From contig CAIRQX010000108.1 in NCBI GenBank assembly GCA_903880855.1, positions 1 to 38,743 on the forward strand: a stretch of DNA of 38,743 nucleotides, given 5' to 3'. The notes beneath the pieces were generated by a model. The model had not been told where the DNA came from. It saw nothing but the letters and a program-made list of their open reading frames with translations, and did not search any database. Each line of letters starts with the position of its first letter. Position 1 is the first letter of the stretch. Position numbers and translations under genes: made by a program. Of the stretch, positions 1 through 38,743 are shown one piece after another. Source of the stretch: an uncultured Burkholderiales bacterium. Lineage in GTDB: Bacteria > Pseudomonadota > Gammaproteobacteria > Burkholderiales > Burkholderiaceae_C.

Positions 1-1359
1 ATACCAAGCAATGCGACTCGCAAGTGTCCAATTGGTCACTGCGAGTGTTGGAACATTTTTCTCTTTCGCCCAACGCGCGCCAAGCTCTGCCGCTTGTGAC
101 CATCCATGCAAATCTGCAAATGGATTTTTTGCTGCTTCGTCGACACCAACACCTGGAGGTGTCAGGGCTTGCTTTTCATTTTCAGATGTGAATCCACCCG
201 TCAACATGAGGGTGAACATAGCCGCGCAAATAAGGGCTTGGAGAGCCAATACCCACTTCACAATGCGCAGGTGATTTGCAATCAAACCCACCACACCAGT
301 AGCGATCATCGGTAATAAAGCAATGAAGAACGGTGCTACCCAATGCGGCAAGGTACTGCCCCTGCCCGATAGGTAAAACAACAGCAACACCCCTGGAACT
401 CCAAAAGACGCAACCAAGAAGCCTGGCGCGGGATATTGCGTTTTTTGCGAAGACAGGTTGGGTACAGAAACTTTTGCGTTGGCGTGATAAGACTTACCAG
501 ACTGCGCATGCTTTCTTAAAGCCCAAGGCGCTATCAAGCCAAACGAAATAATGACCACCACTACATAAAGCAACAACTTGCGCGCTTGCCACGCTTTACT
601 ACCTGCTGCGTGGTTTGCTTGGTACACAAACGAGGCCCAATCGTTGATGGCATTCCAATAAAGTACAGGCATCACACACAACAAAGCCACCGCAAAAGCT
701 AGCCAAGGTCCAAGTTGAAATAACCAACGCCAGCCTTTTTGGCGACATAGAGCCAACACAACGCCCAATGCCAAAAGTACTGCGGTGTATTTAGCCAAAC
801 CGGACAAGCCCAATGCAAGGCCTAGCAAAAGCCAAGTCACTATCTGATTCGAATTGACATCTGCCTGCTGGTTGGCGAGTTTTTGGTCAGGGTTTTTCTT
901 TTTAGGTAAGGCTTCATCAGGCTGGCACAGTTGCCAAGTCAGCCACATCACCCAACAGGTGAGGGGCATAAGCAAAGCATCGGGTGTTAAAGCAAAGCCC
1001 AGCAAATGCGTAATGGGGCTGAGCAGAAGCAACAACAGATCCACACGCAAACCAAACACGGAACTTATGGCGATTTGCGGATACAGCGCATCACACAAAC
1101 GCATCACACCCCAAGTAGTGAGCACCCACGCCAACATGGGTACCACACGCATCCACACGTTAGCCCCTCCGAATTGCAAAAACAACCACTGCAACCAACC
1201 TACCAAGGGCGGATGGTCGTAATAACTCCAATCCAGGTGAGAGGCATAAAGTGCGTAATGCGCTTCATCTGGCGAGAGGTCGATAAGCGCACCCATAACA
1301 AGGTGCAGCAGAACACCTACCCCAACGCCCATCCAAACTCTGGTGGTCCAACGCGTCAC
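1..1359 (-). CDS. GT39 (PMT/ArnT-like) membrane glycosyltransferase, 3' end cut by window edge
   Basis: The minus strand is open for 453 codons from a GTG at 1359 to the left edge, with no stop, so the C-terminus is missing. The N-terminal part has a first membrane segment, then an acidic loop with SPDEAHYALY and a DHPPLVGW motif about 25 residues on. This is the hallmark of the dolichyl-phosphate-mannose mannosyltransferase/ArnT family, which moves a sugar from a polyprenyl-phosphate carrier to an acceptor on the periplasmic face. Many further hydrophobic segments follow. The GTG lies one base after the stop of the GtrB-like gene, so the two are probably translationally coupled, the upstream enzyme making the polyprenyl-linked sugar used here. 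An in-frame TTG about 24 bases upstream is an alternative start. Acceptor and sugar are unknown. Family is confident; exact role is inference. Confidence 0.85.
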   Translation of the reverse strand, partial: MTRWTTRVWMGVGVGVLLHLVMGALIDLSPDEAHYALYASHLDWSYYDHPPLVGWLQWLFLQFGGANVWMRVVPMLAWVLTTWGVMRLCDALYPQIAISSVFGLRVDLLLLLLSPITHLLGFALTPDALLMPLTCWVMWLTWQLCQPDEALPKKKNPDQKLANQQADVNSNQIVTWLLLGLALGLSGLAKYTAVLLALGVVLALCRQKGWRWLFQLGPWLAFAVALLCVMPVLYWNAINDWASFVYQANHAAGSKAWQARKLLLYVVVVIISFGLIAPWALRKHAQSGKSYHANAKVSVPNLSSQKTQYPAPGFLVASFGVPGVLLLFYLSGRGSTLPHWVAPFFIALLPMIATGVVGLIANHLRIVKWVLALQALICAAMFTLMLTGGFTSENEKQALTPPGVGVDEAAKNPFADLHGWSQAAELGARWAKEKNVPTLAVTNWTLASRIAWY

Positions 1360-1360
1360 A

Positions 1361-2533
1361 TCAGCCTTTGCGTTTTTGGGGCCAAACAAAGAGCGATGTA
1401 GTCACGTAATTCCACATCAACCCTACCAAAATGCCGGCCAAGCCAGAAAACAACCAGTAACCCCAGTCGCTATATATATAAGACGCAACGCCGACGTTCG
1501 AGGCAGCACCAATGCCACAAGCGAGCATGAATTTGACCAGCCCACCCCACCACGCCCAGCCGTGTAATTGTTTGTCTCGGTATGTCAATGCGTTGTTCAG
1601 AAAAAAGTTAAACACCATCGATATCAACACGGCTGAAGTTTGCGAAACAACAAACGGTAAGGCTAGCAAAGCCATGCCCGTCCACAAAATACTCAAATGC
1701 ACCAACACACCCACCGCACCGACGCTGGCAAAAGAAAGAAATTGCACAGGTATGTAGCGACCAACGGTTTTGTCGGCTAACAGCATCAGGTAATCCCACG
1801 CTACACGGTTGTCTAGTTTGCTTTCGCCCGCCACCCGCAGGCCAAAGCGAAATGGAATTTCTTTGATGCGCAAAGTCTTAGGCGAAGAAACCACCACATC
1901 CACCAAAATTTTGAAGCCCATGCTCGAAAGCTTGTACACCGCGTCTTCGATCACTTGGCGGCGCAACATAAAGAACCCACTCATCGGGTCTTTAATCGTC
2001 AAACCCAATAAGCGCTGACTCAAAGTAGTAGCAAATAGACTGGTGTTACGTCGACTATCGTCCCAGTCGCCAACGCTGCCGCCTTCCATATAGCGGGTGC
2101 CAATCGCTAGGTCATAAGACTCGTCTCTCAATGCAGCCAACATGGTGGGCAATAAGGTTTCATCGTGTTGCAGATCAGCGTCCATCACCGCGATGAATGG
2201 AGCACTGGTTGAGAGCATGCCCTCGACACAAGCGCTAGAGAGACCTCGTCTTCCCACGCGGCGAATACAACGCACATGGGAATCGGTAGCGGCCAATTCA
2301 CGCAAACGCTGCACAGTTCCGTCAGGAGAGTCATCGTCTACAAACACCGCTTCCCAAGAAACACCTTGCAAAGTGTTGTGCAAACGTTCGACCAACACGC
2401 CCACATTGAGCGATTCGTTGAAAGTGGGTATGACGACCGCCAAAGTCGGCCCTTGCTCAGGGTTCTTGGGCTGTTCGTGGTTAGAACTCATGGTGAATGC
2501 GCTTTGGGGAATAGAAGCAAGAATGGCGGGCAT
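1361..2533 (-). CDS. GtrB-like polyprenyl-phosphate glycosyltransferase (GT2) fused to GtrA-like membrane domain
   Basis: 390 residues. The N-terminal ~240 residues are a GT2/DPM1-type domain: LAVVIPTFNES at about 31-41, VFVDDDSPDGT for nucleotide-sugar binding, DADLQHD as the metal-binding motif, and a SGFFMLRR region. From about 265 there are four hydrophobic segments typical of the GtrA family, with the NFFLNNALTYRD signature. GtrB attaches a sugar to undecaprenyl phosphate in the cytoplasm, and GtrA is thought to help flip it. The fusion puts both steps in one protein. The start ATG at 2533 has a GGGTGA stretch just upstream; Met15 (2491) is an alternative but lacks a ribosome site. The next gene starts one base after the stop, and a GT39 gene is divergent upstream, so this looks like a lipid-linked-sugar module for decorating an envelope component. 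Confidence 0.88.
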   Translation of the reverse strand: MPAILASIPQSAFTMSSNHEQPKNPEQGPTLAVVIPTFNESLNVGVLVERLHNTLQGVSWEAVFVDDDSPDGTVQRLRELAATDSHVRCIRRVGRRGLSSACVEGMLSTSAPFIAVMDADLQHDETLLPTMLAALRDESYDLAIGTRYMEGGSVGDWDDSRRNTSLFATTLSQRLLGLTIKDPMSGFFMLRRQVIEDAVYKLSSMGFKILVDVVVSSPKTLRIKEIPFRFGLRVAGESKLDNRVAWDYLMLLADKTVGRYIPVQFLSFASVGAVGVLVHLSILWTGMALLALPFVVSQTSAVLISMVFNFFLNNALTYRDKQLHGWAWWGGLVKFMLACGIGAASNVGVASYIYSDWGYWLFSGLAGILVGLMWNYVTTSLFVWPQKRKG

Positions 2534-2605
2534 GGTATCACCCAGACAGTAAGATTGAAGGAATTTGCGCGCGTTGTGCTCTCAGTCACGCCGCATTAAG
2601 CATGT

Positions 2606-4207
2606 ATGAATCGCTCACTGGATCCTCTGTTGTCAAACCAAACTGCATTTAACGCCCCTTCGCTCTATCGCGCTTGGCCCGTAATCGTTGCCTATTGCTT
2701 TTTGTGGACTCTTGTGCAATGGGTGTCTGAACCCAATCTCGACAGCTATTACGACATGCTGGAGAACTACGGATGGTCTCAGGTGATGGCATGGGGGACC
2801 TTCAAACATCCGCCATTTTTTGCATGGGTGGTAGGCGCTTGGTTCAAGGTATTTCCGATTTCAGATTTGTCTTACAAAGCACTGGCCTATGCCAATGTGG
2901 CAGTGGCTTTGGCAGGCGTGGTGGCCTTGGCGCGTCAGCTGGGCTTGGCACGCTTTAGCCATGCTGCTGTGTTTTTGTTGTTGCTGAGTTTTCCCTACAC
3001 AACCTTGGCAGCGAAGTTCAATGCGAATGCGCAACTCTTATCGCTTTGGCCTTGGACCGCGGTTATCTTTTTGCATGCTTTGTCAGCGCAAGGTGGTCGC
3101 GCTTTGCTGATGGCTGTTGCTTTGGGAGCGCTTTCTGCTGCTTGCATGCTGAGTAAGTATTACAGCGGGGTGTTCTTGCTGTCTTTGCTAGTTGTTGCAG
3201 TCTTTCAGCGTGAGGGACGTCAATGGCTTTTGACACCTTGGCCTTATCTGGCATTGACGGTGTTTGCCGCTGGTATTTATCCACACTACCAATGGCTGGC
3301 GGCGCATGATTTCGCCACCTTTGTGTATGCCAGTGAGCAATCGGATGCATCGATTTTGTGGTTGCGCATTTTGAAGTTCTTCTTCATGCCATTGCTCTAT
3401 GTTTTTCCGGCTTGGCTGGCGAGTGCTGCTCTATTTGCTTGGGCTACCCCTTCAGCACAGGGCGCTCGGTTTGTTCAGTTTGGTAAAAACCTTTTGCTGG
3501 CTTTACGTCCCCATGGGTGGAGTGACGCGTTGTTTTGGTTCTCTTGGGTTCCTGTAGTCACCACCGTCCTGTTTGGGGTGTGCGATGTGGTGACTCCTGA
3601 AGCACCTTGGGCTATCCCTCTAGGCTTTGCGTTTAGCTTGATGTGGTTGCGCAATTTGTCAGTCCAATCTTCGCCAGATTCCGCAGTCGATCAAGTTTTG
3701 AAGCGGCTGCATATATGGTCAATCAAGGGACTAGGCGTATTGGCTGTTTTAGGTTTAGCACTCACGGTGTACTGGGCCAATGAGGGCCACGAAGAGTATT
3801 ACCGCCCGATTGAAATAGCAGGACACAACATTGCGTCCGATTGGCAAAAACGCCACCCCGATGTACCTTTGCAATGGTCTGCGGGTGACTGGGGATTAAA
3901 CGCCATGGTGGGGTTTTATGCTGATCCAAAGATACAAGCTTTGCCAAACTTGCCTGATAGTTGGGAGGCTTCTGTCTCTCCGGTTGCGAACTGGCAATCT
4001 AAGGGCGGAGTGATTGTTTGTGACCTTGGTAAGGGGCGTCCGACTGAAGCGCAATTACTGACCAACACTTGTGTCCAAAAAACTACTACCTGGTTGCAAG
4101 AACGCAAACAAGACTCCAAACCTATCGTCTACGATCTCTCGCGCCGAGGCTGGCGTTTTCCAAAGCAACTCTCCTTTGGGTATGCTGTGTTTCATTACGT
4201 GCCTTGA
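2606..4207 (+). CDS. GT39 (PMT/ArnT-like) membrane glycosyltransferase
   Basis: 533 residues with about ten hydrophobic segments. After the first membrane segment (about 25-41) an acidic loop contains NLDSYYDM (Asp46, Asp50) and the KHPPFFAW motif at about 67-74, the layout of the PMT_2/ArnT family that uses polyprenyl-phosphate sugars as donors. A soluble C-terminal part begins near 390. It is divergent from the GtrB-GtrA-like gene, with 72 bases between starts that must hold both promoters. It is a second, distinct member beside the partial copy at the left edge. Acceptor could be O-antigen, lipid A or protein; the sequence alone does not say. Confidence 0.85.
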   Translation: MNRSLDPLLSNQTAFNAPSLYRAWPVIVAYCFLWTLVQWVSEPNLDSYYDMLENYGWSQVMAWGTFKHPPFFAWVVGAWFKVFPISDLSYKALAYANVAVALAGVVALARQLGLARFSHAAVFLLLLSFPYTTLAAKFNANAQLLSLWPWTAVIFLHALSAQGGRALLMAVALGALSAACMLSKYYSGVFLLSLLVVAVFQREGRQWLLTPWPYLALTVFAAGIYPHYQWLAAHDFATFVYASEQSDASILWLRILKFFFMPLLYVFPAWLASAALFAWATPSAQGARFVQFGKNLLLALRPHGWSDALFWFSWVPVVTTVLFGVCDVVTPEAPWAIPLGFAFSLMWLRNLSVQSSPDSAVDQVLKRLHIWSIKGLGVLAVLGLALTVYWANEGHEEYYRPIEIAGHNIASDWQKRHPDVPLQWSAGDWGLNAMVGFYADPKIQALPNLPDSWEASVSPVANWQSKGGVIVCDLGKGRPTEAQLLTNTCVQKTTTWLQERKQDSKPIVYDLSRRGWRFPKQLSFGYAVFHYVP

Positions 4208-4241
4208 TGGCTTTTTTCCACTCCACTTCTAGAGAATTTAT

Positions 4242-5021
4242 ATGACCTACGAAATGATCCAAACCCGAATTGAAGCAGACAAAGTATGTGTTATTACTTT
4301 GAACCGTCCTAAACAATTGAACGCACTCAATGACCAACTCATGACCGAGTTAGGTGCTGCGCTCAAAGAGTTTGACGACAACCCGGCCATCGGCTGTATG
4401 GTCGTCACAGGCAGTGAAAAAGCATTTGCTGCAGGCGCAGATATTGGCGCCATGGCCACCTACAGCTATGCTGATGTTTACGTACACGACTACATCACTC
4501 GCAATTGGGAAATCATTCGATCCATTCGCAAACCTGTCATTGCGGCTGTGAGCGGTTTCGCTTTAGGTGGCGGTTGTGAGTTAGCCATGATGTGCGACTT
4601 CATCATTGCCGCTGACAACGCTAAATTTGGCCAACCCGAAATCAAGCTCGGCATCATTCCAGGCGCTGGTGGCACTCAACGCTTGCCACGCGCAGTAGGC
4701 AAAGCGAAAGCGATGGACTTGGCGCTAACAGGCCGCATGATGGACGCTGTCGAAGCAGAAAAATCAGGTTTAGTTAGCCGCGTGGTGCCCTTAGACAAAA
4801 TGATGGAAGAAGCCTTAGGTGCCGCCTTGATAATTTGTGGCTATTCACAGATCGCTACGCGCGCTGCAAAAGAATCGGTCAATCGCGCGTTTGAAAGCGG
4901 GTTGTCTGACGGCGTGATGTTTGAACGTCGCTTATTCCATTCTTTGTTTGCTACCCAAGATCAGAAAGAAGGGATGGATGCTTTTGTGAATAAGAGAGCT
5001 GCTGTTTTTACGAATAAGTAA
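4242..5021 (+). CDS. Enoyl-CoA hydratase (crotonase family)
   Basis: 259 residues, the usual length for a single-domain crotonase. It hydrates trans-2-enoyl-CoA to 3-hydroxyacyl-CoA in beta-oxidation or related acyl-CoA routes in the cytoplasm. AFAAGADI (61-68) and [11 protein letters not shown] (106-116) supply the oxyanion-hole region. Both catalytic glutamates are visible: Glu113 in GGGCEL and Glu133 in QPEIKLG, 20 apart as in the well-studied hydratases. The stretch [13 protein letters not shown] is also classic. It follows the GT39 gene by 34 bases on the same strand, but no functional link is apparent. The assignment as a hydratase rather than another crotonase rests on the retained glutamate pair. 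Confidence 0.93.
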
Positions 5022-5060
5022 TTTCGATTACTCTCAACTCTAAATGCCCCACATGTCCCT

Positions 5061-5852
5061 ATGCTGTTCAAAGTTTTGCGTCTAGCTACATTTATACTGT
5101 CGGTTTTTTGTTCGCAGATTTCATGGGCACAAGACCCTGGCGTTGCAGATAAATTCGAAGTCACCTACGGTATCAACCGTTCAAACCAATCTTTGTTGAA
5201 TGGCGTGCTGGTCACCAACAAAAACGATCCGACTATCAACATCACCTATGAAACTGCTAAAGGTTTTGCCAGTATTCAAAACGGTGTTGGGTTGTGGTTG
5301 GTGCGAAATGACCAAGTCAAGGTAGGCTATTCGCTCAACTACATGATGGGGCGCTATGCGACTGCCGACACACGCTACAACGGCATGGGCAATGTTGCCG
5401 GTTCTGTCGCCGGATACGCATGGGGTGAGTGGCAGCCTGTGAAAGACGCTGTCACGGTGTATGGCAATTACAGCAACGCTTTACGAACTACCAACGGCGC
5501 CTTGGCGCAATGGGGGATGACCTTGGGTGTGCCCGTTGTCAGCAGAGTGAATGCATTTATTGATGTGTCGCGCTACTGGGCTAACCAAAGGTATTTGCAA
5601 ACCTACTATGGCGTCACCAGCGCGCAAGCTGGATCTTCCAACACATACAGCGCCTATACGCCCACCACTTCTGGCACGCTCTACAGCAATACTTTGTGGG
5701 GAGCCATGGTCGAGGCCACTAAAGACATAGATGTTGTCATTGGCGTTGGTAAATCTAGTGCTACGGGCTTGTTAATGAACAGCCCCTTGCTTGACAGAAA
5801 AACGCAAACCAATGCCACGGTGGTTTTAAATCAGCGGTTCGGGGTCAATTAG
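5061..5852 (+). CDS. MipA/OmpV-like outer-membrane protein
   Basis: 263 residues beginning with a clear signal peptide: basic start, hydrophobic stretch at 6-17 and a likely cut after SWA at residue 22. The mature part has alternating aromatic-rich strands (for example YGNYS, MTLGVPVVS) and ends in an aromatic/polar strand as expected for a beta-barrel. A segment near 178-200 with YYGVTSAQAGSS followed by YSAYTPTTSG resembles the hallmark of the MipA/OmpV family, a barrel linked to murein hydrolase complexes in E. coli. It lies 39 bases after the enoyl-CoA hydratase stop and may be read through from it. Function here is not known; the family call is by motif only. Confidence 0.7.
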   Translation: MLFKVLRLATFILSVFCSQISWAQDPGVADKFEVTYGINRSNQSLLNGVLVTNKNDPTINITYETAKGFASIQNGVGLWLVRNDQVKVGYSLNYMMGRYATADTRYNGMGNVAGSVAGYAWGEWQPVKDAVTVYGNYSNALRTTNGALAQWGMTLGVPVVSRVNAFIDVSRYWANQRYLQTYYGVTSAQAGSSNTYSAYTPTTSGTLYSNTLWGAMVEATKDIDVVIGVGKSSATGLLMNSPLLDRKTQTNATVVLNQRFGVN

Positions 5853-5867
5853 CGTTTAGTTATCAAA

Positions 5868-6266
5868 TCAGCGTCTTGTAGACATTGTTTCTGCCTGTGG
5901 CTTGTTGGCAGTCGTATTATTTTTGTTTTTCTCTAATTCGCTTGTATCTTCATCGTAATTTTTCTGAGCAGTTCTTTTTTCCGCCAAAAGAGTCTCAATA
6001 CTTTGGTTAACCTTGAATGTATTGGCAGTACCTGGCCAGGGCGCAAGGTTAGCTCGTATGTAAACAATTTGATCTGGGGCGCAAATCTTGCCAAATTTGC
6101 CCAGCCATTCAGTGACAGATTTCTCTCGCATTTGCTCGTCATTGGTTGCAAGGGCAAGCATTTTGAAATCGGCCACATTACAAACCATCGCATCTTTGTT
6201 TTGAGCTATGGCTGAACTTCCCATAAGCAATACAAATATGGAAGAAAGCAGTATTTTTTTATACAT
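5868..6266 (-). CDS. Small secreted protein of unknown function
   Basis: 132 residues with a signal peptide (hydrophobic 4-18, likely cut after AIA at 19-21), so periplasmic or secreted. The mature part has two cysteines (VCNVADF and KICAPDQ) that could form a disulfide. The C-terminal third is charged and low in complexity (Glu/Lys/Asn/Thr). No family recognised. Base use is AT-richer than the genes to the left. It is divergent from the membrane-protein gene at 6330 and convergent with the MipA-like gene, 15 bases from its stop. Confidence 0.6.
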   Translation of the reverse strand: MYKKILLSSIFVLLMGSSAIAQNKDAMVCNVADFKMLALATNDEQMREKSVTEWLGKFGKICAPDQIVYIRANLAPWPGTANTFKVNQSIETLLAEKRTAQKNYDEDTSELEKNKNNTTANKPQAETMSTRR

Positions 6267-6329
6267 ATAACTTATATCCGCTCAAGATTAGTCAGGCTGT
6301 TTCATAAATTGTATTGTGTAAGGTTAGTG

Positions 6330-6929
6330 ATGCGTAGAAAATATCTTACCGATATAATAAAAATTGAAATGGCCATACTTAAAAGAATCATATTAGTAAT
6401 TGCGGCTGCACTGGCCTATTACCTGATTTTTGATCTCAACAAACTCTTTTTTGGCATTTACGAGTTCTCATACGGTGTCAACTGGATTTTCATACCCAGC
6501 GGCATTCAGCTTTTACTCGTTCTAGTTGCTGGAATTGATGGGGCGCTTGGTATTTTCTTGGGGTCACTTTTTATTGGACTAGAAAACTACTATTTATATT
6601 CCGTCCTTCTTACATCCATCACTGCATTGATTTCAGGCGGCTCACCATTAGTTGCTCGAAAAATCTGTTTTGATTTTTTAGGCGTGGATAAGGATTTACG
6701 TAATATCAATCTCAAATCGATCGTCCAAATGTCACTTATCTTTGGACTTATCAGCGCAAGCCTTCATCAGTTATGGTTTTTTTACAATAGTAAAAGTGAT
6801 GATTTTTTAAGTGATTTAATAGTGATGTTTACTGGTAATATTTTTGGAACACTATTGGTGCTAGTATTCGCAGCATTCATCAACATGATAGTATTAAAGA
6901 ACATACCCAAAAGGATTGATGATGAGTAA
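6330..6929 (+). CDS. Multi-spanning membrane protein, MASE1-like topology
   Basis: 199 residues from the ATG at 6330, chosen because AAGG lies six bases upstream; a TTG at 6309 would add seven residues without a ribosome site. It has about five to six hydrophobic segments. The stretch WIFIPSGIQLLLVLVAG, followed by short loops and a helix ending in FGTLLVLVF, is reminiscent of the MASE1 membrane-sensor module, but no output domain follows, so it would be a stand-alone membrane part. The stop overlaps the start of a winged-helix protein, so the pair is probably co-translated and may form a two-part sensor and regulator. That role is inference; the family resemblance is weak. The gene is AT-rich. 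Confidence 0.6.
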   Translation: MRRKYLTDIIKIEMAILKRIILVIAAALAYYLIFDLNKLFFGIYEFSYGVNWIFIPSGIQLLLVLVAGIDGALGIFLGSLFIGLENYYLYSVLLTSITALISGGSPLVARKICFDFLGVDKDLRNINLKSIVQMSLIFGLISASLHQLWFFYNSKSDDFLSDLIVMFTGNIFGTLLVLVFAAFINMIVLKNIPKRIDDE

Positions 6930-7263
6930 AGTTTATTTACGTTATCTTCGGATTGCTCGTGCTATCGACATCCTTAAAAAAAATAGCAATTCGATAGACT
7001 CCACCGCCCTTCAATTGTTGAATGAAATAGCTGTTCAACACTTCGACGGCAAAACCTTGACAGTGTCGCAAGCCATTGCACTCAACAAAATTGCAAGCCC
7101 TGCAACGCTACACCGCAAATTAGACGAGTTACGCGAAGCAGGTTTGATTGAACAATCATTTGAAGGCAAGAATCGCCGTACAAAATATCTAGTTCCTACA
7201 AAAGAGGCCGATTCTTACTTTTCAAAGATGTCTAAAGCAATTACCAGTGCTGTGAATTCATAG
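6922..7263 (+). CDS. Winged helix-turn-helix DNA-binding protein (MarR-like)
   Basis: 113 residues from the ATG at 6922, which has AAGG seven bases upstream; the ATG at 6919 and TTG at 6916 are too close to it. A helical N-terminal part is followed by a winged-helix pattern: LTVSQAIAL, then SPATLHRKLDELREAGLIEQ as the recognition helix (about 59-78), then a charged wing GKNRRTKYLVPT (82-93). This is the layout of MarR/PadR-like regulators. It overlaps the upstream membrane-protein gene by eight bases, indicating translational coupling. Targets are unknown. It could instead be a plasmid-type or phage-type regulator. Confidence 0.7.
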   Translation: MSKVYLRYLRIARAIDILKKNSNSIDSTALQLLNEIAVQHFDGKTLTVSQAIALNKIASPATLHRKLDELREAGLIEQSFEGKNRRTKYLVPTKEADSYFSKMSKAITSAVNS

Positions 7264-7310
7264 AAGGCAGAAATTGCCTCATTGTCTTAAAACTCTCGCC
7301 GCAGTCTCGC

Positions 7311-7316
7311 TATAAT
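7311..7316 (+). promoter_or_regulatory. -10 box of the tRNA-Met promoter
   Basis: A perfect TATAAT lies 9 bases before the first tRNA base. The -35 region is weak: CTTAAA at 7286 has a 19-base spacer and TTGTCT at 7282 has 23. The position fits a sigma-70 promoter with a very short leader. Confidence 0.6.
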
Positions 7317-7325
7317 TTGCGGCTC

Positions 7326-7402
7326 GGCGCTTTAGCTCAGTCGGTTAGAGCGATGGAATCATAATCCACAGGTCCGCGGTTCGAATCCGTGAAGCGCCAC
7401 CA
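7326..7402 (+). tRNA. tRNA-Met (anticodon CAT)
   Basis: 77 bases with encoded CCA. The acceptor stem GGCGCTT pairs with AAGCGCC. The D arm is GCTC/GAGC. The anticodon stem TGGA/TCCA holds the loop ATCATAA with anticodon CAT, and the T arm carries TTCGAAT. The first acceptor pair is G-C, unlike initiator tRNA where it is mismatched, so this is not fMet. CAT can also mark tRNA-Ile2, whose C34 is changed to lysidine; elongator Met is favoured. The CCA ends three bases before the stop of the opposite-strand NUDIX gene. Confidence 0.93.
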
Positions 7403-7405
7403 AAT

Positions 7406-8317
7406 TCAGATCCCTTCAGGATCTAAAAAAGCCCCCAAACCATCTTTCGGCTCAAAGCGGCCCTCAATAAAACGCAGCCGCGTGGGCCCGAGCATGGCTT
7501 TTTCTTGCATGGAATGTTGAGGGTCGCCTGGATAGCAAATATGGCGTAGCCCATCTGCATCAAATGTTTCGGGCATCACTGTAGAAGGTTTTCTTGCTAA
7601 TGCAGCGCGCAATACGCTCGCGCAATCTGCGTAGGGTAATAAATTGACCAAGGTCATGATTTGTGGCGGAGCCATGCTAATGCCGCGATCCCAATACTTG
7701 AGCAAAGCATCTCGAGGTGACAGCCAAATGCTGTCAACCGCTTCTACATCGTCATGGATAGGTGTTTGGTTGGGCGGCAACACGGCTACAAAAAACCGCG
7801 TGTCAAAACGTTTACTTGTGACAGACGGCATGCGAGGAGTGATCCACCTTGACCACGGAGCCAAATGCTGCGTGTCTAGTTGTAAATCACCTGAAGACAA
7901 GACATTGGCAAAAGTTTCGCCAGCATGCAATCGCTTTTGCCATTGGGCGCGTTGCACTGTGTCGTGCGCCAACGCATCGCTGTTGCGTGCGCGTGCATAC
8001 AAGACTCCGCATTCTTCTAAAGCCTCGCGAATGGCAGCAACATAAAGGCCTGCGGCCATATGGGTTTGAATGTCTGGCTCTGCTAACGAATGGTGCAAAT
8101 TGAGAGGGTCTTGGTCTAAATGGCGCAACACAAGTTCGCTGCTGTCTGCTTCATCTAATTTGCCACCAGGAAAAACATAGGCACCTCCCAACACGGCGGA
8201 GTCGGTGTGGCGGCGCAATAGAAATACTTCTAGCCCCTTTTGTGGGGCATCACGTAACAACACCACCGTGGCAGAAGCACGCGGTGGTGTGGTGATGACT
8301 TCGCTATTGAGTTGCAT
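7406..8317 (-). CDS. NUDIX hydrolase (NUDT19/NUDT7-8-like, split NUDIX box)
   Basis: 303 residues from ATG 8317; the longer reading begins at a TTG. NUDIX enzymes cleave nucleoside diphosphates linked to another group. The start of the NUDIX box is FPGGKLDEAD at 49-58 and the end is REALEECGV at 97-105, with catalytic glutamates 101 and 102. About 30 residues are inserted between the two halves, where the classic box has only a few. An interrupted box of this type is seen in the NUDT19-like group, whose members act on acyl-CoA, so that substrate is possible but not shown. It begins 41 bases after the pal stop on the same strand and is probably co-transcribed with it. Confidence 0.82.
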   Translation of the reverse strand: MQLNSEVITTPPRASATVVLLRDAPQKGLEVFLLRRHTDSAVLGGAYVFPGGKLDEADSSELVLRHLDQDPLNLHHSLAEPDIQTHMAAGLYVAAIREALEECGVLYARARNSDALAHDTVQRAQWQKRLHAGETFANVLSSGDLQLDTQHLAPWSRWITPRMPSVTSKRFDTRFFVAVLPPNQTPIHDDVEAVDSIWLSPRDALLKYWDRGISMAPPQIMTLVNLLPYADCASVLRAALARKPSTVMPETFDADGLRHICYPGDPQHSMQEKAMLGPTRLRFIEGRFEPKDGLGAFLDPEGI

Positions 8318-8358
8318 CAGCAGATACAACCCATTTGGCTTGGCATTGTGCGCAAGAT

Positions 8359-8892
8359 TTACTTATTGGGGTATGCCAAATCAACGCGGCGGTTTTGCGC
8401 CCATGCGGCTTCGTCGTGCCCTTGAATAGCAGGTTTTTCACTGCCAAAGCTCACTGCTTCAAGTTGCTTCTCGCCTACACCATAGACCTTCAATGCGCGC
8501 ACCACAGCGTCAGCACGTTTTTGTCCCAATGCCAAGTTGTATTCGCGTCCACCGCGTTCATCGGCATTGCCTTCCACACGAATAGCTAAGGTCGGCTTGC
8601 TGGCTAAATATTTACCTTGGCGCTCGATCAAAGGACCATCATTGGTTTTGATAACAAATTGGTCAAAGTCAAAGAAAACGCTGCGCTCTTTAGATATCAA
8701 GCTGCTGGGGTTCAAGTGGTCGGCCACGACAGGTGCCACAGCAGACTGCGCAGGAGGAGCAGGACTTACGGGCGCCGCCACTACCGCTTTACCAGTGACG
8801 TCTGCGGTTTCTGCAAGCTTGGTGGTGCTACAGGCTGCAAGCGCCAGGGCGGTAATTACCATAGTAATTCGGGTCAGGTGTGTAGAAAACAT
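8359..8892 (-). CDS. pal: Pal-type OmpA-family lipoprotein
   Basis: 177 residues from ATG 8892. The N-terminus is a lipoprotein signal with lipobox ALAAC (Cys21 becomes lipidated). A Pro/Ala/Val linker leads to a C-terminal OmpA domain that binds diaminopimelate in peptidoglycan: FFDFDQFVI, EGNADERGGREYN, LGQKRADAV and WAQNRRVDL are all present. Length and layout match peptidoglycan-associated lipoprotein, which tethers the outer membrane and works with Tol proteins. No tolB or ybgF is adjacent here; the next gene upstream is divergent. It could be Pal outside the usual tol cluster or a second Pal-like paralogue. Confidence 0.85.
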   Translation of the reverse strand: MFSTHLTRITMVITALALAACSTTKLAETADVTGKAVVAAPVSPAPPAQSAVAPVVADHLNPSSLISKERSVFFDFDQFVIKTNDGPLIERQGKYLASKPTLAIRVEGNADERGGREYNLALGQKRADAVVRALKVYGVGEKQLEAVSFGSEKPAIQGHDEAAWAQNRRVDLAYPNK

Positions 8893-9231
8893 ATTTATAT
8901 AACTCAAAAGATTTAGACCTAATGAGTTTACTCGCGGGTTTTGCACCCCTTGTGACAGGGTAAACATCCATAAATCTTGAAAAGTGTTGTTTTTTTTGAC
9001 ACTTATTTAAAAAACATTATGAATCAACAACATAGCAATTACTCTTCATTTAGTTTCTTTTTAAAATTTTTTGAATACTAATTAACTCTACAAAGTGATA
9101 TTTTTGTCGGTTTTGACCACTTAATCACAAAATTAGCAGTGTTGACGGTAATACAACTACCTATTAAATTCCATTCCCCGCATCTGTTTTTGTTTCTAAG
9201 GCGTTGCGGCAATCGAATCTGGAGTTAGTCA
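8893..9231. other. 339-base AT-rich intergenic region between divergent pal and parA-like genes
   Basis: It must hold promoters for both sides. On the plus strand TTGACA at 8996 is followed after 16 bases by TATGAA, and TTGACG at 9142 is followed after 17 by TAAATT; both are possible sigma-70 promoters for the ATPase operon. A run of eight T precedes the first. No ORF, tRNA or strong inverted repeat was seen. Confidence 0.4.
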
Positions 9232-10227
9232 ATGTCTACTTTCAAAATTTTGGTCACCAGTCAAAAGGGTGGCGTCGGTAAAAGCACCGTATCTGCCAAC
9301 TTGGCGGCTTACATGCGCCGTCAAGGTCAAAGCGTAACTTTGGTCGACTTTGACACCCACGGATCCTCCAGCACTTGGTTGAACCGCGCGCCCAATATCG
9401 GTATCGTGGTGCAGCACCATATCTTGCCGCTCGACCAAGGTGGCAACCGACCTATTCTTGATGCGCGTCTGCATTTGCGACGTGCTGCTAGCAGTTCTGA
9501 CGTGGTGATTTGCGATTTGACGTGGACCGATTCCATCGCTGGCGAGCTGATGTTTGAATACGACTTGGTCATCGTGCCGACTTCTGTTTCAGAAATTGAA
9601 CTTGCAGCCACCGCAGGCTTTTTGAGCCGCCACCGCTGGGTATTTGATTCCGCTATCCACACGCCACCCACATTACTGGTATGTCCCACACGCGTACACA
9701 ACGAACAGATGCAAAGCGATACCTTCACCAAGCAACGCTTTCCTGTCAGCTTTATGTTGTCGCCTCCGGTTTTGGAAGCGCAAAGCGCACGCGAAATGTT
9801 CGAGCGTGGCTATTTGATGGACCTGCCTGACGAATGCGGCACATCTTTCATCGAATTCGGCAAAGCCGTATGCACCGCCCGTGAAATGCGCGCCAGTGCG
9901 CAAGGTATGCGTCAGACGACAGCGTCCACGCGCATCAATACGCTCAATGGCATTCGCACAACCAACCAGTCAAACGCGCTGAATGCACCACCTAAAAACT
10001 TGTTAGCACGTACAAGTACTTTGTCAAACCAATATTCAGTTTTAGGCCGCCATCGCTTGCATAAAGTTGGAGACAGTGCGCCTGCTGAGTCACCAGAACA
10101 GGCAAATACATTTGGAAGACCGACAAAACCAACTGTGCAACCAGCAGTTGAAGAAACAGCAAGTATTACTTCTATGGGTATTCCTCAGTTTCTTAAACGC
10201 ATGTCTATGGGCATCTTGAGCAAATGA
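9232..10227 (+). CDS. ParA/MinD-type P-loop ATPase
   Basis: 331 residues. The N-terminal ~220 are a ParA-like domain: a deviant Walker A, QKGGVGKST at 11-19 with the signature lysine at 12, LVDFDTHGSS as the Walker A' region, and VICDLTW as Walker B. Such ATPases form ATP-dependent dimers that position DNA, chemoreceptors, flagella or other cargo. The last ~110 residues are low-complexity polar sequence ending in a possibly amphipathic helix (IPQFLKRMSMGIL), which could be a membrane-targeting tail as in MinD; that is inference. GGAG lies seven bases before the start. It overlaps the next gene by four bases (ATGA), so the two are coupled. No ParB-like gene or parS site was seen, arguing against chromosome partitioning. 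Confidence 0.82.
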   Translation: MSTFKILVTSQKGGVGKSTVSANLAAYMRRQGQSVTLVDFDTHGSSSTWLNRAPNIGIVVQHHILPLDQGGNRPILDARLHLRRAASSSDVVICDLTWTDSIAGELMFEYDLVIVPTSVSEIELAATAGFLSRHRWVFDSAIHTPPTLLVCPTRVHNEQMQSDTFTKQRFPVSFMLSPPVLEAQSAREMFERGYLMDLPDECGTSFIEFGKAVCTAREMRASAQGMRQTTASTRINTLNGIRTTNQSNALNAPPKNLLARTSTLSNQYSVLGRHRLHKVGDSAPAESPEQANTFGRPTKPTVQPAVEETASITSMGIPQFLKRMSMGILSK

Positions 10228-10754
10228 GTACCGAACCACAATTTTTGTCATTCAAAGGTCTCAAGCAATATTCGCCTGACGACGGCTGGGGACAGGTCAA
10301 TGCTTTGCTGCAATCGCATGCACGCGCGGCGGCGGCTCCCGCAGAAGCACCTCCCGCACCGCAATACAACTACGCACCTGAAAAAGTGCCGACATTGACT
10401 GAAACGCAAGAACCCGTGCATGCGCAAGAAGCGGCCTCACCGATGTTTGACCCTTTGATCAGCGAATTGTTTGACCAACTTCGCGTTGCACCTTCGGATG
10501 AACTCACACAAACATGGCGCACGATTGCTGCTGAAGTCAATTTATTGACACAGCGCATGGCATTGCAACGCGAGCTGCAAGAGCGCGCCCGCAAACTAGA
10601 AGTTGATCTAGTAGATCTTCGTTCATCCATCATGTCGCATCTCAAAGATGTGCAAAACGTAGCGGACCAACAACTCACCTCTGCGCGTCTGCGCTCTGAA
10701 GTCTCAGCCTTGGCGCAAACTAAACTAGCGGCGAAATTGAATCAAAGAAGATAA
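10224..10754 (+). CDS. Unknown partner protein of the ParA-like ATPase, coiled-coil C-terminus
   Basis: 176 residues, no family recognised. The N-terminus (1-25) is polar with aromatic residues, followed by an Ala/Pro linker (33-70). From about 74 onward the sequence is strongly helical with heptad-like spacing (ISELFDQLRVA, LQRELQERARKLEVDLVDLRSS), so a coiled coil is likely. There is no signal peptide or membrane segment, so it is cytoplasmic. The four-base overlap with the ATPase gene implies stoichiometric co-expression, and the protein may be the adaptor that links the ATPase to its cargo; this is inference from context. Confidence 0.65.
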   Translation: MSTEPQFLSFKGLKQYSPDDGWGQVNALLQSHARAAAAPAEAPPAPQYNYAPEKVPTLTETQEPVHAQEAASPMFDPLISELFDQLRVAPSDELTQTWRTIAAEVNLLTQRMALQRELQERARKLEVDLVDLRSSIMSHLKDVQNVADQQLTSARLRSEVSALAQTKLAAKLNQRR

Positions 10755-10783
10755 TTCTTTCCACCGCCTAAGGAGTTAGCCGC

Positions 10784-12406
10784 ATGCTGGAGAAATTAAA
10801 CGAAATCTATCCAGTGCGCTACACCGCATTTTTGGTGTCAGTGGTTTTGCTGGTCTTCACTTTGCTCGGTGCAGGCGTCACAGGCTTAAGCGGTTGGTGG
10901 CCACTATTATTTTTAATCTTAAGCTTGGTCGGCTTGCATGACCTGAAACAAGAACACCATGCGGTATTGCGTAACTACCCAGTCATTGGGCATTTGCGCT
11001 TCATGCTGGAATACATCCGGCCTGAAATTCGGCAATATTTTTTAGAGTCTGAAACAGACGCTACGCCGTTTTCTCGAGCCCAACGTAGCTTGGTGTATTC
11101 GCGTGCGAAGGGTGAAAGCGATAAACGCCCTTTTGGTACGCAACTCGATGTCCGTGCGGTGGGATATGAATGGATCAACCATTCCATTGCAACGACCCAA
11201 CTCACAAGCCACGACTTTCGCATTCAAATCGGTGGCAGTGCATGCAAGCAACCCTACAGCATGAGCCGGTTCAACATCTCTGCCATGAGTTTTGGCGCGT
11301 TGAGTGCCAACGCAGTTTTAGCACTGAACCTCGGCGCTAAGCGCGGTGGATTTGCGCATGACACAGGCGAAGGCTCGATCTCGCGCCACCACCGCACGCA
11401 CGGTGGCGATTTGATTTGGGAAATTGGCTCCGGCTACTTTGGTTGCCGCGATGCATCAGGGCATTTCAGCCCAGAGCATTTCACTCAAAACGTGAAGTCT
11501 GACCAAGTCAAGATGGTCGAGATCAAACTCAGCCAAGGGGCCAAACCTGGACACGGTGGTGTTTTGCCAGGCGCTAAAGTCACTGAAGAAATTGCTGAAG
11601 CGCGAGGTGTGGGTGTTGGCGAAGACTGTGTTTCGCCCTCGAGCCACAGCAGTTTTTCGACGCCGCTAGAGTTGATGCAATTTGTACAACAACTGCGCGA
11701 TTTAAGCGGCGGCAAACCTGTGGGTATGAAGCTGTGTATCGGCCATCCTTGGGAATGGTTTGGCATTGTCAAGGCCATGCTCGAGAGCAAAATTTATACA
11801 GACTTTGTAGTAGTTGACGGTGCAGAAGGCGGCACCGGTGCAGCACCCTTAGAGTTCTCTGACCATATCGGTATGCCGCTGAAAGAAGGTTTGCGTTTGG
11901 TGCACAACACTTTGGTTGGGGCAGGTTTGCGTGAACATATACGTGTAGGCGCGAGTGGCAAGATCGTTAGTGCATTCGATATGGCGCGAGCTTTTGCTTT
12001 GGGCGCAGACTGGTGTAACAGTGCACGCGGTTTTATGTTTGCGCTGGGTTGTATCCAAGCGCAGACATGTCACACGGGCAACTGCCCTACTGGTGTGACT
12101 ACGCAAGACCCCAAGCGCCAAATGGCGTTGGTGGTGCCTAGCAAAGCAGAACGCGTTGAAAACTTCCATCGCAATACCTTAGAAGCATTACAAGAGTTAC
12201 TGGAAGCCGCTGGTTTAAATGAACCCAGTGAACTCTCTCCCCGCCACATCATGCAACGCGTGAGCGAAACACAGGTTTTACATTTATCGGAATTGGTGGA
12301 TACGGTAGCGCCACTCGCATTGCTGCAAAAAGATATCAGCAACTTACCCGTGACCTACCAAGACTGGGCGCTTGCAAGTGCAAGTCGGTTTGGGCTGAAC
12401 GTTTAG
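10784..12406 (+). CDS. Membrane-anchored FMN-binding glutamate-synthase-family protein
   Basis: 540 residues. Two hydrophobic segments (about 14-34 and 37-50) are followed by a domain of the GltB central/FMN type: MSRFNISAMSFGALSANAV, then GAEGGTGAAPLEF, then the 3Fe-4S motif with Cys423, Cys429 and Cys434 in the C-x5-C-x4-C spacing of glutamate synthase and the following HTGNCPTGV. The glutaminase domain and the GXGXG C-terminal domain of full GltB are absent, so it cannot be a complete glutamate synthase. Stand-alone members of this family are widespread and their reaction is not settled. AAGGAG lies nine bases before the ATG. It starts 29 bases after the coiled-coil gene and may belong to the same transcript. 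It converges on the minus-strand cluster, the coding ends overlapping by four bases. Confidence 0.85.
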   Translation: MLEKLNEIYPVRYTAFLVSVVLLVFTLLGAGVTGLSGWWPLLFLILSLVGLHDLKQEHHAVLRNYPVIGHLRFMLEYIRPEIRQYFLESETDATPFSRAQRSLVYSRAKGESDKRPFGTQLDVRAVGYEWINHSIATTQLTSHDFRIQIGGSACKQPYSMSRFNISAMSFGALSANAVLALNLGAKRGGFAHDTGEGSISRHHRTHGGDLIWEIGSGYFGCRDASGHFSPEHFTQNVKSDQVKMVEIKLSQGAKPGHGGVLPGAKVTEEIAEARGVGVGEDCVSPSSHSSFSTPLELMQFVQQLRDLSGGKPVGMKLCIGHPWEWFGIVKAMLESKIYTDFVVVDGAEGGTGAAPLEFSDHIGMPLKEGLRLVHNTLVGAGLREHIRVGASGKIVSAFDMARAFALGADWCNSARGFMFALGCIQAQTCHTGNCPTGVTTQDPKRQMALVVPSKAERVENFHRNTLEALQELLEAAGLNEPSELSPRHIMQRVSETQVLHLSELVDTVAPLALLQKDISNLPVTYQDWALASASRFGLNV

Positions 12407-13629
12407 TCAGCAGGTCTTGGATACTGAATAGGGCGCTCGCGCACTACAGGTGCAGGAGCAGGCTGTGGTGTGGCAGCAGCTTGGGCTGCTGCTCTAGATT
12501 TTTCAGCAGCGCGTTCTGCAGCAGCAGCGCGTTCTGCAGCTAGCGCAGCAGCTTTTTCAGCGGATGCTTTTGCTGCTGCTCTTTCAGCTGCGGCTCTATC
12601 TGCAGCCGCTTTGTCAGCCTGGGTTTTCTGTGGTGGCTTTTCCTCAGGTGCAAAACGCATGGCGGCAGCTCTCTCTGCGGCAGCTTTTTGCGAAGTTAAA
12701 CGCTCCGCCGCAGCGGCTTTTTCTGCAGCAACTGCGCTGTCCGCCGCTTTTTGTGCGAGAGTGGCTGCATTGCTGGCGCTCTTAACTGCTTGTTCATACG
12801 CAGAGGCTTGCAATTTGTCGCGCGCTTGCAAGCTTTGGTTCATTTCTGTGCGCATTTTTTGAATTTCAGCCAGAACCAATTGCACAGGTTGCTGCTTTAA
12901 TTTGTCAGCGTCCATGTTGGCGGCAATCTTGGCTTCCATAGAAGCCAAAGATTTATTCATAGCGAGCAGTTTTGCATCTATCAATTTATTGTTTTGATCG
13001 GCCACCAAATTAGGCATGCCAGACATCACGCGGCCAATTTCGTCCAAACGGTTGGCTACATTCTTTTGCGTGGTGTTGAGTTCTTCTTGTTTGTCTGTAA
13101 TTTCAGAGAAATCAGAATTCGTTTTACCGATGGCACTGATGCTTCCGTCGATCTCGATCATGCGCTTGGACATGGCGTAGGTCATCACGTCCAATTCTTT
13201 GATCGATTTAGTCATTTTCAAAGTAATGCCAAAGAAAAAACCCATGGCGACCAATAAGCTCACGCAAATAGCACCCAACATGACACGGGAATGCAAGACA
13301 TTGCGGCGGTTGGTTTCTTCAATTTTGGCAACCACCATACGCATAGCGCTACTCACATCGGCAGCAATAGATGCTGAGCGTGTTGATACCTCAGCTGAAT
13401 CTAAAACTACTGAGGTCAGCTCCTCAATTTGGCGTGCCACTTCATTGCTATCCAAAGACTGGTTAGCGATTTCTGTCAAACGATCAGCGGTTGCATCTAC
13501 GTCCAAAATAGACTCAGCACCGCCTTCAGACGTGTTTTCACCTGACTCCACTGCGTCCGTCGCTTCGACTTCATCCACCGGCGCTTCGAGCACCGCTGTA
13601 TCGTCCGTGTTTTTTTCAGCTTCCGCCAT
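12403..13629 (-). CDS. Ala-rich coiled-coil protein with one membrane segment
   Basis: 408 residues. The first 115 are acidic then helical and would be cytoplasmic. One hydrophobic segment lies at 116-137. A long helical region (about 138-280) with repeated Asn/Lys/Met-Asp heptads follows, then an extreme low-complexity tail of AAERAAA and AAEKAA-type repeats (about 285-390), ending in Pro/Ala and RERPIQYPRP. No family recognised. It is the last of three genes behind flhB with only two bases to the preceding stop, so it looks like part of the flagellar transcript. The tail resembles a TolA-like stalk and could span the periplasm. A structural or polar scaffold role is inference. Confidence 0.65.
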   Translation of the reverse strand: MAEAEKNTDDTAVLEAPVDEVEATDAVESGENTSEGGAESILDVDATADRLTEIANQSLDSNEVARQIEELTSVVLDSAEVSTRSASIAADVSSAMRMVVAKIEETNRRNVLHSRVMLGAICVSLLVAMGFFFGITLKMTKSIKELDVMTYAMSKRMIEIDGSISAIGKTNSDFSEITDKQEELNTTQKNVANRLDEIGRVMSGMPNLVADQNNKLIDAKLLAMNKSLASMEAKIAANMDADKLKQQPVQLVLAEIQKMRTEMNQSLQARDKLQASAYEQAVKSASNAATLAQKAADSAVAAEKAAAAERLTSQKAAAERAAAMRFAPEEKPPQKTQADKAAADRAAAERAAAKASAEKAAALAAERAAAAERAAEKSRAAAQAAATPQPAPAPVVRERPIQYPRPAD

Positions 13630-13631
13630 GG

Positions 13632-14057
13632 TTAACCCTTTGATTGTTCTTCTAAAACATCTAGCCGCGCGTGCAGCAGTCTGATATCTTCGGTGAGTTT
13701 TTCAGTACGTTTTTGGAATACCTCTATCCATGTATCGACGTGATCAGGCATCTCTTGAGCGTGAATCTCGTCCAATACAGGCAAGGCGTCTAACTCGTCC
13801 AAAACGGAAACGCTGGTTTCTTCGACCTCTGAGGGTGTGGTGGAGACTTCAGGAGGCGTTACCTTCGCCAATTCAGGTGTGTGCGCCGCCTCCGGCTCGT
13901 TCAGGGTGGGGACTTGGGCCAGTTCTTTGGCGGAAAGCCCTTGCGCATCCTCAGGCAGATTGGGCACCTTAAGGTGAGGCACCTTATCTGATTCAAACGC
14001 AGGCTCAAAGGTCTCATGACCTTTGTTGGAGATGATTTCGGCTTCGGTACTACTCAT
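13632..14057 (-). CDS. Small acidic protein with C-terminal coiled coil, unknown function
   Basis: 141 residues from ATG 14057, chosen because AAGGA stands eight bases upstream; a reading from 14123 would overlap the SPOR gene by 49 bases with no ribosome site. The sequence is rich in Glu, Pro, Val and Thr with no signal peptide or membrane segment. The last ~40 residues (WIEVFQKRTEKLTEDIRLL onward) look like a short coiled coil. It lies between the SPOR gene (17 bases) and the Ala-rich gene (2 bases), so the three are probably co-expressed and may form a complex. No family recognised. Confidence 0.6.
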   Translation of the reverse strand: MSSTEAEIISNKGHETFEPAFESDKVPHLKVPNLPEDAQGLSAKELAQVPTLNEPEAAHTPELAKVTPPEVSTTPSEVEETSVSVLDELDALPVLDEIHAQEMPDHVDTWIEVFQKRTEKLTEDIRLLHARLDVLEEQSKG

Positions 14058-14074
14058 GTGTCGATCCTTATCTC

Positions 14075-15613
14075 TTAACCCTTGGTGAGTTGCGCTTTGA
14101 CAGACTTCACGCTGCGCAACCATCCTTTTGCAAGCAAGGGACTCGATTTCATAAATCGATCTGCCTCTGGCTTGGTCTCGAACGGGCCAGCCAACAAAAT
14201 GAAGTAGCGTTTGTTTGTATCTTTTTTTCTTACCTGCATTACCCGAGCTGTGGCGTACGCCGCTTGGCTGCGTTTGAAGGTGAACATTTCGTCTTCCATA
14301 TCAAATGCGGCAAGCTGCAAGACGAAACCGTCATCAGGCAATTGGCTTACCCAATCTGCATCAGATATCTTATCGGCTTGAGTAGCATTAGTTTGAGCTT
14401 CTTTTTTAGGGGGTTCTTTTTTGTCTGGCTCTTTAGCAGACGGTTGCTTGCTTGCAGGTTCCTTGCTAGCTATTTCTTTAGTATCTTTGACAGCAACTTC
14501 TTTAGTGGGTGCAACCACAAGGGGCTCAGAAGCCACGTCGCTTGCAGCAGGTACCGCGCTAGACGCTACAGGCTCCGGCGCACTGGCCACAGGTTCTGGA
14601 GAAGGCGCAGGTGCAGCGGGTGTTCCACGTAATAGGTATTTCTTGAAGAGTTCGGCCTCTTCTAACAACATGTCTTTGTACATAAAGCCAAAAACGGCCA
14701 AAGACATCAGCAATACAAATAAAACCATGCCCCAGCGTGGTTTGCTTGCGCTGCGTTTAAAAACATCTGCCTCAGCTGCTTGCGCAGATGCGGCAGTAGC
14801 GGCGCTAGCGGTAGCGCCTAAAACCGGGGCGCCCAATACAGGTTCTCGCGGTGTTCTCGCATCAAAATCAGAAACGGGGGCTGCTTCTCGCGGTTTATTG
14901 GGTATTGATGCAGGAGCAGGCGCAGGCGCTGAGGCAACCGGGGCGGAAGCAGGTGCAGGTTGCGGCTGGGCTTTTTTACCAAGCCCTGGAATACGCCAAG
15001 ACGTTTTCTTAGGCATATTGAGTTGCTTGAGCGCTTCTTCGGAATCTTCCAAAGACATCGGTTGCAAAACAGGTGGCTCAGATGCAGGTGCTGGATCAGG
15101 TGTGTCAGCCACCCAATCAGAGAGAACACGTTTGGGTTCGCCCGCTTTGGTTTCGACTTCCCATTGCAATAAATTTTTACCAAATGCTTCTAGTTTTTTA
15201 CGGTAGTTGCCTGCACTGTTGATTAGCAAAATCACACTGATATTGCCAGCCGGAAATCCGTTGACCAATCTTGCGAGTAATTGCAACTCAAACTCTTGCA
15301 TCAGAATGGAATCGCGAAATAGCAAGAAGCGACGTGGGGCTAATTTTTTTTCTTTTTCTGTGGCTTGGTTGAGTGTGAGTTCCGACAAGATGTCGTTGAA
15401 GGTTTGCACCAACTGTTCAGAACTGGTGGAAGTACAAAACTCAATGTTTTGTTCACCTGCAGCACGCAAGCGTTCTTCAAACAGGCTACCGTAAAAATCA
15501 AGCACCAAATCATGCTGACTCAAGACAGCCAAATTGATGCTGCCTTCAGTCAACGATTTAAGAAGGATTTCAAACCGTAATCGGTCTCCTGGGCTTTGGA
15601 AGATATCGGTCAT
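14075..15613 (-). CDS. SPOR-domain membrane protein with N-terminal soluble domain (DamX-like layout)
   Basis: 512 residues. An N-terminal folded domain (about 5-165) has alternating helices and strands and no P-loop. A Pro/Ala linker leads to one membrane segment (294-312), then a Pro/Ala/Lys periplasmic linker and a C-terminal SPOR domain (about 430-512: FVLQLAAFDMED, RYFILLAGPFETKPEAD). SPOR domains bind denuded glycan strands at division sites, so the C-terminus should be periplasmic and septum- or pole-targeted. The layout resembles DamX of E. coli but the N-terminal domain is different or highly divergent. It starts 17 bases after flhB on the same strand. A link between flagellar biogenesis and septum-derived poles is an attractive but untested idea. 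Confidence 0.78.
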   Translation of the reverse strand: MTDIFQSPGDRLRFEILLKSLTEGSINLAVLSQHDLVLDFYGSLFEERLRAAGEQNIEFCTSTSSEQLVQTFNDILSELTLNQATEKEKKLAPRRFLLFRDSILMQEFELQLLARLVNGFPAGNISVILLINSAGNYRKKLEAFGKNLLQWEVETKAGEPKRVLSDWVADTPDPAPASEPPVLQPMSLEDSEEALKQLNMPKKTSWRIPGLGKKAQPQPAPASAPVASAPAPAPASIPNKPREAAPVSDFDARTPREPVLGAPVLGATASAATAASAQAAEADVFKRSASKPRWGMVLFVLLMSLAVFGFMYKDMLLEEAELFKKYLLRGTPAAPAPSPEPVASAPEPVASSAVPAASDVASEPLVVAPTKEVAVKDTKEIASKEPASKQPSAKEPDKKEPPKKEAQTNATQADKISDADWVSQLPDDGFVLQLAAFDMEDEMFTFKRSQAAYATARVMQVRKKDTNKRYFILLAGPFETKPEADRFMKSSPLLAKGWLRSVKSVKAQLTKG

Positions 15614-15630
15614 TAGGGCTTTATTGGTGA

Positions 15631-16779
15631 TTAAGAGTTCATCAAGACACCATTGGCGTCAAATTTCATCTCGTCAGGAATTTTTGGGTCCGGCTTGATC
15701 ACTTCTTGGCCTCTTCCGTAAGACTGATTCAGACTAAACACAAAGGCAATCACCTGAGCCACAGCATGGTAGAGCGCCTCTGGAATGGGGTGATCCAACT
15801 TAGTCGTGAAGTATAAGGCGCGGGCTAGCAAGGGCGCCTCAAATAAATACACCCCATGCTTGGTCGCTTCTTCACGAATACGTGCGGCCAATCCGTCATC
15901 GCCCTTGGCCACCAAGATAGGTGCGCCGTCCCCGTTGGGGTCATATGACAATGCCACAGCAAAGTGGGTTGGGTTGGTGATGACAACGTCTGCATCTTTG
16001 ACCTTGGTCATCATCTTGTTGTTCAAAATTTCGCGTTGGCGACGGCGGATCTGGCCCTTGACCTCCGGGTTACCTTCCGAGTTCTTCATCTCGTCTTTGA
16101 CCTCTTGCTTGGTCATCTTGAGTTTTTCGTTCAATTGGTGACGTTGCAAAGGCACATCCACTAACGCAACCAAAACCAAGCCCAAACTCAACCAAAAACA
16201 TGAATCCACAATGATGGTGCCTGCGACCTTCACCGCTTGGCCCAAATCCATTTGCGAAATATTGGTCAAGTCGTTCAAATTGTTCATGACCGACACCAAC
16301 AAAATAGCACCAACCACCAAAAACTTAGCGACGGCTTTACCCAGCTGTATCAATGCGTCAGTTCCAAACATACGCTTCAAACCGGTCATAGGGTTGAGCT
16401 TGCTAAATTTAGGAAGCGCGAGCTTGGGGGAGAAAATCAATCCACCCGACAATGTGGTCGACAAAGCGGCAATCACTGCCATGAGGGCTACTAACGGCAA
16501 CACAATGACAAAGCCGTCGACGATGGCACTGCCAAAAATAGCGGGTAGCAACTCAGCTTTATCAGTGATTTTTCTATCAAACTGCAATTGGCTTTTAAAC
16601 AAATTGCCCATGCTGTTAAACAGATACTGCCCCATCATGGTGAAGAACAAAGTCGCCATCACCATCATGGCCGCAGGCGCAAGTTCTTGTGAACGCGCAA
16701 TCTGGCCTTCCTCGCGCGCTTTGCTGAGTCGCTGCGCCGTGGGTTCTTCGGTTTTGTCTTGGCCGCTTTCTTCTGCCAT
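15631..16779 (-). CDS. flhB: Flagellar export-gate/switch protein FlhB
   Basis: 382 residues, the normal length. FlhB controls substrate specificity of the flagellar type III exporter: after autocleavage, export switches from rod/hook to filament proteins. The N-terminus ESGQDKTEEPTAQRLSKARE is diagnostic, four membrane segments follow, and the autocleavage motif NPTH is at 269-272. The start is 13 bases after fliR. The switch is normally triggered by the ruler FliK, whose gene is not seen in this window. Confidence 0.97.
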   Translation of the reverse strand: MAEESGQDKTEEPTAQRLSKAREEGQIARSQELAPAAMMVMATLFFTMMGQYLFNSMGNLFKSQLQFDRKITDKAELLPAIFGSAIVDGFVIVLPLVALMAVIAALSTTLSGGLIFSPKLALPKFSKLNPMTGLKRMFGTDALIQLGKAVAKFLVVGAILLVSVMNNLNDLTNISQMDLGQAVKVAGTIIVDSCFWLSLGLVLVALVDVPLQRHQLNEKLKMTKQEVKDEMKNSEGNPEVKGQIRRRQREILNNKMMTKVKDADVVITNPTHFAVALSYDPNGDGAPILVAKGDDGLAARIREEATKHGVYLFEAPLLARALYFTTKLDHPIPEALYHAVAQVIAFVFSLNQSYGRGQEVIKPDPKIPDEMKFDANGVLMNS

Positions 16780-16792
16780 ATCGCTTGCCTAA

Positions 16793-17560
16793 TCAACTTC
16801 CTAAAAAGGATCGCAACACCAAAAACGCCTGTGCCCACACCCATTGGATGCGTGAGACGTTGTTGCCCATAGAGAAAATCAAAATGACAAATCCCACCAA
16901 GATCAAGGCGGGAAAGCCCACGGTAAAAATATTCAAACTCGGTGCAGCACGGGCTACAAATCCGAGACCGATGTTGATGAACAACAAAGTCATCATCACA
17001 GGCAAGCCAATCAATAAAGCACCCAAGAACATCATGGCGCTCCAATTGATCATCTTGCCCAGCATGTCTTGGGTGAAGAATTCTTGGCCAATGGGTAGCA
17101 ACTTGAATGATTCCAGCACCAAACCAAACACAATCAAATGACCACCAATGCCAAGAAATATCAAGGTGCCCATGATGTTGAACAACGCTGACAGCACTGG
17201 AACACTACCCATGTTCGGATCAATCATGTTGGCCATCGACAGGCACATAGAACCTGATATCGCCTGACCCGCTACAACCAAAGTGGCAGATGCCACTTGA
17301 AATACCAAACCCATGGTCAGGCCAATCAAGATTTGGCGAGATATTTCTAGCAAGCCTTCCGCAGTGAGTGGGTCGATACGGGGAATGTCAATTTGCTGCG
17401 ACACAAAAAATGCCAAGGCGAAGCCTAAACACATACGAATGCGCAGATTCACTGCGCGGATAGAAAAAATAGAGGTGAACGCTAAAAACGCAGACAAGCG
17501 CAACATCGGCCAAATAACGACCAAAAACTTCTCAAGAATCTCTAACAGCGCTAGGTTCAT
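16793..17560 (-). CDS. fliR: Flagellar export-gate protein FliR
   Basis: 255 residues from ATG 17560; three upstream codons beginning at a TTG right after the fliQ stop are less likely. FliR is a core export-gate subunit that with FliP and FliQ forms the protein channel in the MS ring. Six or so hydrophobic segments and the stretch LEISRQILIGLTMGLVFQV match the family. The gene is 9 bases from the fliQ stop and 13 from flhB, consistent with tight translational coupling. Confidence 0.95.
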   Translation of the reverse strand: MNLALLEILEKFLVVIWPMLRLSAFLAFTSIFSIRAVNLRIRMCLGFALAFFVSQQIDIPRIDPLTAEGLLEISRQILIGLTMGLVFQVASATLVVAGQAISGSMCLSMANMIDPNMGSVPVLSALFNIMGTLIFLGIGGHLIVFGLVLESFKLLPIGQEFFTQDMLGKMINWSAMMFLGALLIGLPVMMTLLFINIGLGFVARAAPSLNIFTVGFPALILVGFVILIFSMGNNVSRIQWVWAQAFLVLRSFLGS

Positions 17561-17569
17561 TGCCCACAA

Positions 17570-17839
17570 TCACATGAACAAACTGGGGATGCGTGTGAAG
17601 ATAGCCTTGGTGTAATCCACCATGGTGTTGATCATCCAACCGCCCATGATTGCGATGGTCAATCCAATCGCGAATACTTTTGGAATAAAGCTGAGCGTTT
17701 GCTCGTTGATGGAAGTTGCGGCTTGGAAAATACCCACTACCAAGCCCACCACCAAACCTACAACAAGCATGGGCGCAGAGATGAGCATAGTCATCCAAAG
17801 CGCTTGGCGGGCTAAATCTACTACGGCTGCTGAATCCAT
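17570..17839 (-). CDS. fliQ: Flagellar export-gate protein FliQ
   Basis: 89 residues, the family's standard size, with two hydrophobic segments. VVGLVVGIFQAATSINEQTLSFIPK is the characteristic turn between them, here cited for positions about 29-53. FliQ packs around the FliP-FliR channel in the inner membrane. It follows fliP by 12 bases and is followed by fliR. Confidence 0.96.
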   Translation of the reverse strand: MDSAAVVDLARQALWMTMLISAPMLVVGLVVGLVVGIFQAATSINEQTLSFIPKVFAIGLTIAIMGGWMINTMVDYTKAIFTRIPSLFM

Positions 17840-17851
17840 GGTGGTTCTTCC

Positions 17852-18619
17852 TTAAAAAACGAAACTATTGGAGAGCGACGCCATCAATAGCGTCCACCCG
17901 TCGATCAACACAAACAACATGAGTTTGATAGGCATCGAAATAATCATGGGCGAGAGCATCATCATGCCCATCGACATCAAAACACTGGCAACGATCAAGT
18001 CAATCACTACAAAGGGGATGTAGATCAAAAAGCCAATGGTGAAGGCGCTCTTGATTTCAGAAGTGATAAACGCTGGCATCAACGTAGTGAATGGCACTTG
18101 TGAGGAGTTATCTAACTCGCGACGGTTAGCGATTTGCATGAACATCGCGATATCGTCTTCGCGGGTTTGCTTCATCATGAAGTCACGAATCGGCGCTTCA
18201 GCTTTGATCAATGCTTTGTCGAAGCCTAAATTGGCATTCATATAAGGACCCACTGCATCTTTATAGACCGACTCGAAGACGGGCGACATGATAAAGAAGG
18301 TCAAGAATAAAGCGAGTCCGACCAATACGGTATTTGGCGGTGTTTGCGCAGTGCCTAAAGCTTGGCGCAAGATAGACAACACAATAATGATGCGCACAAA
18401 CGAGGTCATCATTAGCAACATCGATGGCAACAGTGTTAGCGTTGTCATCAAGCCCAGCAATTGCAGGCTCATGCTGTATTGCTGGCCACCTTTGCCGCCG
18501 CTCACATTCACCAAAGGAATACCTTGCGCTTGCGCCATCATCGGCACCACGCACATGGCAATGAACAACAACATCATCAAGACGAAGGTGAGTTTGAAGG
18601 AGACTAGTTTACGCAACAT
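17852..18619 (-). CDS. fliP: Flagellar export-gate protein FliP
   Basis: 255 residues from ATG 18619, which has AGGAGA seven bases upstream; a longer frame to 18673 lacks this. The start lies inside the end of fliO (11-base overlap), so the two are coupled. An N-terminal signal peptide ends near MAQAQG (about residue 31), as usual for FliP. Typical segments include TSFVRIIIVLSILRQALGT and PPNTVLVGLALFLTFFIM. FliP forms the pentameric core of the export channel, with FliO as its assembly chaperone. Confidence 0.96.
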   Translation of the reverse strand: MLRKLVSFKLTFVLMMLLFIAMCVVPMMAQAQGIPLVNVSGGKGGQQYSMSLQLLGLMTTLTLLPSMLLMMTSFVRIIIVLSILRQALGTAQTPPNTVLVGLALFLTFFIMSPVFESVYKDAVGPYMNANLGFDKALIKAEAPIRDFMMKQTREDDIAMFMQIANRRELDNSSQVPFTTLMPAFITSEIKSAFTIGFLIYIPFVVIDLIVASVLMSMGMMMLSPMIISMPIKLMLFVLIDGWTLLMASLSNSFVF

Positions 18620-18881
18620 GCGATGTCTCCTCGGTCCAAGCGTGCAAAGTTTTAACTTCGCTCGGGCTGACACTTGCCAACACCATTTGGTTGTCGATTT
18701 GTATCAACACCATCTTGTGTTTCAGGCTCAAAGGCAGGGCTTCCACTAACTGGATACGGCGCTCGCCGTTGCCTTGTATCCCCATAGTCTTGTTGCGCTT
18801 GACCCACCACCAGGCAGCGCCCAGTAACAGCAAAATACTGAACGTACTAGCGATGAACTGGGCCCAATTGAAGCTTTGCAT
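18609..18881 (-). CDS. fliO: Flagellar assembly protein FliO
   Basis: 90 residues: one membrane segment near the N-terminus (8-26) and a small cytoplasmic domain with RRIQLVEALPLSLKHKMVLIQIDNQ-type sequence, the core FliO motif. FliO helps build the FliP ring. It is the first gene of the second flagellar block (fliO, P, Q, R, flhB and three more), behind a sigma-54-like promoter. In many bacteria fliM and fliN come directly before fliO; here an opposite-strand gene is found instead. Confidence 0.88.
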   Translation of the reverse strand: MQSFNWAQFIASTFSILLLLGAAWWWVKRNKTMGIQGNGERRIQLVEALPLSLKHKMVLIQIDNQMVLASVSPSEVKTLHAWTEETSHVA

Positions 18882-18943
18882 GATGAATTTCCTGTGCGCA
18901 ATGACGGTTTATTGACACCTAAAGTGCCTGTTCCCATAAACTT

Positions 18944-18959
18944 CGCAATCAATATGCCA
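18944..18959 (-). promoter_or_regulatory. Sigma-54 (-24/-12) promoter for fliO-fliP-fliQ-fliR-flhB
   Basis: Read on the minus strand: TGGCATATTGATTGCG. The -24 GG and -12 GC are ten bases apart, as sigma-54 requires, and TTGC matches the consensus exactly. It would start a transcript about 50 bases before the fliO ATG. Confidence 0.65.
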
Positions 18960-19009
18960 GGTCATATTGGCACTACCGCGGGTATTTCGCGCAGATATAG
19001 TTCCAACCC

Positions 19010-19765
19010 ATGGGATTGAGAGAAATACTGAAAGACTTGATAAATGCCGGAGGCACTGGCGGACTGAATTGGCATGTGCACGCCTTTCAATCCCAGAAAC
19101 GCTGGCAACCCACCGTTACACATATTGAACACTTTTTAATGCATTGCCAACCGCGCCACAAGCATTTGCTGTTGATGGGTTGCAGCGCAGGCTGGATGAT
19201 GCCCACCACATGGCTGGCCCAGTTCACGCAGATTGACGCTTACGACATCGACCCAATTGCACAACGCTTATTCAATTGGCGCCATGGTCGGGCACTGCGT
19301 CATAGCCAAACGCAAATTAGCCACCACCGGCAAGATGCGATGGCGCATTTACCCAAAATAATCGAAAAACATCCGCAAGCCAGCATCTGGTTTGACAATA
19401 TGTTGGGACAACACCGTTACCGCATTCGCGATGAAACGTTGGTAGGAAAAGAGCTTTGTGCGCTTAAAACTACCTTAACGGGACGCGATTGGGGTAGCGT
19501 GCATGACTTGCTGTCGGGCCCTACCCAACAAGTTGCGCGCTCACAAGATTCACGTATGCAAGATGTGTATCAAAGCGTGTTTCCACGCGATATGGGCGCC
19601 TCTTACAGCCAATCCTTGGTGCAAAGCTTGCAGGCTCAAGGGATCTGGTTTGACCATCTAACTTCACACGTATTTACAGACGATACCCCCACCACGCTTA
19701 TTCCCTGGGAATTCAAGCCACACTATTGGCATTGGTTACAAGCAGGGTGGCAATCACCCCTGTAA
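19010..19765 (+). CDS. SAM-dependent methyltransferase-like protein, inserted in the flagellar cluster
   Basis: 251 residues. A Rossmann-type motif I is suggested by HLLLMGCSAGWMMP (52-64), with Gly57 and Gly61, followed by the acidic strand end IDAYDIDPIAQ (75-85) that would hold the SAM ribose. A later WFDNMLGQ could be motif IV-like. The glycine motif is not the classic GxGxG, so catalytic activity is uncertain. It lies on the plus strand between fliJ and fliO, where fliK, fliL, fliM and fliN often are. The sequence just upstream shows no ribosome site. A substrate such as flagellin or a switch protein is speculation. Confidence 0.6.
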   Translation: MGLREILKDLINAGGTGGLNWHVHAFQSQKRWQPTVTHIEHFLMHCQPRHKHLLLMGCSAGWMMPTTWLAQFTQIDAYDIDPIAQRLFNWRHGRALRHSQTQISHHRQDAMAHLPKIIEKHPQASIWFDNMLGQHRYRIRDETLVGKELCALKTTLTGRDWGSVHDLLSGPTQQVARSQDSRMQDVYQSVFPRDMGASYSQSLVQSLQAQGIWFDHLTSHVFTDDTPTTLIPWEFKPHYWHWLQAGWQSPL

Positions 19766-19768
19766 GAC

Positions 19769-19807
19769 CCAAATAATTCTTATTGCAAATGAACGCAATG
19801 TATTTGG
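19769..19807. terminator. Nested inverted repeat between convergent genes
   Basis: Seven-base arms CCAAATA (19769) and TATTTGG (19801) match perfectly, and inside them five-base arms ATTGC and GCAAT match too. The position between the ends of the methyltransferase-like gene and fliJ suits a two-way terminator, but there is no T-run, so termination is inferred. Confidence 0.45.
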
Positions 19808-20245
19808 TTACTTCATATTAAAAAGCATCACACCCGCAGCATCCATTTCACGTTGTTCGCGTTTAGCGGTGGCGTCTCTAATGCGTCTCTCATCTTGCTC
19901 TTGCAAAGTTTCCATTTGGATACGTTTTTTTTCTGCGGCTAGCAAATTACCCTTTAGAATATCTAACTCAAATTTAGCGTGCTGAAGGTCAATGTCAACA
20001 CGTTTGATCAAGGTTTGTATTTGCTGTAAAAAACCTCTGAAGTTCACTGTCTCTTGCATGTTGAGCGATTTTTTTTCTGTTTCTATTGATCGCGCTAGAT
20101 AGTCAGCATAAAGCACTTCCATACGACCGCGACTTTGCTCAAGGCTTTTAATTTTTTCACGGCCCTTGACCAATGCGGCCATTGCTTGGTCGCATTTTTC
20201 TTTGGCTTTTTTTGCCAAGATAGGCCAAGTTGCAAGGGGTTTCAT
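19808..20245 (-). CDS. fliJ: Flagellar export chaperone/ATPase stalk FliJ
   Basis: 145 residues, almost wholly helical: two long amphipathic helices forming the FliJ coiled coil (about 5-60 and 70-135). FliJ inserts into the FliI hexamer as a stalk and recycles export chaperones. Its start overlaps the fliI stop by four bases (ATGA). Low sequence conservation in the family means position is important to the call. It is the last minus-strand gene before the methyltransferase-like insert; the usual next gene fliK is missing. Confidence 0.85.
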   Translation of the reverse strand: MKPLATWPILAKKAKEKCDQAMAALVKGREKIKSLEQSRGRMEVLYADYLARSIETEKKSLNMQETVNFRGFLQQIQTLIKRVDIDLQHAKFELDILKGNLLAAEKKRIQMETLQEQDERRIRDATAKREQREMDAAGVMLFNMK

Positions 20246-21561
20246 GACACCAAGTGTTTGAGATTACCCAATGACACGTCATAGTCTTCGCTGATGTACA
20301 TGTCTTGTCGCAAGAACATCACCATTTGTTCACGCAGGCGAATCGCATCATCCAACTCTGGGTTGGTCCCAGCTTCATAGGCGCCTACTTGCACCAAGTC
20401 TGCATTTTGTTGGTAGACAGACCACAAGCGTCTAAACCGGTTGGCTTGTCGCATCGACTCGCTATCCACTATGGTTTGCATCACACGTGAAATAGAACCA
20501 TTCAAATCAATCGCAGGGTAATGCGCTTGGTCGGCCAATGTGCGCGACAGCATGACCTGTCCATCTAATGACGCACGGGCAATATCTACGATAGGGTCAG
20601 AAGCATCATCGCCTTCGGCAAGCACGGTATAGATAGATGTGATCGAGCCATGGCCATGTCTGCCAACGCCACCGCGTTCAATCAAATTAGGTAACAAGGC
20701 AAACACAGAGGGGGGATAGCCTTTGGCGGTAGGTGGTTCACCAATTGCCAAACCAATCTCGCGTTGCGCATGGGCCACACGCGTCAAGCTGTCGCACAGC
20801 ATCAACACGTTCAATCCTTTGTCACGGAAGTATTCTGCGACCACATGTGTCATATGGGTGGCTTTGAGTCGCAACACAGGCGACACGTTGGCAGGTGCGG
20901 CAATCACTACCGACTTTGCTAAGCCTTCGTCACCCAGTGATTCGCTGATAAACGCTTGCACTTCGCGGCCACGCTCACCGATCAAACCAATCACCACGAT
21001 GTCAGCTTTGGTGAATCGGGTCAGCATGCCTAGCAACACACTTTTGCCCACACCAGAACCGGCCACTAAACCAATCCGCTGGCCTCGTCCAACCGTCAAC
21101 ACGGAGTTGATGGCTTTCACGCCCACATCCAAAATGGAATTGATAGGGCCACGCTCCATAGGATTGAGCGGGCTGCCGAACAATGTCATTTGGTCTGGTA
21201 ATTCAGGTAAGGGGCGGCCATCTAAAGGTTTACCGCGACCATCAATCACTCGACCTAGCAAGCCATCGCCCAAACGCACTTGGTCTGAGTTGCGCATCAC
21301 TCGCACCATGTCACCAGGACCAACGCCCACAGGGTCTGTGAAGGGCATCAAATACAAAGTACGGTCGTTGAAACCGACTACCTCGGCTTCAATTCGGTGG
21401 CCGTGTTGACCTAAAACTTCACAACATGCACCTAAGGGTGCCATGATGCCGCGCGTCTCTAATGTCAAGCCCACCAAGCGCACCAAGGTGCCGCTACGTT
21501 GCGGATCTGGCACGCGCAATTGCTCAAGCGTGGTTTCTACTTCTTGCGCGAAATCAAGCAT
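20242..21561 (-). CDS. fliI: Flagellum-specific ATPase FliI
   Basis: 439 residues. FliI is the hexameric ATPase of the export apparatus, related to F1-beta. Walker A AGSGVGKS is at 167-174 with Lys173, and Walker B is VLMLCDSLTR near 255-264. GERGREV and the C-terminal domain are complete. The start is 18 bases after the FliF-tail-like gene, which sits between fliH and fliI where no gene is usual. Confidence 0.97.
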   Translation of the reverse strand: MLDFAQEVETTLEQLRVPDPQRSGTLVRLVGLTLETRGIMAPLGACCEVLGQHGHRIEAEVVGFNDRTLYLMPFTDPVGVGPGDMVRVMRNSDQVRLGDGLLGRVIDGRGKPLDGRPLPELPDQMTLFGSPLNPMERGPINSILDVGVKAINSVLTVGRGQRIGLVAGSGVGKSVLLGMLTRFTKADIVVIGLIGERGREVQAFISESLGDEGLAKSVVIAAPANVSPVLRLKATHMTHVVAEYFRDKGLNVLMLCDSLTRVAHAQREIGLAIGEPPTAKGYPPSVFALLPNLIERGGVGRHGHGSITSIYTVLAEGDDASDPIVDIARASLDGQVMLSRTLADQAHYPAIDLNGSISRVMQTIVDSESMRQANRFRRLWSVYQQNADLVQVGAYEAGTNPELDDAIRLREQMVMFLRQDMYISEDYDVSLGNLKHLVS

Positions 21562-21579
21562 GGAACAGTTCTAAATTGG

Positions 21580-22194
21580 TTATTGGGTTTGGATCATGCT
21601 GCGGATCACGCCAGCCACACGGCTTTGGTCGTTTTGCACCACCATGCGCACCACGCCTACTTTGTCTTCGTAGCTATTGGCGTTGTTAAGCAGTTCTGGT
21701 GGAATTGTCGGTTTTTTTGCCTTGGCTTGTTCGCGCTTCATGCGTTCTTTCACATCGGCCAATGATTCACCTTCTTGCATGACGATTTCAGTGCTTGCTG
21801 GTGCATCTGCAACAGAACCTTCTTCTGTTGTGAACCCATCTGCGATAGTAGAGCCCTCAACAACTTCCGTCGCTACCGCATCAGCTTCTATTTCGACTAC
21901 TTCTTCGTCTACTTCTGCTTGAAGATCGACCACAGGCGCTGGTTTGTGCTTAGGTTTATCTGGCACTTCCAAAAGTAATTTTTGAAAACGTATTTGGTCA
22001 TTGCGCTTAGCCTCAGCCAATATGCTGGCGCGAATCATTTCTTGCTGCACCTCTTCAATCGCCTCACTGTGCATATCCTCGTTGACCATTGCACCATCGA
22101 CAATATGCATCACAAACGGGCGTATCACGGTCACTATGATGACCATGAAAATCAACCCCATTAACAATGTATTGATGACGTCAGGAATGAACAT
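21580..22194 (-). CDS. FliF C-terminal-like membrane protein (second FliG-binding tail)
   Basis: 204 residues from ATG 22194, chosen for the strong GGGGAGG six bases upstream; the start overlaps the fliH stop by 14 bases. One membrane segment (about 5-27) ends in VIRPFV, like VVRPMV at the end of FliF's second membrane segment. A helical acidic linker follows (about 35-130). The last 70 residues (134-204) match the FliF tail of the same locus: in gap-free blocks 12 of 17 and 21 of 38 positions are identical by eye, including QEGESL, ANSY, DKV and RVAGV. In FliF this tail binds the N-terminal domain of FliG. The protein has no ring-building domains, so it looks like a shortened FliF paralogue. 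It may bind FliG, tie the ATPase complex to the MS ring or compete with FliF; these are inferences. Confidence 0.8.
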   Translation of the reverse strand: MFIPDVINTLLMGLIFMVIIVTVIRPFVMHIVDGAMVNEDMHSEAIEEVQQEMIRASILAEAKRNDQIRFQKLLLEVPDKPKHKPAPVVDLQAEVDEEVVEIEADAVATEVVEGSTIADGFTTEEGSVADAPASTEIVMQEGESLADVKERMKREQAKAKKPTIPPELLNNANSYEDKVGVVRMVVQNDQSRVAGVIRSMIQTQ

Positions 22195-23632
22195 CTTCTG
22201 CCTCCCCATCGTCTGTTTTAAGTTGCTCGTCTATGTCAGAAATTGGCTCAAACGATAGTTCTTCAGGCGCTTCTGGTGATGCTTCAGGAGAAGCTTCTTC
22301 AGAAAGCTCTATAGATGCCTCTTGAACTTCCGTTTCTGGATTTTTGTTAGCTTCAACGACTGGCTCCGCACGCGGCGCGATTTCTTTTAGCGCCAAACTT
22401 CTGGTTAATGCCTCAAGCCTGTTCTCAATCAAATCTTCGACCACCATATCGTTAGCAATCACGCGCACACTGCCAGACGCCAATTGCGGTACCGCTTCTA
22501 AGTGAACGCCTTGCAGACTAGCAGTAGTCAAGGTCTCGAGTAATTTTTTATCTTGGGGGTTGAGCTCTACAACCACCGCGCCTTTGATGGGGTGGTCTAG
22601 TTCGTTCAAACAGCTTTGTACCAAAGCGTCGATCGCTTGGGGCGAAATACTCAGCTCATGCTTGGCAATATGCTGGGCCATATTCAAGGCCAAGCGCTTC
22701 AATGGATTGAAGAAGCGTTGTGGGTCTTGCAGCAAATCATGCAAGCCTTCTGACACTTGCGAGAGCACCTCGCACTGGGTGGCTACTTCTTGCTCCATGG
22801 CTTCGCGAGCTTGACGTTCGCCCTGCTCTATGCCTTGGGCAATACCCTCTTCTAAGCCTTGTGCTTTGCCTTTTTCTAAGGCTTCTTGCACGGCTTCTTC
22901 TAGGCCTTGTCCTTTGCCTTCTTCAAGGCCTAAGGCCTTGCCTTCTTCTAATCCTTGCGCTTTGCCTGTTTCAAAGCCTTCAGCTTTGCCCTCTTCTTTT
23001 CCTTGGGCTAAACCTTTGGCGAACTGGGTCTCTTCACGTTGTACAACTTCTTCTAAAGGTATGCCTTTGGCTTCTGCTTGTACTTCAGGCCTTGCAACTT
23101 GTTCTTCTGTTTTTTGCTCAGCAGATTCAGCGGCTATGGCGTCTAAGGCTTCTTGCGTGGCTTCTAAGTGCGATTGCGCTGTTTTTGAATCATTCGTTCT
23201 ATTAGCAGATTCAGCAATGTCTCGATCATCTACAAATCGGCCAACACTTTTTCTGTCCAGCAAACCTTTAGCAAGCAGCACCTTGATGCGTCTTGCAGCT
23301 GCGTAATCGTCCATCACAAAGGGCAAATGCTCATTGACCGATGCGCTGGTTTTAGGAGCAGTCAAGTTGCTATCAAAGCTTGCTTGCGTTTCTTGTTCTT
23401 GTAACAAAGCCAATGACAGCCTGGCTTGTTCAGTCAGCGTTTGTGCGACCGATGTATAGGCATCGGTCGCAAAACCGTCCGGGTTTTCTGGATACGGTGC
23501 ATCCGCGTAATCTTCGCGTACATCCTCACCCCAAACCGTCGAGTCATATCCGACTTCGGATCGACGAAGGTGTAACTTTGAAGCGGGCTGCCATGGAATG
23601 GCTGACCGCGGCACGACTAATCGGTTATACAT
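22181..23632 (-). CDS. fliH: Flagellar export ATPase regulator FliH, unusually long
   Basis: 483 residues, about twice the ~230 of enteric FliH. FliH dimers hold FliI and dock it to the switch. A ladder of glycines spaced exactly four apart runs from 207 to 243 (ten in a row) and again 255-271, in motifs such as GKAQGLEEGKALG; GxxxG repeats of this kind are a known FliH feature. After it comes the conserved C-terminal part (about 300-415: HDLLQDPQRFFNPL, ALNMAQHIAKHE, LNPQDKK). The N-terminal ~200 residues and the acidic last ~70 are extra. The start overlaps fliG by eight bases. Confidence 0.88.
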   Translation of the reverse strand: MYNRLVVPRSAIPWQPASKLHLRRSEVGYDSTVWGEDVREDYADAPYPENPDGFATDAYTSVAQTLTEQARLSLALLQEQETQASFDSNLTAPKTSASVNEHLPFVMDDYAAARRIKVLLAKGLLDRKSVGRFVDDRDIAESANRTNDSKTAQSHLEATQEALDAIAAESAEQKTEEQVARPEVQAEAKGIPLEEVVQREETQFAKGLAQGKEEGKAEGFETGKAQGLEEGKALGLEEGKGQGLEEAVQEALEKGKAQGLEEGIAQGIEQGERQAREAMEQEVATQCEVLSQVSEGLHDLLQDPQRFFNPLKRLALNMAQHIAKHELSISPQAIDALVQSCLNELDHPIKGAVVVELNPQDKKLLETLTTASLQGVHLEAVPQLASGSVRVIANDMVVEDLIENRLEALTRSLALKEIAPRAEPVVEANKNPETEVQEASIELSEEASPEASPEAPEELSFEPISDIDEQLKTDDGEAEDVHS

Positions 23633-24659
23633 AGTCTCCGCCGCCTAACACCAATTCACCTGAGTCAGACAGTTGTCTGGCCATTCGCATGATTTTCTTT
23701 TGGGCTTCTTCCACATCGGACATGCGCTGTGGGCCTTTGGCCTCCATATCGTCGCGGAACATGCCACGGGCACGCTCAGACATATTATCAAAAAAGCGGG
23801 CTTGGGTTTCAGGGCTTGCGCCTTTCAAAGCCACCATCAACATGTCTGGCTCGACGGTACGCATGAGCACCTGAATACCTTTGTTGTTCACGCCCACCAA
23901 ACTCTCGAAGGTGAACATATTGTCTTGAATCTTGAGCATCAACTCGGGGTCAATTTCATTCAATCCGTTCATGATGCTCGATTCCAACGACGTCTTGGTC
24001 AAGTTCATAATTTTGGCTGCAGCTTCTACGCCACCAAAGCTGGAAGACTGTGACGATGCGCTCTTAGAGAACTGCATTTTCATGATACCTTCTAGTTCGG
24101 CCATAGCAGAAGGTTGCACCGTATCCAAACTTGCAACGCGCTGAATAATTTCAGCGCGAGGCTCAGGCGGCAGAAAATTCAATACATCGGCTGCCACGTT
24201 GGCTTCAAGCAAAGACAAGATGATTGCTACCACTTGTGGGTGCTCGGCCTTGATCATGTCTGCAATTCCACGGGCATCCATCCAAGTCAAAATGTCTAAG
24301 CCCTTGCTGGCTTGCCCAGGCATGATGCGATTTAAAACCGAGGCGGCTTTGTCATCGCCTAAAGCACGACGCATCACGTTTTCTACATAGTCGGTGCTGC
24401 CCATACTCAAAGACGATTGTTTCTTCAAGTGTTCGACAAATTCATCTAAAACGACGTTAACAGCTTCTTGCGAAAAGTCAGCTGCAGCCACCATCGCAGC
24501 ACCTAATGCTTGGACTTCTTTGGGATTTAAAAATTTAATGATGTCAGCCGCTTGTTCTTCGCCTAAGAGCAACATCAACACTGCCGCACGTTGGGTCGAG
24601 GTGATGTTGGACATCTCAGCACGCAGTGCTTCCGACATTCCCATATTAATATCAGCCAT
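23625..24659 (-). CDS. fliG: Flagellar motor switch protein FliG
   Basis: 344 residues, near the usual ~330. FliG links the MS ring to the C ring and generates torque with the stator. The N-terminal FliF-binding domain starts with STQRAAVLMLLLGEEQA; the middle domain has EHPQ at 139-142; the C-terminal torque domain has the charged helix around KGASPETQARFFDNMSERA. AGGAC precedes the ATG by about six bases. A second potential partner tail is encoded three genes downstream. Confidence 0.97.
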   Translation of the reverse strand: MADINMGMSEALRAEMSNITSTQRAAVLMLLLGEEQAADIIKFLNPKEVQALGAAMVAAADFSQEAVNVVLDEFVEHLKKQSSLSMGSTDYVENVMRRALGDDKAASVLNRIMPGQASKGLDILTWMDARGIADMIKAEHPQVVAIILSLLEANVAADVLNFLPPEPRAEIIQRVASLDTVQPSAMAELEGIMKMQFSKSASSQSSSFGGVEAAAKIMNLTKTSLESSIMNGLNEIDPELMLKIQDNMFTFESLVGVNNKGIQVLMRTVEPDMLMVALKGASPETQARFFDNMSERARGMFRDDMEAKGPQRMSDVEEAQKKIMRMARQLSDSGELVLGGGDYV

Positions 24660-24689
24660 GGTGTAGTCCTAAACTTAATTTATTCGGTG

Positions 24690-26756
24690 TTATTGACGGA
24701 TCAAGCTCTTGAGAACGCCAGCCACGCGGGTAGAGTCTTCAGACACGATCATACGAATCAGAGCAACTTTGTCATCATACGAGTTGGCGGTGTTGAGTAA
24801 ATCAGCAGAAATTGACTGCTTCTTAGGCTTCATGGCGGCCATACGGGCTTTCACTTCGTCTAAAGATTCACCTTCTTGAATTTCAATTTCTGCTGAAGCC
24901 TCACCGGCAGCTGGGTTCAGTGCGGCTAAGGCATCGGCTTCGGCTTTGGCGGCCGCTGCGATTCGTGCTTCTTCTGACAGGCGTGCGGCTTCTTGCGCAG
25001 CCAACATCGCCTGTTCGGCTAGTCTTGCAATCTCAGCTTCGTGAGCTTCACGGGCTTGTTGGGCTGAGAGTTTTGCTGCCGCAGCTTCTGCCGTTGCCAC
25101 TTCAATCGCCATCTTGGCTTCAGCATTAGCGGCCTCGGCAGCAACAGCTGCCAAATCGGCGGGGCGCACATCTGGTGTTGTGAGTCTTCGCACCATGGGT
25201 CGAACCACTAGTAACAAGATGAGTAAAAAGATAGTTCCCACTACGCCTGCATTGACCATCACTTGGTAGTTTTCATCACGGTACCAAGGAATGATCGATG
25301 GATCGAACTGTGGCTCGAACTTAGTTGCCACCACAGTCACAACGTCACCACGTGTTTCGTTAAATCCGACCGCGCCTTTGACCAATTGGTTCAAGCGGTC
25401 TAATTCTTCAGGCGTGTAAGCAATAGATGTCGGCGGCGCAGAGCCATCGGCAGGTTTTTCAATTTTGGTACCAGCGGGTATCGGCCGCTCATTGATCAAC
25501 ACACCCACACCGATTTTAGTGATCGTGCCCATCGCACCTTTGGTGTGACGCACTGAGCGGTCGAGTTCATAGTTCTTCGTACTACGTGCAGTCACTTGCA
25601 CGCCCTTCTCGCTGACGCCTTTTAAGGGGTCAGAGTTCGATTGGGTTGTGGCCTGTGGGTTGTTCTGTGCTGGTGGCGTATTGGCCAACGAGCCAGGTAA
25701 ACCAATCGCATCACGCAAGGTGTTGCGGTCTTCTACGAACAACTCAGAACGGGTCTTGGGGCCTTTGTCTTGTGAGTCAAAGTCTTCAGTAGTAATTTCG
25801 GTTTGGGTAAAGTCCAACGTCATGCTGACTTGTGCGCTGACATTCGATTCACCAACGATAGGTGCTAACAATTGGATCAGACGCGTACGATAGAGGTCTT
25901 CCATCTGCTGCTTTTGTGTCAACTGTGCTGACGTCAAGCCCAAAGGTTGCTCAACCAACATTTCGTTCATCAAGCTGCCAAAGTTGTCGACTACAGAGAC
26001 ATTCTCTGGCGCCAAATAAGGAACACTAGACGCTACCAATTGAATAATCGCTTGCACATTGGCGGCAGAAATCGTGCGGCCAGGCAAGCGGGTGATGATC
26101 ACAGAAGCCTTGGTAGGCGCTCGGTCGCGCACAAACACACTTTGTTTGGGTGCGGCCAAATGCACGCGGGCAGATTTGATACCGCCAATTTGCACAATGC
26201 TGCGTGAAAGCTCTTGTTCCATCGCATTGTTGTAGCGCACCTGCTCCATAAACTGGCTAGTGGTCATCGCGGGCATGTCTTTGAGGTTTTCCATGCCAGA
26301 GACTTCAGTGCGCGGCAAACCTTTAGAAGCCAACAACATGCGGGCTTCTTGGTAGCGGGAGGTAGGAACAGACAGCTGGCCGGTAGAAGGATCCACCTCT
26401 GGTTTGAAGTCTGCGGTTTTGAGGGTTTCGATCGCTATTTGCTTGTCTGCATCATTGAGCATCAACACCAAAGGACGGTATGGGGTTGGCTTCATCGAAG
26501 TGAAAAATACCGCGACTGACATCAGCAGCATAAAGATCACCATGAATGGCAATGCTTTGCGCACACTGGGTTGGCGCAACACGTCCATCACCAAAGCGCC
26601 AGGGCCTTCTTTGGAATTAATCCATGTAGGCAATTTTGAGCCCTCTGCTTTGAGAGCAGAGCCTGTGGCATTGCTCGCGCCAGCAGCGGCAGCGTTATCA
26701 GATGCCTGCCCCGAGGGCAAGGTCATCGCGTTCATATTGAGAGTGTCTGTAGCCAT
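24690..26756 (-). CDS. fliF: Flagellar MS-ring protein FliF
   Basis: 688 residues, longer than the ~550 of enteric FliF. It forms the membrane ring that seeds the basal body. Membrane segments lie at about 68-86 and 500-518; between them are the ring-building motifs (NAMEQELSRSI, VHLAAPKQSVFVRD, APENVSVVDNFG). The extra length is in the cytoplasmic part: about 90 residues of Ala/Glu-rich helix (530-620, with AKMAIEVATAEAAAAKL) stand between the second membrane segment and the FliG-binding tail at 622-688. That tail is shared with the separate protein at 21580-22194. It begins 20 bases after the fliE stop. Confidence 0.97.
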   Translation of the reverse strand: MATDTLNMNAMTLPSGQASDNAAAAGASNATGSALKAEGSKLPTWINSKEGPGALVMDVLRQPSVRKALPFMVIFMLLMSVAVFFTSMKPTPYRPLVLMLNDADKQIAIETLKTADFKPEVDPSTGQLSVPTSRYQEARMLLASKGLPRTEVSGMENLKDMPAMTTSQFMEQVRYNNAMEQELSRSIVQIGGIKSARVHLAAPKQSVFVRDRAPTKASVIITRLPGRTISAANVQAIIQLVASSVPYLAPENVSVVDNFGSLMNEMLVEQPLGLTSAQLTQKQQMEDLYRTRLIQLLAPIVGESNVSAQVSMTLDFTQTEITTEDFDSQDKGPKTRSELFVEDRNTLRDAIGLPGSLANTPPAQNNPQATTQSNSDPLKGVSEKGVQVTARSTKNYELDRSVRHTKGAMGTITKIGVGVLINERPIPAGTKIEKPADGSAPPTSIAYTPEELDRLNQLVKGAVGFNETRGDVVTVVATKFEPQFDPSIIPWYRDENYQVMVNAGVVGTIFLLILLLVVRPMVRRLTTPDVRPADLAAVAAEAANAEAKMAIEVATAEAAAAKLSAQQAREAHEAEIARLAEQAMLAAQEAARLSEEARIAAAAKAEADALAALNPAAGEASAEIEIQEGESLDEVKARMAAMKPKKQSISADLLNTANSYDDKVALIRMIVSEDSTRVAGVLKSLIRQ

Positions 26757-26776
26757 ATATGTCTTTCAGTCCAACA

Positions 26777-27118
26777 TCAAACCGGCATGTTCATGATTTC
26801 CTCGTACGCCTTCATCACTTTGTTGCGTACTTGGAGGGTGGCTTCAAAAGCCAGAGAAGCTTTTTGCATGCTCAACACCACTTCGGTGAGGGGCACTTCT
26901 TCGCCACGATCAAATGCATCGGACATCGCAGTCGATTTCTGCTGTGTGTCGTTAACACCATCCAATGCGTTTTTAACGGAATCAAAAAACGTGGGCTGAC
27001 CTACTTTGGTGGCGGTTGGTTCAGTGGTTGAGTCCGCACCACCAGTGGCTTGGGATTGGTAACTGCGCAAAACCTCCAGCATGGACTGGACGTTGGCACT
27101 AGAAATTCGATCGATCAT
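26777..27118 (-). CDS. fliE: Flagellar hook-basal body adapter FliE
   Basis: 113 residues, typical size. FliE joins the MS ring to the rod and is the first exported subunit. The C-terminal motif EVVLSMQKASLAFEATLQV followed by RNKVMKAYEEIMNMPV is diagnostic. GGAG seven bases before the ATG lies within the end of the activator gene, and the start overlaps its stop by four bases. Confidence 0.96.
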   Translation of the reverse strand: MIDRISSANVQSMLEVLRSYQSQATGGADSTTEPTATKVGQPTFFDSVKNALDGVNDTQQKSTAMSDAFDRGEEVPLTEVVLSMQKASLAFEATLQVRNKVMKAYEEIMNMPV

Positions 27119-28569
27119 GCGGCTACTCCTTCAGACATGCCACGGCTTCGCAGTTGTGCGAGCTTGTAGCGCAAAGTGCGAGGGCTGATGCCCAGTTTGG
27201 CAGCCGCTTCCATGCGGCTGTCGGTGCTTTGGATCGCAGCCATGATCACCTGCTGCTCGCTCACCATCACGGCGTGCTCTAAGTTCACAGGGGTTTCAGT
27301 GGTGCGAATTTCAATCGGTGCGCTAGACACAGGTTGTGCGTAAGTGGGCTGTGCATAACTAGGCTGTGTGTATGACACAGCGGGCATCATTTGCACTAAG
27401 TTTTCAATTTGGCTGGCGTAGCCTGCTTGGTCGTCTAAAGCGGCATCGTCAAACATCACATGTGCGGGAGTCACCACACGGCCACCACACAAAACGACAG
27501 CGCGTTGCACCACGTTTTCTAATTCACGGACATTGCCTGGCCACGAATAGCTGGTCAACATCACCTGGGCTTCTGGTGACACCGAGAAAGGCAAACCACC
27601 TTTGATATGGCGCGTCAGCGATTGAATAACCAAAGGCATGATGTCGCCTGGACGCTCTTTCAAGGGCTGGATGCGCAAGCGGAAGGTGCTGATACGGAAA
27701 TACAAGTCTTCGCGGAATTCACGTTGCTCGATAGCAAGCTTTAAATCTTTGTTGGTAGCTGCGATCACGCGCACATTCAAGTCGATCAAAGCCTCGCCGC
27801 CTAAACGGTTGAGCTTTTTCTCTTGCAAGACGCGCAACAACTTGGCTTGCAAATTGATGGGCATTTCGCCAATCTCGTCCAAGAAAATCGTGCCGCCTTC
27901 GGCTTGTTCAAATAGACCTTTGTGTTCTTTCAAAGCGCCAGTAAAAGCACCCTTCTCGTGACCAAACAACATGTCTTCGATCAAATGCTCTGGCATCGCT
28001 GCGCAATTCAAAGCGACGAACGGGCCTTTGGCGCGTGGAGATGATTCGTGTAAAACGCGGGCCAGCACTTCTTTACCAGCACCTGTTGGTCCAACTAATA
28101 AAGCGGTGACTTCAGTTTGCGCGACGCGTTGTGCCAAAGCCAGCAAGTGTTGGCTGGTCGGATCTACAAACACATAGCTTTTTGTGGTGAGTTCAGGGGA
28201 ATTCAAACCTTGTACGGCTTCTTGCCATACAGCGGGGGTCCATTCGTCGGCGGGCAATACATGCAAAGCGCCCAAACGCATCGCGTCGACAGCGACTTCC
28301 ATGCGTCGGCGGTCTACACGGCACAGCACAGGCACGGTATTACCGAGTTGGCCGATGAGGGTTTGGACCTCTTGCAGCAACTCGGCGCTATCTCCCAAGC
28401 GAATCACCAGCATGTGCGCGCGGCGTAATGCCAGCGCGAGCTCACCTAAGGTACGACCAGTTTCCAAGCTGATGCCGGCGGCATCTAGCTGGGCGCGGTC
28501 TGCGTCGACGATTGGACTAAATGGGTCCAACCAAACAGCATGAATAACGTTGACAGAAGAAGCAATCAC
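27115..28569 (-). CDS. Sigma-54-dependent flagellar regulator (FlrC/FlbD-like), degenerate receiver domain
   Basis: 484 residues from GTG 28569. The AAA+ domain has Walker A GPTGAGKE (160-167), the sigma-54 contact loop GAFTGA (207-212), Walker B TIFLDE (227-232) and arginine-finger region REDLYFR (286-292). A Fis-type helix-turn-helix ends the protein (about 440-480, MEAAAKLGISPRTLRYKL). The N-terminal ~120 residues look like a receiver fold, but the phosphorylated aspartate and acidic pocket are not evident. A Tyr-Gln-Pro repeat linker (about 395-410) joins the last two domains. It is co-transcribed with fliE and has a consensus sigma-54 promoter, so it is probably self-activating or second-tier. 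Targets are likely the other sigma-54 sites here. Confidence 0.9.
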   Translation of the reverse strand: MIASSVNVIHAVWLDPFSPIVDADRAQLDAAGISLETGRTLGELALALRRAHMLVIRLGDSAELLQEVQTLIGQLGNTVPVLCRVDRRRMEVAVDAMRLGALHVLPADEWTPAVWQEAVQGLNSPELTTKSYVFVDPTSQHLLALAQRVAQTEVTALLVGPTGAGKEVLARVLHESSPRAKGPFVALNCAAMPEHLIEDMLFGHEKGAFTGALKEHKGLFEQAEGGTIFLDEIGEMPINLQAKLLRVLQEKKLNRLGGEALIDLNVRVIAATNKDLKLAIEQREFREDLYFRISTFRLRIQPLKERPGDIMPLVIQSLTRHIKGGLPFSVSPEAQVMLTSYSWPGNVRELENVVQRAVVLCGGRVVTPAHVMFDDAALDDQAGYASQIENLVQMMPAVSYTQPSYAQPTYAQPVSSAPIEIRTTETPVNLEHAVMVSEQQVIMAAIQSTDSRMEAAAKLGISPRTLRYKLAQLRSRGMSEGVAA

Positions 28570-28604
28570 TTTTGAACAGCCTAGAAATAAAGGTAAGACT
28601 GTTA

Positions 28605-28620
28605 TGCAAAGTGCGTGCCA
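28605..28620 (-). promoter_or_regulatory. Consensus sigma-54 promoter for the activator-fliE operon
   Basis: On the minus strand: TGGCACGCACTTTGCA, a perfect match to TGGCACG-N4-TTGCA. It lies 35 bases before the GTG start. The -24 box is also half of a short palindrome, CGTGCTGGCACG. Confidence 0.82.
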
Positions 28621-28634
28621 GCACGAAGTGAAAC

Positions 28635-28967
28635 CTAAATGATTAAGTTAACCTGTGAAAATGATTTACTAGGGTCAGTATTTCGACGATTCGTCGTCTT
28701 GCCGACAGCCAATGTAGGCTTGGTTTTTGGCATATTTACGGCCATTGGCGCGGGTTTGGCAGTGAAGCCGCTACAAAAGCGTCCATCATTGCGCAAAACT
28801 TCTATGGAAGGAATGTTGCGCGAACGAAAACCCATCAACTTGCAGCTGTAGGGGGTTCGAATGTCCCATGTGATCGCCATATGGCGACAGTCCCAGCATT
28901 TCGGGCCCTTTGTCGGACCCGCTGCTAAGTCTGCTGCTTGAGGCGTTTGGCCTTGGGCGGCTTTCAT
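28635..28967 (-). CDS. Small four-cysteine protein of unknown function
   Basis: 110 residues. A compact core holds four cysteines, CWDC at 24-27, Cys42 in YSCKLMGFRSR and Cys65 in GRFCSGF, so a small zinc-binding or Fe-S fold is likely. I recall similar short proteins in many bacteria with the pattern CxxC, C-x-x-MGFKS, then C-x-F, but cannot name a function. The last ~40 residues are basic and polar. It is 28 bases downstream of the flagellin and may be transcribed with it. The gene runs right up to the activator's sigma-54 promoter. Confidence 0.65.
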   Translation of the reverse strand: MKAAQGQTPQAADLAAGPTKGPKCWDCRHMAITWDIRTPYSCKLMGFRSRNIPSIEVLRNDGRFCSGFTAKPAPMAVNMPKTKPTLAVGKTTNRRNTDPSKSFSQVNLII

Positions 28968-28995
28968 GGTTTAGCCGTTATGTGCTTATAGTTGT

Positions 28996-31900
28996 TTAGT
29001 TACCCAACAACTTCAAGACTGACTGTTGGCTGGTGTTCGCTTGCGCCAACACCGCTGTTGCTGCTTGCTGCATGATTTGGGTTTTGGCCAATTCAGTTGA
29101 AGAAGAAGCGTAGTCTGCGTCTTCGATCTGGCTGCGTGAAGAAGACATATTCATAGACACGTTGGTCAAGTTGTTGATCACATGGTCTAAACGGTTCATC
29201 ACAGCACCCATGGTGGCACGGGTTGCGTTGACTTTGTCCATCGCCTCATCCAGCAAGTTCAAAACTGCTGTTGCACCATCACGTGTGTTAATTCGCACAC
29301 CACGGTCTTCCACAGACTTATCGACGTCACCAGTTATTTCACCAGTTATAGGGCCGCCCTTACCGAAGTCAGCCAAGTCGATTGTCACCATTTGTCTAGC
29401 AGACGAACCTACTTGGAATGCTAAACGACCAACACGAGGTGGATCCATATCCGAACTAGAACGACCACCGAAGGTGCCAACTGAAAAACCCAAGTCGGAG
29501 AAATTGCTGGCTAAGCTGAATCCATCATCACCAACATTGATGCTGATAGGCTTACCAGAAACGCCTGTCAAATTTGGAGCCTTGTCATCTGTTGATGGCA
29601 AACCTGGCAAATGTGCTGGATCGGCGATCATTCGGACCGTTCCATAAACTGTCCGTGCTTCGCTAGATGATTCACTAGCTCCGACAACTCCCGTTATTTG
29701 GTTACTACCAAAACTGTTTTCTTGCACAGTTCCCATAGATACGGTCTGCTGGTAGTCGGAAGCCGAGGCTCCAAACATATCAAAAGGGGATCCAGGGATT
29801 TTTGATTGCACAAGAACTACCGTTGGATCATTAGGATCTAAATAAGCAATCAAATTGCTCATATGCGTTCTTTCTGAAGGTAAGGTAGTTGGGTCACCAT
29901 CTAGAAGAATACTGTCAGAAATCGCAGTATTGATTGCCGTTAAAAGAGCAGTTGCCATTTGGCCAGCATCTGAAACGTTTAGTGTGGGGTCGGTTGTTAT
30001 CGTTGTTCCATTAATTTGAACAGAAACTGTGTCACCTAAAGTAAAGCTTGCAGCAGTAGATCCTATTTTCACCATAGAGATTTGACTAACGGCATTGCCC
30101 TCATCTAAGCCAAAGCTACCAGGCGATAAACCTTCAATACTTGCGTCATACCAGACAGACACATTTCTACCGTCTTGCGCCTCGAGAGTCAGCCCCTTGC
30201 CATTATCTATAGCAGCAATGCCATGCGTTCCGCTGTAAGTATTTATTGCTTTGACTAGGTTTAGTCTACGATCAGCAGGAGTGTCATCCTTCTTGAACTC
30301 GACCTTAATTTGAGTACCGTTGATGTAAAGCGATTGGATACCAATTGGTTCGTTAACTGGCTTAATTGTATTTGGCGCCTCATCCCAAGTCGCCAACTTA
30401 GTGGTGCCGGTGGTAGTTGAATTACCTTTTAAGACGACAGGGTTTGCAATCGCTCGAACACCCGTCTCAGGGGTATGAGTGTTAATCGCATTAGCCATTG
30501 CAATTGCGCTTGCTGAAGAATTACTACTACTAGCAATCTGGTTGGAATAAATATCATCCGCCGAATTTGTAGCGCGAATTTTTATACCATTAATTTCAAG
30601 ATCATCTGCTCCTAGAGACTTGAATGCAGATATCTTATTTTCAACAACGGTTTTCACAGACGAAAACTCGGCTGTCGAACCAGTAGCAGGCAACATTGCA
30701 GTAGCTGCAGTAAATGAACGACCTGGGGTTTTAGCGCGTATTATGAATTCACCAACGGTGTTTCCAGCTAAGACTTCAACGTTTTGGTCGTTATCGTTCT
30801 CAAACTGAGTAACCATTGCGTCACGCAATCCTTGAGCGCTTTTTTGAGTATCTGTTGCACCAACTGGAACTTCAACTCTATGCTCTGTTCCATTAACTAT
30901 AAGAGTAAATACATCTCCCACTGTTGCTGGGCCAATGAATGAAGCACTATTAATTTGCTTCACAGAAGGATCCACCAGAGGGCGCTCTTTAGTGTTAACA
31001 ACAGCTTGGTTTTTGCTGTAATTACCTTCAAGCAAACCAACCCTAGAAATATCACCAACAGCGGAGCTTGTTAAAACTACAGCATTTGGAATTTTTGATT
31101 CCAATGAGATTGTTGAGCTCTGTACGCCCTCTCGCATACCAATACGATTTCCAAAATCGCTAGCGATAGATGTTGTTTCGAAAGTCACCTCAATATTACG
31201 GCCATCAGCTGCTTTTAGAGTAACTCCAAGTTGATCTGAACCAGTATCTTCAGCGATGACGCCTGTTTTGTCACTGATTAAATTGATAGCACGTACTACA
31301 TTGGCGCGAGTGTCGCGCGGGTTATTCATCAAAGTATCAATCTTTGCAGATGCATATCCATTGATAAAGACAACGCCAGATACCACTGAATTTCCACTCA
31401 TGGATTTTCCAGTAAATATGTTTTCATTCACCTTGGCGAATACGCCAGTTCCAGTTGACGAAGAACTAAAACGTCGAGTTGTATCGGTAATGCTGGTCAA
31501 ATTGGTATCACGCTGCTGAACATCGATGGAGCTAACCTCACCATCAGTGACTGGGAAGTCAACGTTAACGATTGTGCTTCCGGGCGCATAAGTAACTTTT
31601 CGTCCTGAGCCCTCACCAAACTGGGCACTTTGTCTCATACTCGCTGCAATCTTAGCTGTAGCCAATGCAGGCGTATTTTCCATAGCCGTCAATTCAACAC
31701 TAACCCCGCCCACAGTAATCACTCCAGGGATTGGGTTGCCAGAAAATGTGACAGACTGGGACTCGCCTACTGGCCCACTTCCCACAGAAGCTTTACGGTT
31801 GATCGCTGCTGCCTTAGCAATTGCTGATCCATTTGCGTTATTGATAGGTGAATAAGGATCGTCAGTTGCAAAAGAGCCACCGATTTCGACACCGTTGATC

Positions 31901-33174
31901 AATAAATCTCCAGCTCGCATAGCAGGTATGCTGCCTGAAACATCGACCGAGATTTTGAATTTTCGTTGTTCCAAATCAACTGGCCCAGAAGGCACCGCCG
32001 CGTCAAATGGAAGACCAGACGAATCTTTTAGTGTGTATGTAAGGTTGTCAGAAATTATTGTGCTGTTTATACCATCTCTGACTAAAAATTTAACTTTACC
32101 CGTAGATACTTCATAAGTACCAGTTAAATTTACGCTCTTATTATCAGGAGTTGTAAATACTGCTTTTATGTCTAGCGAGCCATCGTTATTTGTATCAGTA
32201 TGTTCAATTACCAAGTTACCACTTCGCAAGAAGCGGCCATTGGCATCAAACATTTCTTGTGTTTGAATGACAGCGTTACGCGTCACTTCTAAATTATCTA
32301 CTTTGAAGAAACCACTGTTGGATGCATCAACCCATTGAACGCTTGGCACATCACCATCTTTTGCAGCATATGTCAAAATTATGTCGGTACCATCTATCTC
32401 AACTTTTCTGCCAGATCCTGAACCAAATCGATCCGTTGATTCCAATTGCTGCTTAATTTGTGTCAGAAATTTTGCAGGGTCTGTAACATCGTCTGTGTTA
32501 TCCGTTGGTGTTGCATTGTCATCTTTTATGGTGTCCCACTGCAATTTAATGGTCTCGTCCGCAAATTTAAATGTGCGAATACCAGTAAATCCTTGAACAG
32601 CATCAACACCAGTAAAGTCAAAGGAAATAGTCTGTTGTTCACCAGCGCCGCCGCCCTCAATTACTCGCGTGGTTGTGGGGTTTAACAAAACATCGCCGAA
32701 TTGATTATTCGAAGTGGCTTTGTAAACAGGCATTTCACCCACTTGTTCACCGGCCTTACCATTTAATACTGGAAAGCCATTCCATTCTGTGTTGTCAGCA
32801 ATTTGAACTATCTGCTGCTTAAGTTGCTGGAATTCCAAATCCAAATAACTTCTTTGTGCATTGTCATTTGTATCGTTGACAGCTTGAATAGCCAACTCAC
32901 GCATACGCTGCATCATGTCAGTAATTTCGTTGGTCGCACCCTCAGCGGTTTGAATCAAAGAGATGGCATCGCCCGCATTTCGCACGGCTTGATTCAAGCT
33001 GCGGATCTGGTGGGTCATGCGTGTAGCGATTGCCATACCGGCTGCATCATCTCTTGCCGAGTTGATGCGTTTGCCCGTAGACAACTGCTGCATTGCAATC
33101 GCTTGTGCACGGCCAGATGTGTTTAAAGCCATCTGTGAAAACAATGCCTTGACGTTAGTATTAATAACTGCCAT
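28996..33174 (-). CDS. fliC: Giant flagellin (1392 residues)
   Basis: The filament subunit, secreted through the flagellar exporter. Residues 1-138 are a complete D0/D1 N-terminus (AVINTNVKALFSQMALN, MQRMRELAIQAVNDTNDNAQ) and 1300-1392 a complete C-terminus (NRLDHVINNLTNV, IEDADYASSSTELAKTQI, VLKLLGN). The ~1160 residues between are surface domains built from related Flagellin_IN-like modules, several in pairs: 179-285 with 471-556, 423-459 with 858-898, 604-665 with 951-1009, and 752-825 with 1046-1136. No cysteine is present, as usual for flagellins. Most flagellins are 270-600 residues. AGGAG lies seven bases before the ATG. The middle is AT-richer than the ends. Giant flagellins giving thick filaments are known in other bacteria; thickness here is inference. 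Confidence 0.96.
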   Translation of the reverse strand: MAVINTNVKALFSQMALNTSGRAQAIAMQQLSTGKRINSARDDAAGMAIATRMTHQIRSLNQAVRNAGDAISLIQTAEGATNEITDMMQRMRELAIQAVNDTNDNAQRSYLDLEFQQLKQQIVQIADNTEWNGFPVLNGKAGEQVGEMPVYKATSNNQFGDVLLNPTTTRVIEGGGAGEQQTISFDFTGVDAVQGFTGIRTFKFADETIKLQWDTIKDDNATPTDNTDDVTDPAKFLTQIKQQLESTDRFGSGSGRKVEIDGTDIILTYAAKDGDVPSVQWVDASNSGFFKVDNLEVTRNAVIQTQEMFDANGRFLRSGNLVIEHTDTNNDGSLDIKAVFTTPDNKSVNLTGTYEVSTGKVKFLVRDGINSTIISDNLTYTLKDSSGLPFDAAVPSGPVDLEQRKFKISVDVSGSIPAMRAGDLLINGVEIGGSFATDDPYSPINNANGSAIAKAAAINRKASVGSGPVGESQSVTFSGNPIPGVITVGGVSVELTAMENTPALATAKIAASMRQSAQFGEGSGRKVTYAPGSTIVNVDFPVTDGEVSSIDVQQRDTNLTSITDTTRRFSSSSTGTGVFAKVNENIFTGKSMSGNSVVSGVVFINGYASAKIDTLMNNPRDTRANVVRAINLISDKTGVIAEDTGSDQLGVTLKAADGRNIEVTFETTSIASDFGNRIGMREGVQSSTISLESKIPNAVVLTSSAVGDISRVGLLEGNYSKNQAVVNTKERPLVDPSVKQINSASFIGPATVGDVFTLIVNGTEHRVEVPVGATDTQKSAQGLRDAMVTQFENDNDQNVEVLAGNTVGEFIIRAKTPGRSFTAATAMLPATGSTAEFSSVKTVVENKISAFKSLGADDLEINGIKIRATNSADDIYSNQIASSSNSSASAIAMANAINTHTPETGVRAIANPVVLKGNSTTTGTTKLATWDEAPNTIKPVNEPIGIQSLYINGTQIKVEFKKDDTPADRRLNLVKAINTYSGTHGIAAIDNGKGLTLEAQDGRNVSVWYDASIEGLSPGSFGLDEGNAVSQISMVKIGSTAASFTLGDTVSVQINGTTITTDPTLNVSDAGQMATALLTAINTAISDSILLDGDPTTLPSERTHMSNLIAYLDPNDPTVVLVQSKIPGSPFDMFGASASDYQQTVSMGTVQENSFGSNQITGVVGASESSSEARTVYGTVRMIADPAHLPGLPSTDDKAPNLTGVSGKPISINVGDDGFSLASNFSDLGFSVGTFGGRSSSDMDPPRVGRLAFQVGSSARQMVTIDLADFGKGGPITGEITGDVDKSVEDRGVRINTRDGATAVLNLLDEAMDKVNATRATMGAVMNRLDHVINNLTNVSMNMSSSRSQIEDADYASSSTELAKTQIMQQAATAVLAQANTSQQSVLKLLGN

Positions 33175-33217
33175 TTTTTTCTCCTGATCTATGATCGAAT
33201 AAACTTACCACTGAATA

Positions 33218-33233
33218 AGCACAATGCATGCCA
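33218..33233 (-). promoter_or_regulatory. Sigma-54-like promoter of the flagellin gene
   Basis: On the minus strand: TGGCATGCATTGTGCT. GG and GC are ten bases apart; TGGCA-TG fits and TTGC reads GTGC. It would give a leader of about 33 bases. No sigma-28 promoter was seen in the same region. Confidence 0.6.
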
Positions 33234-33337
33234 ACTATTTTTTGCTTTTCTGAATTTGTAAAAGCCTGTTTTTCTGACAATTTTTCGACATTTCTTTGAA
33301 ATAAAAAGTACTCAGTGGCAAGGTTTTGTCGCTTTTT

Positions 33338-33353
33338 CGGCAAGCGTTTGCCG
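33338..33353 (-). terminator. Hairpin between the TPR-like gene and flagellin
   Basis: Minus-strand CGGCAA-ACGC-TTGCCG is a perfect six-base inverted repeat followed by an A-rich, not T-rich, stretch. It may attenuate or protect the TPR-like transcript; termination is uncertain. Confidence 0.35.
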
Positions 33354-33382
33354 CTTTGCCGGTTTGGGCGACTTGTTGCCAC

Positions 33383-33853
33383 TTAGTGCGTCATTCCTGA
33401 AGATGTGGGCATCATGGACTGGCTGAAATCGTCCAAAGACAGCATCTCAGCTTGCAATTCCAATTGCTCGGGATAGAGGCTCAAACCTTGGCGAGCCACA
33501 ACTAAGGCGCGCTCTGGGTCGAGGTTGCAGCGCAGAGCGCGAACCAACATCACCAGGGTGAACGAGGGGGTTTTCTCGCCTTGGATTTCGACGAGTTCTT
33601 CAATTAATTCCACAGCCAATTGCCAGTCTTGGTTGGTCATTGCCAACAAGCCGCCAATAGCTAACATATCTTCGCTATGGGGATAGATGCTCAAACCAGC
33701 GTCGCCCAAGGCGGCTGCCAGTTCCATCTGCTCTGTTGCCACCAAAGATTGGATAGTTTCGCGAATCTCCGCAGGGCTAAAACGCTTGATTGTTTGGGCG
33801 TTTAGTAACCCACCATTGGTGGCCTGGTTCATCAATTCTTGAATAAGTGTCAT
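33383..33853 (-). CDS. TPR-like helical protein upstream of flagellin
   Basis: 156 residues with no signal peptide. From about 35 to 140 paired helices with TPR-like spacing appear (ELAAALGDAGLSIYPHSEDML, WQLAVELIEELVEI, ERALVVARQGLSLYPEQLEL). The same fold is common in type III secretion chaperones (LcrH/SycD type), so it may be a chaperone or assembly factor for the giant flagellin; this is inference. GGAG seven bases before the ATG supports the start, and a sigma-54 promoter lies about 70 bases upstream. The stop is 208 bases before the flagellin start. Confidence 0.68.
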   Translation of the reverse strand: MTLIQELMNQATNGGLLNAQTIKRFSPAEIRETIQSLVATEQMELAAALGDAGLSIYPHSEDMLAIGGLLAMTNQDWQLAVELIEELVEIQGEKTPSFTLVMLVRALRCNLDPERALVVARQGLSLYPEQLELQAEMLSLDDFSQSMMPTSSGMTH

Positions 33854-33923
33854 AGCAAAGCTCCTGCTAAAAGTGTCAAAAAGTCACACATGAAGGATTT
33901 CAAGGGTGGTTTCCATAACCTCT

Positions 33924-33939
33924 AGCAAGACTGATGCCA
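33924..33939 (-). promoter_or_regulatory. Sigma-54 promoter of the TPR-like gene
   Basis: On the minus strand: TGGCATCAGTCTTGCT. GG and GC are ten bases apart and TTGCT fits the -12 consensus. The leader would be about 60 bases. It places the TPR-like gene in the same regulon as the flagellin. Confidence 0.65.
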
Positions 33940-34067
33940 GCGTACTTTTGTTTTTAACGACCCAATACTTAGGGCACGCTCAGGATTAAAAGATCTTCCT
34001 GAAAAGCAGTGTTTGTCTTTTTAGATACAAACAACTTGTAGCTAAACTCTTCACGTAAAGGATCTCA

Positions 34068-35801
34068 ATGACAATGGAACTAGCCGCACTTTTCACCAAA
34101 TGCGAACAACTACAACAATCAGGCAAATCTGATGAGGCTATAAGTACTTATAAGTCTTGGCTGAATACTTCTAAAGATTCAAACCGATATATGGGTTGGT
34201 TTAATTATGGATCTTTGTTGCAATCGACCGGCAATACTTTGGAAGCGGTAGCAGCTTATAAAGAGTGCCTGAAGGTTCAATCACGATTCCCCCAAGCCCT
34301 GATAAATCTCGGGCTAACTCTTGAGAAACTAGGGAATCGTGACGAGGCATTACAACAATGGGCCTCACTTGTGAGCCAGCGCTATTTGCAAGATCCCCCG
34401 CCATCGGACATGGTGACTATGGCTCTTAACCATATTGGCCGAGTACAAGAGGAGCTAAAACTATATGACCTAGCAGAACAAGCGCTGGAAGAAAGTTTAA
34501 CCATCAACCCAAAGCAGCCCCCCGCTTTACAACATTGGGTTCATATACGCCAAAAATCTTGTTCGTGGCCAGTCTTCAAAACTTTGCCTAATATCACTCG
34601 AAATGAGATGCTTATGGCAACATCGCCTCTGGCAATGTTGGCCTTGACAGATGATCCCGTGCAGCAACTGCTAACTTGTTTTGCATTTGTAGAACGAACC
34701 TACAGCTTTAAACAAGAAAATTTAAGTCAAGATCGCAAATACAACCATGAGCGATTGAGAATTGGTTTTGTCTCAGGAGATTTATGTGTTCATGCCGTAG
34801 GCTTGCTTTTAGCGGAATTTTTAGAAGGACTAGACCGCAACAAGAATGAAATTGTGGGTTACGACTTTAGTCCTGAAGATGGAACTCCTCATAGAGAAAG
34901 ACTAAAAAAGGCCTTTGACCAGATTCGTTCAGTACATTCCCTAAATGACAGACAAGTCGCAGAGCAAGTATTAGTTGATGAAATTGATGTATTGATAGAT
35001 CTGCATGGACTGAGCTCAGGCGCTAGACCTGGAATATTTGCTCTGCACCCTGCACCTAAACAAGGTATTTACCTTGGTTTTATAGGAACCACAGGAATGC
35101 CTTGGTATGACTTTGTTATTTCAGACCCATATGCGTTACCAGAGGAGCTAACAACTCACTTCACAGAAAAACCGCTTTATATACAAGGTAGTTTTATTCC
35201 GATCACGCATGATAAAACTCCCATTCGAGAGGCCTCTCGTAGCGAATTTGGTATAAAAGAAGACTCATTTGTGATGGCTGCGTTCGGTAATGTTTATAAA
35301 ATTACGCCTGAAATGTTCTCAACCTGGATGGGTCTTTTAAAAGACATACCAAATTCAATTCTGTGGATCATTGACGACAACCCAACCACCACCAAAAATC
35401 TCAAAACCCAAGCTGCTTTAGCCAAAGCTGATATCAGCAGGATTCAATTTACACCCCGATCAGCGCATCTTGAATACAAAGCCAAGCTTAAGTTGGCTGA
35501 TGTGTTTTTAGACACTTTCCCATACAACTGTGGTTCAACCACCAATGATGTTTTGAATGCTGGCGTTCCCATAGTAACTATTAGTGGGAAATCATTAGTT
35601 TCTCGAATGGGAGGGAGTATTCTTAAAGCAATCAAAATGGAATCTCTTATTTGTAAAAACATGATCGAATATTCGGAGAAAGTAATTTCACTGGCTAAGC
35701 AGCCAATTTCAAAAAAACAGAACTTCAAGTTCGAATGGCCATTAAATATTGCAAATTCATTAGAGTCGGAATTGCAATTGTTAGTTAGTAAAAAAGACTA
35801 A
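34068..35801 (+). CDS. OGT/SPINDLY-like protein glycosyltransferase (GT41) with N-terminal TPRs
   Basis: 577 residues. TPR repeats occupy about 1-160 (WFNYGSLLQSTGNTLEAVAAYKECL is followed by the next repeat AQALINLGLTLEKLGN-like). The GT41 catalytic part is about 222-560: RIGFVSGDLCVHAV, then HGLSSGARPG, YLGFIGTTGMPWYDF, FGNVYKITPEMFSTWMGLL with the lysine in the position of the UDP-binding lysine of OGT, and ADVFLDTFPYNCGSTTNDVL. These enzymes transfer a sugar, GlcNAc in eukaryotes, to Ser/Thr. AAAGGA is five bases before the ATG. It stands next to the flagellin locus and 6 bases ahead of a GT92 gene, so flagellin is a plausible target. The gene is AT-rich compared with the flagellar genes. 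Confidence 0.85.
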   Translation: MTMELAALFTKCEQLQQSGKSDEAISTYKSWLNTSKDSNRYMGWFNYGSLLQSTGNTLEAVAAYKECLKVQSRFPQALINLGLTLEKLGNRDEALQQWASLVSQRYLQDPPPSDMVTMALNHIGRVQEELKLYDLAEQALEESLTINPKQPPALQHWVHIRQKSCSWPVFKTLPNITRNEMLMATSPLAMLALTDDPVQQLLTCFAFVERTYSFKQENLSQDRKYNHERLRIGFVSGDLCVHAVGLLLAEFLEGLDRNKNEIVGYDFSPEDGTPHRERLKKAFDQIRSVHSLNDRQVAEQVLVDEIDVLIDLHGLSSGARPGIFALHPAPKQGIYLGFIGTTGMPWYDFVISDPYALPEELTTHFTEKPLYIQGSFIPITHDKTPIREASRSEFGIKEDSFVMAAFGNVYKITPEMFSTWMGLLKDIPNSILWIIDDNPTTTKNLKTQAALAKADISRIQFTPRSAHLEYKAKLKLADVFLDTFPYNCGSTTNDVLNAGVPIVTISGKSLVSRMGGSILKAIKMESLICKNMIEYSEKVISLAKQPISKKQNFKFEWPLNIANSLESELQLLVSKKD

Positions 35802-35807
35802 ATAAGC

Positions 35808-36620
35808 ATGCATTTAGGAATATGCACCATTCAACGAGATCGAGCAAAATGGCTTGCTGAATGGGTAGCATTTCATTACGTTGTAGGCTTCAGGAAGTTT
35901 TTCATTTATTTACATAAATGTAATGACCACTCTTCAGATGTAGTACTTTCTTTAAAGAAATTCTTTGATATTGAATGTTTCACCATTCCTGATGAAACAC
36001 AACGACCACAGCTCATAAGCTACCAACATGCATATAACGAGTTTGGACACACAGTTGATTGGATGGCATTTATAGACGGAGACGAGTTTTTATTTCCGAC
36101 TGCAAAAAAAAATATCTCAGAAGTACTTAAGGATTTTCATTACGAAAAACTCTCAGCCCTGGGTGTTTGGTGGTCATGTTTTGGAAGTAGCCACCATATC
36201 AAAGAACCAGAGGGTTTAATAATTGACAACTACAAATTTAGATCTTCTATCGATTTCGAGGCAAATCGGCACATCAAAAGTATAGTCAGAGGCCATCAAG
36301 GATCGAATTTTTCTGTGTCACAAAATGCCCATATATTTAATACTATTTATGGAACTTATGACGAAAATATGCGACTAATAGATGCCGGTTTTATGCCTGA
36401 ACTAGAACCCACCTACTTAGAACTTCGAATCAATCATTACGTATGTCAGAGCTTTGAATTTTTCAAAAATTTCAAACAAAACAGCGGTGCAGCGGATGCA
36501 GGGCCACTTGCGGTTCGTTCTGATGAGTGGTGGGTTAAACACAATCGCAACGAAGTAGAAGACGATTCGATTACAAAATTTCGGCCACAGCTGCTTGAAG
36601 TTTTAAAAGAAATAAATTAA
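35808..36620 (+). CDS. GT92-like (DUF23) glycosyltransferase
   Basis: 270 residues, no membrane segment. The N-terminus LGICTIQRDRAKWLAEWVAFHYVVGFRKFFIY matches GT92 proteins in having an Asn/Gln-Glu-Trp-type start, here cited for positions 3-34. The metal/nucleotide motif FIDGDEFLF is at 89-96 (Asp90, Asp92). Late motifs are INHYVCQSFEFFKNFK. It lies six bases after the GT41-like gene and three bases before the next, so the three form an operon. Together they may build a glycan on a protein or lipid; the sugar is unknown. Confidence 0.78.
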   Translation: MHLGICTIQRDRAKWLAEWVAFHYVVGFRKFFIYLHKCNDHSSDVVLSLKKFFDIECFTIPDETQRPQLISYQHAYNEFGHTVDWMAFIDGDEFLFPTAKKNISEVLKDFHYEKLSALGVWWSCFGSSHHIKEPEGLIIDNYKFRSSIDFEANRHIKSIVRGHQGSNFSVSQNAHIFNTIYGTYDENMRLIDAGFMPELEPTYLELRINHYVCQSFEFFKNFKQNSGAADAGPLAVRSDEWWVKHNRNEVEDDSITKFRPQLLEVLKEIN

Positions 36621-36623
36621 TTA

Positions 36624-37439
36624 ATGAAAAGTTTTATCTATCAAATTTGCTACTCTGAAGAAACTAGTCAAAGCATTCAACCTGGCTTTCTGTTGCTTGA
36701 TAACTTAACCAATGAACGATCAGACTGGCGTGAGCTTTGGGTAATTCGCAAATTTTTAAAAAATAACAACTTAGATGACGACTCGTTATACGGATTTTTG
36801 TCACCCAAATTTTCTCAAAAAACATTACTAGACCACCAAGGAATTCAAGACTTCCTGATTTCTAATTATCAGGGTGAAGATTTAGTCAGCTTTAGTCCTT
36901 TTTGGGATTTAATGGCGATATTTAAAAACGTATTTGAACAAGGGGAATTTTTCCATTCCGGACTATCAAATACTTGTCAGCAATTTGCGGAAAAATATTT
37001 ACCAAACTTAAATTTAGTAGATTCCATCATGGACAGTCGAAATACAATTTTTTGTAACTATTTTTTAGCAAATAAATTCTTTTGGTCTAATTGGCTCAAT
37101 CTTGCAGATCAATTATTTGAAGCTGCTGAAAACCCAAAGAGTGTGCTATTTTCGCTACTGAACAGTTCAACCACATATGGTGTTCAACAGCTTCCTATGA
37201 AAGTTTTTGTTCAAGAACGATTAGTCAGCATTTGTCTGCTTGCGAATCCTAATTTCAAGTGTCTTAATTACAGCCCTTTTAATACGGGTCCATCAACAAC
37301 GCCTTTTAATCAATTTTTCCACGAGGCAGTTGTAAGCGACGCCCTCAAGCGAGCCTATTTACAAACACGACACGCTAGCTATCTGAATGAGTTCGCTAAT
37401 CTTCGCAATAAGGTAATTCAAAGCCTAAAAAGTATTTGA
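36624..37439 (+). CDS. Unknown protein co-operonic with two glycosyltransferases
   Basis: 271 residues, soluble by composition, strongly aromatic (Phe, Tyr, Trp, Asn) and AT-rich. It starts three bases after the GT92 stop. The pattern of an N-terminal FIYQICYSEET, then FLLLDNLTNERSDWREL, and later FCNYFLANKFFWSNWLNLADQLFE is reminiscent of proteins in polysaccharide loci, but I cannot assign a family and see no clear DxD motif or Rossmann signature. A sugar-transfer or modification role is inferred from neighbours only. Confidence 0.6.
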   Translation: MKSFIYQICYSEETSQSIQPGFLLLDNLTNERSDWRELWVIRKFLKNNNLDDDSLYGFLSPKFSQKTLLDHQGIQDFLISNYQGEDLVSFSPFWDLMAIFKNVFEQGEFFHSGLSNTCQQFAEKYLPNLNLVDSIMDSRNTIFCNYFLANKFFWSNWLNLADQLFEAAENPKSVLFSLLNSSTTYGVQQLPMKVFVQERLVSICLLANPNFKCLNYSPFNTGPSTTPFNQFFHEAVVSDALKRAYLQTRHASYLNEFANLRNKVIQSLKSI

Positions 37440-37530
37440 GTTAGTATGATTTATCAAGACTTTATCTAAATTCTAGAAAATTAAATGGCTTGACAAGCTT
37501 TAAAAATATATTAATCAACAAGGATTGCAA

Positions 37531-38247
37531 ATGCATGATTTAATGATGAGCGCAGTACAAGGCGATGGAAATGCTGCTTTTCTAGTGGGTTCGGCTTATG
37601 AAAGTGGATCCAATGGATTAGAAAAAAATCTAAAAGAAGCACACAAGTATTACTTAATGGGTGCAACTAGCGGAAATATGAAAGCTCAATTCAATCTCGC
37701 TAGCATGTACGAAGAAGGACGTGGTTGCTCTGTGGATCTAAGGCAGTCCTACCTCTGGTATGAAAAAGCAGCTGAGCAAGGTGAATGGGAAGCGCAATAC
37801 AACCTTGGACTTTTTTTGACCGACGGAAAGGGATGCAACGTAGACACAACTCTTGCTCATATGTGGTTCTCAGTAGCAAGTAGCAGTGGAAATGCAGAGG
37901 CAATACACAACCGTGATGCATTAGCTGACTTTATCAAGTCAGAACAACTAGAAATATCTAACAAATGGGTGTCTGATTGGGTAAGCCAACCATGGAAAAA
38001 GGCTCGCCCCTCTTCTATTCAAAACACACAAAAAAAAGAATTTCGCGATGCCAATGGCCGCATTTTGAAAGATGGTGACGATGTAGTGCTCGTTAAGCAA
38101 GTAAAAATTAAAGGGTCAGATAAAGTTATCAATATCGGGACAAAGATTAAAAATATTTACATAGAAGATGCCGATTTCGAAATCACTTGCAAAATTGAAG
38201 GCATTGGAGCATTTCGATTAAAGAAAGAATTTGTACAAAAAATTTGA
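37531..38247 (+). CDS. Sel1-repeat protein fused to a PhnA/YjdM C-terminal domain
   Basis: 238 residues from ATG 37531, with AAGGA six bases upstream; the TTG at 37525 is discounted. About three Sel1-like repeats cover 12-120 (AHKYYLMGATSGNMKAQFNLA, YLWYEKAAEQGEWEAQYNLG, AHMWFSVASSSGNAEA). After a linker, 171-238 (FRDANGRILKDGDDVVLVK, VIKGSDKV-like, NIGTKIKNI, CKIEGIGAFRLKKEFV) match the C-terminal domain of PhnA/YjdM, but the zinc-ribbon half of that family is missing. The function of PhnA is not established despite its name. A possible -35 TTGACA is at 37491. It follows the glycosylation genes by 91 bases and converges on the repeat protein, with three bases between the stops. Confidence 0.8.
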   Translation: MHDLMMSAVQGDGNAAFLVGSAYESGSNGLEKNLKEAHKYYLMGATSGNMKAQFNLASMYEEGRGCSVDLRQSYLWYEKAAEQGEWEAQYNLGLFLTDGKGCNVDTTLAHMWFSVASSSGNAEAIHNRDALADFIKSEQLEISNKWVSDWVSQPWKKARPSSIQNTQKKEFRDANGRILKDGDDVVLVKQVKIKGSDKVINIGTKIKNIYIEDADFEITCKIEGIGAFRLKKEFVQKI

Positions 38248-38250
38248 TTT

Positions 38251-38742
38251 TTAACTAGATAGCAAAGCTGATATTTGACTACTTGTCATTGCAGTCAATT
38301 GGTTTGATGTTAAAGCGTTCACTTGGTCCGTTGAAAAAACTGCTAATTGAGAATTTTTTAGTGCTTGTATTTGCGCGGTCGTGATAGAAGCAATATCAAC
38401 AGTTTCTAAATATGGAATTTGAATAGTTGTCAAGGCGCCCAACTGTGAAGTCTGAAGATTACTCACTTGCTCTGTCGTCAAAGCAACCACTTGGTCTGTT
38501 GTCAGCGCAGCAATTTGCTTGGTTAATAGAGAAGCCACTTGATTCGTAGTCAGAATAGCAAGATCTCCCGTCTCCATCGCCGCAATCTGCTTATTCGTCA
38601 TGGCAACCAACTGCGAAGTCTGCAGATTACTCACCTGCTCCGTCGTCAGAGCAACCACTTGATCTGTTGTCAGCGCAGCAATTTGCTTGGTCAATAGAGA
38701 AGCCACTTGGCTTGTAGTCAACACAGCAAGATCTCCCGTCTC
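38251..38742 (-). CDS. Octapeptide-repeat protein, N-terminal part beyond the window
   Basis: 164 codons up to the right edge, with the frame open, so only the C-terminus is seen. A GTG at 38724 is inside the repeat and is not the likely start. The whole visible part is made of eight-residue units with the pattern L-T-T-x-Q-[VIL]-x-[ASN], for example LTTDQVVA, LTTEQVSN and LLTKQIAA. A higher unit of seven octapeptides (56 residues) repeats: the block beginning ETGDLA recurs 168 bases apart. The repeats become more diverse and stop with no extra domain at the C-terminus (SSQISALLSS). Such long repeat proteins usually are surface or secreted adhesin-like proteins or solenoids; that is inference. 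Confidence 0.75.
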   Translation of the reverse strand, partial: ETGDLAVLTTSQVASLLTKQIAALTTDQVVALTTEQVSNLQTSQLVAMTNKQIAAMETGDLAILTTNQVASLLTKQIAALTTDQVVALTTEQVSNLQTSQLGALTTIQIPYLETVDIASITTAQIQALKNSQLAVFSTDQVNALTSNQLTAMTSSQISALLSS

Positions 38743-38743
38743 C
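38407..38743. repeat. 168-base tandem repeat within the octapeptide-repeat gene
   Basis: Sequence starting CAGCGCAGCAATTTGCTTGG occurs at 38503 (with small changes) and 38671, exactly 168 bases apart, and the similarity runs into the edge of the window. The copies differ at scattered bases, mostly silent or conservative, so the duplication is not brand new. The array probably continues outside. Confidence 0.8.

Follow-up and report, generated by a model that had tools for sequence, protein, structure and literature searches.

A ring-less FliF paralogue encoded between fliH and fliI in Limnohabitans, a candidate second dock for FliG

The FliF-FliG contact templates the flagellar rotor and transmits its torque, and is usually treated as one-to-one. 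What role, then, could be played by a protein that repeats only FliF's half of this contact and is encoded by a gene of its own between fliH and fliI? The question is raised by the window, the whole stretch of 38,743 nucleotides analysed here, which comes from a 2.8 Mb genome of an uncultured Burkholderiales bacterium. The original prediction, which named no strand, placed a separate small gene at this site, and an open reading frame of 204 amino acids, here called FTL, does run there on the minus strand from 22194 to 21580. The gene and its neighbours are arranged as follows.

20242..21561, minus strand: fliI (Pfam and NCBIfam matches)
21580..22194, minus strand: the FTL gene, 204 amino acids plus stop codon (open reading frame and FliF match; the conserved N-terminus and the GGAG of relatives support the start codon)
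22181..23632, minus strand: fliH, long form, 483 amino acids (PF02108, E 4.7e-9), overlapping the FTL start by 14 bases
22201..22207, minus strand: GGGGAGG, the ribosome-binding site of FTL, within the end of fliH (sequence, and the GGAG of relatives)
23625..24659, minus strand: fliG (Pfam match), the presumed partner of FTL
24690..26756, minus strand: fliF, 688 amino acids, the full-length paralogue of FTL (Pfam and NCBIfam matches)

The 14-base overlap with fliH and the strong ribosome site that had been predicted are both present, with GGGGAGG preceding the ATG and its GGAG core ending seven bases ahead of it. The same arrangement recurs in 22 of 22 FTL loci examined, each of which has an ATG start, a GGAG motif 6-9 bases from it, and an overlap with the upstream reading frame of 8, 14 or 17 bases. 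An alternative start at 22209 (MGRQK...) was rejected, because the extra residues are unconserved and the GGAG motif serves 22194. The upstream FliH has a long N-terminal region before its PF02108 match, which covers residues 308-408 of 483.

Several other reading frames of the window were noted, all but the last of them by eye. A methyltransferase-like frame (19010-19765, plus strand) lies between fliJ and fliO, on the strand opposite to theirs, and a flagellin-like frame of 1392 residues (28996-33174, minus strand) has a very long central region. Adjoining the flagellin region, 34068-36620 (plus strand) holds a TPR protein resembling an O-GlcNAc-type glycosyltransferase and a second glycosyltransferase-like frame, which are possibly flagellin glycosylation genes. 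The window ends with a frame of repeated LTTxQVxAL-like units (38251-38724, minus strand).

The kinship of FTL with FliF is clearest in its tail. The last 70 residues of FTL align with the C-terminus of the window's FliF with 39 of 70 positions identical, 52 of 70 similar and two gap positions (BLASTP, E 5e-20 in a single comparison), and the Smith-Waterman score of FTL against FliF is 220, against a mean of 42.6, a standard deviation of 6.6 and a maximum of 76 for 1000 shuffles of FTL. Of the identities first counted by eye, 12 of 17 proved right, while 21 of 38 was one short, the recount giving 22 of 38. Additionally, an alignment of 22 tails with FTL and FliF rows contains four invariant and nine near-invariant positions, all of which are kept in the window's FTL.

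The membrane segment had likewise been read as a repeat of the second membrane segment of FliF (TM2), and profile comparison agrees (hhalign, P 6.1e-10, probability 96.6). Sixteen other membrane segments, taken as controls from FliF TM1, FliP, FliQ, FliR and FlhB, gave P 0.03-0.62 with the same FTL helix; their alignments had 1 to 20 rows, most of them fewer than the TM2 alignment, some controls thus being weaker profiles. As single sequences, the first 34 residues of FTL score 56 against FliF TM2, and the maximum of 1000 shuffles is 48. The first profile test contained at least one misplaced row (L055) and had dropped five of 47 FliF frames; its repetition with a separate 20-row alignment agrees with it. 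The profile match to the C-terminal half of FliF is therefore strong over both the membrane helix and the tail.

The ring-building domains are absent from FTL, also as predicted, with no match to YscJ_FliF, YscJ_FliF_C or TIGR00206 at E up to 1. The window's FliF carries both PF01514 and PF08345, neither of which is found in FTL at E up to 1, and reaches 240 bits with the full-length FliF model TIGR00206, which FTL does not match. Pfam and NCBIfam named no family in FTL, the best E values of 0.077 and 0.064 being at chance level. A sequence search of the PDB gave no match for FTL and no significant one for the tail profile (best E 0.096), so that neither has a direct sequence match to the solved FliF/FliG structures. 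Since TM2 and the tail both match and the ring domains are missing, FTL is a stand-alone C-terminal part of FliF from TM2 on. It is a ring-less FliF paralogue, composed of TM2, a cytoplasmic linker and the C-terminal helices, without TM1 and the periplasmic ring-building domains, and, given the absence of those domains, is unlikely to assemble rings itself. The parts of FTL and their counterparts in FliF are listed here.

22108..22173, minus strand: FTL membrane helix, about residues 8-29, with the V-I-R-P boundary motif at its end (hhalign against FliF TM2)
21940..22095, minus strand: FTL juxtamembrane cytoplasmic segment, residues 34-85 (AlphaFold helix 3-75; conservation)
21793..21939, minus strand: FTL acidic linker, residues 86-134 (AlphaFold, composition)
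21583..21792, minus strand: FTL tail of the FliF, FliG-binding type, residues 135-204 (identity with FliF, AlphaFold helices, dN/dS)
25197..25262, minus strand: FliF TM2, about residues 499-520, ending in VVRP, homologue of the FTL membrane helix
24696..24899, minus strand: FliF C-terminal FliG-binding tail, residues 620-687 (BLASTP with FTL; weak tail-profile matches elsewhere)

The AlphaFold model of FTL, of low overall confidence (mean pLDDT 67, pTM 0.23), has one continuous helix over residues 3-75, a low-confidence linker, and tail helices at 145-159, 166-171 and 175-203. Foldseek found no fold match for this model at E 0.001, as is expected for long helices. The linker is acidic, as had been noted, with 14 D/E and no K/R, and is probably disordered according to the model, while the juxtamembrane segment is predicted to be mostly helix running on from the membrane helix. 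FTL thus resembles the C-terminal half of FliF in its membrane helix with the V-R-P boundary, its cytoplasmic linker and its tail, but differs from FliF in lacking TM1 and the periplasmic domains, in having its own gene between fliH and fliI, and in its own juxtamembrane segment, which is conserved in the main clade and has no recognisable kinship to FliF.

The gene is retained throughout the genus. A profile built from 22 FTL sequences was run against 84 genomes of the genus, in which fliI was searched for at E up to 1e-100. fliI is present in 72 of the 84, and FTL in 71 of these 72, four of them with a partial copy at a contig end (G401, G414, G431, G448). In 70 of the 71, FTL and fliI share contig and strand, with 2-46 bases between the end of the FTL match and fliI, which follows it; in the other, G475, the two are on different contigs and fliI is cut. 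The sole fliI-bearing genome without an FTL match, G381, has its fliI truncated by the contig edge. The profile found no FTL in any of the 12 genus genomes without fliI, among them G422 (73% complete), in which a FliF match lies at a contig edge. In G433 and G460 we also noted a second, distant FliI (49% identical) and FliG (26-30%), together with FlhF above cut-off, and these two genomes probably carry a second flagellar system.

Among loci from contigs of named genomes, 20 of 21 have FTL between fliH and fliI, the exception being L033, from an Oxalobacteraceae MAG, with no FTL between these genes. Two isolates and a MAG of Limnohabitans are among the FTL matches. One of these isolates (L020) has an FTL identical to that of L004 (G184, of the window's genus), which points to Limnohabitans as the genus of the window. 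The survey between fliH and fliI that the original prediction proposed across Burkholderiales thus finds the gene conserved and not decaying across this genus, but not Burkholderiales-wide at this site. FTL at this gene position is a genus-level trait of Limnohabitans, within the sensitivity of the search. Neither outcome that the original prediction had named as refuting it, a missing profile match to the FliF C-terminus or decay in relatives, was observed, and its interpretation is supported.

Selection has acted unevenly along the protein. Across 13 sequence pairs, hand-picked out of 231 and with some synonymous rates near saturation, the tail has dN of 0.006-0.135 and dN/dS of 0.007-0.12, and the linker has dN of 0.16-0.96. 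Mean pairwise identity among 17 main-clade sequences is 80% in the membrane part, 54% in the juxtamembrane segment, 30% in the linker and 81% in the tail. Purifying selection acts on the membrane helix and on the tail, and the linker drifts. In our reading, the conservation of the membrane part would exceed what a generic anchor needs, and selection indicates that FTL is a real, conserved and functional gene.

Outside the genus, FTL was found in none of 393 genomes of the family (399 in all, six of the same genus), by a search that prefilters by shared words, which a strongly diverged FTL may escape. Tail matches in 13 family genomes of other genera were set aside, 12 lying in frames of 613-653 amino acids, as FliF, and the 84-residue frame of G037 being the end of a FliF that lies at a contig edge, with fliG coming next; five of these 13 FliF loci were verified by tblastn. 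Nor was FTL found near fliI (E 1e-3) in 28 outside loci, drawn from the 79 genomes outside the genus in which fliI was matched, the 28 including the four with FliI most similar to the window's (70-77% identical). Among 274 genomes of the class, besides the window's own, the tail profile gave six weak matches (E 4e-6 to 9e-4), all FliF C-termini as judged by frame length in five cases and by sequence in one.

Comparable tails do occur on other proteins of the order, as 300 of its genomes include four more with a second FliF-type tail. In one family (f47), a FliF match of the tail-profile type is present in 5 of 74 genomes. Three of these, from three genera (G733, G789, G810), have a frame with one hydrophobic segment, a linker and a FliF tail, like FTL; unlike FTL, it lies between fliF and fliG, and a quick tree places it with the FliF of its own family. 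The fourth (G832; L129:1440-1600) has the FliF tail a second time, in decayed form, straight after fliF, and the fifth (G827) has no second tail.

In another family (f18), the tail matches in 15 of 26 genomes, of which the 10 with FliF all also have a second tail protein, weak and broken in one (G835), and five, 70-92% complete, have the second tail protein only and no FliF. These proteins share with FTL the C-terminal FliF-type tail, but differ from it in having two hydrophobic segments (genus g261) or four to five of them (genus g158) and in lying outside the flagellar cluster. Flanks of up to about 1.5 kb at the 15 loci contain no match to FliG, FliH or FliI, and none to FliF beyond its C-terminal part; L145, L149 and L152 (G620, G715, G744) are examples of such FliF-tail membrane proteins away from the flagellar cluster. 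Against FliF TM2, the membrane part of g158 shows no relation (P 0.099) and that of g261 a doubtful one (P 1.3e-4, probability 54), and a common origin of the two membrane parts reaches only P 0.004-0.013. The g261 proteins also carry YPDGR-type repeats. The Oxalobacteraceae MAG has, right after fliF, a short frame of 74 residues (L033:4809-5030, plus strand) that carries a FliF-type tail and in which inspection by eye shows no membrane helix.

A tail-only tree of 66 columns and 88 rows grouped the FTL rows apart from the FliF rows, with the long L033 row joining FTL, and set each of the f47 and f18 proteins next to its own family's FliF, with few firm branches. This tree omits 13 rows without the membrane motif (the L128 copy being restored), two duplicate f47 copies, the broken f18 copy (L154) and three short gammaproteobacterial FliF ends, and identical rows were collapsed. 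In an earlier tree of 67 tails, FTL formed one branch (ultrafast bootstrap 88) with the L033 row elsewhere. AU tests rejected none of four single-origin groupings, with p of 0.48 for FTL as one clade, 0.28 for FTL with the f47 copies and 0.45 for the f18 proteins. The tail-only proteins likely arose several times.

Regarding function, FTL very probably binds FliG, since its tail corresponds to the part of FliF that does so. FliF-C is reported to wrap the FliG-D1 domain (PMC11087270), and FliF-FliG binding to be required for flagellar assembly (PMC8786727). The window's genome has a single FliG match at E up to 1e-10, so that FTL and FliF must share this FliG. As there is one FliG only and the tail retains its conserved positions, we consider it highly probable that FTL has its N-terminus outside and its tail in the cytoplasm, and that this tail binds the same FliG domain as FliF does.

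Based on these findings, we tentatively propose, as the best explanation, that FTL is a ring-less FliF paralogue acting as a supplementary FliG dock. With somewhat greater reserve, we picture it inserted beside the MS ring, where FliG subunits left without a partner would find one of the FliF type, so that the FliG ring could form or stay complete even with more FliG than FliF. The conserved membrane helix would pack on that part of the basal body which lies in the membrane, with the acidic linker providing FTL's reach. The Salmonella motor has been modelled with 33 FliF to 34 FliG, a ratio that need not be 1:1 (PMC11087270), and a supplementary dock would fit such a model. However, the passages of PMC11087270 that describe this mismatch name no FTL-like protein in Salmonella, the C-ring of C. 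jejuni is reported to be widened via a wider MS ring (PMC12222027), and the FliG copy number of E. coli to be restricted by 34 FliF (PMC10128058). The proposal would therefore conflict with the view of FliF as the template of C-ring size.

FTL may serve either as a permanent second rotor anchor or as an assembly tether, two readings that lie close together, and we rank both above a link to FliH-FliI and above a competitor. As an assembly tether, which is possible though rather unlikely, FTL would catch free FliG at the membrane, stabilise its N-terminal domain before FliF is reached, hand it over during MS-ring formation and be absent from the finished motor, in which it would resemble FlhF of polar flagella or small accessory proteins of the membrane like SwrB. 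Shewanella FlhF is reported to bind FliG and take it to FliF at the pole, FliG being stable in a foreign host only with FlhF (PMC11236974). FlhF is thus, like FTL by prediction, a second FliG-binding factor besides FliF, but it is described as an SRP-type GTPase that binds mainly the M and C domains of FliG (PMC11236974), whereas FTL has a FliF-type tail for the N-terminal domain. The best full-length FlhF match in the window's genome reaches 115 bits against a cut-off of 174, and the FlhF model, which matches 84 of 84 genus genomes and 14 of 14 controls through related GTPases, exceeds its cut-off in 2 of the 84. Bacillus subtilis, the organism of SwrB, belongs to a different phylum. Its SwrB is, like FTL, a membrane-bound accessory, and by reported genetics promotes an early FliF-dependent step of basal-body formation, but the parallel is only partial, as SwrB is reported to act independently of FliG (PMC4526659). 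The f18 tails, carried on other membrane proteins with no flagellar gene in the fetched flanks, would also suit a membrane catcher. The membrane helix of FTL, however, is highly conserved and derived from FliF, which a simple catcher would not need, and for this reason the permanent dock is preferred over the tether.

Carrying the FliF tail but lacking the ring domains, FTL would compete with FliF for the same FliG, and could in this way act as a limiter, occupying FliG so that fewer FliF rings are nucleated and thereby setting flagellar number. We regard this as improbable, as FTL lies in the FliF/FliG gene run and is kept in 71 of 72 fliI-bearing genomes, which is more in keeping with a required part than with a brake, and Pfam and NCBIfam give it no regulatory domain. 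Slightly less probable again is a bridge from the export ATPase complex to the motor, in which the juxtamembrane segment would hold FliH or FliI and the tail would hold FliG. The position between fliH and fliI with its conserved overlap would suit such a bridge, as would a conserved cytoplasmic segment without recognisable FliF origin, but gene position is the sole direct hint, and the f47 equivalents lie between fliF and fliG, not beside fliH. A recent non-functional partial duplication, of which one f47 genome (G832) does hold a decayed fragment, has a negligible chance here, being contradicted by the genus-wide retention, the low dN/dS, and the start, GGAG motif and overlap that are intact in 22 of 22 loci.

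Titles, abstracts and index terms of the open-licence PMC literature yielded no account of a FliF paralogue lacking the ring domains, and a search of that literature for Limnohabitans and FliF together found nothing. Returning to FTL as a supplementary dock, a wider and more doubtful idea is that rotor attachment may be split, with FliF setting the ring and FTL adding docks, so that the number of FliG, and with it the C-ring, is uncoupled from that of FliF; tail-only anchors of this kind would have been invented more than once in Burkholderiales, through FliF fission and the grafting of tails onto membrane proteins.

A conserved protein with only FliF's half of the FliG contact would provide a natural test of whether the number of FliG is separable from that of FliF, and also of how FliG reaches the membrane. 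As Limnohabitans isolates are among the matches, cultivable strains should exist for such tests. The recurrence of tail-only proteins in other Burkholderiales, with differing membrane parts, makes them look like a repeated solution to one problem of assembly or architecture, and they may serve as ready natural experiments.
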